Source of the DNA: Chitinophagaceae bacterium
Lineage (GTDB): Bacteria > Bacteroidota > Bacteroidia > Chitinophagales > Chitinophagaceae
Assembly: GCA_947455605.1 (NCBI GenBank)
Contig: CANGOX010000003.1
Span: 1 to 64,000, forward strand
DNA length: 64,000 nt
Direction of reading: 5' to 3'
Of the stretch, positions 1 to 64,000 are shown in pieces; within the stretch, counting starts at the first letter, position 1, and every line of letters begins with the position of its first letter. The notes below the pieces were generated by a model. That model was not told the DNA's origin. It was given only the letters and a program-made list of their open reading frames with translations, and did no database searches. The translations under genes were made by a program, and so were the position numbers.

Positions 1-431
1 ATACATTCCCCATTTTCCAGATGATTCATACGGGCCACATGCAGGTGATGAAAATCTATATGATCGCGTTTTAATCTTTGTAAACTCAGTTCACAGGCTT
101 TGATAATATGGTCTTTTGTATAATCGATCTGGATCTTACCGTTATCGCCAATTTTCTGTCCAACTTTGGATGCAATGAGTACCTCTTTCTGTTTACCGAT
201 TGTATCGCCCAATAAAGATTCGGAATGCCCGAGACCATAAAAATCGGCTGTATCAAAAAAATTGATGCCCGCATCCAGAGCCGCATGAATGGCCTGCTTA
301 GAAACCGCATCGTCTGATGGGCCCCATCCGATTGCCACTTCCCCCACTTCAGCCGCTCCACCAATGGCCCAGGTGCCAAAACCGATCTCACTAACTTCCA
401 TATCTGTATTGCCGAATTTTCTGTATCTCAT
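1..431 (-). CDS. aldo/keto reductase, partial (C-terminus runs off window)
   Basis: Minus-strand translation from ATG at 431 reads MRYRKFGNTDMEVSEIGFGTWAIGG...GINFFDTADFYGLGHSE, typical AKR N-terminus. Confidence 0.85.
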   Translation of the reverse strand, partial: MRYRKFGNTDMEVSEIGFGTWAIGGAAEVGEVAIGWGPSDDAVSKQAIHAALDAGINFFDTADFYGLGHSESLLGDTIGKQKEVLIASKVGQKIGDNGKIQIDYTKDHIIKACELSLQRLKRDHIDFHHLHVARMNHLENGEC

Positions 432-478
432 CTTCTTTCCGTTTACTTTTAATACCGTAAACCTAAGCACATTTGAAC

Positions 479-486
479 TATTTTTG
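479..486 (+). promoter_or_regulatory. Bacteroidetes-type -7 element TATTTTTG
   Basis: Matches TAnnTTTG, 30 nt upstream of the ATG at 516. Confidence 0.5.
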
Positions 487-515
487 CGGTATCGTTCTCA
501 ATTAATTCTTACGTC

Positions 516-923
516 ATGAAAAGACCTGTTCGCGTATTAGTTGCCAAGGTAGGACTGGATGGCCACGACCGCGGTGCCAAAGTAATTGCTACTGCTTTAC
601 GTGATGCCGGCATGGAAGTGATCTACACAGGTTTACGTCAAACCCCTGAAATGGTGGTGAATGCCGCCTTACAGGAAGATGTGGATGCGATCGGCATCAG
701 CATACTCAGTGGCGCACACATGACCGTATTTCCCAAAGTAATGGCTCTGATGAAAGAAAAGGGAATGAATGATGTATTGGTTACCGGTGGCGGTATCATT
801 CCCGAAGATGATATGAAAACCCTGAACGGCCTTGGCGTTGGCAAATTATTTGCACCCGGTGCAGCTACATCAGATATTGCCGTATACATTACCGATTGGG
901 TAAAAGCTAATCGTAATTTTTAA
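516..923 (+). CDS. stand-alone cobalamin (B12)-binding domain protein, methylmalonyl-CoA mutase C-terminal type
   Basis: [19 protein letters not shown] contains the DxHxxG B12-binding motif; 135 aa, no catalytic barrel. Confidence 0.9.
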
Positions 924-943
924 AGATCCGCAAATCAATTATA

Positions 944-1546
944 TCAGATCTCCGGAAGCCGCAATCTTTTCCTTTTTGAAAATATTCTGATAAACACAAC
1001 TGCACAAACACAGATAAATAATCCTGTATTGTTTTCCAGTCCCGTTTTTTTCAACAGTATATAAATAAGACCGCCGATGGCACAGGCGGTAGCGTACAAT
1101 TCTCCCCGTTTTAAAAGATCCGGCTTTTCACCGCAGAGTATATCTGCCAGTAAACCTCCGAATGTAGCAGTGATCACTCCCATTATAATGGCATAGCCAT
1201 CATTGATGTTGTAAGCTATACTTCTTTCAATACCCGCTGCGGTAAACATTCCCAGACCAATAGCATCAGTAAAAAAGATAGTTTTCTTAAACCTTATCTG
1301 ATTTGAATTGAAAAATGAGACAATGATCACAGCACCTACCACCAATGCTAATGCGAGATAATCATTTACCCAATTCACAGGCCGTATGCCAATTAAAAGA
1401 TCGCGTATAGTACCTCCTCCATAGGCTGTGGCAAAAGCGATAACGGCACCACCAAAAACATCCATGTGATGGGTACGGGCTTTTAATGCACCTGTTACTG
1501 CGAAAATAAAAATACCCGTATACATGATCAATTGAATCAGGTTCAT
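944..1546 (-). CDS. trimeric intracellular cation channel (TRIC/UPF0126) family membrane protein
   Basis: Multiple TM segments, paired AFATAYGGGTIRDLLIG and ATFGGLLADILCGEKP repeats. Confidence 0.85.
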   Translation of the reverse strand: MNLIQLIMYTGIFIFAVTGALKARTHHMDVFGGAVIAFATAYGGGTIRDLLIGIRPVNWVNDYLALALVVGAVIIVSFFNSNQIRFKKTIFFTDAIGLGMFTAAGIERSIAYNINDGYAIIMGVITATFGGLLADILCGEKPDLLKRGELYATACAIGGLIYILLKKTGLENNTGLFICVCAVVFIRIFSKRKRLRLPEI

Positions 1547-1648
1547 ATCTCAAAATACAAAACATGCTCATCAATCCACCGGTATTTTCTTTCATCAGGG
1601 AGTTTTCTAATCCATACTTACGGTGTAACTTTATTAAAATAGCAAACC

Positions 1649-2425
1649 ATGTACGCAACACTACTCAGTACTCTCGAAAATGGGATCCTTACCATAACCA
1701 TTAACCGCCCTGATAAATTAAACGCATTAAACAAACAGGTATTTACAGATCTGAATGCTGTTTTAGATGAGATCTATTCCAACCCGGAGATCAAATCAGT
1801 AATCATTACCGGTTCTGGTCAAAAAGCATTTGTGGCCGGGGCTGATATCAGTGAGTTCAGCAGTTTTACCAGGGAGCAAAGTATGGCATTGGCTAAAGGC
1901 GGACAGGATACATTCCTCCGGATTGAAAATGCTCCTAAACCGATTCTGGGTTGTATCAATGGTTTTGCCCTCGGTGGCGGGTGTGAACTGGCCATGAGTT
2001 GCCATTTCCGCATCGCATCGGATAATGCGAAGTTTGGCCAGCCGGAAGTAAATCTGGGCTTGATACCCGGTTATGGTGGCACACAACGTTTGGTACAATT
2101 GATCGGCAAAGGGAGAGCATTGGAATTATTGATGAGTGCAGGTATGATCGATGCAAATACAGCTTTGCAATATGGACTCGTAAACTATGTAGTACCTCAG
2201 GAAGAACTGCTTGCCAAAGCGAAATCTATTTTAGAGGTGATCAATAGCAAGGCGCCTGTAGCAGTTGGCAAATGTATTGAAGCTGCCAATGCTGTTTTTG
2301 ATGAAACCAAAAACGGGTATGCAGTGGAAGTAAATGGTTTTGGAGATTGTTTTGATACGGCAGATATGAAAGAAGGGACAACAGCTTTTCTTGAAAAAAG
2401 GAAAGCAGTGTTCACTGGAAAATAA
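1649..2425 (+). CDS. enoyl-CoA hydratase/isomerase (crotonase) family
   Basis: FVAGADISEF, NGFALGGGCELAMSCHFRIAS, FGQPEVNLGLIPGYGGTQRL. Confidence 0.92.
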   Translation: MYATLLSTLENGILTITINRPDKLNALNKQVFTDLNAVLDEIYSNPEIKSVIITGSGQKAFVAGADISEFSSFTREQSMALAKGGQDTFLRIENAPKPILGCINGFALGGGCELAMSCHFRIASDNAKFGQPEVNLGLIPGYGGTQRLVQLIGKGRALELLMSAGMIDANTALQYGLVNYVVPQEELLAKAKSILEVINSKAPVAVGKCIEAANAVFDETKNGYAVEVNGFGDCFDTADMKEGTTAFLEKRKAVFTGK

Positions 2426-2427
2426 AC

Positions 2428-2550
2428 CTCTGCGCAACCTCATGTAACTCCGCTACTCTGCGGTGAAAAGAAGTTTTATTTTCATGCCAAGTTTCCTATT
2501 GGAACCTTTTATTCACCACAGAGACAGGGAGGGGCAGCGTTTACGCAGAG
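2428..2550. repeat. imperfect long inverted repeat between convergent genes
   Basis: Left CTCTGCG...CTCTGCGGTGAA (2428-2467), right TTCACCACAGAG...CGCAGAG (2512-2550). Confidence 0.75.
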
Positions 2551-2551
2551 A

Positions 2552-3634
2552 TTATTTGATAGCCGTTTTTATCTCATCAGCTACAGAGTGTTCTGCTTTG
2601 AAAGTATAGCCCATCAACTTAGACAGTGTTTGTGCAAATTGTTTTTGGTATAACTGCACATTATTTTTCATTTCGCCGGAAGCAGGTGTGCCAGGTCCCA
2701 GGATAGCCATCCATATTTCATTGGCACCATCAACAGATCTTCCGTGACTTGTCCATTTGTATTTTTCTTTATCACCGCGGCCATGATCGGTTGTAAACAG
2801 TAAAGTAGTTTTATTTCTATACTGCGGATCGGATTGTACAAAATCCCAGATCTCCTTAACCCAGGCATCTACCTGATGGGCGGAATTGAGATAATATTTA
2901 TAATCGCGGCCATGGGCAAACTCATCCGTTTCACCATAGGATATAAAAAGTACCCTTGGTTTTTTTGTTTTCAAGTGCTCCATGGCTCCATAATGGGTAA
3001 ATACATCAAAACTTTCTTCCGTCCAGGCTTTGTGTGCATTATCGAGCATTGTATTGATTAGCCGCTCGTTCGAAGAAGGATATTTCCCGCCAAAATGTTC
3101 ATAAGCAGCAATTACCGGTATACCGCTCTTTTTTTCATCCAGGATCCGGTTAAAAGCATCCCAGGCTGCAAATGCTGCAACCCTTCCCTTTAATCTTTTC
3201 TGCTTATTGAAAAATTCGAGAACGGTTGTGTTCGGATTGGCTTTGTATTCGTTCTTATTGACTGCTGTATCTACAAAACCGCACATAATTTCGCTGTAAC
3301 CCGGATAAGAGAACCAATACGGATTTGACACATCCAGCTTATTATTCAATAGCCGGTTACCATATACCTGGCCTTTCACCGCAATCGTATTCCATAAAAA
3401 TGGAAGGAGTTTTTTCCGGCGCACTGCAACATCATCATCCCAGTATTTTTGAAACAAATTAAGACTGTCGTCCTGGTTGAAGCGTTTGTCAGTACCGATC
3501 TCTTTGTCCATACCACTAAACACCTCCTGCCAACGAAAACCATCGGTGGTAATAATGATCAGGTTTTCTGTTTGCTGTGAATACACCCAGGTAGCCGAAC
3601 AAAAAAGAAACAGTAAAATAAAAAATTGCTTCAT
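2552..3634 (-). CDS. alkaline-phosphatase superfamily protein (phosphodiesterase/sulfatase-like), secreted
   Basis: Signal peptide, LIIITTDGFRWQEVF (NPP-like Thr nucleophile region), TTDHGRGD metal site. Confidence 0.8.
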   Translation of the reverse strand: MKQFFILLFLFCSATWVYSQQTENLIIITTDGFRWQEVFSGMDKEIGTDKRFNQDDSLNLFQKYWDDDVAVRRKKLLPFLWNTIAVKGQVYGNRLLNNKLDVSNPYWFSYPGYSEIMCGFVDTAVNKNEYKANPNTTVLEFFNKQKRLKGRVAAFAAWDAFNRILDEKKSGIPVIAAYEHFGGKYPSSNERLINTMLDNAHKAWTEESFDVFTHYGAMEHLKTKKPRVLFISYGETDEFAHGRDYKYYLNSAHQVDAWVKEIWDFVQSDPQYRNKTTLLFTTDHGRGDKEKYKWTSHGRSVDGANEIWMAILGPGTPASGEMKNNVQLYQKQFAQTLSKLMGYTFKAEHSVADEIKTAIK

Positions 3635-3655
3635 GTAAACATTTTATAAAACAGC

Positions 3656-5779
3656 TTAATGAAACAGAACTGTTGATGGCACTTCTGTCTTAGTCTGACC
3701 AATGGGTTGATAACTAAACAGCAGGTTATTGCCTCCACCACTGTCAAAATAAGAAAGTTTTATCATATGATAGCCTTTCTCTAAAAAACATTTGCCTTCT
3801 TTTTCTTCAAAACCGTGATTTCCATCGTTGTTTACGATCAGTTGGCCATCTATTTCGAGAATACTGCCATCATCGCTGGTAGTGAAAAACGTATAACCGG
3901 CGGTCTTCTCAATTTTAATAAATCCTTCAAACACCAGTCCGTATTTCTCTTTTCGCAGTTTGACACTGGTGTTTACCATATCTGTCACACCACGATTCAT
4001 TGGAGTGTTTGCCTGAAAAACAGACATATTCATTTTCACCCCTTCAAAATATTGATAAGACAGCCCTTTTTGCAAGGACCCCGTTTTTACAGCTTTAAGT
4101 AAACTCAGACCTGTTATCTTTATTTCGGCGGTATCACTGGGTGCACTGTTATTATCTTTTACAGCAAAAGATCTGACCATTGCATCGCCTTTTATCAGGA
4201 ATGGTTGTGAATAGACAACCGGCTGACCCTCACCTATGATATAGGAAATTTTTACGCCTGGGTCACCGGAAGCAATCGAAACGCTAGCCCCAGACATATC
4301 TGGTTGATAATTCAATTCCATCTTCGGTTTTCGCAGGAAAGAGCCATAGTTGCTGATCTTCACTACATAGGCATAAGGTGATTTTATTTTATTGGGATCA
4401 TATTCGGGCAATGTAACCACCACATCTTTCCCATTTCTAACAGCAGATACTTTTTCTTTGACAGATAAAAAAGAAACATCAGCAATAGACCCGTTCAAAG
4501 GCAGATCCTTCAGCACCAGCTTCCGGTTGGAAGGGAATTTCGGAAAAATGGCATACAGCGAATTGGTGTTGGCATTGTAAGTATAAAACACTTCTTTCAC
4601 GGCATAACCCGGCGATGGATCAACAGTTAGCTTCATCATAATATCTTCATCCTTTTTTGCCGTATAATCTCTCTTGCCTTCGCTCCACTGACTAACTTTT
4701 TTCCATCTTGTGGTACCGTAGATCGCCTCTCCGTTTATTTTCAGCCAGTCGCCTATCTGCAGCAGGCGTTCCTGCATAATGGGTGGGATTTTACCATGTT
4801 CATCAGGGCCAATATCCAACAAGAAATTACCTCCACGGCTAACTTTATCCAATAAATGATAGACCAGTGATTGTGCAGAATTATAATCCCAGGCATCTTC
4901 CTCACGGTTATACCCATAGGAATAACCCATACCACGGCTCTCTTCCCATACATGGTTCTCAAAATCCAGATCGGGTTGGTATTCCGGTGTATAAACAGAT
5001 CCATGTTTAAAACGGAGGCCTTTACCCCAACGGTCGTAGGTAACAATTTTGTCTTTCACCGGACTTTCATTATACATCCAGCTGAGAAACTCTTTCGATT
5101 TCCAGGTTTCGTCACTTTCATCCCAATCGCCGTCTGTCCAGAACACATCCGGCTGATAGGTATTAATGAGTTCTTTCATTTGTGGCCACATATGCTCGGT
5201 TGCATAGCGTTTATGATCCGTTTTCCATAAAGGGTTGAACCATTCGTACAAAGAATAATACATACCGGCCCGAACCGATGTTTTACGAACGGCTTTAAAA
5301 AGATCACCTAAGAGATCTCGTTTGGGGCCCACTTCTTTGGCATTCCAGGGAAAACCCCAGGTTCGACTGGCTTCCTTACTGGGCCATAAGGCAAAGCCAT
5401 CATGGTGCTTGGATGTGAGCACAATATATTTTGCCCCGGATTGTTCAAAAACCCTGGCCCATTCATCAGGGTTAAATAACTCTGCTTTGAACTGATCTGC
5501 CAGCTGATAGTAAGTAAGGTTTCCGAATTTAGCCAGATGAAAAGCTTTCTTGGCACTATCTCCGCCCTGTAAGCTATTCTGGTACCATTCTGCATAGCTT
5601 CCCTTGGTGGTATAAGCGGGAACGGCATACACTCCCCAGTGAATAAAGATGCCGAATTTACTATCACCAAACCATTGCGGAACCGGGCGTTTGTCTAAGG
5701 ATTCCCAGGTGGGTTGGTAAGTTTGTGCTGATGAAACCATTGAGGTAACGAGCAGGCCAAGCAGGATTGTTTTTCTCAT
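3656..5779 (-). CDS. alpha-L-fucosidase (GH29) with C-terminal PA14-like domain
   Basis: FGIFIHWGVYAVPAY, YIVLTSKHHDGFALWPS, DVFWTDGDWDE; C-terminal YTFFTTSDDGSILEIDGQLIVNNDGNHG is PA14-like. Confidence 0.92.
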   Translation of the reverse strand: MRKTILLGLLVTSMVSSAQTYQPTWESLDKRPVPQWFGDSKFGIFIHWGVYAVPAYTTKGSYAEWYQNSLQGGDSAKKAFHLAKFGNLTYYQLADQFKAELFNPDEWARVFEQSGAKYIVLTSKHHDGFALWPSKEASRTWGFPWNAKEVGPKRDLLGDLFKAVRKTSVRAGMYYSLYEWFNPLWKTDHKRYATEHMWPQMKELINTYQPDVFWTDGDWDESDETWKSKEFLSWMYNESPVKDKIVTYDRWGKGLRFKHGSVYTPEYQPDLDFENHVWEESRGMGYSYGYNREEDAWDYNSAQSLVYHLLDKVSRGGNFLLDIGPDEHGKIPPIMQERLLQIGDWLKINGEAIYGTTRWKKVSQWSEGKRDYTAKKDEDIMMKLTVDPSPGYAVKEVFYTYNANTNSLYAIFPKFPSNRKLVLKDLPLNGSIADVSFLSVKEKVSAVRNGKDVVVTLPEYDPNKIKSPYAYVVKISNYGSFLRKPKMELNYQPDMSGASVSIASGDPGVKISYIIGEGQPVVYSQPFLIKGDAMVRSFAVKDNNSAPSDTAEIKITGLSLLKAVKTGSLQKGLSYQYFEGVKMNMSVFQANTPMNRGVTDMVNTSVKLRKEKYGLVFEGFIKIEKTAGYTFFTTSDDGSILEIDGQLIVNNDGNHGFEEKEGKCFLEKGYHMIKLSYFDSGGGNNLLFSYQPIGQTKTEVPSTVLFH

Positions 5780-5955
5780 ATAGACGGGATATAACTGAAA
5801 AATAACGAAAATCTGCGGATTAAAACCTGCGGTTCATTAGACGTTAGTCGTTAGTATTGAGTCTAGGATTCACTATGTCGATAGTCTATGTGCCATGGTC
5901 TATTGACTATGGTTGTTTCACTCACGATTCACGTCTCACGATTCACGATAAGCGT

Positions 5956-5963
5956 TACCTTTG
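5956..5963 (+). promoter_or_regulatory. -7 element TACCTTTG upstream of fumC
   Basis: Matches TAnnTTTG. Confidence 0.5.
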
Positions 5964-6000
5964 CCGGGCAAAAGATAGCTTACCTATAAAAATCTGAAAC

Positions 6001-7401
6001 ATGGACTACCGAATTGAGAAAGACACCATGGGCGAGGTAAATGTTCCCGCCAATGTTTACTGGGGTGCACAAACCCAGCGCAGTATCGACAACTTTAAGA
6101 TCGCACAGGATATCAATAAGATGCCGAAAGAGATCATCAAAGCTTTTGCTTACCTGAAAAAAGCGGCTGCGTTAACCAACCTCGATGCCGGTGTATTACC
6201 AGAAGAAAAAGCAACTTTAATTGGTCAGGTTTGTGATGAGATCCTTGCAGGAAAATTAGATGATCAGTTTCCACTCGTTGTTTGGCAAACCGGCAGTGGC
6301 ACCCAGAGCAATATGAATGTGAATGAAGTGGTGGCTTATCGCGGCCATGTGATCAAAGGTGGTTCCTTAACTGATAAGGACAAATTCTTACACCCGAATG
6401 ATGATGTAAATAAATCACAATCGTCGAACGACACTTTTCCAACAGCGATGCATATTGCTGCTTATAAGATCTTACTTGAAACAACCATTCCCGGTATTGA
6501 AAAGCTGAGAGATACCCTTGCAAAGAAGAGTAAGGATTTTATGCATGTGGTAAAGATCGGACGTACCCATTTTATGGATGCAACGCCGCTTACGCTTGGA
6601 CAGGAGATCAGTGGTTATGTATCACAATTGAATCATGGATTAAAAGCCATTAAGAATACGCTGGATCACTTAAGCGAACTCGCATTGGGTGGAACCGCAG
6701 TTGGTACAGGTATCAATACGCCAAAAGGATATGATGTAAACGTTGCCAAACATATTGCGGCTCTCACAGGTTTGCCATTTGTTACGGCAGAAAATAAATT
6801 TGAAGCCCTTGCTGCACACGATGCTATCGTGGAAGCACATGGTGCATTGAAAACCGTTGCCGTTAGTCTGATGAAGATCGCCAATGATATCCGTATGTTA
6901 TCATCAGGCCCCAGAAGTGGTATCGGTGAATTATTTATACCTGATAATGAACCCGGCTCTTCCATTATGCCAGGTAAGGTAAACCCTACGCAGTGTGAAG
7001 CCTTAACCATGATTGCAGCGCAGGTAATGGGCAATGATGTAGCCATCAATATAGGTGGTGCTACCGGACATTTTGAGCTGAATGTTTTCAAACCCGTTAT
7101 GATCTTTAATTTCTTACACAGTGCCCGCCTGATTGGTGATGGCTGTGTAAGCTTTAATGATAAGTGTGCCATTGGCCTCGCTCCTATTGAAGCCAATATC
7201 AAGAAACACGTTGATAACAGTTTGATGCTGGTTACTGCACTCAATACCAAGATCGGGTATTACAAAGCTGCCGAGATCGCACAAAAAGCACATAAAGAAG
7301 GAACCACCTTAAAAGAGATGGCCGTAAAACTGGGCTATCTTACTCCGGAAGAATTTGATGCATGGGTGATACCCGGGAATATGGTGGGGGAGATCAAATG
7401 A
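6001..7401 (+). CDS. fumC: class II fumarate hydratase
   Basis: [15 protein letters not shown] signature, [15 protein letters not shown], full length 466 aa. Confidence 0.97.
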
Positions 7402-7430
7402 TTAATTAGTAGTTAGTAATTAATAATTAG

Positions 7431-7471
7431 AAATAAAAGGAAGCGCTTTAATAAGTTGCTTCCTTTTATTT
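7431..7471. terminator. bidirectional intrinsic terminator between convergent fumC and 7502 gene
   Basis: Perfect 14-bp stem AAATAAAAGGAAGC/GCTTCCTTTTATTT, 13-nt loop. Confidence 0.8.
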
Positions 7472-7501
7472 TTTTCATACTTACTAACTACCCATTACTA
7501 A

Positions 7502-8905
7502 TTATTTTTTAATCACGGGAGCTTTGAGTAATTGTGTATCTGCAGGAATATTTTCCAGATGATAATTACCGGAATCGATCACTGTTTTTGGAAATTGTTT
7601 TTGCAGGGTTGTAAAATCATTTGTTTTCACCATCGTTTGCCCGAGATAAAGTTCATCCAGTTTGGATAATGGTTTTAACAGGGCTATCCCTTTGACAGAA
7701 ATTCTTGTACCTACCAGATTTAGGTAGAGCAGGTTATTGAGTCCTGAAAGATTAGCAATCGATTCATCCGTAAGATTGGTATGTTCAATACTCAATCGAG
7801 TAAGGTTATTGCACTGGCCGATCAGCTTCCACGAATCTTTTGACAGGTCTGCATAACCTAGTTTTAACCAAACGATCTGTTTACTGATTGGGGCCAGCAA
7901 AGCCACCACCTTATCGCTAATTTTTGGAATACTTACAAAATTCACGTTTAACCAGTTACTGTTGGCAGCAACAGGTAATACAATTACACCGGCTTTTCTT
8001 AAGGAATCCAATGCAGCTTCGGGTGCTTTCGCAATGTTTCCTTCAGGAATAGCCGGTTTCTTTACCGATACTACGGCAGATTGCATAGCCAGCAATGCCG
8101 GCATCACCTTCGGTTCTTGCACAACTTCTTTTACTTTCTTAACAAAGCCGGCATTACTGCTGATCCACCAGTTAATCAAGGTCATTTCCTGCTCTGTTAA
8201 CTGGGGTTTCCCTTTGGGTGGCATATGTTTTTCTTCCAACGGATCGAGTGTAGATCGTTTGTAGATCTCGCTGCCCAGAGGATTGCCTGATTCGAATACT
8301 TTACCGTCTTTCCCTCCTTTGAGAATCCAGTCTTTCCCATCCAGTCTTAATCCACCTTTTTGTTTGGTGGCACTGTGGCAACCGCCACATTTGTCCTGAA
8401 GGATGGGTTGGATGATATCATTAAATACCTGAGCCTCCTGCACATTGATAATGTTTTTTCTGGCAGATCTACTGCTGTCAGATTTGCTATTGAATGCTTT
8501 AGTAAGAAACCCTTCCCCATGTGTTAAGGTTCCACCTAAATGTCCGGTGATAATGATCAGTAAAAATGTAAGGACTGAAATAACTTTCTTTAAACCAGTG
8601 TTGGGTTTGTTGGATAGCTGGTAGCCTATTAAAGAAAAAACCGATACCGAAATTCCCATCCATTTATGATAGTCCAATGTATCTTCATCATATTCTCCAC
8701 CGGTAGATAAACTCCAGCCTGTAACACAGGAAAGTACAGCACTGATCATCCCCAGCAAAAAAGCAATCCGAACTGCGGGCAGAATACCCGCATATTTTTC
8801 TTTGCCGCTCATCCAATGAAACAACAATGCCAGGAACAGAAAACCGATTGGTAAGTGTACCAATACTGGGTGAAAATTTCCAATCAATGCAAATACATTA
8901 CTCAT
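7502..8905 (-). CDS. DUF2231-type membrane domain + c-type cytochrome (CGGCH) + leucine-rich repeats
   Basis: GNFHPVLVHLPIGFLFLALLF, DKCGGCHSATKQKGGLRLDG, LTDESIANLSGLNNLLYLNLVGTRIS. Confidence 0.8.
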   Translation of the reverse strand: MSNVFALIGNFHPVLVHLPIGFLFLALLFHWMSGKEKYAGILPAVRIAFLLGMISAVLSCVTGWSLSTGGEYDEDTLDYHKWMGISVSVFSLIGYQLSNKPNTGLKKVISVLTFLLIIITGHLGGTLTHGEGFLTKAFNSKSDSSRSARKNIINVQEAQVFNDIIQPILQDKCGGCHSATKQKGGLRLDGKDWILKGGKDGKVFESGNPLGSEIYKRSTLDPLEEKHMPPKGKPQLTEQEMTLINWWISSNAGFVKKVKEVVQEPKVMPALLAMQSAVVSVKKPAIPEGNIAKAPEAALDSLRKAGVIVLPVAANSNWLNVNFVSIPKISDKVVALLAPISKQIVWLKLGYADLSKDSWKLIGQCNNLTRLSIEHTNLTDESIANLSGLNNLLYLNLVGTRISVKGIALLKPLSKLDELYLGQTMVKTNDFTTLQKQFPKTVIDSGNYHLENIPADTQLLKAPVIKK

Positions 8906-8907
8906 GA

Positions 8908-9843
8908 TCAGGCAGGCTGGTAACGTTTACGAAGCAGGTGCATCATGTGTTCATTGATGGCCCATTGGTCTGCTAAGGGCTGGCGTGTATAGGGTAGTGT
9001 GGGCATATAATCCGGGGGGCCAAATTCCGTTAGGATGGTCATTTGTGTTGCTCCTTCTTTGATCTTTCGTTGTATTACTGCATCCCACCATTCCAGATGT
9101 CGCTTCACTGTTGCTTCCCATTCAGGCGCCCTTGGATCATTTACCTGTGGGCCTTCGGGATGGCCTATTCTTGCATGGATATGATCCACTTTTGATAATG
9201 CAAACTGCACTGTATCTTCCTGATCATGCAATAAGGTTTCATGTACATTACACCAGTGTGATATATCCAGTGTCATGCGCATATCCGGAAAACGGGTTAA
9301 ATACTGTTTGGCCACATGTGCAGCAAACAGAATACGGCTTCGGTGCGATTCATGGCAGATCTTAATACCGGTTTCTCTGGCAACCTGTATCGTGTACTCA
9401 ATGAACCTGTTATTCTCTTCAGCAGGAAAGAAATCCCTTCCTGAATGACAATTGATATACAAAGGCACTTGTGTTTTCTGATAAACGGCTCCATCCACCA
9501 TTGTTTTGAACTGTTGAAAATGTTTGGCCGGATTAGTATCAGAACCACCGGTTAAAAAACCGATCTCCAGTTTGTGTTTCTGTAAAGCATCAAACAACTC
9601 TTTCTGTGCAGCAGGTGTGCCGGGCCACCACATTTCTATACCATCGTATCCTGTCTTTTTTGCTTTGGCACAGAATTCATCTACGGTTCCGTTAAACCCC
9701 CAACCGGTTCCCATTACTTTCAATGAAAACCCTGCCGGTGTTTTGAATGCAGGTTTGGATGCCATTAACTCTTCAAAAGGCGTTAAGGCCAGTGTGCTTA
9801 GCGATGCTGTCATAGATAAAAATTTTCTTCTGTCGAGAGCCAT
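8908..9843 (-). CDS. sugar phosphate isomerase/epimerase-like TIM barrel protein
   Basis: Tat-like MALDRRKFLSMTASL; KKTGYDGIEMWWPG, CHESHRSRILF, MRMTLDISHWCNVHE. Confidence 0.8.
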   Translation of the reverse strand: MALDRRKFLSMTASLSTLALTPFEELMASKPAFKTPAGFSLKVMGTGWGFNGTVDEFCAKAKKTGYDGIEMWWPGTPAAQKELFDALQKHKLEIGFLTGGSDTNPAKHFQQFKTMVDGAVYQKTQVPLYINCHSGRDFFPAEENNRFIEYTIQVARETGIKICHESHRSRILFAAHVAKQYLTRFPDMRMTLDISHWCNVHETLLHDQEDTVQFALSKVDHIHARIGHPEGPQVNDPRAPEWEATVKRHLEWWDAVIQRKIKEGATQMTILTEFGPPDYMPTLPYTRQPLADQWAINEHMMHLLRKRYQPA

Positions 9844-9908
9844 TATATGATTGTTTGCTTTTCTATTTATCCTTTCATGATACTTCAGGTCATAAGACCA
9901 ACAGCGGC

Positions 9909-11408
9909 TTAAGCTATGATCTCATTGATCACTCTTCCATGAACATCTGTTAATCGAAAAGGCCTTCCCTGAAACTGATAGGTTAATTTCTCATGATCAA
10001 ACCCTAACTGGTTCAGGATGGTAGCCTGCACATCAAACGCGGTTGTTTTACCACTGATAGCGCTATACCCGATCTCATCTGTTTCTCCATAACTCATTCC
10101 TTTTTTAATTCCACCACCCGCCATCCAGATGGTAAAAGCTTCCGTATGATGATCTCTTCCTTTAAAAGGCATTTTCTTTCCATCCCTGTTTTCCTGCATC
10201 GGTGTTCTACCAAACTCACCACCCCAAACAACCAGGGTTTCATCAAGTAATCCTCTTTGTTTCAGATCAAGTAATAGAGCAGTAACGGGTTTATCCATGG
10301 TTCTGCATTTATTTACGAAACCATAATCAATTGCCAGGCTTTCATCTGTACCATGGCTATCCCAACCCCAATCAAATATTTGTACAAAGCGTACACCTTT
10401 CTCTACTAATTTTCTGGCTAGCAACAGATTATTCGCCAGACAGGCTTTACCGGGTTTTGTACCATACATTTCATGGATATAATCCGGTTCATCATTAATA
10501 TTCATTACATCCGGTACAGAGATCTGCATACGATACGCCATTTCATATTGTGAAATGCGGGATAATATTTCCGGGTCTTTAAACTCATCATAACTCATGC
10601 GGTTGGCTTCATTGATCGCATCTATGGATGCTTTACGAAGATCACGGTCCATGCCGGCAGGATCTTTAATGAACAGAACAGGATCTCCCTCACTTCTGCA
10701 TTGTACACCCTGGTAAACTGAAGGCAGAAACCCGCTTCCCCAAACACTTTTACCTGCGTCGGGAAATTTACCGCCTGATGTAAGTACAACAAATCCAGGA
10801 AGATTACTGTTCTCACTGCCCAAACCATACGTTGCCCATGCGCCAATGCTGGGGCGGCCTAATCTGGGGGTTCCGGTATGCATCAGCAATTGTGCAGGGC
10901 CATGATTAAATTGATCTGTTTGCATGGCCTTTAAAAAACTCACTTCATCTGCTACCGTTGCAAAATGTGGTAAGTGATCAGATACCCATGCGCCGCTTTG
11001 TCCGCGTTGTTTAAAATTAGCCTGAGGACCCATCATTTTTGGAACACCACGAATGAAGGCAAACTTTTTCCCTTCCAGTAATGATTGCGGACAATCCTGT
11101 CCATCTAACTTCATCAGGTCGGGTTTGTAATCAAATAATTCCAATTGAGAGGGCGCACCCGCCATATGTAAATAAATAACCGACTTGGCCTTTGCAGGAA
11201 AATGGGGAGCATGGGGCAATAAGGGATTATCGCTGTTAAAGATGGCCGTACCGTCTTTTGACCCCAACCAATTACAACCGCTTAAAAATGAGCCAAGCGC
11301 CATACTTCCCATTCCCAAAAAACAATCTTTGAAGAAAACCCTACGCGTAGCCAGCTCCAGATTCTTCAATCTAGCTTCTTCAAATATGCGCTCATTGTTT
11401 TTACTCAT
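9909..11408 (-). CDS. DUF1501 domain protein (AlkP-superfamily-like)
   Basis: SVIYLHMAGAPSQLELFDYKP, WGWDSHGTDE, VVWGGEFGRTPM; likely start MSKNNER at 11408 rather than track start 11435. Confidence 0.88.
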   Translation of the reverse strand: MSKNNERIFEEARLKNLELATRRVFFKDCFLGMGSMALGSFLSGCNWLGSKDGTAIFNSDNPLLPHAPHFPAKAKSVIYLHMAGAPSQLELFDYKPDLMKLDGQDCPQSLLEGKKFAFIRGVPKMMGPQANFKQRGQSGAWVSDHLPHFATVADEVSFLKAMQTDQFNHGPAQLLMHTGTPRLGRPSIGAWATYGLGSENSNLPGFVVLTSGGKFPDAGKSVWGSGFLPSVYQGVQCRSEGDPVLFIKDPAGMDRDLRKASIDAINEANRMSYDEFKDPEILSRISQYEMAYRMQISVPDVMNINDEPDYIHEMYGTKPGKACLANNLLLARKLVEKGVRFVQIFDWGWDSHGTDESLAIDYGFVNKCRTMDKPVTALLLDLKQRGLLDETLVVWGGEFGRTPMQENRDGKKMPFKGRDHHTEAFTIWMAGGGIKKGMSYGETDEIGYSAISGKTTAFDVQATILNQLGFDHEKLTYQFQGRPFRLTDVHGRVINEIIA

Positions 11409-11412
11409 GGTC

Positions 11413-14172
11413 TTAATTCTTTGTAATGAATTCATCCATATTCATCATCGCACCTGCCACTACAACCAATGCTGCGGTAGTGGGTGTTTGTTTTTCTTTC
11501 TGGTTTCCTGCCATCAGTTTCATTTTCTCTTCATCGCTGCGGAAGCGATTGTATGCATTCATATATAGTTTCTCAAAAATCATTTCCTTTTCCGGTGTAA
11601 TGGGTGTAAACAATGCCAGTTCATACCCTTTACTGATCTGCTTTTTCAGATCATCTCCACCCAAAGCCTGCATACGATAGGCAAAGAATTGCGCCATTTC
11701 AATATAGGCAGAATCATTCAGGGTTGTGAGGGATTGTAAAGGTGTGTTGGTACGGATCCTTCTGGCTGTGCATACTTCCCGCGAAGTGCCATCAAAAGTA
11801 ATCATAGATGGATAAGGTGCAGAGCGCTTCCAGTAGGTATACATCGCGCGTCTGTACTGATCACAGCTATCGCTTTTTTTCCAGGAAGCTCCGTTCCATG
11901 GCGACATCCATATCCCTTCCGGCTGGTAAGGGAATACGCCCGGACCATACATCTTCTCACATAACAAACCGCTTACCGTTAAAGCCTGGTCGCGGATCTG
12001 TTCTGCAGATAGTCTCACACGCGGACCTCTTGCATAATATTTATTGAAGGGGTCTTTCTCCAAACCATCCTTACTCATTTTCGTATCCTGCCGGTAAGTA
12101 GCCGACATCACAATTTCTTTCATCAGTTTTTTCAGATCCCAGGAATAATCATTCATCAGCTTCCATGCCAGATGATCCAGTAATTCTTTGTGAGTGGGTT
12201 GAATACCTTGTGTACCTAAGTCTTCCAGCGTTTCTGCAATACCCTGACCAAAGAACTGTTCCCAGATCCTGTTTACAATTGTGCGGGAAGTGAGTGGATT
12301 TTTTTTATCAGTAACCCACATCGCCAATCCCATACGGTTTCGAGGTGCATTGGCGGGCAAAGAGCCTAATGATTGTGGAATATCCGCTTGTACGAGTTTT
12401 CCTTTTACCAACCAGTTACCTCTTTCAAAAACATTTGTGGGCCTGAATAATTCTTTAGGATTCTCAACCATTACGGGAGTGATGGTTACCTGTTTGGAAA
12501 CAAGGAGATCATTAAAATATTTATATGCACTATCATATCCTTTCAAACCTTTACCGGGAAAGGGATCTGTAATAAAGAACCAGTCGAATTGCATACCGGT
12601 TTCTTCAGGAGTGGCAAGATTCTTATTCTGATACGTAAAATAGAGATCATGCGCTCCTTGCATAACGGGCAGTGGTAAAGAACTGATCTTCCAGCCCCCT
12701 TTTGAATCTTCTACATTCACCATGGCAACAATTGTTCCGTCAGGTTGATCAAGATGAATGACCCATTTGCCACCGGGCTTCCAGCTTTTATACCGATAAG
12801 ATAATTGGGAATGATTGGCAAAATCCACATTCGGAATTCTGGCAGATCCATTATTTCTTAATACCAGCCATTTGGTATCTGTTAATGCACTATTGATGAG
12901 ATGATCTGCAGCGATAGAATTGATAGCAGGTTGCCCGGTTTTTACAAAACCGATCAATTCCTTTTCGCGGTTACCTGAAATTTGATGCAACCAATCTTTG
13001 AGTTGCAAAAACTTTACGCTGTCTGCTTTGTGGAACTCCTTCAGTAATGGGTAATCATCATACGTGTCTTCATCCCTTGTATTATTGAAGAAAGCCATGA
13101 ATTTATAATACTCTTCATGTTTAAAGGGATCATATGGATGGCTATGACATTGCACACAGGCAAAGGTGGTTCCCATAACGGTTTCCCATGTGGTGTTTAC
13201 ACGATCGATTACTGCGGCGGTTCTGAATTCTTCGTTATCGGTTCCGCCTTCATCATTGGTCATGGTATTACGATGAAAGGCTGTGGCAATGTACTGAGCA
13301 TCTGTTGGATTGGGTAGCAGATCCCCTGCTAATTGCTCGGTTAAAAATTCATTGTAAGGTTTGTTCTCATTAAATGCATGGATCAGCCAGTCGCGGTAAC
13401 GCCAGATAGAGCGCCAATCGTCACGTTCATAACCTTTGGTATCTGCATACCGTGCAAGGTCCATCCACATGGCTGCCCAGCGTTCACCGTAATGAGGCGA
13501 GGACAACAAAGTATCTACTAATTTTTCGTAAGCATCTGTACGGGTATCTTTTAAAAAGTGACCGGCTAATGAACTTGATGCAGGCAACCCCGTAATATCC
13601 AGGCTTACACGACGGAGTAATGTTGCCTTATCCGCTTCAGCTGAAGGCTTTAATCCTTCCTCTCTCATTTTCTGATAAGTAAAATGGTCCACATCATTAT
13701 ACACCCATGATCCTCCACCGCTGGTGCCAAATAACCAATTATCTACTTTAGGAACTGCTGTTGACTGCACAGGTACATAAGCCCAATGATCGCCCCAATT
13801 GGCCCCTTGTTTGATCCATTTTTTAAGGGTAGCAATTTCGTCATCGGTAAGTGGCGGATGTTTATAAGGCATCCTTTCTTCCGGATCTTTTAAGGTTAAA
13901 CGCCTGATCAATTCACTATGCGAAGGATCGCCGGGAATGATAGCGGGTTTGCCGGATTTGTTTACAGCCAAAGCATCAGAACGAAACAACAAACTAAAAC
14001 CACTCTGTCTTTTCACACCACCATGGCAGGTGATACATTTTTTATTAAAGATGGGTTTGATCTCCGTGTTATAATCTACTGAATGACCTGCTGTTACCCA
14101 CGCAAAACCTGCAGCGCCAAGTGCGATGATCAGAATGATCCAGACAATCTTGTTCAACCGGGGCAATCGCAT
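11413..14172 (-). CDS. PSD1-type protein: planctomycete-type cytochrome c + DUF1549 + DUF1553
   Basis: KKCITCHGGVKRQSGFSL, ERWAAMWMDLARYADTKGYERDDWRSIWRYRDW, CVQCHSHPYDPFKHEEYY, NRIWEQFFGQGI. Confidence 0.9.
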   Translation of the reverse strand: MRLPRLNKIVWIILIIALGAAGFAWVTAGHSVDYNTEIKPIFNKKCITCHGGVKRQSGFSLLFRSDALAVNKSGKPAIIPGDPSHSELIRRLTLKDPEERMPYKHPPLTDDEIATLKKWIKQGANWGDHWAYVPVQSTAVPKVDNWLFGTSGGGSWVYNDVDHFTYQKMREEGLKPSAEADKATLLRRVSLDITGLPASSSLAGHFLKDTRTDAYEKLVDTLLSSPHYGERWAAMWMDLARYADTKGYERDDWRSIWRYRDWLIHAFNENKPYNEFLTEQLAGDLLPNPTDAQYIATAFHRNTMTNDEGGTDNEEFRTAAVIDRVNTTWETVMGTTFACVQCHSHPYDPFKHEEYYKFMAFFNNTRDEDTYDDYPLLKEFHKADSVKFLQLKDWLHQISGNREKELIGFVKTGQPAINSIAADHLINSALTDTKWLVLRNNGSARIPNVDFANHSQLSYRYKSWKPGGKWVIHLDQPDGTIVAMVNVEDSKGGWKISSLPLPVMQGAHDLYFTYQNKNLATPEETGMQFDWFFITDPFPGKGLKGYDSAYKYFNDLLVSKQVTITPVMVENPKELFRPTNVFERGNWLVKGKLVQADIPQSLGSLPANAPRNRMGLAMWVTDKKNPLTSRTIVNRIWEQFFGQGIAETLEDLGTQGIQPTHKELLDHLAWKLMNDYSWDLKKLMKEIVMSATYRQDTKMSKDGLEKDPFNKYYARGPRVRLSAEQIRDQALTVSGLLCEKMYGPGVFPYQPEGIWMSPWNGASWKKSDSCDQYRRAMYTYWKRSAPYPSMITFDGTSREVCTARRIRTNTPLQSLTTLNDSAYIEMAQFFAYRMQALGGDDLKKQISKGYELALFTPITPEKEMIFEKLYMNAYNRFRSDEEKMKLMAGNQKEKQTPTTAALVVVAGAMMNMDEFITKN

Positions 14173-14227
14173 GCAGAAAGTTTATCGTTTTAAAGTTATA
14201 CTTTTTTGCTATCCGCAGAAAACAAGT

Positions 14228-14260
14228 TTGGCTCAATTCCACATGTTGGAACTGAGCCAA
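14228..14260 (-). terminator. hairpin terminator downstream of the amidohydrolase gene
   Basis: TTGGCTCAATTCCA/TTGGAACTGAGCCAA stem with one G-U type mismatch. Confidence 0.6.
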
Positions 14261-14301
14261 TACCGGTATTCAATTACTAACTCCTAATTATTAATTGCTA
14301 A

Positions 14302-15924
14302 TTAATGGACTTTCTTCCCCCCAAGGTAGGTGGCACTCACTTTCACATTCAATATGTCCATCTCTGCTACTTTCATCAGGTCCTTATCAAGAATAATAAA
14401 ATCCGCTTTCTTACCAGCTTCCAAACTACCCACTTCCTTTTCTAAAAAGCTTGCTTTTGCTGCCCAGATGGTCATGCCCTTAATGGTTTCTTCTCTTGTC
14501 AATGCATTTTCTTTCTGAAATCCATCAGCCGGAAAACTTTTCGCATCTTTTCTGGCTACAGATGCCAGAAATGTTTTGAACGGAGAAATATCCTCCACCG
14601 GAAAATCGGTTCCCAATGGCATCCATCCATTTTGCTGCAGTAATTGTTTGAAGGCATATCCTCCTTTCAATCTTTCCTTTCCCAATCTTTCTTCAGCCCA
14701 ATACATATCGCTGGTTGCATGGGTAGGTTGTACAGAAGGAATAATACTTGCAGAGCCAAACAGATCAAAGTCATTCTGATTGATGATCTGTGCATGCTCG
14801 ATCCGCCAGCGTTTGTCGTTCTTTCCTTTTAAATATTTATTGTAAACATTCAGGATCTCACGATTGGCGCTATCCCCGATCGCATGCGTACACATCTGAA
14901 AATCTGTTGTTGCCAACACCTTAGCCAATGAATCGTAGTGCGATTTGTTTCTCAGTAAAAATCCCTGCCAACCCGGTTTATCGTTGTAGGGTTGTAGTAA
15001 ACAGGCACCCCTGCTTCCCAATGCACCATCTGCATACACTTTAAAACCATGCACAAATAATTTATCTGTTTTATAGGGACCTTTTTTAAGGTAGACATTC
15101 AGGTTCTCATCATTATCACTCAACATCACAAATAAACGCATATCCAGTTTGCCTGTTTTTTGTAATGTATCAATCGCATCAACATCTCTATATCCCAATC
15201 CGCAATCTGTGATGGTTGTCAACCCCTGCTCAAAACAATTCTTCTGCGCAGCCTGTAACCATTGTGTATACAGCCCCTTGGTGGGTGCCGGAATCTGTTC
15301 ATACACTTTATCATCGCCGTTATCGATCAATACACCTGTCAGTTTTCCGTCTTTCACTTCTATGGCGCCACCTACAATGGTTTGTCCGGCTTTGATGCCT
15401 GCAAGGTCCATTGCTTTCTGGTTGGCAATAGAAGCATGCCCGTCAATTCTTTTCAGGATCACCGGTTTATCAGGAAAAAGCTGATTAAGTTTTTCATTTG
15501 ATGGATAGGTCTTACCCGGCCAGCGGTTCTGGTCCCAGCCACGCCCCTGTATCCATGGCAGATCGGGATGTTTTTCTGCAAACACCTTTACTCTTTCCAA
15601 AGCTTCTTCCCATGATGTGGTACCAAACAGATCCACCTGAAATAAAGAACTTCCATATCCCACAAAATGTGCATGCGCATCAATAAAACCGGGATACACC
15701 GCAAATCCTTTGGCATCAATACTTTGCACAGCTGTATATTTTGAAAGGATCTCTTCATTCTTACCAACCGCCACGATCAACCCATCTTTCACTGCCATCG
15801 CTTCTGCTATATAAAAAGAAGCATCTACAGTATAAACCGTTGCATGATGAATGATGGTATCTACTTTATTCTTTCCGCAAGAGGAGAGAATGATCAATAA
15901 AGCAATGGAAAGGTATTTTCTCAT
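14302..15924 (-). CDS. amidohydrolase family lipoprotein (YtcJ-like)
   Basis: GFIDAHAHFVGYG, TITDCGLGYRDVDAID, WRIEHAQIIN, LGTDFPVEDISPF; lipobox LSSCG. Confidence 0.9.
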   Translation of the reverse strand: MRKYLSIALLIILSSCGKNKVDTIIHHATVYTVDASFYIAEAMAVKDGLIVAVGKNEEILSKYTAVQSIDAKGFAVYPGFIDAHAHFVGYGSSLFQVDLFGTTSWEEALERVKVFAEKHPDLPWIQGRGWDQNRWPGKTYPSNEKLNQLFPDKPVILKRIDGHASIANQKAMDLAGIKAGQTIVGGAIEVKDGKLTGVLIDNGDDKVYEQIPAPTKGLYTQWLQAAQKNCFEQGLTTITDCGLGYRDVDAIDTLQKTGKLDMRLFVMLSDNDENLNVYLKKGPYKTDKLFVHGFKVYADGALGSRGACLLQPYNDKPGWQGFLLRNKSHYDSLAKVLATTDFQMCTHAIGDSANREILNVYNKYLKGKNDKRWRIEHAQIINQNDFDLFGSASIIPSVQPTHATSDMYWAEERLGKERLKGGYAFKQLLQQNGWMPLGTDFPVEDISPFKTFLASVARKDAKSFPADGFQKENALTREETIKGMTIWAAKASFLEKEVGSLEAGKKADFIILDKDLMKVAEMDILNVKVSATYLGGKKVH

Positions 15925-15991
15925 AATAGGTGATTATGGAATAAAGTTACAGTACGAGAAGGAAAATTCTATATCGAATAAAGGAGGAACC

Positions 15992-16915
15992 TTATTTAAG
16001 AAGTTCACACGGCTTCAACCCCGTATGTTTCTTAAATGCTGCAGAAAAATGCGAAATAGAGGAATAACCGAGCAAGGCAGAAACATCGGTAACACTCAAG
16101 CCTTTTTCATACAAAAGGTATTTTGCGTGTTCCATTCTCTGTTGCTGGTAAAAATCAAATATGGTGGTGCCAAAAACTTCCTTGAAACCTTTTTTGAGGT
16201 AACATTCGTTCATGGCCACTTTGCGGCTGAGTTCTTTAATGGTGATGGGGTCACCGATATGCTGCAGCAAAATTTCTCTTGACTGGTAAATCCTGTCTCT
16301 GCCACTTGCATCTGCCAGAAATTTACAGCTGAACCCTTCTTCTTTTTCTTCTACCAGACATTCCAGACTGTACAATAACAGTTCATGAATTTTGGCGTTC
16401 ACAAAAATATTTTCCAATGCACCGGAATAGCTGTGGTTCAATAAACCGTCCAGTACATTTCTTTTCTTCAAACAAACCGGGAAGATCTTGGTGAATGCAT
16501 TTGGGTGTTTAAAAGCCAGTACTTCATCCTTATGCGTATTCACTTTCACGTTATGCACAAACTGGTGCAGAAAAGTAGCGGTGAAATGAAAAGTAAATAC
16601 ATCCACCGTTTGGTGTTTACCACTGCAGTTATTGGTGGGTAGCTGCCCACATTGCGCGCAACTTCTTTCTTCGCAATAACGGTTACCTGTGGTACAATAA
16701 CGAAGTTCGAGGTAGTTCTCAGCAGGTTTTTTGGTATTGTAATGGTATACCATCATGCCGGTATCTTCTGCCACCCAGGAGTGCTGGGCATAGTAACGCT
16801 TGATGTTGTATTGAATAGAGCCGGGAATGTTCTGGCTTTTTTCAAACAACAGGTCCATGCTGGGTTCTATGCCACCACGGTGCGATACTTTCAATATGTC
16901 CATTACCTGTACCAT
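15992..16915 (-). CDS. AraC-family transcriptional regulator with internal Cys-rich segment
   Basis: C-terminal double HTH ITIKELSRKVAMNECYLKKGFKEVFG...VSALLGYSSISHFSAAFKKHTGLKP; Cys cluster YCTTGNRYCEERSCAQCGQLPTNNC. Confidence 0.88.
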   Translation of the reverse strand: MVQVMDILKVSHRGGIEPSMDLLFEKSQNIPGSIQYNIKRYYAQHSWVAEDTGMMVYHYNTKKPAENYLELRYCTTGNRYCEERSCAQCGQLPTNNCSGKHQTVDVFTFHFTATFLHQFVHNVKVNTHKDEVLAFKHPNAFTKIFPVCLKKRNVLDGLLNHSYSGALENIFVNAKIHELLLYSLECLVEEKEEGFSCKFLADASGRDRIYQSREILLQHIGDPITIKELSRKVAMNECYLKKGFKEVFGTTIFDFYQQQRMEHAKYLLYEKGLSVTDVSALLGYSSISHFSAAFKKHTGLKPCELLK

Positions 16916-17063
16916 CGAAATACAAAATTAATGTATAAACATCTAATTTACAAGTTAAGGCTTTCCCAACATGTCATTTGCGCGTCATTTCCTGCATCCA
17001 CATGGCACCTGAAAATGGGGAAAAATAGCTTTGTTTTCAGCCTAAAAAACCCTTTATTTTCAT

Positions 17064-17071
17064 TAGCTTTG
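17064..17071 (+). promoter_or_regulatory. -7 element TAGCTTTG upstream of gyrB
   Basis: Matches TAnnTTTG. Confidence 0.5.
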
Positions 17072-17106
17072 CCCACTTCTGATTTTTACTTAAAACACAG
17101 GACTGA

Positions 17107-19095
<1,989 letters not shown>

Positions 19096-19128
19096 ATTTT
19101 GACCATAGACCATGGTCGATATTCTATA

Positions 19129-19159
19129 GAAAAAGCCGGTATTTGATGCCGGCTTTTTC
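19129..19159. terminator. gyrB intrinsic terminator
   Basis: GAAAAAGCCGG/CCGGCTTTTTC hairpin with T-run. Confidence 0.8.
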
Positions 19160-19302
19160 ATTTTAAACAATTCCGGCCATGGACCATGAACTATGGACCA
19201 TCAACAGGCCCAAGCTAGAAATTTCACTTTCCACCAAAAATTTGGTAGCTTGTGCCCTATAACAACCCATTGTTTATCTACTAACAATTAAATTCTAAGC
19301 AC

Positions 19303-19509
19303 ATGGACACTTCAAAAATGATCAAAGCATATTGCCTCAAGACAAAGGAAAAAAACGTTCCTATGCAGGATGCAGTAGTTACTAAAACAGCAAAAGGTGG
19401 CTATATGGCAGGCGGTCACGACGGTAAAGGAAATAAAATGGCCGCTATCTTAAGCGAAGCCAAAGCCTTACAAGCGATTGCAGATGGCGTTGCCACCAAA
19501 GGATTCTAA
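19303..19509 (+). CDS. small conserved-looking protein, possibly a Cys-depleted DUF5679-like protein
   Basis: 68-aa ORF with own terminator; IKAYCLKTKEK start. Confidence 0.6.
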   Translation: MDTSKMIKAYCLKTKEKNVPMQDAVVTKTAKGGYMAGGHDGKGNKMAAILSEAKALQAIADGVATKGF

Positions 19510-19533
19510 GCCAGAAAAAGAACAAATTATTGG

Positions 19534-19564
19534 ATCCGGCCTTAAATGGGGCCGGATTTTTTTT
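19534..19564 (+). terminator. intrinsic terminator of the 68-aa ORF
   Basis: ATCCGGCC/GGCCGGAT followed by T8. Confidence 0.85.
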
Positions 19565-19633
19565 GCTCCTTCAGACCACCGTTGAAATTGATTAACCAAG
19601 AAGGGACAAGGACACAAGATTTTCACGAAAGGA

Positions 19634-22600
19634 TCATTTTTTCCCGGTTACTTCTTCATGCATATGTTTCAGAAAGCGTTGCATGGCATCCATATCTTTT
19701 ACATTGTCCACAATCAACAGAAACATCCGACCGGTTTGTTTGAGACGGGCTTTATTGGTACCGGTTTGTAAATAGGCCAATACTTTTTTAAATAACTGTG
19801 ATTCAAAATAAGGTGAATCAGGACGGTTGATGAAATAGCAACGTAGTGTATCCTCTTTCAATGTCATCTTCTCAAATCCAAGAGCCACGCCCATCCAGCG
19901 GCATCGAACGGTCGTAAACAGATCTTCCACCTTGTCTGGTATCGGCCCAAACCTGTCTACCATTTCTGCATGGAACTCCATCAGCTGTTCTTCGGTTTCA
20001 CAACTATCCAAACGGGTATATAAAGATAAACGCTCTGTAATACTTTCTACATAACTATCCGGCAACAGGATCTCAAGATCCGTATCAATGGTACAATCAC
20101 TCACAAAATCATCCTGTTTACTGATCTCTTCTTTGAACAGATCCTGGAATGAATTTCGTTTCAATTCGCGGATCGCTTCTTCGAGGATCTTTTGGTACAT
20201 TTCAAAACCGATCTCAGCCATAAATCCGGTTTGTTCGCCTCCCAGTAAATTTCCTGCTCCCCTAATATCAAGATCACGCATCGCAATCTGGAAACCGCTG
20301 CCCAGATCACTAAACTGTTCCAGTGTTTGTAAACGTTTTCTTGAATCCGTAGGCAATGTACTCATCGGTGGTGCCAATAGATAACAGAAAGCCTTTTTAT
20401 TACTTCTGCCTACCCTTCCCCGTAACTGGTGCAGATCACTCAATCCAAAATGATGGGCATTATTAACGATGATGGTATTCACATTCGGAATGTCTACGCC
20501 GCTTTCTACAATATTGGTACAAACCAGTACATCGTATTTCTTATCGATAAAATCGAGGATCCTTTCTTCCAGTTCATGTCCCTCCAGCTGGCCATGGGCA
20601 AAGCCAATACTCAGATCCGGACAAAGCCCCTGTATCAATGCACACATTTCAGGCAGCCCATGTACACGGTTATGAATAAAGAATACCTGTCCGCCACGCT
20701 CTGTTTCATAATAGATCGCATCGCGGATAAAATCATCATTGAATACCTGAACTTCGGTCTGTATCGGCTGCCGGTTGGGAGGTGGCGTATTGATGATGCT
20801 CAGGTCACGTGCCCCCATCAAACTAAACTGCAGGGTTCTGGGAATAGGCGTGGCCGTAAGCGTTAAGCAATCCACATTTGTTTTAAGCGTCTTCAGTTTT
20901 TCTTTATGGCCCACACCAAATTTTTGTTCTTCATCGATCACCATCAATCCAAGGTTTTTGAACTTTACTTCTTTACCCAGAATACCATGTGTGCCAATGA
21001 TGATATCGATCTTGCCTTCTTCCAGTCTTTTAAGTGTTTCTTTTTTCTCTTTAGATGATTTGAAACGGTTGATATAATCAACCGTAACTGGAAAATCCTT
21101 TAATCGCTCTTCAAAAGTTTTAAAATGCTGAAAAGCCAGGATTGTGGTAGGAACCAGTATAGCTGCCTGTTTCCCGTCTAGACAGGTTTTGAAAGCAGCG
21201 CGGATGGCCACTTCTGTTTTCCCAAAACCCACATCGCCGCAAACCAGCCTGTCCATAGGACTTTCGCTCTCCATATCTTTTTTCACATCGGCCGTGGCCT
21301 TACTTTGATCCGGTGTATCCTCATAAATAAAAGACGCTTCCAGTTCGGTTTGCATATAGTTGTCAGGCGCATGTGCAAACCCCTGCTGTGCTTTCCGCTG
21401 AGCGTATAATTTGATCAGGTCGAAGGCAATCTCTTTAACTTTCGCCTTAGTTTTTTCCTTCAGTTTATTCCACACATCCGAACCCAGTTTGTTGATCTTG
21501 GGAACTGTTCCTTCCTTACCTGTATACTTGGAGATCTTATGCAGTGAGTTGATGTTCACATATAAAATATCACTGTCTTTATAAATAATGCGCACAGCTT
21601 CCTGCACTTTACCGTTGGCTTCAATTTTCTGCAGTCCACTGTAAGTACCTACCCCATGGTCAATATGCGTAACATAATCACCCGGTTGCAGATCACGGAG
21701 GGTTTTCAGCGTGAGGGCTTTATTTTTATTGTATGCCTGTTTTACTTTGTATTTGTGATAGCGTTGAAAGATCTGGTGATCGGTATAACAAACCGCTTTC
21801 AGGTCCTCATCAATAAATCCTGCATGAATACCGGTAGCTACCGGAACAAAATTGATCTCCGTTTGCAGGTCTGCAAAAATACTGTTCAGCCTTTCTAACT
21901 GCTTTACCTGTTCGGCAAAAATATAAATGCAGTAGCCATTGGCCTCATGTGCTTTCAGATCGTTGATCAGCAGGTCGAAACGTCGGTTGAAGGAAGGCTG
22001 TGTTTTGGTTTTAAATTCGATCTCAAAGCCCGCCAGATGTGGCTTGTAGCCAAATTCAACAATATGTTTTGCACCCAATTGCTGTTCAATGATCTCTGCT
22101 TTTACAAAATCGTTCCAGCTTACATTCTTTACAATTTTGGTATCATCTTCTTCATCACTGTTATGCATTCGAAAACCACTGTCTATCATTCCAATAAAAC
22201 CCTGCAGATCATCTTCCTGGTTAACGATCTTTTCTTTGATCACATCCCAGTCTTTGAGCCAGATGATTGTATTCTCCGAAACAAACTCCAACAATGATAT
22301 TTTTTCATCACTCTCAAATTGTGTTTCTACATTAGGAATGATATTAACCTGCAATAATTTCCGTTCGCTCAGCTGTGTTTCCGGATCAAATATGCGAATG
22401 CTGTCTACCTCATTGCCAAACAATTCTACCCTATATGGTTTCTCATTACCAAATGAATAAATATCAAGAATACCTCCACGCAAAGCAAACTGGCCGGGCT
22501 CATATACAAAATCGGTCCGCTCAAAACCATACATCACAAACAGGTCCATCAGACTATTAAGATTGATGGTATCATTGGCTTTAATGCTGATGATATTACT

Positions 22601-23035
22601 GCTGAGGGTATCGCGTAATACTACTTTTTCAAATAATGCTTCGGGATAGGTAACAATGATCTTGCGGTTTCCTCCGGCAGATAATTTGGTCAATGCTTCT
22701 GTGCGAAGCATCACATGTGAACTATTAAGAAGTCTGAAATTTTTCCGGTTCTTGTAAGAAGAAGGAAAATAGAAAAGATCCAAAGCGTTGGTGAGATTCT
22801 CCAGTGTATTGTGAAAATAAGCAGCTTCTTCCGCATCATTCAACACAACAAGGTGGTTCAATTGCTGGCAGTTGGGGTGCATAAATACCGAGCTCACCAC
22901 AAATTCTGAACTGCTGCCCTGTAAGTTTTTAAGGAAGATCTTTTGGGGATCGGCAAAAAGAAGCCTGTCCGCCAGCTGAAAAAGCCGGGGGGAATGTTGG
23001 TACTGCTCAAGCAACACATTCAGGTTCATAGCCAC
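19634..23035 (-). CDS. mfd: transcription-repair coupling factor
   Basis: PGDYVTHIDHGVGTYSGL, CGDVGFGKTEVAIRAAF, LTLTATPIPRTLQFSLMGARDLSII, 1133 aa. Confidence 0.97.
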   Translation of the reverse strand: MAMNLNVLLEQYQHSPRLFQLADRLLFADPQKIFLKNLQGSSSEFVVSSVFMHPNCQQLNHLVVLNDAEEAAYFHNTLENLTNALDLFYFPSSYKNRKNFRLLNSSHVMLRTEALTKLSAGGNRKIIVTYPEALFEKVVLRDTLSSNIISIKANDTINLNSLMDLFVMYGFERTDFVYEPGQFALRGGILDIYSFGNEKPYRVELFGNEVDSIRIFDPETQLSERKLLQVNIIPNVETQFESDEKISLLEFVSENTIIWLKDWDVIKEKIVNQEDDLQGFIGMIDSGFRMHNSDEEDDTKIVKNVSWNDFVKAEIIEQQLGAKHIVEFGYKPHLAGFEIEFKTKTQPSFNRRFDLLINDLKAHEANGYCIYIFAEQVKQLERLNSIFADLQTEINFVPVATGIHAGFIDEDLKAVCYTDHQIFQRYHKYKVKQAYNKNKALTLKTLRDLQPGDYVTHIDHGVGTYSGLQKIEANGKVQEAVRIIYKDSDILYVNINSLHKISKYTGKEGTVPKINKLGSDVWNKLKEKTKAKVKEIAFDLIKLYAQRKAQQGFAHAPDNYMQTELEASFIYEDTPDQSKATADVKKDMESESPMDRLVCGDVGFGKTEVAIRAAFKTCLDGKQAAILVPTTILAFQHFKTFEERLKDFPVTVDYINRFKSSKEKKETLKRLEEGKIDIIIGTHGILGKEVKFKNLGLMVIDEEQKFGVGHKEKLKTLKTNVDCLTLTATPIPRTLQFSLMGARDLSIINTPPPNRQPIQTEVQVFNDDFIRDAIYYETERGGQVFFIHNRVHGLPEMCALIQGLCPDLSIGFAHGQLEGHELEERILDFIDKKYDVLVCTNIVESGVDIPNVNTIIVNNAHHFGLSDLHQLRGRVGRSNKKAFCYLLAPPMSTLPTDSRKRLQTLEQFSDLGSGFQIAMRDLDIRGAGNLLGGEQTGFMAEIGFEMYQKILEEAIRELKRNSFQDLFKEEISKQDDFVSDCTIDTDLEILLPDSYVESITERLSLYTRLDSCETEEQLMEFHAEMVDRFGPIPDKVEDLFTTVRCRWMGVALGFEKMTLKEDTLRCYFINRPDSPYFESQLFKKVLAYLQTGTNKARLKQTGRMFLLIVDNVKDMDAMQRFLKHMHEEVTGKK

Positions 23036-23140
23036 AAATCAATATCCATTTCCCGAAAAGGGGATGCAAAGATAGCTCTTAGCTTTTAGCAGTTAGCTAA
23101 CTGTAGTAAGAAAACTGATATTCCTCCTGAAAAATAGCTG

Positions 23141-23605
23141 TCAGAAGCTGGCTTTAGTGCTAACCGACAGTTTTACCTGGGTAAGCTTGCCTTCCTCCAC
23201 AGTAAATAAGGCAATATTGTTGTTTGCGTCGAACAGGTTGGCATAAAACTGGGTTCCCTGTTTAACAAACACGGAATAAGTACCTATTGGAAGGGCGATG
23301 GTAAAATTACCGGTACTGTCTGTGTCAACAGAAGCAACCAGTTTGGTTTGAATAGCCGTATAGCTAGGGGCGGTTCCCATGCGGCGAACCTGGCTGATAT
23401 TAGTAGGTTCATAAACAAGAACGGTTGTGGCTATGCCTTTGGGTACTACAGGAGGCCCGCCTTTCATGGGCATCTGGTTACCCATCACTTCGGTGATCTG
23501 TCCGGAAAAGCCTTGTGTAACAGCCGATGAATTCGCCTTTTTTACCGACGAACAGGCCATAAACGTTAAACTGAATAAAAAAAGAATAAAAAGTTTATGT
23601 TTCAT
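23141..23605 (-). CDS. hypothetical lipoprotein with carboxypeptidase-regulatory-like fold
   Basis: Lipobox FMACSS; DSTGNFTIALPIGTYSVFV. Confidence 0.65.
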   Translation of the reverse strand: MKHKLFILFLFSLTFMACSSVKKANSSAVTQGFSGQITEVMGNQMPMKGGPPVVPKGIATTVLVYEPTNISQVRRMGTAPSYTAIQTKLVASVDTDSTGNFTIALPIGTYSVFVKQGTQFYANLFDANNNIALFTVEEGKLTQVKLSVSTKASF

Positions 23606-23676
23606 ACATCACTTTGAACCCTGAAAGTATCTAATTTAGTGAATATTCTGCCTGATTTTTTCAGAAAACGGGCTGC

Positions 23677-26600
23677 TTGAAAATTTTTATGATTATGATG
23701 AAAAAAACAGTCCTTGTCATTGCCTTAATCTGCGGATTTGCCGGAATGGTATCAGCACAGGAATTTACAAACACCCGTATACTGAAACAGGCATCTGTTG
23801 GTTACAAGATATCCGGTGATGAGAACTATGCCAAAGCATTAGCAATGGCCAGAACCAAGGGCTGGTCTTTAACCATCAGTTCACGGGATGGAAGAGTAGG
23901 TACACTGGTGGGTGTTGATGATTTTGGTTTTCCCAAATATGTGATGACCAACAACAACACCATCGCTGCTGCCACTACCCGTGCCAATCAGCTTTGGCCC
24001 GGTGGTTCATCAGGATTAAGCCTTTCAGGAAGTTCAGCCAATATGAAAAACAAATTGGCCATCTGGGATGGAGGTTCTGTTTTAGGCACACACGTTGAAA
24101 TGGTTGGCCGTGTAACACAAAAAGATAACCCCTCAGCCACCAGTGATCACAGTACGCACGTAGCGGGCACTATGATCGCATCGGGTGTAAACCCCAGCGC
24201 CAAAGGAATGGCTTTTGGCATACAGGGACTGATCGCTTACGATTATGTAGGTGATCTGGCAGAAATAGCAACAGAAGCCCCTAACCTGCTTTTATCCAAC
24301 CACTCATATTCCATCGTTTCCGGCTGGAACTTTAACAGTTCACAAAACCGCTGGGAATTCAATGGTAAATCGGGTGATACAGAAGATTACAAATTTGGTT
24401 ACTATAGCAGTGATTCTCAGGCATTGGATTCTATTGCCTATAATGCCCCTTTTTACCTGATCGTGAAATCGGCCGGTAATAATCGTAATGAGAACGGACC
24501 CGCTGTAGGACAACCTTATTTCCGATATAACTCAAGTGGTCAGATGGCTTCTGCAGGTAACAGACCGGCAGGTATCAGCAGCAATGACAGTTATGATATC
24601 ATTTCATGGGATTGCGGTGCAAAAAATATTCTTACCGTTGGTGCCGTTAGCGGTTTGCCGGGTGGTTACAGCAGAAAAGAAGATGTTGTCATGTCTACCT
24701 TCAGCAGTTGGGGCCCAACAGATGACGGACGCATCAAACCCGATGTTGTGGCAGATGGCGTTAACGTATTATCGCCAATCAATACCACTACTACCAGTTA
24801 TGGCAGTTTCAGTGGAACCTCAATGTCTGCTCCCAATGCCACAGGTTCATTGCTTTTATTACAGGAATATTATTCGAAACTGAAAGGTGCTACTTCCTTC
24901 CTGCGTTCGGCCACCTTAAAAGGATTGGCGATACATACCGCAGATGAAGCCGGTGCTTCTGCAGGCCCGGATTACCAATATGGCTGGGGTTTGCTGAATG
25001 TGTTGAAAGCATCAGAGCTGATCACCAATTTTGCTGCGAAGAACAATGATACCACATCACCTACTCTTTTATATGAGAAAACATTGGCACAGGGCGGAAC
25101 TTTTTCTACCAATGTGATCGCAACAGGTAAAGGTGCTTTAAGGGCTACTATCTGCTGGACCGATGTGAAAGGAAACGTAGACAATGTGAACCTGATCAAT
25201 AACCGTGCAAAAAACCTGGTGAATGATCTTGACATCCGTATTACCAGAGGAGGCAGAACCTACCAGCCATGGACACTGGATGTGAACAATCCCTCTTTTG
25301 CAGCAGTGCCCGGTGATAATATTACCGACAATGTGGAGCGCATAGATATTGACAGCACCGTTCCAGGCCAGATCTACACCATCACCATAAGCCATAAAGG
25401 TACGTTGGCAAAAGGCTCACAGGCTTACTCATTGCTGGTTAGCGGTGTGGGAGGTGTTGCTTATTGCGCATCTACCTCAGGCGGCGGCGGAGCAAGGATC
25501 GACAGTGTGAACTTCAAGACCATCCATGTACTCAATTCTGCAGGATCAAAAACCTATACCAACAATACCAATTTTGTAGCGGATATAGAAGCCTCACAAA
25601 CCATTCCGATCTCTATTCGCACCAGTACGGCAGATGCAACCACCAATCCAAGGATCGTAAAAGTGTTTATCGATTATAACAATAACGGTACGTTTGAAAC
25701 ATCCGAACTGGCAGCCACCAGTGGTGTACTGGCATCAACCTCTACAGTATTTAACGGAAATATTACTACGCCATCCGGCCTCACCGTTGGCAATATCTGC
25801 CTGATGCGGATCATCGTGCAGGAAACGTCTACCGCAGCTGATATTGTTGCCTGCGGCACTTATGGAAAGGGTGAAACCCAGGATTACCGGGTTAGAGTAG
25901 TCAATGCTTCCAATGATATGTCCATTAGCGAGATCGTTGCACCTTCTGCAACTGACTGCGGAAGCGGTGCACAATACCTTACGGTTAAGATCAAGAATAA
26001 CGGTTCGGTTGACCAAACGAATATTCCTTTAACAGCTTCTATCGTTAACGGAACTACAACGGTTGCTAATCTGGCCTTTACTTATCCCGGACCCATACAG
26101 GCATTGTCTACGGTTACTTATACATTCCAGTCGCCATTTGCTACAACGGGTGGAACTACGTATACTATCACAGCTGCCACCAATGCTACCAGCGATCAGA
26201 ACGCAAGTAATAACAGCCTTGTCTCTACTTTTAGTACAGCTGCTAAACCAGCTGCCGTTTCAGCAGCAGGAAATATCTGCGGAACCAATGTAACCCTGAA
26301 AGTAAACAGTCCGGATCTGTCTAATTATTTCTGGTATTCAACAGCCACAACAACTTCACCATTTGCAACCGGTTCAACAGTAACAACCACCACCATCCCT
26401 ACTGATAAGACCTATTATGTTGCAAAAGAAGCCAGAACAGGTGTTGGTCCAGCCAATAAAACTGTTTTCTCTTCTGGAGGCTATAATATATTCGGAGGAA
26501 ACTATGTAAAGTTCAACAACACGGTTCCTATCATTATTGAAACAGCCCGTTTATATGTTGGTTACCCTGGACAGGTAAAGATTACATTAGGAAATATTGT

Positions 26601-27498
26601 TAGTGAAGATCTGACAACCGGCGGCTATTCATACCAGCCATTGGGTCAAACCATACTGGATGTATATGCCACAACCCCTACTCCTACACCTGGTGCCGTT
26701 ACCGGTAACCCAGTGGCAGATACCGGGGCTATTTATTATCTAAACATTCCGGTAAGTACCACTGGAGATCATGTTTTGATCGTAGAATGTTTAAGAAGCC
26801 AGGGTAGATCTGATAGTGCTACTTTATTCAGGAACAATAGTATCACCGGTACCACTACTTACCCAATGAGTATACCTAATATCGTTTCCATTACCGGTAA
26901 CAGTGCCCATACCGGAACTGCACAGGAATCGCAGTTCTATTATTTCTTTTATGATACCAAGGTGAATACCGGCGCCTGCGTAAGTGATAGGGTGGCAGTA
27001 GTAGCCACAACGGCAGCCGTACCGGTGATCACACAATCGGCCGACTCCTTGGTGAGCAGTATCACTTCGGGTAACCAATGGTTTCTGAATGACACAACGG
27101 TCATTAGTGGTGCTACGGGCAAAAACTATAAACCAACTAAATCAGGTAAATACAAAGTGATTGTTACAGATGCATTTGGATGTCAGCAAACTTCCAATAC
27201 TATCTCATTTGTAGCAACAGCCATCAATAATGTATCAGCTACCGAAATCAAACTAAGCGTATCGCCTAATCCAAACAGAGGGGTATTCAATCTCTCATTT
27301 GAAGTATCAGGAAAGGCAGATCTTACTATTGATATTTTGAGTGCATCGGGGCAGAAAGTCTATAACAGTTCGATACCTGATTTTAGCGGAAAATATTCCA
27401 AACAGCTCAGTCTGGATGGGGTAAGTTCAGAATTTTATATTCTGAAGATCCAACATAACAAGAAAAATTATGTACAAAAGATCCTTATTCAGCGGTAA
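23677..27498 (+). CDS. secreted S8 subtilisin-like peptidase, GEVED and CARDB-like regions, T9SS type-A sorting domain
   Basis: DHSTHVAGTMIASG, FSGTSMSAPNATG; FIDYNNNGTFETSE...KGETQDYRVRV; C-terminal LSVSPNPNRGVFNLSF...YVQKILIQR. Confidence 0.9.
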   Translation: MKIFMIMMKKTVLVIALICGFAGMVSAQEFTNTRILKQASVGYKISGDENYAKALAMARTKGWSLTISSRDGRVGTLVGVDDFGFPKYVMTNNNTIAAATTRANQLWPGGSSGLSLSGSSANMKNKLAIWDGGSVLGTHVEMVGRVTQKDNPSATSDHSTHVAGTMIASGVNPSAKGMAFGIQGLIAYDYVGDLAEIATEAPNLLLSNHSYSIVSGWNFNSSQNRWEFNGKSGDTEDYKFGYYSSDSQALDSIAYNAPFYLIVKSAGNNRNENGPAVGQPYFRYNSSGQMASAGNRPAGISSNDSYDIISWDCGAKNILTVGAVSGLPGGYSRKEDVVMSTFSSWGPTDDGRIKPDVVADGVNVLSPINTTTTSYGSFSGTSMSAPNATGSLLLLQEYYSKLKGATSFLRSATLKGLAIHTADEAGASAGPDYQYGWGLLNVLKASELITNFAAKNNDTTSPTLLYEKTLAQGGTFSTNVIATGKGALRATICWTDVKGNVDNVNLINNRAKNLVNDLDIRITRGGRTYQPWTLDVNNPSFAAVPGDNITDNVERIDIDSTVPGQIYTITISHKGTLAKGSQAYSLLVSGVGGVAYCASTSGGGGARIDSVNFKTIHVLNSAGSKTYTNNTNFVADIEASQTIPISIRTSTADATTNPRIVKVFIDYNNNGTFETSELAATSGVLASTSTVFNGNITTPSGLTVGNICLMRIIVQETSTAADIVACGTYGKGETQDYRVRVVNASNDMSISEIVAPSATDCGSGAQYLTVKIKNNGSVDQTNIPLTASIVNGTTTVANLAFTYPGPIQALSTVTYTFQSPFATTGGTTYTITAATNATSDQNASNNSLVSTFSTAAKPAAVSAAGNICGTNVTLKVNSPDLSNYFWYSTATTTSPFATGSTVTTTTIPTDKTYYVAKEARTGVGPANKTVFSSGGYNIFGGNYVKFNNTVPIIIETARLYVGYPGQVKITLGNIVSEDLTTGGYSYQPLGQTILDVYATTPTPTPGAVTGNPVADTGAIYYLNIPVSTTGDHVLIVECLRSQGRSDSATLFRNNSITGTTTYPMSIPNIVSITGNSAHTGTAQESQFYYFFYDTKVNTGACVSDRVAVVATTAAVPVITQSADSLVSSITSGNQWFLNDTTVISGATGKNYKPTKSGKYKVIVTDAFGCQQTSNTISFVATAINNVSATEIKLSVSPNPNRGVFNLSFEVSGKADLTIDILSASGQKVYNSSIPDFSGKYSKQLSLDGVSSEFYILKIQHNKKNYVQKILIQR

Positions 27499-27508
27499 AT
27501 ACGGGTAA

Positions 27509-27559
27509 AATCAATAAAAAAGGCATCCCGCTTACAGCGGGATGCCTTTTTTATTGATT
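27509..27559. terminator. strong intrinsic terminator after the S8 peptidase
   Basis: Perfect 23-bp stem AATCAATAAAAAAGGCATCCCGC / GCGGGATGCCTTTTTTATTGATT with 5-nt loop. Confidence 0.92.
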
Positions 27560-27576
27560 GATATTGATTGCGTTTG

Positions 27577-27584
27577 TACCTTTG
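27577..27584 (+). promoter_or_regulatory. -7 element TACCTTTG
   Basis: Matches TAnnTTTG; lies inside the track ORF, supporting the ATG at 27633. Confidence 0.5.
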
Positions 27585-27632
27585 AAACGGATATGTCCGA
27601 TACCTATTTTAGCACAAAGAAAAAAAAGCGCC

Positions 27633-28361
27633 ATGTTAGAACCCTGGAGAACCGGTAAGGTAATCAAAATTGAAAACGCTACCGCCTTAACAAGAAGATT
27701 CTGGATACAGGTACCCGAAGTTGAATCCTTCGATTTTAAACCCGGCCAGTTTGTAACACTTGACCTTCCCATTCACGAGCAGAAAAATAAACGTTGGAGA
27801 AGTTATTCCATTTCTTCTGCACCTGATGGTACCAATGTGTTTGAGTTGGTGATCGTATTTCTTGAGGGAGGATTAGGCACAACTTATCTGTTTAACCATG
27901 TATCGGTAGGTAGTGAATTAATACTTCGCGGCCCACAAGGTAAATTCACCTTACCAGAGCCGATCAACGAAAATCTGTATTTCATTTGTACGGGAACTGG
28001 TATTGCGCCATTCCATTCAATGGCTCATTTTATACATTCACATAAATTGCCGCATCAGGAAGTTCACTTGATCTTCGGTTGTCGGAAATTTGAAGATGGA
28101 TTATATATTGATGAATTAAAGGAACTTGAAAAAATGGAGCCCGGTTTCCATTTTCACCCATGTTATTCAAGGGAAACCGAAGTGCCCGATGGATCATACA
28201 AAGGCTATGTACACCCTGTATATGAAGCACTCACAGATCATGGTAAGAAACCCGCTAAATTCTTTTTATGCGGCTGGAAGAATATGATCGACGAAGCAAA
28301 GGAACGCATTGTGGCCATGGGTTATGATAAGAAAGCGATTCATCTGGAGGTTTACGGATAA
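27633..28361 (+). CDS. ferredoxin-NADP reductase-like FAD/NAD-binding oxidoreductase
   Basis: RSYSISSAPDG, GPQGKFTLPE, FICTGTGIAPFHSM; start revised from 27558. Confidence 0.88.
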   Translation: MLEPWRTGKVIKIENATALTRRFWIQVPEVESFDFKPGQFVTLDLPIHEQKNKRWRSYSISSAPDGTNVFELVIVFLEGGLGTTYLFNHVSVGSELILRGPQGKFTLPEPINENLYFICTGTGIAPFHSMAHFIHSHKLPHQEVHLIFGCRKFEDGLYIDELKELEKMEPGFHFHPCYSRETEVPDGSYKGYVHPVYEALTDHGKKPAKFFLCGWKNMIDEAKERIVAMGYDKKAIHLEVYG

Positions 28362-28394
28362 TAGCAATTTGAAAATGTAGCAACTTTAAAATAC

Positions 28395-28432
28395 GAAAAT
28401 GAGGTTTGTTTTAATTAACAAACCTCATTTTC
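28395..28432. terminator. bidirectional intrinsic terminator between the oxidoreductase and glyS
   Basis: Perfect 16-bp GAAAATGAGGTTTGTT/AACAAACCTCATTTTC, loop TTAATT. Confidence 0.88.
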
Positions 28433-28453
28433 ATATCAGCTTATTCATAAATG

Positions 28454-29899
28454 CTACATCATCTGTTCCAAAACCAGATCCTTGATCTTACTCATCAACA
28501 CCCTTTCCTGCACCATAGTGTCACGATAACGGATGGTTACGGTCTGGTCTTCTTTGGTCTGGTGATCGATCGTTACACAGAAAGGAGTACCGATGGCATC
28601 CTGTCTTCTGTATCGTTTACCGATCGCATCTTTTTCTTCGTAAAAACATTTAAAATAAGGTTTGCACTCATCCATCAGTTCACGCGCAATTTCTGGCAAA
28701 CCATCTTTTTTGGTGAGTGGAAGAATCGCAAGTTTCATGGGTGCAAGCTTCGCAGGTATATGCAAAACCACACGACTATCCGTTGAGCCGTCTTCTTTGG
28801 CAATGGTCTCTTCTTCGTAGGCATTGGCCAAGATCAGCAGGAACATTCTGTCTAAGCCAATAGAGGTTTCCACCACATACGGCACATAGTTCTGGTTGAT
28901 CTCTGTATCAAAATACTGCATCTTCTTTTTGCTGAACTTCTGGTGCTGGCTCAGGTCAAAATCACTTCTTGAATGGATGCCTTCCACTTCTTTAAAACCA
29001 AATGGAAATTCATATTCAATATCACAGGCCTCTTTAGCGTAATGTGCCAGTTTTACATGGTCATGATACCGGTATTTTTCAGGAGCAATGCCCAGACTTA
29101 AATGCCATTTCAATCTGGCCTCTTTCCAATATTGGTACCATTCACCTTCAGTGCCGGGACGAACAAAGAACTGCATTTCCATCTGCTCAAATTCGCGCAT
29201 GCGGAAAATAAACTGACGGGCCACGATTTCGTTACGGAAAGCTTTACCGGTTTGTGCAATACCAAAAGGGATTTTCATCCTTGCGGTCTTTTGTACGTTC
29301 AGGAAGTTCACAAAAATACCCTGTGCAGTTTCCGGTCGCAGGTAGATGGTATCCGCATCTTCAGCCACGGAACCCAATTGGGTAGAGAACATCAGGTTGA
29401 ACTGACGTATGTCGGTCCAATTGGCCGTGCCACTTACCGAACAAACAATTTTCTGATCGATGATCAGTTGCTTAACGGCGGCAAAATCTTCCAGCGCCAG
29501 TAAACTATCCATGGCTGCCAGTAAGGCATCTGCTGCAACAGTATCTCCTTTTTCTCTCAAGATATCTGCTTTGGCTTCCAGCAAATGATCTACCCGGTAT
29601 CTTTTGTTACTGTCGCGGTTATCGATCATCGGGTCGCTGAAATTATCAACGTGGCCGCTGGCTTTCCAGGTGGTAGGATGCATGAATATGGCTGCATCAA
29701 TACCCACAATATTTTCGTGTAACTGGGTCATGCTCTTCCACCAGTAATCGCGGATATTCTTTTTTAATTCACTGCCGTATGGGCCATAATCATACACGGC
29801 ACTAAGGCCATCATAGATCTCACTACTGGGAAATACAAATCCATACTCTTTGGCATGCGAAATAATTGCCTGAAACTGGTTGTCTTGCTGTATACTCAT
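28454..29899 (-). CDS. glyS: glycine--tRNA ligase
   Basis: GFVFPSSEIYDGLSAVYDYGPYGSELKKNI, RPETAQGIFVNF, IGLDRMFL. Confidence 0.96.
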   Translation of the reverse strand: MSIQQDNQFQAIISHAKEYGFVFPSSEIYDGLSAVYDYGPYGSELKKNIRDYWWKSMTQLHENIVGIDAAIFMHPTTWKASGHVDNFSDPMIDNRDSNKRYRVDHLLEAKADILREKGDTVAADALLAAMDSLLALEDFAAVKQLIIDQKIVCSVSGTANWTDIRQFNLMFSTQLGSVAEDADTIYLRPETAQGIFVNFLNVQKTARMKIPFGIAQTGKAFRNEIVARQFIFRMREFEQMEMQFFVRPGTEGEWYQYWKEARLKWHLSLGIAPEKYRYHDHVKLAHYAKEACDIEYEFPFGFKEVEGIHSRSDFDLSQHQKFSKKKMQYFDTEINQNYVPYVVETSIGLDRMFLLILANAYEEETIAKEDGSTDSRVVLHIPAKLAPMKLAILPLTKKDGLPEIARELMDECKPYFKCFYEEKDAIGKRYRRQDAIGTPFCVTIDHQTKEDQTVTIRYRDTMVQERVLMSKIKDLVLEQMM

Positions 29900-30049
29900 A
29901 ACGCCGCAAAAATATGCTTTTACCCTTGCTCTGCGAAACCTACCGGCATAGCTTTCGGGAGAAAAAACGCCAAAAAAGCACGTTTATCCAAAAGATTATG
30001 CCCCTTACGATAAAAAAATTAGATTAGACCATCCAAAACCGAGGACTAT

Positions 30050-31444
30050 ATGCTTAAAAAATGCTTTCTCCTTTTATGCCTGTTTCCACTGCTGCTGCAG
30101 GCCCAGCAAAATACCGAGTACCCAAACGATTATCTTTCCCCTGCATTTCATGCAGGCAGAAGGGCGGCTGTGAGGGAAATGATGCCTAAGCACTCCGTGG
30201 CCTTATTCTTTGCCTCACAGGTTCGTAACCGGAATAATGATGTGGATTTTGTATATGCACAGAATAAGAATTTCTATTATCTGACCGGACTGGAAGAACC
30301 CAATTCCCTGTTACTGATCTTTAAAGAGCCCGTTACAATATTGGATAAGACCGGCACCGAATTCTTGTTTGTACAACCCCGAAATCCGGCCAGAGAAATG
30401 TGGACAGGCAAAATATTGGGAGTGGATGGGGTAAAAGAAACCTGTAAGATCGAAAATGTATTTACGCACGACAAATTCAATTATGCGACCATTGACATGA
30501 GTAAGGTTGACTCAGTTATGACCACTTTTTATACCGAAGGGATCCTGCAGAAATATTACGGACGCGGAGGTGTTGATCCCTTATCCAGAATGGCACAGGT
30601 AGTTGATAGTGCAATGACCTTACAGAAAAAACCGAATGCATCACGAACCATTACCAATATCATACGTGGCTTACGCGCTGTGAAGCAACCGGAAGAGATT
30701 GCGATACTTGAAAAAGTAGTGGCCATGAGCGTACAGGGGCATAATGAAGTGATGAAAGCTACCAAACCCAATATGACAGAATACCAGGCCCAGGCCATTA
30801 TGGAATATATGTTCAAAAAGAACGGATCAGAATTTGTGGGTTATCCAAGCATTAACGGATCGGGAGAGAATACCTGCATTCTCCATTATGAGAGTAATCA
30901 ACGTTTGATGAAAGATGGCGATCTGTTATTAAGCGATTGTGCGGCCGAATACCATGGCTATAGTGCCGATGTAACCCGTACCATTCCCGTGAACGGAAAA
31001 TTCAGTCCGGAACAAAAGATCATTTACGAATTGGTACTGATGGCCCAGGATTCAGCCTTTCTTCAATGCAAGTCTGGCAATGCTTCCAATGAACCTCACA
31101 AAGCAGCTTTACGAGTGATCACAGAAGGATTGAAAAAACTCGGAATCATTACTTCTGATGCAGAAGTGAGAAATTATTTCCCACATGGCACTTCGCATGG
31201 CCTGGGATTGGATGTGCATGACCCCAATCCGCCCAAACTGGAGCCTGGAGCGGTTTTTACAGTAGAGCCGGGCATTTATATTCCTCCGGGAAGTAAATGT
31301 GATCAGAAATGGTGGAATATTGGTGTAAGGATAGAAGATGATATCCTGATCACAGCCACAGGCTATAAAAATCTTTCGGCAGGTAGTCCGAGAACCGTTG
31401 CAGAAATTGAAAAAATGGCTAAGCAGAAAAGTATCTTTAAATAA
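30050..31444 (+). CDS. aminopeptidase P (Xaa-Pro aminopeptidase) family, secreted
   Basis: Signal peptide; LLSDCAAEYHGYSADVTRTIPV, HGTSHGLGLDVHD, FTVEPGIYIP. Confidence 0.92.
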   Translation: MLKKCFLLLCLFPLLLQAQQNTEYPNDYLSPAFHAGRRAAVREMMPKHSVALFFASQVRNRNNDVDFVYAQNKNFYYLTGLEEPNSLLLIFKEPVTILDKTGTEFLFVQPRNPAREMWTGKILGVDGVKETCKIENVFTHDKFNYATIDMSKVDSVMTTFYTEGILQKYYGRGGVDPLSRMAQVVDSAMTLQKKPNASRTITNIIRGLRAVKQPEEIAILEKVVAMSVQGHNEVMKATKPNMTEYQAQAIMEYMFKKNGSEFVGYPSINGSGENTCILHYESNQRLMKDGDLLLSDCAAEYHGYSADVTRTIPVNGKFSPEQKIIYELVLMAQDSAFLQCKSGNASNEPHKAALRVITEGLKKLGIITSDAEVRNYFPHGTSHGLGLDVHDPNPPKLEPGAVFTVEPGIYIPPGSKCDQKWWNIGVRIEDDILITATGYKNLSAGSPRTVAEIEKMAKQKSIFK

Positions 31445-31460
31445 TGCTTAGACTGCAGAA

Positions 31461-31495
31461 AATAATACTGCCACAAAATGGCGGTATTATTTTTT
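31461..31495 (+). terminator. intrinsic terminator, overlaps end of convergent 31487 gene
   Basis: AATAATACTGCCA caaaa TGGCGGTATTATT + T-run. Confidence 0.8.
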
Positions 31496-32482
31496 TTCAG
31501 GCACCGGATCGGTTTTAGATTCCACCACACTTACGGAGGTATTGGTAACTACCGGTTTTACCTGAACAAGTAGCGAAGCTTTATTCTCGAGTTCAATTTC
31601 CTGTATCCATACCGCATAATCATTGGGATAAATATTTCTGCCGGTTCTGATAGCATAAGCCCTTGTAAAACAGGCACCAAAATAGAGGATGCAGGAAGAA
31701 TAATAGACCCATAGTAAAATAATCACAACAGAACCGGCTGCACCATAGGTAGAACTGATATGGGTTTTGCCAAGATAATAGCTGATGGCAAATTTGCCGA
31801 GCATAAAAAGAAACGCCGTGGTAATGGCACCTGTAAACACATCACGCCAATGCATACGGGCATCGGGCAGTACTTTGAAAATAACTGCAAATAAAAAACT
31901 GATGGTAATAAATGTGATGAATAAATTAATCCCATAGGCCACATACACAGCTATTTCAGGAAAAAATTTAAGTAACTGCAGGCCCAACATATCCAATAAA
32001 GAATTCACCACCAGCGACACAAGCAGGATAAATCCGATACTCACAACCATGGAAAAACTTAGTACACGGTTTACTACCAGCTTCAGCCACCCTTTCTTGG
32101 GCTTGGCTTTTAGGCGCCAGATATAATTGATCGAATCCTGTATTTCTGCAAACACACCGGTAGCAGCAAAAATCAGCGCGCAGATCCCCACTACTGAAGC
32201 CCATGTGATATCCTTTGAAATGGTTGCATTTTTTATTACCTCTTCTATCTGTAAAGCGGCATCTGCACCGATAAACCCCTGGATATGCTGAAAAATGGTT
32301 CCTTCAACAGCATTGCGCCCATAAAAAATATCCAGAAGGCTTATGATCACAATGAGCATGGGTGCTATGGAGAAGATCGTATAATAGGCGAGAGCCGCAC
32401 TCATGCGTAATGATTTGTTATCAGCAAAATCAAAGAGCGATTCTTTTAAGATTGGAAACAAATTTTTAAAGTGCCATTTCAT
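31487..32482 (-). CDS. YihY/BrkB family inner-membrane protein
   Basis: RMSAALAYYTIFSIAPMLIV, WASVVGICALIFAATGVFAEIQDSINYIW. Confidence 0.92.
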   Translation of the reverse strand: MKWHFKNLFPILKESLFDFADNKSLRMSAALAYYTIFSIAPMLIVIISLLDIFYGRNAVEGTIFQHIQGFIGADAALQIEEVIKNATISKDITWASVVGICALIFAATGVFAEIQDSINYIWRLKAKPKKGWLKLVVNRVLSFSMVVSIGFILLVSLVVNSLLDMLGLQLLKFFPEIAVYVAYGINLFITFITISFLFAVIFKVLPDARMHWRDVFTGAITTAFLFMLGKFAISYYLGKTHISSTYGAAGSVVIILLWVYYSSCILYFGACFTRAYAIRTGRNIYPNDYAVWIQEIELENKASLLVQVKPVVTNTSVSVVESKTDPVPEKK

Positions 32483-32507
32483 TATCCGTAATGTAAGCTA
32501 TTTGCAT

Positions 32508-32834
32508 TTAATGCAGTTTCTCATTGTCTTTATGACGGTTGGCATCACGGATATTTTTTTTCTCAAAATTTTTCTGCAGAGCCGTAGTCAGGTCAACCCC
32601 TGTTTGATTGGCCAGACAGATCAATACCCATAATACATCTGCCATTTCATCGGCAATCTCTTTACTCTTATCAGACTCTTTAAACGATTGTTCCCCATAG
32701 GTACGAACCATTAACCTGCTTAATTCACCAACCTCTTCCATCAGGATACCCAGGTTCGTTAATTCATTAAAATAACGAACACCAACAGTTTTGATCCATT
32801 CATCAACCTGTAATTGTGCTTGTTCAAGAGTCAT
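32508..32834 (-). CDS. MazG-like nucleotide pyrophosphohydrolase
   Basis: LTNLGILMEEVGELSRLMVRTYGEQ, KEIADEMADVLWVLICLAN. Confidence 0.9.
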   Translation of the reverse strand: MTLEQAQLQVDEWIKTVGVRYFNELTNLGILMEEVGELSRLMVRTYGEQSFKESDKSKEIADEMADVLWVLICLANQTGVDLTTALQKNFEKKNIRDANRHKDNEKLH

Positions 32835-32840
32835 GATCTA

Positions 32841-33230
32841 TTATTTTTTGAAATCAGTTACGGAATGAACGAGTTTGATACGCATGACAGTTGCAATAGA
32901 TTCCCCACGCTGTTTGATCTTTTCGGCATTTGATCCGGAAAATAATTCATCCACTGTTTGCTTAAAAAGAGCTACCCATCTTTCAAAATGTTTATCCTCA
33001 AATGCAAATAAAGTATGGATATTTTCGTGCACACCAAACACATTACCCCGGTATGCCGCTTTATCAAAAATGACGGTTTCCCAGAAATCTGTAATGAGGG
33101 GTATATGTTTATCAAGATCCAGCGGAACTACCTTAGTAAAAAAATGCCCGATCACTTCATCGATGATGGCCACACTGTAAAAGGAAACCATCAATGCTTC
33201 TAAATCCTGTCTGTTCTCTATATCTTTCAT
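32841..33230 (-). CDS. group III truncated hemoglobin
   Basis: MVSFYSVAIIDEVIGHFFTKV, ITDFWETVIFD, FERWVALFKQTVDELFSG. Confidence 0.88.
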   Translation of the reverse strand: MKDIENRQDLEALMVSFYSVAIIDEVIGHFFTKVVPLDLDKHIPLITDFWETVIFDKAAYRGNVFGVHENIHTLFAFEDKHFERWVALFKQTVDELFSGSNAEKIKQRGESIATVMRIKLVHSVTDFKK

Positions 33231-33283
33231 GATTATCGGATTGGCGGATTACGGATTAGCGGATTATTAATCTGTTAATTCTA

Positions 33284-33736
33284 TTACTCCTTGTTTTTTG
33301 AATCGATGCAGATCGTTACCGGGCCATCGTTGAGCAAAGCTACCTGCATATCTGCACCAAAAATACCTGTTTGAACTTTTTTGCCAAGGTCCTGTTCAAG
33401 CTGCCCAATCATCTTTTCATATATCGGTATCGCGAAATCGGGTTTAGATGCCTTGATATACGAGGGTCTATTCCCTTTTTTGGTACTGGCATGAAGGGTA
33501 AACTGGCTTACCAGTAAAATATCCCCATTTACTTCTTTTAAACCCAGATTCATTACACCGTTCTCATCATTAAAAATCCGGATGTTAACGATCTTATTAC
33601 TCAGCCAGCTGATATCCTCATCTGTATCAGAATCTTCAATACCCATTAATACCAACAAGCCTGTACGGATAGCACCAGTTACCACATCATCTACAGTAAC
33701 CGACGCTTCTTTTACCCTTTGTATAACAATTCTCAT
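33284..33736 (-). CDS. dtd: D-aminoacyl-tRNA deacylase
   Basis: MRIVIQRVKEASVTVDD, LLVSQFTLHASTKKGNRPSY, LNDGPVTI. Confidence 0.95.
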   Translation of the reverse strand: MRIVIQRVKEASVTVDDVVTGAIRTGLLVLMGIEDSDTDEDISWLSNKIVNIRIFNDENGVMNLGLKEVNGDILLVSQFTLHASTKKGNRPSYIKASKPDFAIPIYEKMIGQLEQDLGKKVQTGIFGADMQVALLNDGPVTICIDSKNKE

Positions 33737-33768
33737 AATTCCTTACCCGTTTTTTTACGAACTTTAGC

Positions 33769-34179
33769 ATGATGAAGATAGACATTACACCCGAAATTCA
33801 GTTCCAGACGGCCCGTAGTGGCGGTAAGGGTGGGCAAAACGTGAACAAGGTAGAAACCATGGTGGAAGGCCGTTGGGAGGTAACAACCTCTTTATTGGTA
33901 ACTGAAGAACAGAAATTACGCATTAAAGAAAAGTTACAGAATAAAATAACTGATGAGGGGTTCCTGCTGGTAAAATCTCAATCAGAAAGATCGCAATTAG
34001 GCAATAAGCTGGAAGTGGTCAAAAAAATGAATCAATTGGTAGGTAATGCGCTGGTAAAACAAAAGATCCGCCGTGCCACCAAACCTACCAAAGCTTCTAA
34101 GGAAAAAAGAATAGAAAGTAAGAAACGAAATACATTTACCAAAGCGCAAAGAAGAAAAGTTAACAGGAACGATTACTAA
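33769..34179 (+). CDS. arfB: ArfB/YaeJ-like peptidyl-tRNA hydrolase (ribosome rescue)
   Basis: ARSGGKGGQNVNKVET GGQ motif, basic C-terminal tail. Confidence 0.9.
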   Translation: MMKIDITPEIQFQTARSGGKGGQNVNKVETMVEGRWEVTTSLLVTEEQKLRIKEKLQNKITDEGFLLVKSQSERSQLGNKLEVVKKMNQLVGNALVKQKIRRATKPTKASKEKRIESKKRNTFTKAQRRKVNRNDY

Positions 34180-34904
34180 TGAATAAAGCAAACAACACAA
34201 TATTTGTTCTGGCCTTTTGCTGGATAATGCTGGCGATACCGATAGCCGGCTTTTCACAAAAACAGGTTACGCTTATCTTTCATCACAAAGCGGGAAATGA
34301 AGACCTGGTTTTGGGAAATAGTTACACAACAGCTCTGGGCGAAAAAATTACAGTTCAGCGATTTCGGTATTATATCTCCAATATTTCGATAACTGATAAA
34401 CAGGGAAAAACAACCCTGCTCCCTGTTGAATATTTTTTAGTGGATGAAGCTGATTCTCTTTCAAAGATCATCAACCTATCTGTTCCCGATAATACTATCG
34501 GTTCTATCCAATTCCTGTTAGGTGTTGATAGTATTCGTAATGTATCCGGCATACAAACCGGCGCACTCGATCCGATGCGGGGAATGTTCTGGACATGGAA
34601 CAGTGGTTATATCATGGCCAAGCTGGAAGGCATTTCAGAATCCTCCACCATCGCAGGTCATTATTTCACTTATCATATAGGTGGATTCAAAGGCCCGAAC
34701 AGTACTTTGAAAACCATTACACTCAATATTCCGCAAACAACAACGGTTCAGGAACTGCATATAAATGCAGACATCAATACCTGGTTTAAGAACAGTTCAG
34801 AGATACGTACATCTGAAACCCCGGTTTGCCATATGCCCGGACCATTGGCAAAAAAGATCGCAGATAATTACAGTTCCATGTTTTCAATAAACACCATACG
34901 TTGA
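34179..34904 (+). CDS. MbnP-like periplasmic protein
   Basis: Signal peptide; VQRFRYYISNISI, DPMRGMFWTWNSGYIMAKLEG; start codon overlaps arfB stop (TAATG). Confidence 0.82.
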   Translation: MNKANNTIFVLAFCWIMLAIPIAGFSQKQVTLIFHHKAGNEDLVLGNSYTTALGEKITVQRFRYYISNISITDKQGKTTLLPVEYFLVDEADSLSKIINLSVPDNTIGSIQFLLGVDSIRNVSGIQTGALDPMRGMFWTWNSGYIMAKLEGISESSTIAGHYFTYHIGGFKGPNSTLKTITLNIPQTTTVQELHINADINTWFKNSSEIRTSETPVCHMPGPLAKKIADNYSSMFSINTIR

Positions 34905-34905
34905 T

Positions 34906-35979
34906 ATGAAGGGAATGAAAAAAATAATCGTTATCCTTTCAATTCTTACAACCGCCATCAGTTGGGTAAGTATAGATACCCTATACCGGAAACCTAAACC
35001 GGTGCCCTTCCCTGTTCCCAAAGGATGGCCACAACCTGTTTATGATTTTTCAAAAAACCCCTTAACTGAAGAAGGCATTGCACTTGGGAAAAAATTATTT
35101 TACGATACAAGGTTGAGTAAGGATGGCGAAATCTCCTGCGCTTCCTGTCACCAACAGTTTGGTGCGTTCAACACCTACGATCATAATCTGAGTCACGGGT
35201 TCAATAATTCCTTAACCACCCGTAATGCCCCTGGTTTATTTAATCTTGCCTGGCAAAAAGAATATATGTGGGATGGAGGAATCAATCACCTCGATCTACA
35301 ACCTCTTGCTCCCATTACCGCAGAAAATGAAATGGCAGAGACGATAGAGAATGTGATCAATAAATTAAAGTTGGATAAGGAATATCAACAATTATTCAAA
35401 GCGGCTTTTGGTGATGAAACGATCAATACACAACGGCTTGGTAAAGCCATCAGCCAGTTTGAACTGCAACTGGTTAGCAGCAACAGCAAATATGATAAAG
35501 TAATGCGTGGTGAAGCGGCTTTTATACTGCCCGAACAATTGGGCTATGATATCTTTAAAAAGAAATGCATTACCTGCCATTCAGAACCCATGTTCACAGA
35601 TTATTCATACCGGAACGTAGGTCTACCCATAGATTCCTATTTAAAAGACTTCGGCAGAATGAAGATCACCGGCGACCCTGCTGATTCCTTAAAATTCAAA
35701 GTACCCAGTCTGCGTAATGTGGCCATGACCTTTCCGTACGGCCACGACGGCAGATTGTTCTCTTTAATGAGTGTTTTTGAGCATTACCGGAAAAACATGG
35801 TGGTAAGTGCCACTACAGATCCTTTGCTAAAGAATAAAATGGCTTTATCCAATTACGAGATCGGTCAATTGACGGCATTTTTATATACTTTAACAGATTC
35901 CAGTTTCCTGAAAGACCCAAGGTTTGCCCCGCCGGGTAATGAAAATTCAGGTAAGCTACCGGCAGATATTCACCGGTAA
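34906..35979 (+). CDS. diheme cytochrome c peroxidase family (MauG/MbnH-like)
   Basis: Two heme motifs ISCASCHQQF and KKCITCHSEPMF; TTRNAPGLFNLAW, KVPSLRNVAMTFPYGHDGR. Confidence 0.92.
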   Translation: MKGMKKIIVILSILTTAISWVSIDTLYRKPKPVPFPVPKGWPQPVYDFSKNPLTEEGIALGKKLFYDTRLSKDGEISCASCHQQFGAFNTYDHNLSHGFNNSLTTRNAPGLFNLAWQKEYMWDGGINHLDLQPLAPITAENEMAETIENVINKLKLDKEYQQLFKAAFGDETINTQRLGKAISQFELQLVSSNSKYDKVMRGEAAFILPEQLGYDIFKKKCITCHSEPMFTDYSYRNVGLPIDSYLKDFGRMKITGDPADSLKFKVPSLRNVAMTFPYGHDGRLFSLMSVFEHYRKNMVVSATTDPLLKNKMALSNYEIGQLTAFLYTLTDSSFLKDPRFAPPGNENSGKLPADIHR

Positions 35980-36074
35980 GCTGCACATTTGTTACTTTTA
36001 CTTTCAACGCTGAATGCTTAACGCAGAAAGCCAAACGCGATACCAATAAACAAATAAACCAATAAACCAGTCTC

Positions 36075-37580
36075 TTGAGCGGTATTAAGAAATTAGCAGG
36101 ACAAACGATGTGGTATGGAGTTAGCTCTATAGCAGTTAAGTTCATTGGCTACCTGATCACACCCTTGCTTACTTATTCAAGTCATGTAAAAATTGCCGAT
36201 TTTGGAAGACAGGGCCTATTGTATTCTACCATCCCGGTATTGAGTATCATTTTTACTTACGGATTTGAAACAGCCTATTTTCGGTTTTCTGCCAAACCGG
36301 AATATAAAAAATCAATTTATAGTACTGCCTTCCTTTCCATTTTATTTTCAACTGTTATCTTTTCTTTGATATTGTGGTATTGCCGTAGTTCTTTAGCTGT
36401 GATCACCGGTTTCCCTGATATTCCACAAATAGCCCAGTTCACCATCTTTATTATTACCATTGATACTTTGAATAAGATTCCTTTGGCCAGGCTTCGCCAG
36501 GAGGAACGTCCGCTTAAATATGCATTCGTAAACATATCCGGCGTATTTGTAATGATCTCACTGGTTTGGTTCTTCGTTAATTATTGTCCTGCACAGATCG
36601 CTAAAGATCCGCAAAGCTGGGTAAGCAGTTTTTATGACAACAACAAGAATCCGATAGTTTATGTTGCCTTTGCAAATGTGATTCAAAGTATCGTAACCCT
36701 TTTATTACTGGGAAAAGAGATCGCGAGGGTACGATTAATCTTTAACACTAAACTCTGGAAAGAGATGATGATATATGCCATGCCTTTATTGATTGTTGGG
36801 CTTGGCGGTATTGTTAACGAAACCTTTGACAGGTTGATGATCAAAGCCTGGTTACCGGGAACAGAAGAGTTCAGAAACGAACAGGTAGGTATTTACAATG
36901 CCTGTTATAAACTATCCTTACTCATTACATTGTTTGTACAGGCATTTAAAATGGGGGCAGAACCCTTCTTTTTCAAACAGGCCGAAGGGCAGAACCCGCA
37001 AAAAGTATATGCCCGCGTAATGAAATTTTTTGTGATCGTGGTAACTACTATGTTTCTGGCAGTAAGTCTGTTCCTCCCTGTATGGTCAAGACTGATTGGT
37101 GAAAATTATAGATCAGGGCTTGCGATTGTTCCTGTATTACTAATAGCCAATATTTTTCTGGGTGTTTACTATAACCTCAGTATCTGGTTCAAACTAACCC
37201 ATCGAACCATTGCAGGCACTTACATTACATTGATAGGAACTGCTATTACCATTGGCATCAATTATTTCTTTATCCCTTTGATCGGTTATATGGCAGGAGC
37301 ATGGGCTACTTTCTTTTGTTATGGAACTATGATGGTGATCTGTTATAAGTGGGGACAAAAAGCCTATCCAATTCCTTATGTAACTAAAAAGATGATCGCG
37401 TATGGTGTGATCGTTCTTCTATTATTTTTCATTCACAAAGGCATAACCTATTTTATTCCACAGGTATATTTTAGTTTGAGTTTAGGTTTTATATTTTTAT
37501 CTGCCTATGTATGGTTCATTCTGTTAGTTGAAAAGAAAGAATTTAAAAAACTACCCATCATTGGTAAATACATCCGATAA
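36075..37580 (+). CDS. lipopolysaccharide/polysaccharide flippase (MATE/MOP superfamily), TTG start
   Basis: Approx. 12-14 TM segments; KKLAGQTMWYGVSSIAVKFIGYLITPLLT. Confidence 0.85.
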   Translation: MSGIKKLAGQTMWYGVSSIAVKFIGYLITPLLTYSSHVKIADFGRQGLLYSTIPVLSIIFTYGFETAYFRFSAKPEYKKSIYSTAFLSILFSTVIFSLILWYCRSSLAVITGFPDIPQIAQFTIFIITIDTLNKIPLARLRQEERPLKYAFVNISGVFVMISLVWFFVNYCPAQIAKDPQSWVSSFYDNNKNPIVYVAFANVIQSIVTLLLLGKEIARVRLIFNTKLWKEMMIYAMPLLIVGLGGIVNETFDRLMIKAWLPGTEEFRNEQVGIYNACYKLSLLITLFVQAFKMGAEPFFFKQAEGQNPQKVYARVMKFFVIVVTTMFLAVSLFLPVWSRLIGENYRSGLAIVPVLLIANIFLGVYYNLSIWFKLTHRTIAGTYITLIGTAITIGINYFFIPLIGYMAGAWATFFCYGTMMVICYKWGQKAYPIPYVTKKMIAYGVIVLLLFFIHKGITYFIPQVYFSLSLGFIFLSAYVWFILLVEKKEFKKLPIIGKYIR

Positions 37581-37582
37581 TA

Positions 37583-38161
37583 ATGTTTGAGTTGATCAGA
37601 GATTATATCGAAAAATTCACCAAATTATCAGACGCAGACTGGCAATTACTATTGCCGCACCTTACTGAACGGGTGCTGGCAAAAAATTCACTCTTTGCCA
37701 AAGAAGGAAAGATTTGCAAAGAGATCGGTTTTATACTGGATGGCAATATGCGTCATTACTACACCAAAGACGGAGAAGAAAAAACAACCTATTTCTATTT
37801 CGAAAACAGTTTTGTAACAGATTTTATCAGTTGCATAAACGGTAAACCGGGGTCGATCAGTATTGAAGCATTGACCGAAACAAGGCTAATCGTTTTTTCC
37901 TATTCAGCTTTACAGGATTTATACAAACAAAGCCATGCCTGGGAAAAATTTGGAAGGCTGTTAGCCGAATATCTGGCCATCGGACTGGAAGAAAGAATGG
38001 TTGGTCTATTAATGCTTAGTCCCGAAGAGCGTTATCACCAGTTACTTAGCAGTAACAAACAGAAAATTATTGAAAGAATTCCTCAACACCATATTGCCAA
38101 TTACCTGGGCATAACACCGGTAAGCCTTAGCCGCATCCGTAATCGGGCAGCTAAAAAATAG
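37583..38161 (+). CDS. Crp/Fnr family regulator
   Basis: cNMP-like fold LFAKEGKICKEIGFILDGNMRHYY, HTH HIANYLGITPVSLSRIRNR. Confidence 0.9.
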   Translation: MFELIRDYIEKFTKLSDADWQLLLPHLTERVLAKNSLFAKEGKICKEIGFILDGNMRHYYTKDGEEKTTYFYFENSFVTDFISCINGKPGSISIEALTETRLIVFSYSALQDLYKQSHAWEKFGRLLAEYLAIGLEERMVGLLMLSPEERYHQLLSSNKQKIIERIPQHHIANYLGITPVSLSRIRNRAAKK

Positions 38162-38238
38162 GCTATCGCATTTTCTTATCTTATGTTAACGGTTCAAACC
38201 GGTTGCGCCTGCGAGATTTGTAGCCTAAATCAAACAAA

Positions 38239-38610
38239 ATGAAAAAGCTATTACAAGCAGAAGAATTAGCACAATTGGCAATAGGCATATTGGGATTATA
38301 CCTTCAGCCCCTGCATTTCAGCTGGTGGCTATGGGTGATTCTTTTTCTCGCACCGGATATCAGTATGCTGGGTTATCTGGCTAACACTGCAATTGGCGCT
38401 TATGCTTACAACCTCATTCATCACAAACTCACAGGTGTATGGGTTCTCATAGCCGGCTATCTATTACATGATGACATTGCCGTATTTATCGGCATTCTGC
38501 TGTTTGCCCATAGCTGCTTTGATCGTGTTTTTGGCTATGGGTTAAAGTATACTGATGATTTTAAACACACCCATCTTGGAATGATTGGCAATAAGCCCCG
38601 GAATGAATAG
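38239..38610 (+). CDS. DUF4260 family membrane protein
   Basis: LAPDISMLGYLANTAIGAYAYNLIHHK, FDRVFGYGLKYTDDFKHTHLG. Confidence 0.85.
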   Translation: MKKLLQAEELAQLAIGILGLYLQPLHFSWWLWVILFLAPDISMLGYLANTAIGAYAYNLIHHKLTGVWVLIAGYLLHDDIAVFIGILLFAHSCFDRVFGYGLKYTDDFKHTHLGMIGNKPRNE

Positions 38611-38633
38611 TTTTGTTGATTGAATAGAAAACT

Positions 38634-39104
38634 ATGGCAGAAGATCTCACGATAACAAAAGGCGACAAAGAGACCCAATATAAATCCCTTATCCCACAGA
38701 TCAAGGCACTGATTGAAGGCGAGCCAGATCTGATCGCCAATCTTGCGAATATGGCAGGTGCATTAAAAGAACAGTTCGGCTGGTTTTGGGTGGGATTCTA
38801 CTTAGTGAAAGGTGAGCAATTGGTATTAGGACCTTTTCAGGGACCTGTTGCCTGTACGCGTATCAATAAAGGCCGTGGTGTTTGTGGTACCAGTTGGGCA
38901 AAAGCAGAAACATTGATCGTACCCGATGTAGAAAAATTTCCCGGTCATATTGCCTGCAGCAGTTTATCTAAATCGGAGATCGTTGTTCCATTACTAAAAG
39001 ATGGAAAAGTTTGGGGGGTGCTTGATGTTGACAGTGAACATCTGAATCAGTTTGATGAAACCGATCAACAATTTCTCGAAGAAATCATTTCAACCCTAGC
39101 GTAA
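38634..39104 (+). CDS. GAF-domain free methionine-(R)-sulfoxide reductase
   Basis: FWVGFYLVKGEQLVLGPFQGPVACTRI, GVCGTSW, HIACSSLSKSEIVVPL; three conserved Cys. Confidence 0.9.
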   Translation: MAEDLTITKGDKETQYKSLIPQIKALIEGEPDLIANLANMAGALKEQFGWFWVGFYLVKGEQLVLGPFQGPVACTRINKGRGVCGTSWAKAETLIVPDVEKFPGHIACSSLSKSEIVVPLLKDGKVWGVLDVDSEHLNQFDETDQQFLEEIISTLA

Positions 39105-39108
39105 CCTC

Positions 39109-39161
39109 GTGTCTTTGTGCCTTTGCGGTAAAGATTTTCAACCGCAAAGGCACAAAGACAC
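39109..39161. repeat. perfect 21-bp inverted repeat, 11-nt loop
   Basis: GTGTCTTTGTGCCTTTGCGGT ... ACCGCAAAGGCACAAAGACAC. Confidence 0.95.
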
Positions 39162-39251
39162 AAAGGATCGCAAGAATACTTCAACATTCATGATTCCTTG
39201 CTCGATATTCGATATTCACTCCTCTTAACAACCCATTAAATATATTTCCCC

Positions 39252-39259
39252 TATCTTTG
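39252..39259 (+). promoter_or_regulatory. -7 element TATCTTTG upstream of DEAD-box helicase
   Basis: Matches TAnnTTTG. Confidence 0.5.
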
Positions 39260-39385
39260 CATCATTCATATACTCTCTCTACAGACTGATCACTCTTCCG
39301 TGACAAAGTTTATCAAGTCAATTACGGGCAGGTTATATACCATCTGAGCTAATTCAGATGTTCATTTATTTTAAATAATATCACT

Positions 39386-40660
39386 TTGTTATTCAACGAA
39401 TTAAACCTCATTGAGCCCATTCTACGAGCGCTCAACACTGAGGGGTACACAACACCCACACCCATCCAGGAACAATCTATTCCCATGCTGTTAGAAGGCA
39501 GGGACCTATTAGGCTGTGCACAAACCGGAACGGGTAAAACAGCGGCTTTTGCCATTCCTATCTTACAATTACTGCATGAAAGGAAACAGGCAGGCAGCAC
39601 CAACCGTGGCATTAAAGCACTGATCTTAACACCCACCCGAGAACTGGCTATACAGATTAACGAAAGTTTTGCTGCCTATGGCAGACACCTGAACCTGAAA
39701 CATCTAGTCATTTTTGGAGGCGTTTCTCAACAACCACAAACCAATGCTTTACGCAATGGCGTGGATATTCTGATCGCAACACCCGGACGTTTATTGGATC
39801 TGATCGAGCAACGTTATATCAACCTTTCTCAGTTAGAGATATTGGTATTGGATGAAGCAGACCGCATGCTGGACATGGGCTTTATACATGATGTGAAAAA
39901 GATCATCACAAAAGTTCCGGCCAAAAGACAAACCCTTTTCTTCTCTGCAACTATGCCAACAGAGATCGCAAAACTGTCGAGCACTATCTTAACCAATCCT
40001 GCCAAAGTGGAAGTTACTCCGGTATCCTCTACTGCAGAAACCATTCAGCAGGCAATGTATTTTGTTGAAAAAGAAAACAAAAAACATCTGTTGCTGCATA
40101 TTCTGAAAGACAAAGCCATTCAAAGTGCGTTGGTATTTACCCGTACCAAACATGGTGCAGACAAAGTGGTAAAAGATCTGGTACGTGCCGGTATTGGCGC
40201 AGAAGCCATACATGGTAACAAATCACAGAATGCAAGACAACGTGCCTTAACCAATTTCAAAACCGGTCATACAAGGGTATTGGTGGCAACTGATATCGCC
40301 GCAAGGGGTATTGATGTTGACAATCTCTCACACGTGATCAATTTTGAATTACCGAATGTACCCGAAACCTATGTACACCGTATCGGTCGTACAGGCCGTG
40401 CAGGTGCCAGCGGTATCGCTTTCTCTTTCTGTGATATGGAAGAAAAAGAATTCTTACGTGATATCCAGAAACTGATCTCGGTTTCGGTACCTATCGTAAC
40501 CGATCATCCGTATGCCATGAGTGATACATCCCTCAGTACCTACAAAACTTTACCACAGAAGCCTGTGCAAAGACATCGCCAAAATACCGAAAGACGTTCT
40601 TTCCGTGGTGGTGACAGCAGAAGATATGCAGGTAACAATTCTTCTGGAAGAAATAACTAA
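39386..40660 (+). CDS. rhlE: DEAD-box RNA helicase (RhlE-like), TTG start
   Basis: [42 protein letters not shown]. Confidence 0.9.
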
Positions 40661-40705
40661 CTGATCGGGTATTTTATACAATTTGATATCCCATTTTAAA
40701 AGCAA

Positions 40706-40735
40706 AGCGCAGTAAAGGCAACTTTACTGCGCTTA
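40706..40735. terminator. intrinsic terminator of helicase gene
   Basis: AAGCGCAGTAAAG gcaa CTTTACTGCGCTT perfect 13-bp stem. Confidence 0.85.
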
Positions 40736-40745
40736 TTTTATTTAA

Positions 40746-40759
40746 CTGATAAGTATCAG
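40746..40759. promoter_or_regulatory. palindrome CTGATAAGTATCAG (matches TGAYnnnnRTCA)
   Basis: 6+2+6 perfect palindrome upstream of the tRNA promoter. Confidence 0.35.
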
Positions 40760-40817
40760 GTTAGCAATGGATTGAAAACTAAACCAAGGAATTATCCGAC
40801 AATTTTTCAAAATCCCC

Positions 40818-40825
40818 TATTTTTG
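40818..40825 (+). promoter_or_regulatory. -7 element TATTTTTG upstream of tRNA-Leu
   Basis: Matches TAnnTTTG. Confidence 0.5.
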
Positions 40826-40867
40826 CCGGCCTATGTATCAGGTACGCCACCTGTTATATGTATACAT

Positions 40868-40949
40868 GCGGATGTGGCGAAATTGGCAGACGTACCAGAC
40901 TTAGGATCTGGCGCCGTGAGGCATGCAGGTTCGACCCCTGTCATCCGCA
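40868..40949 (+). tRNA. tRNA-Leu (anticodon UAG)
   Basis: GCGGATG acceptor pairs with CATCCGC; CAGACTTAGGATCTG anticodon arm; long variable arm; GGTTCGACCCC T-arm. Confidence 0.95.
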
Positions 40950-40963
40950 CAGTTTTTACTCTT

Positions 40964-40992
40964 AACAAAGGCGCAGAATCTGCGCCTTTGTT
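40964..40992 (+). terminator. terminator of tRNA-Leu
   Basis: AACAAAGGCGCAG aat CTGCGCCTTTGTT. Confidence 0.8.
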
Positions 40993-41106
40993 TTGCCCTA
41001 TCCCACCGGGATGGCCCTTTTGTTAAAATTTCGTCATCCAACCCATCAACAAAAACCCGGGGAAATCCCCATTTCCCCATTCGGTCTGTGTATAACCCCC
41101 GTAAAA

Positions 41107-41140
41107 TGATGAGAGTCAGTTTTTTTACTGATGAAGGTCA
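41107..41140. promoter_or_regulatory. two tandem FNR-like sites TGATGAGAGTCA and TGATGAAGGTCA, 22-bp spacing
   Basis: Both match TGAYnnnnRTCA; -7 box TACATTTG at 41164-41171 follows. Confidence 0.6.
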
Positions 41141-41195
41141 TTCATACCCCATAGGGAGCCCGTTACATTTGTTTCAGATTTAATAAATCTATCCC

Positions 41196-41612
41196 GTGAT
41201 ACAGGAAATATTAAACAGGGCGTATTGCCCGGAACCTATGGCTGAATTAAAATTGAAACAATTACAATACGAGTGCGCAACCTGGAAAAGGTCGCTGGGC
41301 TTTATGATAGAGGAAAATATCCGTTTGAAGAACCGGATCGCCGAGATATTGAAAGACAATTTTGATACCGGCCTGCTGGAAAATATTGAAACCTTCCAGA
41401 ATAATTTTATTGATGAGGATACAAGGATGAGCTTATTAAGGGATGATGTTGCCGATCTGGAGAAACTGCTGCAACATGAACCTTTCGAAAACAAGACTAC
41501 ACCAGCCATAGAAACCAAACTCAAAAAGATCCGGAACAATATCATGGAGGCGGAAAAACAATTCTCCGGACTTAAACTGGCCTTCAACAATTATCTCTCA
41601 AAAAACATGTAA
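41196..41612 (+). CDS. hypothetical coiled-coil protein (GTG start)
   Basis: 138 aa, heptad-like helical sequence, downstream of tandem FNR-like sites and a -7 box. Confidence 0.7.
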   Translation: MIQEILNRAYCPEPMAELKLKQLQYECATWKRSLGFMIEENIRLKNRIAEILKDNFDTGLLENIETFQNNFIDEDTRMSLLRDDVADLEKLLQHEPFENKTTPAIETKLKKIRNNIMEAEKQFSGLKLAFNNYLSKNM

Positions 41613-41617
41613 TCGCA

Positions 41618-42673
41618 TCAGTTTAGCAGGCTGGCCAGTTTTTTCCCGTCCAGTATTTTGATGGCTCCATTTTGAATATCGATCATCTTCTCGCTTTTAA
41701 AATCACTCAATGTCCTGATCAGGGATTCGGTTGCCGTACCGGCAATGGTAGCCAGACTTTCACGGCTGATATCGATCACAAAGGATTCATCGCCTGTTTG
41801 ATATTTTTGCTGCAGTTTAACGATCGCTTCTGCCACTTTCTTTCGCAGCGAATTATAGGCAAGTCCCAATAACTGGTTTTCCTTTTCAGAAATATTCTTA
41901 GCCAGCAACCGGATAAATTTCTGCGCTACTTCTTTGTTATTATTGACCAGTTCTTCAAAATCCTCTTTAGGTATGATAGCCAGTTCTGTATCTTCCAATG
42001 CTTCAGCAGAATCTTTATAAACACCCCCTTCCAACAAAGCTATATACCCGATAAAATCACCCGGCACATAGATATCCGTTGCCAGCTCCTTTCCGTCGTC
42101 ATTGGTACGGTAGGTTTTCACTTTCCCTTTGATGATATAGTATAAACGGATCGGGTGGTTACCTTCTGAATAAACCGTTTGTTTTTTCTTAAGCAGGTTC
42201 GTATTGCGTCCTTCGGCAAAGGTTTGGAGTACATTCTTTCCAAAAGAGGCTTCCAGCAGGTTATCCAGGCCTTCCAATCCGGGTGCCAGGTCTTTTTTGA
42301 GCAAGGCCAGCTTACGTAAACGGCTGTCAACTGCGTTTAGCAGCTCTGTTCCATCAAAGGGTTTGGTGATATAATCATCCGCTCCCAGTTCCATGCCTTT
42401 CCTGAAATCGCTTCGTTCTGTTTTGGCTGTGAGAAAAATAAAGGGCGTATTCTTAATGGTATCATTCTTATGAATGGCATGCAAAACGCCATATCCATCC
42501 AGCACGGGCATCATGATATCGCAGATGATCAGGTCTGGCTTATGTTCTAGCGCTTTCTCTACCCCTATTTTACCGTTCTCTGCAGTGATCACTTCATAGT
42601 TAGATAACTCCAGTATCTCAGCGGTATTATTCCGGATATCATCGTTATCCTCAATCAGCAAAATTTTTTGCAT
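41618..42673 (-). CDS. receiver domain fused to CRP/FNR-type cNMP-binding fold and HTH
   Basis: LLIEDNDDIRN, LIICDIMMPVLDG, FLTAK; then VYSEGNHPIRLYYIIKGKVK, ISRESLATIAGTATESLIRTLSDF. Confidence 0.92.
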   Translation of the reverse strand: MQKILLIEDNDDIRNNTAEILELSNYEVITAENGKIGVEKALEHKPDLIICDIMMPVLDGYGVLHAIHKNDTIKNTPFIFLTAKTERSDFRKGMELGADDYITKPFDGTELLNAVDSRLRKLALLKKDLAPGLEGLDNLLEASFGKNVLQTFAEGRNTNLLKKKQTVYSEGNHPIRLYYIIKGKVKTYRTNDDGKELATDIYVPGDFIGYIALLEGGVYKDSAEALEDTELAIIPKEDFEELVNNNKEVAQKFIRLLAKNISEKENQLLGLAYNSLRKKVAEAIVKLQQKYQTGDESFVIDISRESLATIAGTATESLIRTLSDFKSEKMIDIQNGAIKILDGKKLASLLN

Positions 42674-44318
42674 TATCAGCGGGTTTAGTGTTAAAAGTAA
42701 TCATAAACTCGGTACCGTGGTCCAACTCACTCTTACAAGTAACGGTACCATTCATTAATTCAGCATATTTGGAAACAATATGCAATCCCAAACCGGTACC
42801 CTGTATATTTCCTGCATTGGTAGCCCTGAAGAACCGTTCCATCAGATGCTTCTGGTCTTCTTTGGAAATACCAATTCCCTGATCTTTTACCGAAAGCTGA
42901 ATATGGTTCTTTCCGGACAGGGTTTTTATTTCAATGGTTCCCCCCTCCGGAGAAAACTTGCTGGCGTTCGATATCAGGTTCATGATAATATGCTTTACCA
43001 ACGATCCGTCGAGTTCCACATCAGTTGGACCTGCGTGCTGGTAAACAATTTTCTGATCCTTTTTCAGATTGTTTTTGATCTCCTCGGTAATAGCACTAAC
43101 CAATTCCTGAATATGAAACTGGGTTATCCTTACCTGGATCTTGCCTTCTTCTATTTTGCCCACGCTCAGAAAATCATTCAGAATATCTGTGAGCATATTT
43201 ACTGACGAGAAGATCCTCTGCAGATGTTTACTTCTCTTGGGTTGGTCGTCGGTACCGGTATATTTTTCGATCAGGTATGCAGATGAGAGAACTGTACTGA
43301 GAGGTGTGCGGAATTCATGCGAAGCCATCGATACAAACCTTGATTTCAGTTCACTCAGTTCTTTTTCTTTTTCGAGGGCTTTGCGCAGATCTTCTTCTGC
43401 GCGCTTTCTTTCAGAGATATCATGGGCGATACTCAGAAAACCGGTAATATTTCCCGCACCGTCTTTTACCGTAGTAATGGTGAGTGAAGCAACAAATGTT
43501 GTTCCATCTTTACGGGTGTAGGTATACTCTTCTTCTTCATAAATATTACGTTTCGATTTATCTACCAGTACAGCAAAATCATCATCTATATCAACCCCAT
43601 ATTCATCAAGCAATTCCTTTCGTTTTTGCTCGATCTCTTCTTTATCATGAAATAATACCGGGCTTTGTTTATCGATCATATCCGTATCCGGGTAACCCAG
43701 ACTAAGCGATGCCTGCGGGTTAAAGAGCTTAATGGTTCCCCGTTCATCCGTTGCTATGATCATCACTCCTGCATTATCCAGTAATGCTTTCTGATAGGCT
43801 AACACATCTTCCAATACATCTCTGGATATTTCCAACTGACGAAGTGTTTCCGTTAGATCTTTTGTACGCTGTTCAACCGTTGCTTCCAGATCAATATTCA
43901 GCTTTTCGATCTCTGCTTCTGCTTTTTTCCGGATAGAAATATCACTGATGAAGGCGATCGCATTCATCTCTCCATCATTCTGATAATTACCTAAACTCAC
44001 TTCCACCGGAAATTCTGTGCCATCTTTTTTTACTGCAAAAAGATCCATCCCTACCCCCATTGGCCGGCTTCTGGGATTATGCATATAAGAATCTCTGTGA
44101 GCCCCATGATTATGATGGTAGCGCATAGGAATGAGCAATTCAATGGGTTTGTTTATCAACTCTTCTGAGGTAAACCCAAAAAGTTTAAGTGCAAATGGGT
44201 TTACAGACTGAATAATGCCCGCACTGTTCACCACCACAATACCCATGGAAGCGTGGTTGAATAACGCTTCAAAACGAAACGCGTCATTTACAGTGTTTGA
44301 AGTAGAATGATGCATCAT
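42651..44318 (-). CDS. PAS-PAS sensor histidine kinase
   Basis: Two PAS domains; SMASHEFRTPLSTVLSSAY, NLISNASKFSPEGG, GTGLGLHIV; overlaps next gene by 23 nt. Confidence 0.93.
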   Translation of the reverse strand: MMHHSTSNTVNDAFRFEALFNHASMGIVVVNSAGIIQSVNPFALKLFGFTSEELINKPIELLIPMRYHHNHGAHRDSYMHNPRSRPMGVGMDLFAVKKDGTEFPVEVSLGNYQNDGEMNAIAFISDISIRKKAEAEIEKLNIDLEATVEQRTKDLTETLRQLEISRDVLEDVLAYQKALLDNAGVMIIATDERGTIKLFNPQASLSLGYPDTDMIDKQSPVLFHDKEEIEQKRKELLDEYGVDIDDDFAVLVDKSKRNIYEEEEYTYTRKDGTTFVASLTITTVKDGAGNITGFLSIAHDISERKRAEEDLRKALEKEKELSELKSRFVSMASHEFRTPLSTVLSSAYLIEKYTGTDDQPKRSKHLQRIFSSVNMLTDILNDFLSVGKIEEGKIQVRITQFHIQELVSAITEEIKNNLKKDQKIVYQHAGPTDVELDGSLVKHIIMNLISNASKFSPEGGTIEIKTLSGKNHIQLSVKDQGIGISKEDQKHLMERFFRATNAGNIQGTGLGLHIVSKYAELMNGTVTCKSELDHGTEFMITFNTKPADNAKNFAD

Positions 44319-44356
44319 TAAAAATAGTCAAAAAATCCAATTTGTATCCGATAACA

Positions 44357-44386
44357 AAAATTCCGCATTACGTAATGCGGAATTTT
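44357..44386 (-). terminator. 30-bp perfect palindrome, probable terminator of DUF5777 gene
   Basis: AAAATTCCGCATTACGTAATGCGGAATTTT. Confidence 0.8.
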
Positions 44387-44423
44387 GTTTGTAACCCAGG
44401 GAATTTAAAAAAATCATTAACGC

Positions 44424-45329
44424 CTAAAGTTCCAGTTTCTTATTTTTCTTCAACTGAAATACCCTTGACAGATTAAATCCAAATCTTAGCTCTCCCTTAG
44501 ACCAGTCGTTCGTGGTTTCTGTAATAAATGCACGTTCATTCATACCGGTAGAATTGGAAACATGGAGTTGAAAAACATGCCCCCCTGTTTCAATATCCAC
44601 ACCAACTGAAAGCGGGTGAAAATTCACTCCGGGTTGTATCCCGTTCATTACGTAAAAATAATCCCAGGTAAAAGCCATCCGCTTTGAAAATTTTGCCCGT
44701 CCACCAAATCCAAGCGCATAAATATCATTGGGTTGTGTTTGTAAGGGCACAATATTATTATGCACCATGGTTGGTGTAAACTGTAAAGTGATACCTTCAC
44801 TGAACTTTCGCCCGATGATGGTTTGAAAATAATAAGCGAGCCTGGAACTAAAATAATTTTTGATTGTGGGATCAGCCCAAGGCAGGGTATTCATCGTCAT
44901 CCCCGCCACCATGGCAACAGTGAACGGGAAACTATGATGTCCCGTAGATTGCATAATCGGTGCAAACTTGATATAGCCATCGAGTTCTTTTTTATAGGTG
45001 CTCCTTCCAAATCCAAACATCAGGTTCCTGCTTACCCCAAAATCAAAACCCATACGCATACTGGCCTGGTCAAGGCCAAAGAAATTATCATACCCCTGGC
45101 TCAAGAGGCCAAATCGGTGCAGAATACGAAAATCCATGGTACCGGGTGCCAGAAACTCCATAGAATGACCATTGATCACACGCGGCGATTTAAAAGCATA
45201 CTTCACAAATTCTTTTTTGGGCTTATCCTCACCTACCAGTTTTAACAGGTCAACTTCCTGGGCTGCTATTTTTTCCATTTGCAGCAATAAGAAAAAAAAT
45301 ATGATGACCGCATTTTGATACTTTTTCAT
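44424..45329 (-). CDS. DUF5777-like beta-barrel protein
   Basis: PGTMDFRILHRFGLLSQGYDNFFGLDQASMRMGFDFGVSRNLMFGFGRSTYKKELDG; start likely MKKYQN at 45329. Confidence 0.78.
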   Translation of the reverse strand: MKKYQNAVIIFFFLLLQMEKIAAQEVDLLKLVGEDKPKKEFVKYAFKSPRVINGHSMEFLAPGTMDFRILHRFGLLSQGYDNFFGLDQASMRMGFDFGVSRNLMFGFGRSTYKKELDGYIKFAPIMQSTGHHSFPFTVAMVAGMTMNTLPWADPTIKNYFSSRLAYYFQTIIGRKFSEGITLQFTPTMVHNNIVPLQTQPNDIYALGFGGRAKFSKRMAFTWDYFYVMNGIQPGVNFHPLSVGVDIETGGHVFQLHVSNSTGMNERAFITETTNDWSKGELRFGFNLSRVFQLKKNKKLEL

Positions 45330-45355
45330 GTAAGAGAATTCATGGGTGATAAAAA

Positions 45356-45913
45356 TTATTTCAGGGGATCCAGAACACAATCCACATTGATCTTTGCAGA
45401 TTTAGCTACTTTATCAGCTACCAGTTGGGGAACATTCACACCATACTCTGCCAATACCACTGCAAATGAAGCAACCAGTTGTACTTTTCCTGCTTTCACT
45501 ATCAACTTTCCTTCAGATTCCACATCGCGTGTTTCACCATGTATGGTAAGTTTCCCTTTTACTTTCACAGGATAGGCAGCTTCCTTCGAAAAATTCACTG
45601 AAGCCGGTTCGGTAAGTGCCCCACGGAATTCTGCTTTGGGAAATTTATTGCTCTCCACATAATTTTCATTAAAGTGTTCCTGCATCAATGCTTTCTCAAA
45701 TTCAAAACCTTTCATCAGCACAGCAAACTGAAGCAACCCGGTCTTTGTATCGAGAACACAGGTAACTGTTTTATTAACGCCTAGAATATTTTCCGGTGAT
45801 TTAGCCGAAGTGGCATCAAACACGATCTTACCGCTTTTGGTAAAGAATTTATCCTGTGCAGTAAGGGTTGACAGGACCAGGAAAGACATCAGGCAAAAGA
45901 TTATTTTTTTCAT
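45356..45913 (-). CDS. YceI family protein
   Basis: Signal peptide; lipocalin-like KLTIHGETRDVESEGKLIVKAGKVQLVASF. Confidence 0.88.
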   Translation of the reverse strand: MKKIIFCLMSFLVLSTLTAQDKFFTKSGKIVFDATSAKSPENILGVNKTVTCVLDTKTGLLQFAVLMKGFEFEKALMQEHFNENYVESNKFPKAEFRGALTEPASVNFSKEAAYPVKVKGKLTIHGETRDVESEGKLIVKAGKVQLVASFAVVLAEYGVNVPQLVADKVAKSAKINVDCVLDPLK

Positions 45914-45929
45914 GGTATTTGTTTAAGCT

Positions 45930-46385
45930 TTAAAATGATTTAATGTATACACAACGGTTCAGGATCACATCCGCACCAAGTCCCATATTATCTGAGGTAA
46001 AACCGGAGCAGAGGCCTTTAATCAATACTTTGGCGCCAACCCGGTATAGTAATGAATCATCAGCGATCTTAATGTCCATACTGCATCTAACAGAAGACAG
46101 GGAACTGGTATCGCCAAGGATCAGGGTATATAAACCCGCAGAATCTTTTTCGAGAGATTTGATCATTCCGGAAACAGACAATACTTTGCCCAGATATTGC
46201 TGATTGGCAGCAGATTCGCCGGTTTGAAACCCTTTGATCAGATCCGGTGCAGTTAACTCATACAAGGGTAAAAGTTCAGCCGTACTAACCGGTTTCCTGT
46301 TGTATTCGTGATATGCATAATATCCGGCTGCCAGCAGCAACACCAGCAATATCAGTATCAATCGGTATGTTTTTTTTGATAACAT
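45930..46385 (-). CDS. OB-fold (tRNA_anti-like) membrane-anchored protein
   Basis: N-terminal TM; YLGKVLSVSGMIKSLEKDSAGLYTLILGDTSSLSSVRCSMD...GAKVLIKGLCSGF. Confidence 0.72.
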   Translation of the reverse strand: MLSKKTYRLILILLVLLLAAGYYAYHEYNRKPVSTAELLPLYELTAPDLIKGFQTGESAANQQYLGKVLSVSGMIKSLEKDSAGLYTLILGDTSSLSSVRCSMDIKIADDSLLYRVGAKVLIKGLCSGFTSDNMGLGADVILNRCVYIKSF

Positions 46386-46404
46386 CGTTTTTGATTTTAG
46401 GTGA

Positions 46405-46788
46405 TCAATTATTTAAAGCACCTGCATTGATCCATTTTTGTATCACTGCCTGTTGGCAGCCAGTCATTTGGGCCCCACCCTGAGGCATGGCTATAAAACC
46501 AGACGCATGGCTGATGGTGCCATATAGTTTTCCATTGGTGGCTATCACTTTATCCAGTGCAAATGTGCCCATGTTGATGCCACCCGAACCACCTGTGGTT
46601 GTATGACAACCATAACACTGGGTTCTAAGAATAGGCACCACTTTCTGGATATAGGAAATGGTTCCCGCTGAATCTGTACAGGGCGCCGATACGCCGATCG
46701 GATACAGAAGATCAGATTTATCGTAATAACAGGAATGAAATGAGATAGCCAGTATACCCAAAAAAAGAAGGATCATTATTTTTTTCAT
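46405..46788 (-). CDS. small c-type cytochrome lipoprotein
   Basis: RTQCYGCHTTTGGSGGINMG; start likely MKKIMILL. Confidence 0.82.
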   Translation of the reverse strand: MKKIMILLFLGILAISFHSCYYDKSDLLYPIGVSAPCTDSAGTISYIQKVVPILRTQCYGCHTTTGGSGGINMGTFALDKVIATNGKLYGTISHASGFIAMPQGGAQMTGCQQAVIQKWINAGALNN

Positions 46789-46798
46789 TGCTAAGATT

Positions 46799-47512
46799 TT
46801 AATTATTAGGTGTTCCGGCATCTATCCATTTTTTAATCTGCTGGATCTCACAGGCAGGCATTTTTACTCCCCCCTTGGGCATCGCAGATATACCATTGCT
46901 CCAGTTCACAGACCCATATAGTTTTCCGCTTACTGCCGCAGATTTTATACCCGCATAGCCAGAGAGATCTATATTTCCGCCCAATGATGCGCTGTTATGA
47001 CAACCCACACATTTATTGTCCATTAATGGTTTAATAGCTGTGCTGAATTTGAAATTGGTGGTGTCGCACTGATCACAAACATTATTAATCGCCCCCTGTG
47101 TAATCCATTTTTGAATTTTGGCGATCTGAGCTGTTGTCATGGCAGGTGACGGAGGTGGTGGCATTCGGTTACTGCCGCTTTGAACAATCGTACTATACAA
47201 CTTACTCGAGGAAGGCTTTCCGGGAGAAACGATCTTTAAGGTTCCCAGATAGGTACTGAGATTGATCCCCTCTTTGTGTGTGATCGCATCATGGCAACCG
47301 GTCATGGCACAACTGGAGTTTAACAGCGGTTGTATCTCATTGGCGAAATAAACTGTATCGGCACTACAGGTTTTACCTGAGCTTCCGGGATTAGCCACTT
47401 CCGCCACCGGAATTATACCGGCAGGAAAAGGCAATTCATGTTTACAGGCAAAGAATAATACCGTAACGGATACGATCAATGTGCCTGTTGCAAGCCATTT
47501 TTTTTGCATCAT
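46799..47512 (-). CDS. c-type cytochrome lipoprotein with one CX4CH and one CXXCH motif
   Basis: NSSCAMTGCHDAITHKEGINLS and NKCVGCHNSASLGGNIDLS; lipobox FFAC. Confidence 0.82.
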   Translation of the reverse strand: MMQKKWLATGTLIVSVTVLFFACKHELPFPAGIIPVAEVANPGSSGKTCSADTVYFANEIQPLLNSSCAMTGCHDAITHKEGINLSTYLGTLKIVSPGKPSSSKLYSTIVQSGSNRMPPPPSPAMTTAQIAKIQKWITQGAINNVCDQCDTTNFKFSTAIKPLMDNKCVGCHNSASLGGNIDLSGYAGIKSAAVSGKLYGSVNWSNGISAMPKGGVKMPACEIQQIKKWIDAGTPNN

Positions 47513-47612
47513 TTTATGGTTTAAGATGGATAAAACTAGATTGAGCACACCATGTCAATACCCCCTCAAACTAATGGTTGAGTTTGTGGTAAGCAGCAAA
47601 CATGTGCAAAGC

Positions 47613-47999
47613 CTAAGCTATTATCCGGGGGGGACGAAGAAGTGAGCCTACATAAGCAGGCTGCAGATGTAAATGATCTCTGATTTTAAAGGTTCGCAAT
47701 TCGGCCGGGGTACGCCCAGGCTCAGCGGAACATATTACAGGGGGGGCTGTAGAGATAAGAGAGGTTTGATGATAAACATGCATAAATGGCAATTCCCGGT
47801 CCTGGTCATTATCGCCATCTATCCCGTCAGTACCCAGATAATGGGCACTCACAAAGGAGACAAAAGAGGCTTTCGGGTTCCACAGTTTATGTGCACGAAA
47901 ATGCTCAATCAACTTGGGTACACTTAGCAGCTGACATACCTCAGTATTACCCAGAAGGTGGAGTAATAAGAGTGATATCAGAACCGGCTGTTTCATCAT
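47613..47999 (-). CDS. hypothetical protein of the cytochrome gene string
   Basis: Signal-peptide-like N-terminus; LLSVPKLIEHFRAHK...SFVSFVSAHYLGTDGIDGDNDQDRELPF. Confidence 0.6.
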   Translation of the reverse strand: MMKQPVLISLLLLHLLGNTEVCQLLSVPKLIEHFRAHKLWNPKASFVSFVSAHYLGTDGIDGDNDQDRELPFMHVYHQTSLISTAPPVICSAEPGRTPAELRTFKIRDHLHLQPAYVGSLLRPPRIIA

Positions 48000-48236
48000 T
48001 TCGAAATTAAATCAAAAAGGATGCCATCAAATTGAAATTCACCATTTTAAACAAACTTTAAAAGATATCTTTTTTCGTTATATAATTTCGGCTTTACAAT
48101 TTAAAGGTATCATAAGACTCTCAGGGATAAACACCGATTTTGCGGGGTAAATCCACTGTAAATCAACCCACTAGTTCAGGTTAACCCGTTACAGGACGAA
48201 ATTTGATTTCATACACCGGCATTTGATACAATCCCC

Positions 48237-48244
48237 TACCTTTG
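48237..48244 (+). promoter_or_regulatory. -7 element TACCTTTG upstream of tig
   Basis: Matches TAnnTTTG, inside over-extended track ORF. Confidence 0.5.
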
Positions 48245-48276
48245 CAGCCCAAATTTTAAGATTAAAATATACCATC

Positions 48277-49635
48277 ATGGCATCTGTTACCAGAGAGAAC
48301 ATTGGATTGTTGAACGACAAATTAACAGTTCAGTTGAGCAAAGAAGATTACTATAGCGGTTTTGAACAGAGTTTAAAAAAATATGCCAAAACGGCTAATA
48401 TCCCTGGTTTCCGTAAGGGTATGGTACCAGCCGGCCTGGTTAAAAAAATGTACGGTCAGGGTGTTTTCAGTGATGAAATTCTGCGTAAAGTAGAAGCTGA
48501 ACTGAACGCTTACCTGAACCAGGAAAAATTGGAAATATTTGCCCAGCCACTGCCATTGGAAAATGATGCCAGAACCCTGGATATGAATAACCCTATTGCG
48601 TATTCTTTTGCATTTGAAGTGGGATTGAAACCCGAGTTTACTGTTGATGCGAAGAGTATTCAAGTAACCCGTTATAATGTAACCGTAACCGATGAAATGG
48701 TTCAGGAAGAAGTAGAACGCCTTCAGATCCGCAATGGTAAAATGACAGAGCCGGAAACGGTTACCGGAGATGACAATGTATTGAACGTAAAATTCATTGA
48801 AACCGATGCACAGGGTAACGAAATAGAAGGTGGTATCAGTAAAGACAATTCTTTACTGGTAAAATATTTTTCTGAAGGATTCCGCAAGAATTTTATCGGA
48901 AAGAAGAATGACGATACGGTTCAGATTCAGTTGAGTAAAGCATTTGATGATAAAGAAAATGAAGCGGTATTAGCTGACCTGGGTTTGACCAAAGAAGATG
49001 CAGACAAATATTTCAAACTGCTGATCACAAAAGTTGGTTTGGTGGAGAAAGCTGAACTGAATGAAGAATTCTTCCTGAGTGTATATCCCAATAAAGAGAT
49101 CAAGACGGAAGCAGATTTCCGTAATGAAGTGAAAGCCGAGATCGAAGGCCATTTTGCCAACCAATCACGCAACCAGATCTTCGACCAGATCTATCATCAC
49201 CTGACAGATCATACCAAAATGGATTTCCCTGAAGCTTTCCTGAAACGTTGGCTCCAGTCTGGTGGTGAGCAGCCAAAAACTGCCGAAGAGGCAGAAGCCG
49301 ATTATCCGGGTTTTTCCAATCAGTTAAAATGGACATTGGTGAGTACCAAACTCATTGAAGAAAATAAGATCGAAGTATTACCCGATGATATCCGCGATTT
49401 TGCCAAACAGCAATTATTCAGCTATATGGGCGGCCAGTTAGGTGCCCTGGGCGATAACCAGCAATGGGTTGACGATTATGCCAACCGCATGATGCAGGAC
49501 AGGAAATTTGTAGAAGACAGCTACCACCGCATCAGCGCAGACAAGCTTTTCAACGCGCTGGAAGGACAGGTAAGTGCAAAAGAAGAATCGATCAGTGCGG
49601 AAGATTTTGCCAAGAAACTGCACCATCACCATTAA
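48277..49635 (+). CDS. tig: trigger factor, ending in HHHH
   Basis: IPGFRKGMVPAGLVKKMYGQGVFSDEILR; position 5' of clpP-clpX; start revised from 48223. Confidence 0.92.
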   Translation: MASVTRENIGLLNDKLTVQLSKEDYYSGFEQSLKKYAKTANIPGFRKGMVPAGLVKKMYGQGVFSDEILRKVEAELNAYLNQEKLEIFAQPLPLENDARTLDMNNPIAYSFAFEVGLKPEFTVDAKSIQVTRYNVTVTDEMVQEEVERLQIRNGKMTEPETVTGDDNVLNVKFIETDAQGNEIEGGISKDNSLLVKYFSEGFRKNFIGKKNDDTVQIQLSKAFDDKENEAVLADLGLTKEDADKYFKLLITKVGLVEKAELNEEFFLSVYPNKEIKTEADFRNEVKAEIEGHFANQSRNQIFDQIYHHLTDHTKMDFPEAFLKRWLQSGGEQPKTAEEAEADYPGFSNQLKWTLVSTKLIEENKIEVLPDDIRDFAKQQLFSYMGGQLGALGDNQQWVDDYANRMMQDRKFVEDSYHRISADKLFNALEGQVSAKEESISAEDFAKKLHHHH

Positions 49636-49750
49636 CCCCCCAGCCCCCTAAAGGGGTAGCCATAAAATAACTGCCGGGCCAGATGGCCCGGTTTTTTATT
49701 TACTATCACTGACAAACTCATTCTTACCTCCCCTTCAGGGGGCTGGGGGG
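49636..49750. repeat. nested inverted repeat around tig terminator
   Basis: CCCCCCAGCCCCCTAAAGGGG (49636-49656) / CCCCTTCAGGGGGCTGGGGGG (49730-49750), 20 of 21 complementary. Confidence 0.92.
49674..49697 (+). terminator. tig intrinsic terminator
   Basis: CCGGGCC agat GGCCCGG TTTTTT. Confidence 0.92.
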
Positions 49751-49849
49751 TATGACTAGTTGTCCGAAAATCTTATTTGCACAGTATTTGCGATTAGAAT
49801 CATTCTTGAAATACCAAATCACTTATCTTCAAAGCGAAAATCATACGAC

Positions 49850-50542
49850 ATGAACCTTGGAAAAGAATTTGAACAATACGCCGTAAAACACCGTGGCATC
49901 AGCAGTGCCACATTGCAAAATTATCAGCAGAACGGTTTTACCAACCTCACCCCTTATATCATTGAAGAAAGGCCTTTGAATGTAGCCAGCATGGATGTGT
50001 TCAGCCGTTTGATGATGGACAGGATCATCTTTTTGGGAGAAGGCATTAACGATTATGTTGCCAATATTGTAACCGCACAGTTACTGTTCCTGGAAAGCAC
50101 CGACAGAACACGCGATATTCAGATGTATATCAACAGTCCTGGTGGAAGTGTGTATGCAGGATTGGGAATCTATGATACGATGCAGTTCATCAGTCCGGAT
50201 GTGGCCACGATCTGCACCGGTATTGCTGCCAGTATGGGACAGATCTTATTATGTGCAGGAATACAGGGCAAACGTACGGCACTCAAACACAGCCGTATCA
50301 TGATGCACCAGCCTAGCGGCGCTATTGGCGGACAGGCTACGGATATTGAGATAACCGCCAGAGAGATTAAGAAACTGAAAGGCGAATTATATGCCATTAC
50401 TGCACACCATACCGGTAAGGACGTAGAAACCATTGCCAAAGACAGCGACCGAGATTTCTGGATGACCGCTTCTGATGCCAAAGAATACGGGCTGATTGAT
50501 GAAGTGTTGTTTATGAATCCGAGAAAGGAGAAGAAAAGTTAA
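49850..50542 (+). CDS. clpP: ATP-dependent Clp protease proteolytic subunit, copy 1
   Basis: TGIAASMGQILLCAG catalytic Ser, RIMMHQPSG catalytic His; start MNLGKEFEQ. Confidence 0.95.
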   Translation: MNLGKEFEQYAVKHRGISSATLQNYQQNGFTNLTPYIIEERPLNVASMDVFSRLMMDRIIFLGEGINDYVANIVTAQLLFLESTDRTRDIQMYINSPGGSVYAGLGIYDTMQFISPDVATICTGIAASMGQILLCAGIQGKRTALKHSRIMMHQPSGAIGGQATDIEITAREIKKLKGELYAITAHHTGKDVETIAKDSDRDFWMTASDAKEYGLIDEVLFMNPRKEKKS

Positions 50543-50544
50543 TT

Positions 50545-50596
50545 GTGAGTAGTGAATAATACTCACTACTGAATACTCACTACTGAATACTCACTA
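50545..50596. repeat. 14-bp tandem repeat ATACTCACTACTGA (2.7 copies) with partial inverted copy
   Basis: Copies at 50559-50572, 50573-50586, 50587-50596; GTGAGTAGTGAATA at 50545. Confidence 0.9.
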
Positions 50597-50626
50597 AAAT
50601 TATTAAGACTTCAAATCAGAAACTAT

Positions 50627-51265
50627 ATGATCAACTCAAAATACATCGTTAACCCCTACTTAATGGAAGACGAAGAAGAAAACGAACCAAAAGAAGAAAA
50701 ACAGGAACCCATGGGTGGCTTTATGATGAAGAAAATGGAAAAACTTTTCTTCGAAAAAAGAGCTGTTTATTTATGGGGCGTGGTAGATGATAAATCGGCC
50801 AGAGACATAGTGACCAAATTATTATTGCTCGATGCCGATAAACCCGGCGAGGAGATCAAATTTTATATCAATAGTCCGGGTGGTGTGGTAACCAGTGGAA
50901 TGGTCATCTATGATACCATGAAACTGATCCAGAGTCCGGTAAGCACTATTTGCATGGGATTGGCAGCCAGTATGGGATCTATTTTACTCAGTGCCGGTAC
51001 CAAGGGCAAAAGATATGTTTATCCTAACGGTGAGATCATGATACACCAGCCAAGTCTTGGCGGTTATTTTCAGGCCACAAGTGCCGATATTGAAATTCAA
51101 GCCAATCAGATCCGGAAAACCAAGGAGCTCGGTGCTAAAATTCTGGCAGAAAACTGCGGAAAAACGGTTGACCAGATCATGGTTGATTTTGACCGCGACT
51201 ACTGGATGGATGCCCAGGAAGCGGTTAATTATGGGATTGTGGACGCAGTTTTGACCAAAATCTGA
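50627..51265 (+). CDS. clpP: ATP-dependent Clp protease proteolytic subunit, copy 2, acidic N-terminal extension
   Basis: MGLAASMGSILLSAG, EIMIHQPSLGG, DFDRDYWM. Confidence 0.95.
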   Translation: MINSKYIVNPYLMEDEEENEPKEEKQEPMGGFMMKKMEKLFFEKRAVYLWGVVDDKSARDIVTKLLLLDADKPGEEIKFYINSPGGVVTSGMVIYDTMKLIQSPVSTICMGLAASMGSILLSAGTKGKRYVYPNGEIMIHQPSLGGYFQATSADIEIQANQIRKTKELGAKILAENCGKTVDQIMVDFDRDYWMDAQEAVNYGIVDAVLTKI

Positions 51266-51339
51266 GAAAAATCAGCGTTTAAACACCCTTTTTAAGACGT
51301 ATTTATACCCAAAATCACCCTTTAAAGCCCGAACTGCGG

Positions 51340-51347
51340 TAGCTTTG
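51340..51347 (+). promoter_or_regulatory. -7 element TAGCTTTG upstream of clpX
   Basis: Matches TAnnTTTG. Confidence 0.5.
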
Positions 51348-51412
51348 CAACAATTCATTGCATAAGCTTGTCTTATTTATTATACGCTTCCGCAACGAAA
51401 TAACTTACTAAA

Positions 51413-52657
51413 ATGGCAAAAGCATCTCAATTACATTGTTCGTTCTGTGGCCGCAACCGCGATGAGGTTAAGATCCTTATTGCCGGTCAGGATGGTCATA
51501 TCTGCGAAAACTGTGTGGAACATGCCCAGGAGATCATTGCCCAGGAGCTCACCAGCAAACAGGAAACTACCGGCAACGGCAATAATTTCAAACTGAACGT
51601 ACGTCGCCCCGCCGAAATCAAAAAATTCCTTGATGAATATGTGATCGGCCAGGATGATGCAAAAAAAGTATTATCCGTAGCCGTTTATAATCACTATAAA
51701 AGGGTAAACAACAAGCAACAGAAAGAGGATGATGTTGAAATTGAAAAAAGCAATATTATCATGGTGGGTGAAACCGGCACCGGTAAGACCTTACTGGCCA
51801 AAACCATCGCCCGTTTATTGAATGTGCCTTTTGCCATTGTGGATGCTACTGTGTTTACTGAGGCAGGTTATGTGGGCGAAGACGTAGAAAGCATGCTTAC
51901 CCGTTTACTTCAGAACTGCAATTACGATGTAACCGCAGCAGAAAGAGGAATCGTTTATGTAGATGAGCTGGATAAGATAGCCCGTAAAGGCGATAATCCC
52001 TCCATCACCCGTGATGTAAGCGGTGAGGGTGTTCAGCAAGGATTACTGAAAATGCTGGAAGGAACAGAAGTGCTGGTACCACCACAAGGCGGCCGTAAGC
52101 ACCCTGAACAGAAAATGATCAAGGTTGATACCAAAAATATCCTTTTTATCTGCGGTGGTGCATTTGACGGTATTGATAAAGTGATCGCCCGCAGGGTAAA
52201 TACCAATGCAATCGGCTTCAGCGTAAATAAAGAAGAACAGGAGCACCAGCGCAAGAACCTGTTGCAGTTTATTAATGCACAGGACCTGAAAAGTTTTGGA
52301 TTGATCCCGGAACTCTTAGGACGTTTACCGGTGATCACCCACCTGAACCCGTTGGATAGTGAAACCTTAAGAAGCATATTGACCGAACCAAGAAATTCAC
52401 TCATCAAACAGTTCACACGTTTGTTTGAGCTGGAAGGTATAGAACTGGTACTTGATAATGCTGTACTGGATTTTATGGTAAAGAAAGCACTGGAATACAA
52501 ATTAGGTGCAAGGGGCTTGCGCAGTATCTGCGAAAGTATTCTTACAGATGCCATGTTTGAATTACCCGGCACCGAAACCAAACATCTGCATATTACACTG
52601 GATTATGCAGAGCAGATGTTCAGCAAGAGCAAACTAAGCATCTTAAAAGTTGCTTAG
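51413..52657 (+). CDS. clpX: ATP-dependent Clp protease ATP-binding subunit ClpX
   Basis: Zinc finger [10 protein letters not shown]...[23 protein letters not shown]. Confidence 0.97.
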
Positions 52658-52692
52658 AACCAAGGAAAAACCTGTTCTACAGATTAATAGTT

Positions 52693-52725
52693 AAGCGATG
52701 GGAATAACTTCTTATCGCTTTTTTA
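52693..52725 (+). terminator. probable clpX terminator
   Basis: AAGCGAT...ATCGCTT followed by T-run. Confidence 0.65.
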
Positions 52726-52783
52726 TTGGCAGCCGTTAATATTGCAGGAAGGAATCCATTGTTACACCCCCAAACAGATACCC

Positions 52784-52942
52784 ATGAATGAGTTACTTGA
52801 ACGCTTAATGAAAGAAGCCAAGCTGGACCCTGAGCAGGCCCGCAAAGCCATTGAAACCATTGCCGGTTTTGTAAAAGAAAAATTCCCGATGCTGGGTGGC
52901 GCTGTAGATCAGATATTTTCTGCCGGTAATAAAGAAGACTAG
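52784..52942 (+). CDS. small acidic helical protein, 52 aa
   Basis: MNELLERLMKEAKLDPEQARKAIETIAGFVKEKFPMLGGAVDQIFSAGNKED; start inferred. Confidence 0.55.
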   Translation: MNELLERLMKEAKLDPEQARKAIETIAGFVKEKFPMLGGAVDQIFSAGNKED

Positions 52943-52943
52943 G

Positions 52944-53031
52944 GAATATTGAATATTGAACAAGGAATATTGAATATCGAAGTATGGTTTTCATTCATCA
53001 TTCAATATTCTTTGTTCAATATTCAATATTC
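52944..53031. repeat. 32-bp inverted repeat between convergent genes
   Basis: GAATATTGAATATTGAACAAGGAATATTGAAT (52944-52975) pairs 31/32 with 53000-53031. Confidence 0.95.
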
Positions 53032-53033
53032 GT

Positions 53034-54956
53034 TCAGCCTGCGAGATAGGGGATACTGATGGTGAAACTGCTTCCTTTGCCGGGTTCACTATCAATAGCA
53101 AGTTCACCGCCATTCTTTGCGATCAGGTCGCGGCAGAGCATCAGACCAAAACCACTTCCTTTTTCGTATGAGGTACCGGTAGTATTGTAATACTGTTTTG
53201 CATTCACTTTCTCTATCGCTTCTTTTGACATACCAATGCCGGAATCTTTCACAGTGATGTATAGCATATGGCTATCTATCCGCGAAGTAATTTCAATCAC
53301 CCCATTATCGTTGGTAAACTTAATGGCATTGCTGATCAGATTACGGCAAACGATCCGGATCATTTCCTTTTCGATCATGATTGAAATAGCCCTGTCTATA
53401 TTATTTTTCAGTTCGATATTTTTCTTAAGCAATGGCAAACGCTGTTCATCTTCTAATGTTCTTACCAGATGAAAAAGGCCCACTTTTACTTTATCATCTC
53501 CCTGACCATTCATCTGTCCTTTGATCCAGAACAAAAGGTTATCGAGTAGTGATGTAGTGCCGATATATTGTGTTTCGAGCAATTGCAATAATCTGTCGGC
53601 TTCTTCCTGCGGCACCATACCCTGGTTTACCAGGTTGAGCACACCTTTCGTATTTACCAAGGGTGTACGCAGATCATGGGAGATAATTGAAAGGAGTTTA
53701 TTCTTGGTCTTATTATCTGCTTCAAGCAAAAGGTTCTGTTGAGATATTTCTTTGTTAAGTTGATCTAGTGATGCCGAGTTTTTTTCAATGATCTCGTTCT
53801 TTTGTTTCAATTCCTTACCAAAGAAGCGCTGGCGCTGGTAGTTTACAAGGGCCAACACAGCCAATACGGCAACAATGATCAGGATAAAGGTTCCTACGGT
53901 AATGACCAGTAATTGCTCACGCTGCACCCGTCTTGCATTCTGTACTTCACTTTCTGCAGTGGCTTTTTGTATGTCCTGGCTTTTGATCACCTCAATGTAA
54001 TTGAGTGCATATTCCTTTTCGTTATCGATCTGTGTACGCAATATTTTAACGAGCGAATCCTGCCATTGAAATGCATTTTCGATATCCCCTTTTTGTCTGT
54101 ATACCGTGATCATTTTTGATGCAGCTTCCTTCATCAGGTTAAAGGCCAGGATCGAATTGGCGCTCAGGTAAGCTTCCCTTGCCATATTGATGGCCGCATC
54201 GGGCATATTCTGTTTGCTGTTCAGTGAAGCCAGTTGTAATTCGTTAAGGGCCGTTCCATATTTATCCTTGATCGCTTCATCTCTGGAAAGTGATTGAATA
54301 TAATGCGCTTCCGCAGCCCTGAAATTATTCCGCCTTTCTTCCAGCAGACCAAGGTTATAATTTGCTTTCTTCTCCCCATATATATATTTAATGGCAAGAC
54401 TGGTTGACAATGCATCAGTAAAATACTGCTCTGCTTTGGGGATATGGTTCAGGTTGAGCTCAATAGTGCCGAGGTTGTTCTTAACATTCACAATATCTTC
54501 CTGGCGGTTCAATTTAACGAATACCTCGAGCGATTGATTGTAAAGCTGTAGCGCCTCATCTGTTTTACCGTCTGAGGAAAGAGAAAGTGCAATCTGCTGG
54601 CCGATAAAGGCAATATTAAATGTATCGTTAAGTGCCTTGAAGATCTGTAAGGATTTGTAATAGGTTGATAAAGCTTTTTTATCATACCCCATTTGATGAA
54701 AGATCCCGGCCTGGTAGAGATAGTTGGTGGCCAGCCCTTTCTGATACTTTGCGGAAATAGCCATATTCTCCGCTACAAAAAGATTTTGCAGCGCAAATGC
54801 CACCTGAAGATTTTTTTGATTCAAAGCCACTTGATTCAGTGAGTCAATCTTCGAATTGTCATCTTTTGTAGCAGGGTCGGCAGCTTTGGCACTTTCATAA
54901 AGGAAGGGTACACATAGCAGCAGAAGATATATATATAATCGGTTAGTTCTGGTCAC
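53034..54956 (-). CDS. TPR-containing sensor histidine kinase
   Basis: TPR-like repeats, TM, LLSIISHDLRTPLVNTKGVL, NLISNAIKFTNDNG. Confidence 0.92.
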   Translation of the reverse strand: MTRTNRLYIYLLLLCVPFLYESAKAADPATKDDNSKIDSLNQVALNQKNLQVAFALQNLFVAENMAISAKYQKGLATNYLYQAGIFHQMGYDKKALSTYYKSLQIFKALNDTFNIAFIGQQIALSLSSDGKTDEALQLYNQSLEVFVKLNRQEDIVNVKNNLGTIELNLNHIPKAEQYFTDALSTSLAIKYIYGEKKANYNLGLLEERRNNFRAAEAHYIQSLSRDEAIKDKYGTALNELQLASLNSKQNMPDAAINMAREAYLSANSILAFNLMKEAASKMITVYRQKGDIENAFQWQDSLVKILRTQIDNEKEYALNYIEVIKSQDIQKATAESEVQNARRVQREQLLVITVGTFILIIVAVLAVLALVNYQRQRFFGKELKQKNEIIEKNSASLDQLNKEISQQNLLLEADNKTKNKLLSIISHDLRTPLVNTKGVLNLVNQGMVPQEEADRLLQLLETQYIGTTSLLDNLLFWIKGQMNGQGDDKVKVGLFHLVRTLEDEQRLPLLKKNIELKNNIDRAISIMIEKEMIRIVCRNLISNAIKFTNDNGVIEITSRIDSHMLYITVKDSGIGMSKEAIEKVNAKQYYNTTGTSYEKGSGFGLMLCRDLIAKNGGELAIDSEPGKGSSFTISIPYLAG

Positions 54957-55008
54957 GTAATACTTCGAATAATGAAGAAAGTTAGATATAATAATTTAAA
55001 AACCACAT

Positions 55009-55040
55009 TAAAAAAGCCCCCTAAACAGAGGGCTTTTATT
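55009..55040. terminator. hairpin terminator of the acyl-CoA dehydrogenase gene
   Basis: AAAAAAGCCCCCT aaac AGAGGGCTTTTAT. Confidence 0.65.
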
Positions 55041-55060
55041 ATAAGCAAGCAATCGAAAAC

Positions 55061-56203
55061 TCAGCTGTGTAGCACTTCGCGTGAGATGACCAGTTTCTGT
55101 ATCTCTGAAGTTCCTTCACCAATAGTACACAATTTTGCGTCACGATAGTACTTCTCTACCGGAAAATCTTTTGTATAGCCATATCCGCCAAAAATCTGAA
55201 CAGCATCATTGGCCGTTCTTACCGCCACTTCACTGGCATAATACTTAGCCATAGCGCCTTGTTTGGTTACTTTTTCGCCCCGGTTTTTCAGGTCGCAGGA
55301 TTGCCATACCAGCAGATCGGCTGCCATGATCTCCGTTGCCATGTCTGCCAGTTTAAAACTGATCCCCTGAAAATTGGAGATGGGCTGGTCAAACTGATGG
55401 CGTTCCTGAGCATAGCGCAAAGCGGCTTCATAAGCTCCTTTTGCAATTCCTATGGATAAAGCGGCTATAGAGATCCTTCCTCCATCCAGGATTTTCATAG
55501 CCTGGTGAAACCCCTGTCCTACTTCACCTAAACGGTTTGCATCAGAAATATGGCAATTTTCAAATATCATTTCGGCCGTTTCACTGGCCCGCATTCCCAA
55601 TTTATTCTCTTTTTTACCTGCCGTAAAACCAGGGATCCCTCTTTCTACCACAAAAGCCGTTGCATTTCCGGGTGTACGGGGTTCGCCTGTTCTACAAATC
55701 ACCACAGCCAGATCTCCGCTCTTTCCATGGGTGATCCAGCTTTTGGTTCCGTTCAATACCCAGCCATCATCCGTTTTAACAGCAGTAGTCTTCATGTTAC
55801 CCGCATCACTTCCGGTATTGGGTTCTGTTAAACCCCAGGCCCCTATCCATTCTGCTGAAGCCAATTTGGGCAACCATTGCTTTTTTTGTGCCTCGGTTCC
55901 AAATGAAAGAATATGATTGGTACAGAGCGAATTATGAGCCGCCACACTAAGTCCTATGGAACCACAAACTTTGGCTATTTCCTGTATGATCGCATTATAT
56001 TCGAAATACCCCAGACCGGCCCCACCATATTCTTCGGGTACCAATACTCCCATCATACCTAATTTACCGAGTTCTTTGAACAGGTGTACCGGAAATACCT
56101 GGGCCTCATCCCATTCCATTACAAATGGCTTGATATGTTGCCTGGCAAAATCCCTGGCGGATTGTGCTACCTGCTCGGTTAACTCTGTTTGTGTAAAGTT
56201 CAT
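55061..56203 (-). CDS. acyl-CoA dehydrogenase
   Basis: WGLTEPNTGSDAGNMKTTA, QIFGGYGYTKDFPVEKYYRDAKLCTIGEGTSEIQ; start MNFTQTEL at 56203. Confidence 0.95.
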   Translation of the reverse strand: MNFTQTELTEQVAQSARDFARQHIKPFVMEWDEAQVFPVHLFKELGKLGMMGVLVPEEYGGAGLGYFEYNAIIQEIAKVCGSIGLSVAAHNSLCTNHILSFGTEAQKKQWLPKLASAEWIGAWGLTEPNTGSDAGNMKTTAVKTDDGWVLNGTKSWITHGKSGDLAVVICRTGEPRTPGNATAFVVERGIPGFTAGKKENKLGMRASETAEMIFENCHISDANRLGEVGQGFHQAMKILDGGRISIAALSIGIAKGAYEAALRYAQERHQFDQPISNFQGISFKLADMATEIMAADLLVWQSCDLKNRGEKVTKQGAMAKYYASEVAVRTANDAVQIFGGYGYTKDFPVEKYYRDAKLCTIGEGTSEIQKLVISREVLHS

Positions 56204-56378
56204 GTAGGCAATGGTTAAAATAGACGGAGGCCGCCCAAAACAAGCAATCGTTATCTGGCGACCTCCTAAAAACAAACGACTGTTTGTTAGTTTGTGACGC
56301 AAAAGTATAGGATTTATCGAAACAACAAAATTTGATTTTTAATATGTGTTTTTATTAACGAGCCTTGGAGTACCGGCT

Positions 56379-57296
56379 TTATGGCAGCTGGTTTACTTTC
56401 AGATTTTTCGAAACACGTTGATAGATGGAATCATTAATAAAAACGATCTTCCTTAGATCTGCAACCGATACAAATGGACCGTATTGCCGGCGGTAAATGA
56501 GAATGGCATTGGCAACCGATTCAGGAATATTGGCTTTGTTTTTCAGGTCGTAGAAGCTCGCAGTATTGAGATCAATTTTGGGAGTTGTGGAAGGATCTGT
56601 TTTCAAATAGGGATTGATCAGTGTAAACACAGAATCGCTGATACCATATGTTTTCTTTACCTGCTCCAATCCGGCAAAACCGCCGATCCTTTCCCGGTAT
56701 CTTACAATTCGTTCCGACATAAAAGAATTGATACCGGGCAGTGATTGCCATTCTTCTGCAGAAGCGGTATTGATATCAATGACTACCGGATGTTTTACCT
56801 CTTGCCGGTCATCTTTTTTTCTGAATGCAAATGCCGGTGCCCCCGTTTCCGCTATTTGGGCATAAGGGATCAATTGATCTGCCTGCTGCTTTGAGATTCC
56901 CCAGATCTTCCGGAGATCTTCAGGTGTGCGGAAGCGACCACCCTTTGATCGGTAGTTCAACAGGGTACGGATAGTGCGGTCTGGCAAACCCAGTTTCTTC
57001 CAACCTTCTGAACTAATTGTATTGGGGTCGAATGAAAATAAAGTGTGTGGGATTGACACTTCTGCATTAACAGCGGGTGACCGTATTGAAACGGGGTCAA
57101 TACTATCAGATTGTTTTTCCGCACTTCTGCTTTGCGAAATAAAATCACTGAGTGTTTTACTGAGTTTGGGTTGCTCAGGTGTAACCCTGTAAAGCATGGG
57201 AGCGGCAATAAATCCAATGATCAGTAACAGGAGTATGATCACAGCTGCACGTTCCTTCTTACTGAAGGAGAAATACTCTTTTAGTATCCTTTTCAT
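56379..57296 (-). CDS. helix-hairpin-helix (ComEA-like) membrane-anchored protein
   Basis: N-terminal TM; repeats IDINTASAEEWQSLPGINSFMSERIVRYRERIGGF and IDLNTASFYDLKNKANIPESVANAILIYRRQYGPF. Confidence 0.88.
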   Translation of the reverse strand: MKRILKEYFSFSKKERAAVIILLLLIIGFIAAPMLYRVTPEQPKLSKTLSDFISQSRSAEKQSDSIDPVSIRSPAVNAEVSIPHTLFSFDPNTISSEGWKKLGLPDRTIRTLLNYRSKGGRFRTPEDLRKIWGISKQQADQLIPYAQIAETGAPAFAFRKKDDRQEVKHPVVIDINTASAEEWQSLPGINSFMSERIVRYRERIGGFAGLEQVKKTYGISDSVFTLINPYLKTDPSTTPKIDLNTASFYDLKNKANIPESVANAILIYRRQYGPFVSVADLRKIVFINDSIYQRVSKNLKVNQLP

Positions 57297-57332
57297 AGAT
57301 AAACATTGTAGTGTTTAAATAATTCAAGGAGG

Positions 57333-58109
57333 TTACAAACGAACGATCTGTCCATCAAAAGCCAGACGGATATGCGGGGGTAATTCGCGGTTCACATCTT
57401 CATGCTTTCCCAACTGGTGACTGATATGTGTAAAATAAACTTCCGGCACTTTAAGTTCAAGTGCCATGGCTACGGCTTCTGCCAAAGTAAAATGAGAAAT
57501 ATGCGATTCTCTTCGCAGGGCATTCAACACCAATACTTTTGACCCGCGGATCTTTTCCTTTTCTGATTCTTCAATCCGGTTCGCATCAGTGATATAGGTA
57601 AAATCACCAAAACGAAATCCGTATACCGGCATTTTATGATGCAGTACTGTGATGGGTTGAACAGGTATATCTCCTACCAGAAAAGGGCTTTCATCAATGG
57701 TGATCAGATTCAGTTCCGGTACACCCGGGTATTTTGTATCTGTAAATGCATAATAAAAATCACGGCGAACCGCTTCTTCCGTTAAAGAATTCGCATAGAT
57801 GTTCATTGCTTTTTTGGAAGTGAAATTATAGGCACGGATATCATCCAGTCCGGCCATATGATCTTTGTGCGGATGTGTATATACGACCGCATCAAGATGG
57901 TTGGTATGCGTACGCAACATCTGGTAACGAAAATCCGGCGTGGTATCAACTACCAGTGTAGTATTTTCCGATTGCACAAGAATACTGCTGCGTAAACGGT
58001 TATCATGCGGATCAGTGGATGTGCATACTTCACAGGAACAGCCGATCATGGGTACGCCCGAACTGGTACCTGTACCTAAAAATGTTATGGTCAATGGAGG
58101 AATGCTCAC
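57333..58109 (-). CDS. MBL-fold metallo-hydrolase (PhnP-like)
   Basis: LGTGTSSGVPMIGCSCEVC, YTHPHKDHMAGLDDIRAYNF, VYFTHISHQLG. Confidence 0.9.
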   Translation of the reverse strand: MSIPPLTITFLGTGTSSGVPMIGCSCEVCTSTDPHDNRLRSSILVQSENTTLVVDTTPDFRYQMLRTHTNHLDAVVYTHPHKDHMAGLDDIRAYNFTSKKAMNIYANSLTEEAVRRDFYYAFTDTKYPGVPELNLITIDESPFLVGDIPVQPITVLHHKMPVYGFRFGDFTYITDANRIEESEKEKIRGSKVLVLNALRRESHISHFTLAEAVAMALELKVPEVYFTHISHQLGKHEDVNRELPPHIRLAFDGQIVRL

Positions 58110-58162
58110 GGGTCAAATCTACTTCAAATTCAGATCATCCCGATTAGGTATTAACCGCAGAA

Positions 58163-58435
58163 TTATGATTCAAGTACGGATTGTTTCAGCACTTCTTCGT
58201 ACAATTTCTGCGACTCATGGGTGAGTTTATCAAAATCGATGGGCAGTTGGGGAACGATCTCCATCAAGGTATTGATACGGCCTTCTGTGTTGAGGAACTT
58301 ATTCAGAACAACGATCTTTCTTGCTTCCAGCAGGCACCAGCCGCTCTGGAAAGTGCCGCGCTCATAGCGAACCACATAGCCTGATTCGCCCAGTATATCT
58401 GCTAATTTATCTAAAGTGGATTGTGTGTATTTCAT
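58163..58435 (-). CDS. conserved hypothetical protein
   Basis: 90 aa, VVRYERGTFQSGWCLLEARKIVVLNKFLNTEGRINTLMEIVPQL. Confidence 0.75.
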   Translation of the reverse strand: MKYTQSTLDKLADILGESGYVVRYERGTFQSGWCLLEARKIVVLNKFLNTEGRINTLMEIVPQLPIDFDKLTHESQKLYEEVLKQSVLES

Positions 58436-58437
58436 AA

Positions 58438-58564
58438 CGTGAGTCGTGAATCGTCATTCGTGAGTTAAATCTGGCCAAAGGTAACGAGTTGCCGGACAGT
58501 GAGGAACCGCGGAAGAAAGGAGTTATTCACATATTTTCTCACGATTAACGCCTTACGATTCACG
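58438..58564. repeat. imperfect 27-nt inverted repeat of CGTGA/ATCGT words
   Basis: 58438-58464 versus 58538-58564, 21/27 complementary. Confidence 0.75.
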
Positions 58565-60122
58565 AAATCTTGCTGACCATTTTAATAATCGGCACGATCA
58601 TCTCCTCCAGGCTAATACCCCCGTGCTGGAAGGTATTCTTATAATAATTCACATAATGATTATAATTATTCGGGTAGCATAGAAATCCGTCTTCTTTGGC
58701 AAAAATGAAAGATGAATTCACATTGGGCACCGGCAAACCGGCTTCTTTGGGATCTTTGAAAGCCAATACATCTCTGTTTTCATAATTCAGGTTACGGCCG
58801 TGTTTGTAGCGGAGATTGGCCGTGGTCTGTTTATCACCGATCACTTTATGTGGCGTATTAACCCGAACACTGCCATGGTCAGTAGCCAGCACAATTTTCA
58901 GATTTTTATCCGCGATCTTTTTTAATGCCTGGTGCAGCGGGCTATGCTCGAACCAGCTTTTGGTGATACTGCGGTAACTGGCTTCATCGCTGGCCAATTC
59001 TTTCAGTACTTCCATTTCTGTTCTGGCATGACTTAGCATGTCTACAAAATTATACACGATGATATTGAGATCGTTCTGAAGCAGGTTATGGATATTGCTT
59101 ACCAGCTGCTGCCCATCATGGTGATTGGTGATCTTGTTATAACTGAACCGGATATCATCTTTTTTCAAACGCTTTAACTGCGCTTTGAAAAATTCTTCCT
59201 CAAACATATTCTTTCCACCTTCATCATCATCATTCTTCCATTGTTGTGGAAATTGTTTTTCAATCTCGATTGGCAACAATCCGGCAAAAATTGCATTACG
59301 GCAATATTGCGTGGCAGTTGGAAGGATAGAGTAAAAAGTTTCTTCTTCCAATACCCGGAAACTTTCTGCAAATATGGGCTGAATGGCTTTCCATTGGTCG
59401 TAGCGAAGATTATCGATAAGTATAAAAAATACCGGTGTACCCTTCTCTACATGCGGCAATACTTTGAATTGAAATAAATGATTACTCATAATAGGCGCCG
59501 AAAAACTTTTCGGATCCAGCCATGAAGTATAGTTCTTACTTACAAATTTGAAGAATTCCGTATTGGCTTCCTGTTTCTGGGATTGGAAAACTTCACGCAT
59601 TTCGGGGCTATCACTTTTTTCCATTTCCAGTTCCCAATACACAAGTTTTTTATAGATCTCCATCCACTCGTTATAATCAGGATTATTGCTGAGTGCCATG
59701 AACAATTCGCGGAACTGCTGCTGATAGGAAGTGGTGGTTTTTTCGGCCACCAATCGTTTATTATCGATAATCTTTTTTAAAGAAAGCAATACCTGATTGG
59801 GATTAACCGGCTTGATCAGGTAATCGGTGATCTGGCTGCCGATAGCATCATCCATCAGGTTCTCTGTTTCATTTTTGGTGATGAGTACCACGGGAATATG
59901 GCTGTTCACTTCTTTGATGCGGGCCAGTGTTTCCAATCCGGTAATACCAGGCATGGTCTCATCCATCAATACCACATCTACCAGGTGTTCTTTTACATAT
60001 TCAATGGCATCAAACCCATTGGTAAGGGTATGCACTTCATAACCTTTATGTTCAAGAAACAGTTTTTGTGATTGCAGGCTTTCGATCTCATCGTCTACCC
60101 ATAAAATTTTTGCTACAGCCAT
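58560..60122 (-). CDS. porX: PorX: receiver domain + PglZ/alkaline-phosphatase-like domain, T9SS regulator
   Basis: ILWVDDEIESLQSQKLFLEHKGY, VVLMDETMPGITGLETL, FFILIDNLRYDQWKAIQPIF, LATDHGSVRVNTP. Confidence 0.93.
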   Translation of the reverse strand: MAVAKILWVDDEIESLQSQKLFLEHKGYEVHTLTNGFDAIEYVKEHLVDVVLMDETMPGITGLETLARIKEVNSHIPVVLITKNETENLMDDAIGSQITDYLIKPVNPNQVLLSLKKIIDNKRLVAEKTTTSYQQQFRELFMALSNNPDYNEWMEIYKKLVYWELEMEKSDSPEMREVFQSQKQEANTEFFKFVSKNYTSWLDPKSFSAPIMSNHLFQFKVLPHVEKGTPVFFILIDNLRYDQWKAIQPIFAESFRVLEEETFYSILPTATQYCRNAIFAGLLPIEIEKQFPQQWKNDDDEGGKNMFEEEFFKAQLKRLKKDDIRFSYNKITNHHDGQQLVSNIHNLLQNDLNIIVYNFVDMLSHARTEMEVLKELASDEASYRSITKSWFEHSPLHQALKKIADKNLKIVLATDHGSVRVNTPHKVIGDKQTTANLRYKHGRNLNYENRDVLAFKDPKEAGLPVPNVNSSFIFAKEDGFLCYPNNYNHYVNYYKNTFQHGGISLEEMIVPIIKMVSKIS

Positions 60123-60316
60123 AGTTCCGGTTTAAGATTTGGAGTTTTGAGTTTTAGGTTATGGACGGTTTTACCCAAAATACAAACAACAAAGAATGAA
60201 TAAAAAAATAAAATCAGAAAGTAGAGCTGGCTGCGATAGTAGAGGGTTTAACCCGGTCGGGTTGTTAAAATAACAAAGTAAATCTATTTCATTCTGCCTT
60301 ATGGGATTCTTATTTG

Positions 60317-60324
60317 TACTTTTG
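60317..60324 (+). promoter_or_regulatory. -7 element TACTTTTG
   Basis: Matches TAnnTTTG. Confidence 0.5.
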
Positions 60325-60364
60325 CAAGCAGCGAAAAGCCGTGATTTAACAATTCAACAACAGG

Positions 60365-61579
60365 ATGACAGCCATCAAAAGAAAGATCATTAACGACCCT
60401 GTGTATGGTTTTATTACCATTAACCACCCGTTGATATTTGCTATCATAGCCCACCCTTATTACCAGCGGCTGCGCCGTATACAGCAGATGGCGATGGCAA
60501 ATATGGTATATCCCGGAGCGGTACATACAAGGCTGCACCATTCGCTCGGTGCTTATCATCTGATGCATAATGCTGTTGCAGAACTGAGGGCAAAAGGAAT
60601 CGAGATCACAGAAGATGAGGAGACCGCCGTAAAAGCTGCTATCTTATTACACGATATTGGTCATGGACCTTTTTCACACGCCCTTGAACATACACTGGTT
60701 TCGGGAGTGCGTCATGAGCAACTCTCTTTGCAGATCATGAACCTGATGAATGAAGAGATGGGGGGCCAGCTTACACTGGCTATTCAGATCTTTACAGATC
60801 AATACCCTAAACCTTTTTTACACCAGCTCATCAGCGGCCAATTAGACGTAGACAGAATGGATTACCTAAGCCGAGATAGTTTTTTCTCCGGTGTGAGTGA
60901 AGGCGTGATCGGGTATGACCGGATCCTTAAAATGCTGGTGGTGCATGAGGGTCAATTAATGGTAGAAGAAAAAGGCATTTATAGTGTAGAGAAATTTTTA
61001 GTGGCAAGGCGCCAGATGTATTGGCAGGTTTACCTCCATAAAACGGCTTTGGCAGCAGAAAAAATGCTGGTGAAAATACTGGAGCGTGTACGCAGTATCT
61101 ATACCAGAGAAGATACGGCCCTCAAAACCTATTCAGCACTGGATTTTTTTCTGGGAGATTTTAACGGGGCCATGGATACAGCTGCCATCGAGAAATTCTG
61201 TTCGCTCGACGATCATGATGTGATGCATGCCATAAAAAGATGGAGTCATCATCCAGACAGGATTCTATCACTTTTATGCACCCGCCTGCTGAACCGTCAA
61301 TTATATAAATCAAGAATCCAGGCTGAACCTTTTGAAGCTGCCTATCTCAAAGAAAAAGAAGCACAGGCCATACAGCAATTTGGTATAGACCCCGCCGACT
61401 GCCATTATCTCTGCTTTACCGGTGAAGCCAGCAATACCATGTATCAGACCCGCGACGAGCGTATCAATATTTTGTTTAAAGATGGTACCGTAACCGATAT
61501 ATCTAGGATAGACAATGCATTAATTAACCAAAACCTTTCCTCGCCGGTTAAAAAATTTTACATTTGTTTGTTAACTTAG
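60365..61579 (+). CDS. HD-domain phosphohydrolase
   Basis: TRLHHSLGAYHLM, AAILLHDIGHGPFSHALEHTL, DVDRMDYLSRDSFFSGV. Confidence 0.93.
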   Translation: MTAIKRKIINDPVYGFITINHPLIFAIIAHPYYQRLRRIQQMAMANMVYPGAVHTRLHHSLGAYHLMHNAVAELRAKGIEITEDEETAVKAAILLHDIGHGPFSHALEHTLVSGVRHEQLSLQIMNLMNEEMGGQLTLAIQIFTDQYPKPFLHQLISGQLDVDRMDYLSRDSFFSGVSEGVIGYDRILKMLVVHEGQLMVEEKGIYSVEKFLVARRQMYWQVYLHKTALAAEKMLVKILERVRSIYTREDTALKTYSALDFFLGDFNGAMDTAAIEKFCSLDDHDVMHAIKRWSHHPDRILSLLCTRLLNRQLYKSRIQAEPFEAAYLKEKEAQAIQQFGIDPADCHYLCFTGEASNTMYQTRDERINILFKDGTVTDISRIDNALINQNLSSPVKKFYICLLT

Positions 61580-61667
61580 TCAATAGCCCATCGTTCATAG
61601 TTCATAGAGCTGACCACTAACTGCCATGAACCATCGACTATGGACAATGGACCAAATACCCCTCGCT

Positions 61668-62720
61668 ATGCAATTTACCGCAACACAAATCGCCCTGATG
61701 ATCAGTGGCAGGTTGGAAGGAAATGCCGCTGCAACGGTTGCCTCTTTCGGCAAAATTGAAGAGGCCAATGAGGGGCAGTTATCCTTTCTCGCCAATCCCA
61801 AATACGAAGATTATTTATACAGCACCAAAGCATCGGTAGTGATCATCAACGATACACTCGAATTAAAACAAACCGTAGAAGCCACACTGATCAGGGTTCC
61901 GGATGCTTATACGGCTTTTGCCACATTACTTACCAAATACCAGCAACTGGTAACCCAGCAACTTACCGGTATTCAGCAACCCAGTTATATAGATTCTTCT
62001 GCAACCATAGGTGAGCAGGTTTTTGTTGCTGCCTTTGTATATATCGGCGAGAAAGTTAGTATCGGCAATAATGTAAAACTCTTTCCGGGGGTTGTGCTGG
62101 GTAATGGCGCCAAAGTAGGCGACAATTGTATTCTGCAGGCAGGCGTTAAAATTTATAACGACTGTGTATTGGGTAAGAATGTGACCATTCATGCAGGAAC
62201 AGTAATTGGAAGCGATGGCTTTGGGTATGCACCTCAGGCTGATGGCACTTACCATAAAGTACCCCAGATTGGAAATGTGGTGATCGAAGATTTTGTAGAG
62301 ATCGGTGCCAATACCACCATCGACAGGGCCACCATGGGTTCGACCATTATCCGTACAGGTGTAAAACTTGACAATCTGATCCAGATAGCCCATAATGTAG
62401 AAGTGGGCGTAAATACCGTTGTGGCAGCACAAACCGGCATCAGTGGCAGTACCAAAATAGGCAAGAATGTGATGGTGGGTGGCCAGGTAGGTACGGCCGG
62501 ACATATCAGTATTGCCGATGGATCTAAAATTGCGGGTCAGAGTGGCATTACCAAGTCGCTCAGGGAACCTAATCGTTCATGGAATGGTACACCCGCCATG
62601 GATTTTTCCAATTATTTACGTGTGCAGGCTATGACCCGCAACCTGCCCGATCTGGAGAAAAGGGTTAAAGAATTGGAAAAATTGGTAGAACAGCTCCTCG
62701 CAGAAAGGGTTAATGCCTAA
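61668..62720 (+). CDS. lpxD: UDP-3-O-(3-hydroxyacyl)glucosamine N-acyltransferase
   Basis: Hexapeptide repeats, GSDGFGYAPQADGTYHKVPQIGNVVIED; start MQFTATQI at 61668. Confidence 0.95.
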   Translation: MQFTATQIALMISGRLEGNAAATVASFGKIEEANEGQLSFLANPKYEDYLYSTKASVVIINDTLELKQTVEATLIRVPDAYTAFATLLTKYQQLVTQQLTGIQQPSYIDSSATIGEQVFVAAFVYIGEKVSIGNNVKLFPGVVLGNGAKVGDNCILQAGVKIYNDCVLGKNVTIHAGTVIGSDGFGYAPQADGTYHKVPQIGNVVIEDFVEIGANTTIDRATMGSTIIRTGVKLDNLIQIAHNVEVGVNTVVAAQTGISGSTKIGKNVMVGGQVGTAGHISIADGSKIAGQSGITKSLREPNRSWNGTPAMDFSNYLRVQAMTRNLPDLEKRVKELEKLVEQLLAERVNA

Positions 62721-62748
62721 GAAAACCCATTTAACCGCCCCGAAATCT

Positions 62749-62756
62749 TATTTTTG
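62749..62756 (+). promoter_or_regulatory. -7 element TATTTTTG upstream of lpxC-fabZ
   Basis: Matches TAnnTTTG. Confidence 0.5.
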
Positions 62757-62888
62757 CCGAATATATTTTCGCTAACTAAGCCTGCCTGATCAGAAATATG
62801 GGCAGGGCTTGAGTGGACTTATTTTTGGGCTGGGCATAATTTTGTCATAATCAACTGAAAATCAAGCACTCATAAACTGACTGAAAGA

Positions 62889-64000
62889 ATGGATACGAAT
62901 TTTAACCCAGACAAACAGCATACCCTTAATAGTCCTATCAGTATCAGTGGCACCGGCTTACATACCGGTGTTTTGGTTGATATGACCCTCAGACCCGCCA
63001 ATCCGGGTTTTGGCATTCAGTTTCAACGTATTGACCTTCCCCAGCAACCCATTATCAAGGCCGATTGTGATCTGGTAACCGATACAAGCCGGGGTACTAC
63101 TTTACAGGTGGGTGATGCCAAAGTAAGCACAGTTGAACATGTACTGGCTGCATTGGTAGGCATGGGTGTAGACAATGTATTGATTGAAGTAAACGGACCA
63201 GAGATCCCGATCATGGACGGCAGCTCTACCCCATTCATTACACTGATCGAAGAAACCGGAGTATTGGAGCAGGAAGCCACCAAAGCCTGGTATAGTATAG
63301 ACGAGAATATTTATCATTATGATGAAGGTAAAAGGGTAGAAATGGTGGCATTACCTTCTATGGATTACCAGATCACTACACTGATCGATTTCAACAGTCC
63401 GGTTTTGGGTACACAGCATGCAGGATTAAAGACGATCAAAGATTTTAAAACCGAGATCGCCCCCTGCCGTACATTTTGTTTCTTACATGAACTGGAAGCC
63501 TTATTGGATAACGACCTGATCAAAGGCGGTGATATCAATAACGCGATCGTTGTAGTTGATAAACCGGTAACCGATGCAGAAATGACACGTTTGGCCAAAG
63601 TTTTCAAACGCGACAAAATAGAAGTGAAGAGTGAAGGCTATCTTAATAACCTCGAACTCCGTTTTCCTAATGAGCCGGCCCGACATAAACTGTTGGATGT
63701 AGTGGGTGATCTTGCCCTTATCGGCTATCCGATCAAAGCCCGCATTATTGCCAACAGGCCCGGACACAGCACAAATGTAGAGTTTGCCAAGAAGATCAAA
63801 CAATACATCAAAAAGAACAGGCATGTAAAAGATGTTCCGGTGTATGATCCTTCTATGCCTCCGGTATTTTCACTGGAGAAAATAGAAAAGACCCTACCAC
63901 ACAGACATCCCTTTCTTTTTGTAGATAAGATCATTGAACTGACCGATACACATATTGTTGGGATCAAGAACGTAACTTTCAATGAGTGGTTCTTCCCCGG
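62889..64000 (+). CDS. lpxC/fabZ: bifunctional LpxC deacetylase / FabZ dehydratase, partial at window end
   Basis: Translation MDTNFNPDKQHTLNSPISISGTGLHTG..., TVEHVLAALVGMGVDN, then KIEKTLPHRHPFLFVDKIIELTD (FabZ start). Missing from ORF track because it runs off the end. Confidence 0.93.
   Translation, partial: MDTNFNPDKQHTLNSPISISGTGLHTGVLVDMTLRPANPGFGIQFQRIDLPQQPIIKADCDLVTDTSRGTTLQVGDAKVSTVEHVLAALVGMGVDNVLIEVNGPEIPIMDGSSTPFITLIEETGVLEQEATKAWYSIDENIYHYDEGKRVEMVALPSMDYQITTLIDFNSPVLGTQHAGLKTIKDFKTEIAPCRTFCFLHELEALLDNDLIKGGDINNAIVVVDKPVTDAEMTRLAKVFKRDKIEVKSEGYLNNLELRFPNEPARHKLLDVVGDLALIGYPIKARIIANRPGHSTNVEFAKKIKQYIKKNRHVKDVPVYDPSMPPVFSLEKIEKTLPHRHPFLFVDKIIELTDTHIVGIKNVTFNEWFFP

Follow-up and report, generated by a model that had tools for sequence, protein, structure and literature searches.

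The closest described systems to the gene pair reported here are the MbnP-MbnH pairs of Methylosinus trichosporium OB3b and Methylocystis, in which mbnP is followed by mbnH. OB3b MbnP is represented in the PDB by 7L6G, while entry 6e1c is presumably the corresponding MbnH. Kynurenine is reportedly formed from the first tryptophan of a WxW motif in MbnP. A tyrosine as the distal ligand of the second haem is the mark of the protein-modifying branch of di-haem enzymes, as known from MauG, which modifies tryptophan residues of its partner protein to form the tryptophan tryptophylquinone cofactor in methylamine dehydrogenase. Methanotrophs also possess MopE/SACCP and CorA/CorB, secreted or surface copper proteins with a tryptophan-derived kynurenine and a partner gene encoding a di-haem CCP/MauG enzyme (PMC3912023, PMC3423442). 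MbnP is not markedly similar in sequence to MopE or CorA, and MbnP-MbnH pairs were stated in 2013 to be conserved far beyond methanobactin producers (PMC3621798).

Within the window, by which we mean the entire 64,000-nucleotide stretch of Chitinophagaceae DNA analysed, three forward-strand genes form a tight string headed by arfB (33769-34179), followed by mbnP (34179-34904) and an mbnH-like gene encoding a di-haem enzyme of the CCP/MauG superfamily (34906-35979). The arfB product is an alternative ribosome-rescue aminoacyl-tRNA hydrolase with a GGQ motif that matched PF00472 and scored at equivalog level against NF006718 (114.7 bits; cut-off 100). Re-reading of the sequence agreed with the original prediction that the genes abut closely: the arfB stop codon (TAA, 34177-34179) shares one nucleotide with the mbnP start codon (ATG, 34179-34181) in the overlap TAATG (34177-34181), and the ATG of the di-haem gene at 34906 follows the mbnP stop codon (TGA, 34902-34904) after a gap of 1 nt, with a second in-frame ATG at 34915 as an alternative start. 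Judged from this gene order, the three genes are probably co-transcribed. The string is flanked by a divergent dtd gene for D-aminoacyl-tRNA deacylase (33284-33736, reverse strand), conserved at many relative loci, and by a conserved downstream gene for a Wzx-like polysaccharide flippase (36075-37580, forward strand; PF01943).

The window MbnP, which carries an N-terminal signal sequence, matched PF20243 across profile positions 2-189 of 189 with 175.9 bits (gathering cut-off 27; E 1.1e-51). An AF2 model of the protein, built from 22 window and related sequences (mean pLDDT 87), was used in a PDB fold search that returned E <0.001 for 7L6G only, represented by six chains of M. trichosporium MbnP (E 8.5e-10, probability 1.00, TM 0.59-0.65 on the query), whereas single-sequence and profile searches of PDB sequences with the same protein gave no MbnP match. 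An endolysin PDB match at E 0.013 was rejected as chance. Identity to characterised-type MbnPs was approximately 17-21% in an alignment of 14 sequences. The score of 45 bits against the NCBIfam equivalog TIGR04052 (MbnP_like_WxW) lies below the cut-off of 140, and the protein was therefore assigned to PF20243 and not to the equivalog; the MbnPs of Chondrinema and D. radiodurans likewise fall under this cut-off.

The WxW motif of the window MbnP (M136-F-W138-T-W140) is encoded at 34584-34598 on the forward strand, with the W138 codon at 34590-34592 and the W140 codon at 34596-34598. Both tryptophans were invariant in an alignment of 29 Bacteroidota MbnPs and, together with G143, H166 and G168, in the 14-sequence alignment, where M136 was nearly invariant; the latter spans MbnPs of Bacteroidota, Deinococcus, Trichormus, Paracoccus, Ideonella and Pseudoalteromonas as well as those of methanobactin loci in Methylocystis. 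The original prediction had proposed these two tryptophans as candidates for modification, and by alignment they are the conserved WxW motif of the MbnP family, common to MbnPs of Methylocystis methanobactin operons; the misalignment that it had named as a refuting result did not appear. As W138 occupies the first position of the motif, it, rather than W140, is the predicted kynurenine precursor. Conversion of W138 and binding of Cu(I) are predicted from homology, with H166 (34674-34676, forward strand) as a candidate copper ligand.

The mbnH-like gene product matched PF03150 (CCP_MauG) with 180 bits (cut-off 25.6; E 5.7e-53), and a profile of 20 relatives placed 6e1c ('Di-heme enzyme') first in the PDB at E 9e-67, ahead of MauG and all cytochrome c peroxidases. 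Together with the PF20243 and 7L6G fold matches, this result upheld the MbnP-like and MbnH-like identities originally given to the two proteins. Both CXXCH motifs that had been described for the enzyme were present on the forward strand, CASCH at 35137-35151 for attachment of haem 1 and CITCH at 35566-35580 for haem 2, with Cys and His invariant in both enzyme alignments. Y294 (35785-35787, forward strand), similarly invariant in both, aligned to the Tyr of 6e1c and to the Met of peroxidases 1iqc and 3o5c, the axial position being Met in bacterial cytochrome c peroxidases. This predicted axial tyrosine supports assignment of the enzyme to the MauG/MbnH type and not to the peroxidases. W122 (35269-35271, forward strand), which we take to be the inter-haem Trp position of MauG/CCP, was invariant in one enzyme alignment and not strictly kept among Bacteroidota relatives. 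The enzyme scored 201 bits over the full profile of TIGR04039 (MbnH family di-heme enzyme), below the cut-off of 363, compared with 485-559 bits for Methylocystis and Trichormus enzymes, and 179 bits against TIGR03791 (MauG), below the cut-off of 444.

Two further observations concern enzymes of this type. The window's own genome contains a second, diverged di-haem CCP/MauG-like gene (L079:3055-4185 on G000:C6) on a long tree branch, to which mbnP is not linked. Additionally, in four plasmid records (L056:5910-7061, L059:4885-6045, L060:4834-6003 and L062:4854-6125) the gene after mbnP is labelled 'methanobactin export MATE transporter MbnM'. The first two of these scored 559 and 494 bits on TIGR04039, indicating MbnH di-haem enzymes and an annotation error in the label, and the other two align as the same di-haem enzyme.

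In comparison to the OB3b and Methylocystis pairs, the window pair shares the MbnP fold, the WxW motif, the conserved His, an adjacent di-haem enzyme with a (here predicted) axial Tyr and the order mbnP-mbnH; it differs in lying behind arfB with no methanobactin operon, in scoring below the NCBIfam equivalog cut-offs at lower similarity, and in a C-terminal C-H in MbnP where theirs have C-M. The pairs of Chondrinema (L057) and D. radiodurans (L058) are alike in having a PF20243-type protein with WxW beside an mbnH-like gene and scores under the NCBIfam cut-offs, but these pairs are not arfB-linked, and the D. radiodurans locus includes CopC and CopD. MopE/SACCP and CorA/CorB would work in the same manner as the window pair but belong to a different protein family. 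MauG resembles the window enzyme as a di-haem enzyme with a Tyr axial ligand, but differs in its cofactor product, and the window enzyme falls short of the MauG cut-off.

The original prediction had found no methanobactin precursor. A search of the whole genome (99.4% complete) for the MbnB family (PF05114) gave no match; given this completeness, the result supports absence of a methanobactin operon. PF20243 proteins were identified in 145 of 200 Chitinophagaceae genomes and in 187 of 247 genomes of the class. An mbnH-type enzyme occurred in 144 of the 145 MbnP-bearing family genomes and in 24 of the 55 MbnP-less genomes (24 with, 31 without; Fisher p 3e-20, shared ancestry ignored). The name 'MbnP family protein' is already used for such genes in RefSeq-derived plasmid records. 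The central claim, an MbnP-MbnH pair in a genome lacking methanobactin, is thus correct but already familiar, because the pair is common in the family, its wider occurrence was already stated in 2013 and kynurenine proteins of the MopE/CorA type are known.

Our preferred reading, which we hold to be probable, is that the window pair is an MbnP-MbnH pair in which W138 would be oxidised to kynurenine for a Cu(I) site and that its order behind arfB was inherited; the modification, the metal and the role are what we infer from related proteins. Both MbnP and the di-haem enzyme would be exported to the periplasm, where peroxide or an oxidant would activate the enzyme, which would then draw electrons from W138 and convert it to kynurenine. 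The kynurenine would complete a high-affinity Cu(I) site with conserved side chains, of which H166 is a likely partner and M136 or the C-terminal C-H-M segment a possible one, and MbnP may thereby serve in copper handling or delivery without methanobactin. A single event in an ancestor of the family would have brought the pair to its place immediately after arfB, and since this order was kept arfB would share the transcript with no tie to ribosome rescue needed.

The fate of the WxW motif where mbnH has been lost provides an evolutionary test that supports the enzyme-substrate relation without experiments. Intact WxW was found in 46 of 48 arfB-linked MbnPs with an adjacent mbnH and in one of four without (Fisher p 0.0018), while H166 was intact in 46 of 48 and none of four, respectively (p 6e-5); across all 160 distinct MbnPs, retention of W138 was 124 of 125 where mbnH adjoins and 28 of 35 where it does not (p 1e-4), shared ancestry being ignored in all three comparisons. 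The four enzyme-less arfB-linked genes belong to four different genera, and the sole one keeping WxW, L140, comes from genome G065, where its contig also carries an mbnH at another position. Two arfB-linked MbnPs with an adjacent mbnH (L071 and L162) have lost the second or both tryptophans. Such a pattern of loss would be predicted were W138 the target of the enzyme and the site useless in its absence, and it lends support to this relation. A more general idea, that all MbnPs lacking an adjacent mbnH lose WxW, proved wrong, as 25 unlinked MbnPs keep the motif with no adjacent enzyme. All MbnP-bearing family genomes but one have mbnH somewhere, so action in trans is possible.

The coupling to a ribosome-rescue factor had been described as unexpected. 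Among the 150 arfB genes listed from 200 family genomes, 31 have mbnP and then mbnH immediately downstream, which is more than chance, and by genus labels these 31 genomes represent at least 20 genera; once further loci were read, the distinct mbnP genes linked to arfB numbered 48 with mbnH next to them and four without, and the arfB-linked loci extend to at least 23 genera after adding G077, G062, G072 and G167 and counting G134. A tree of 61 enzymes gathered those linked to arfB into one group (support 100/94) with a single unlinked member (L039) inside, and two changes of the arfB-link label suffice on this tree compared to 19 expected with shuffled labels. Several genomes have arfB immediately ahead of the flippase gene, with no mbnP-mbnH pair in between. 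The coupling itself is real, but what had seemed unexpected is, as read from gene order and tree, a family-wide ancestral order of single origin and not a new system, and nothing found points to a functional tie. The simplest reading is that the pair landed between arfB and the flippase gene in an ancestor and has since been kept or lost.

A functional link, in which ribosome rescue and the copper-site pair would be co-expressed since copper or peroxide stress stalls ribosomes, appears very unlikely to us. Tight coupling would favour it, in the form of the 1-nt arfB/mbnP overlap, which recurs at relative loci L036, L041 and L052, and so would the retention of the order across at least 23 genera. 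Against it stand the 119 of 150 listed family arfB genes with no linked mbnP, the lack of any arfB-mbnP link outside the family among the arfB positions and the first 150 mbnP positions listed for 247 genomes of the class (compared by eye), the many MbnP-MbnH pairs located elsewhere and the evidence for one origin with vertical inheritance; moreover, dtd (opposite strand) and the downstream flippase gene are conserved in the same block at relative loci, which indicates general synteny. Another alternative is that tryptophan is oxidised as in MbnP but that, in the window clade, the resulting site binds a different metal or has a different function. No copper gene was recognised among the neighbours of the window locus, while CopC and CopD genes adjoin the pair in D. 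radiodurans and PCuAC and SCO genes adjoin that of Paracoccus, so that the metal at the window site is taken from the family. The ligand set may also differ in the window clade, as C-H-x-P-G replaces the C-M of MbnPs from methanobactin operons. We consider this alternative improbable, given that H166 and M136 are kept and that copper genes are neighbours elsewhere at the level of the family.

It is also conceivable, if unlikely, that the enzyme works as a conventional bacterial cytochrome c peroxidase and removes H2O2, with MbnP as its partner or electron donor and the tryptophans structural. A single Pfam family holds both CCP and MauG enzymes, and 1iqc was the best single-sequence PDB match, but the window enzyme and every aligned relative have Tyr in place of the axial Met, 6e1c came first in the profile search, and WxW conservation tracks the presence of the enzyme gene. 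The enzyme-only loci favour such a role: in ten genomes an mbnH-like gene lies beside arfB with mbnP missing there (L064-L067, L082, L083, L085, L086, L088 and L095), and six of these genomes had no PF20243 match at all (G039, G053, G020, G075, G107 and G005), a permissive profile search for MbnP being likewise empty in G039 and G053. All ten of these enzymes have the two haem motifs, and Y294 is kept in the four checked (L064-L067). Such loci would make sense if the enzyme acted like a peroxidase or had another substrate, and we regard a second, MbnP-independent substrate of the arfB-linked enzyme as a tentative possibility, somewhat doubtful at present.

MbnPs outside the arfB-linked clade were also surveyed for their neighbours. 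Three such loci (L074, L076 and L078) combine MbnPs with unnamed exported proteins and with small exported proteins that bear a conserved C-(N/C)-G-K-C motif, and these gene sets are possibly a separate Bacteroidota metal-handling operon; none of the small neighbours of non-arfB MbnPs received a copper-related name from Pfam (DUF6370, DUF4625 and unnamed). At L078, two diverged tandem MbnP paralogues (L078:510-1295 and L078:1451-2221) adjoin a WxW MbnP and have a shifted Trp (SMWFG) with WxW absent, and these are possibly unmodified relatives.

In summary, the MbnP-MbnH pair of the window locus confirms how commonplace predicted kynurenine-type copper sites are among Bacteroidota, a group remote from the methanotrophs. 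The enzyme-only genomes make the question of what else MbnH modifies a testable one, and if a substrate independent of MbnP were true, the enzyme would be a broader tryptophan-modifying enzyme with a target other than MbnP.
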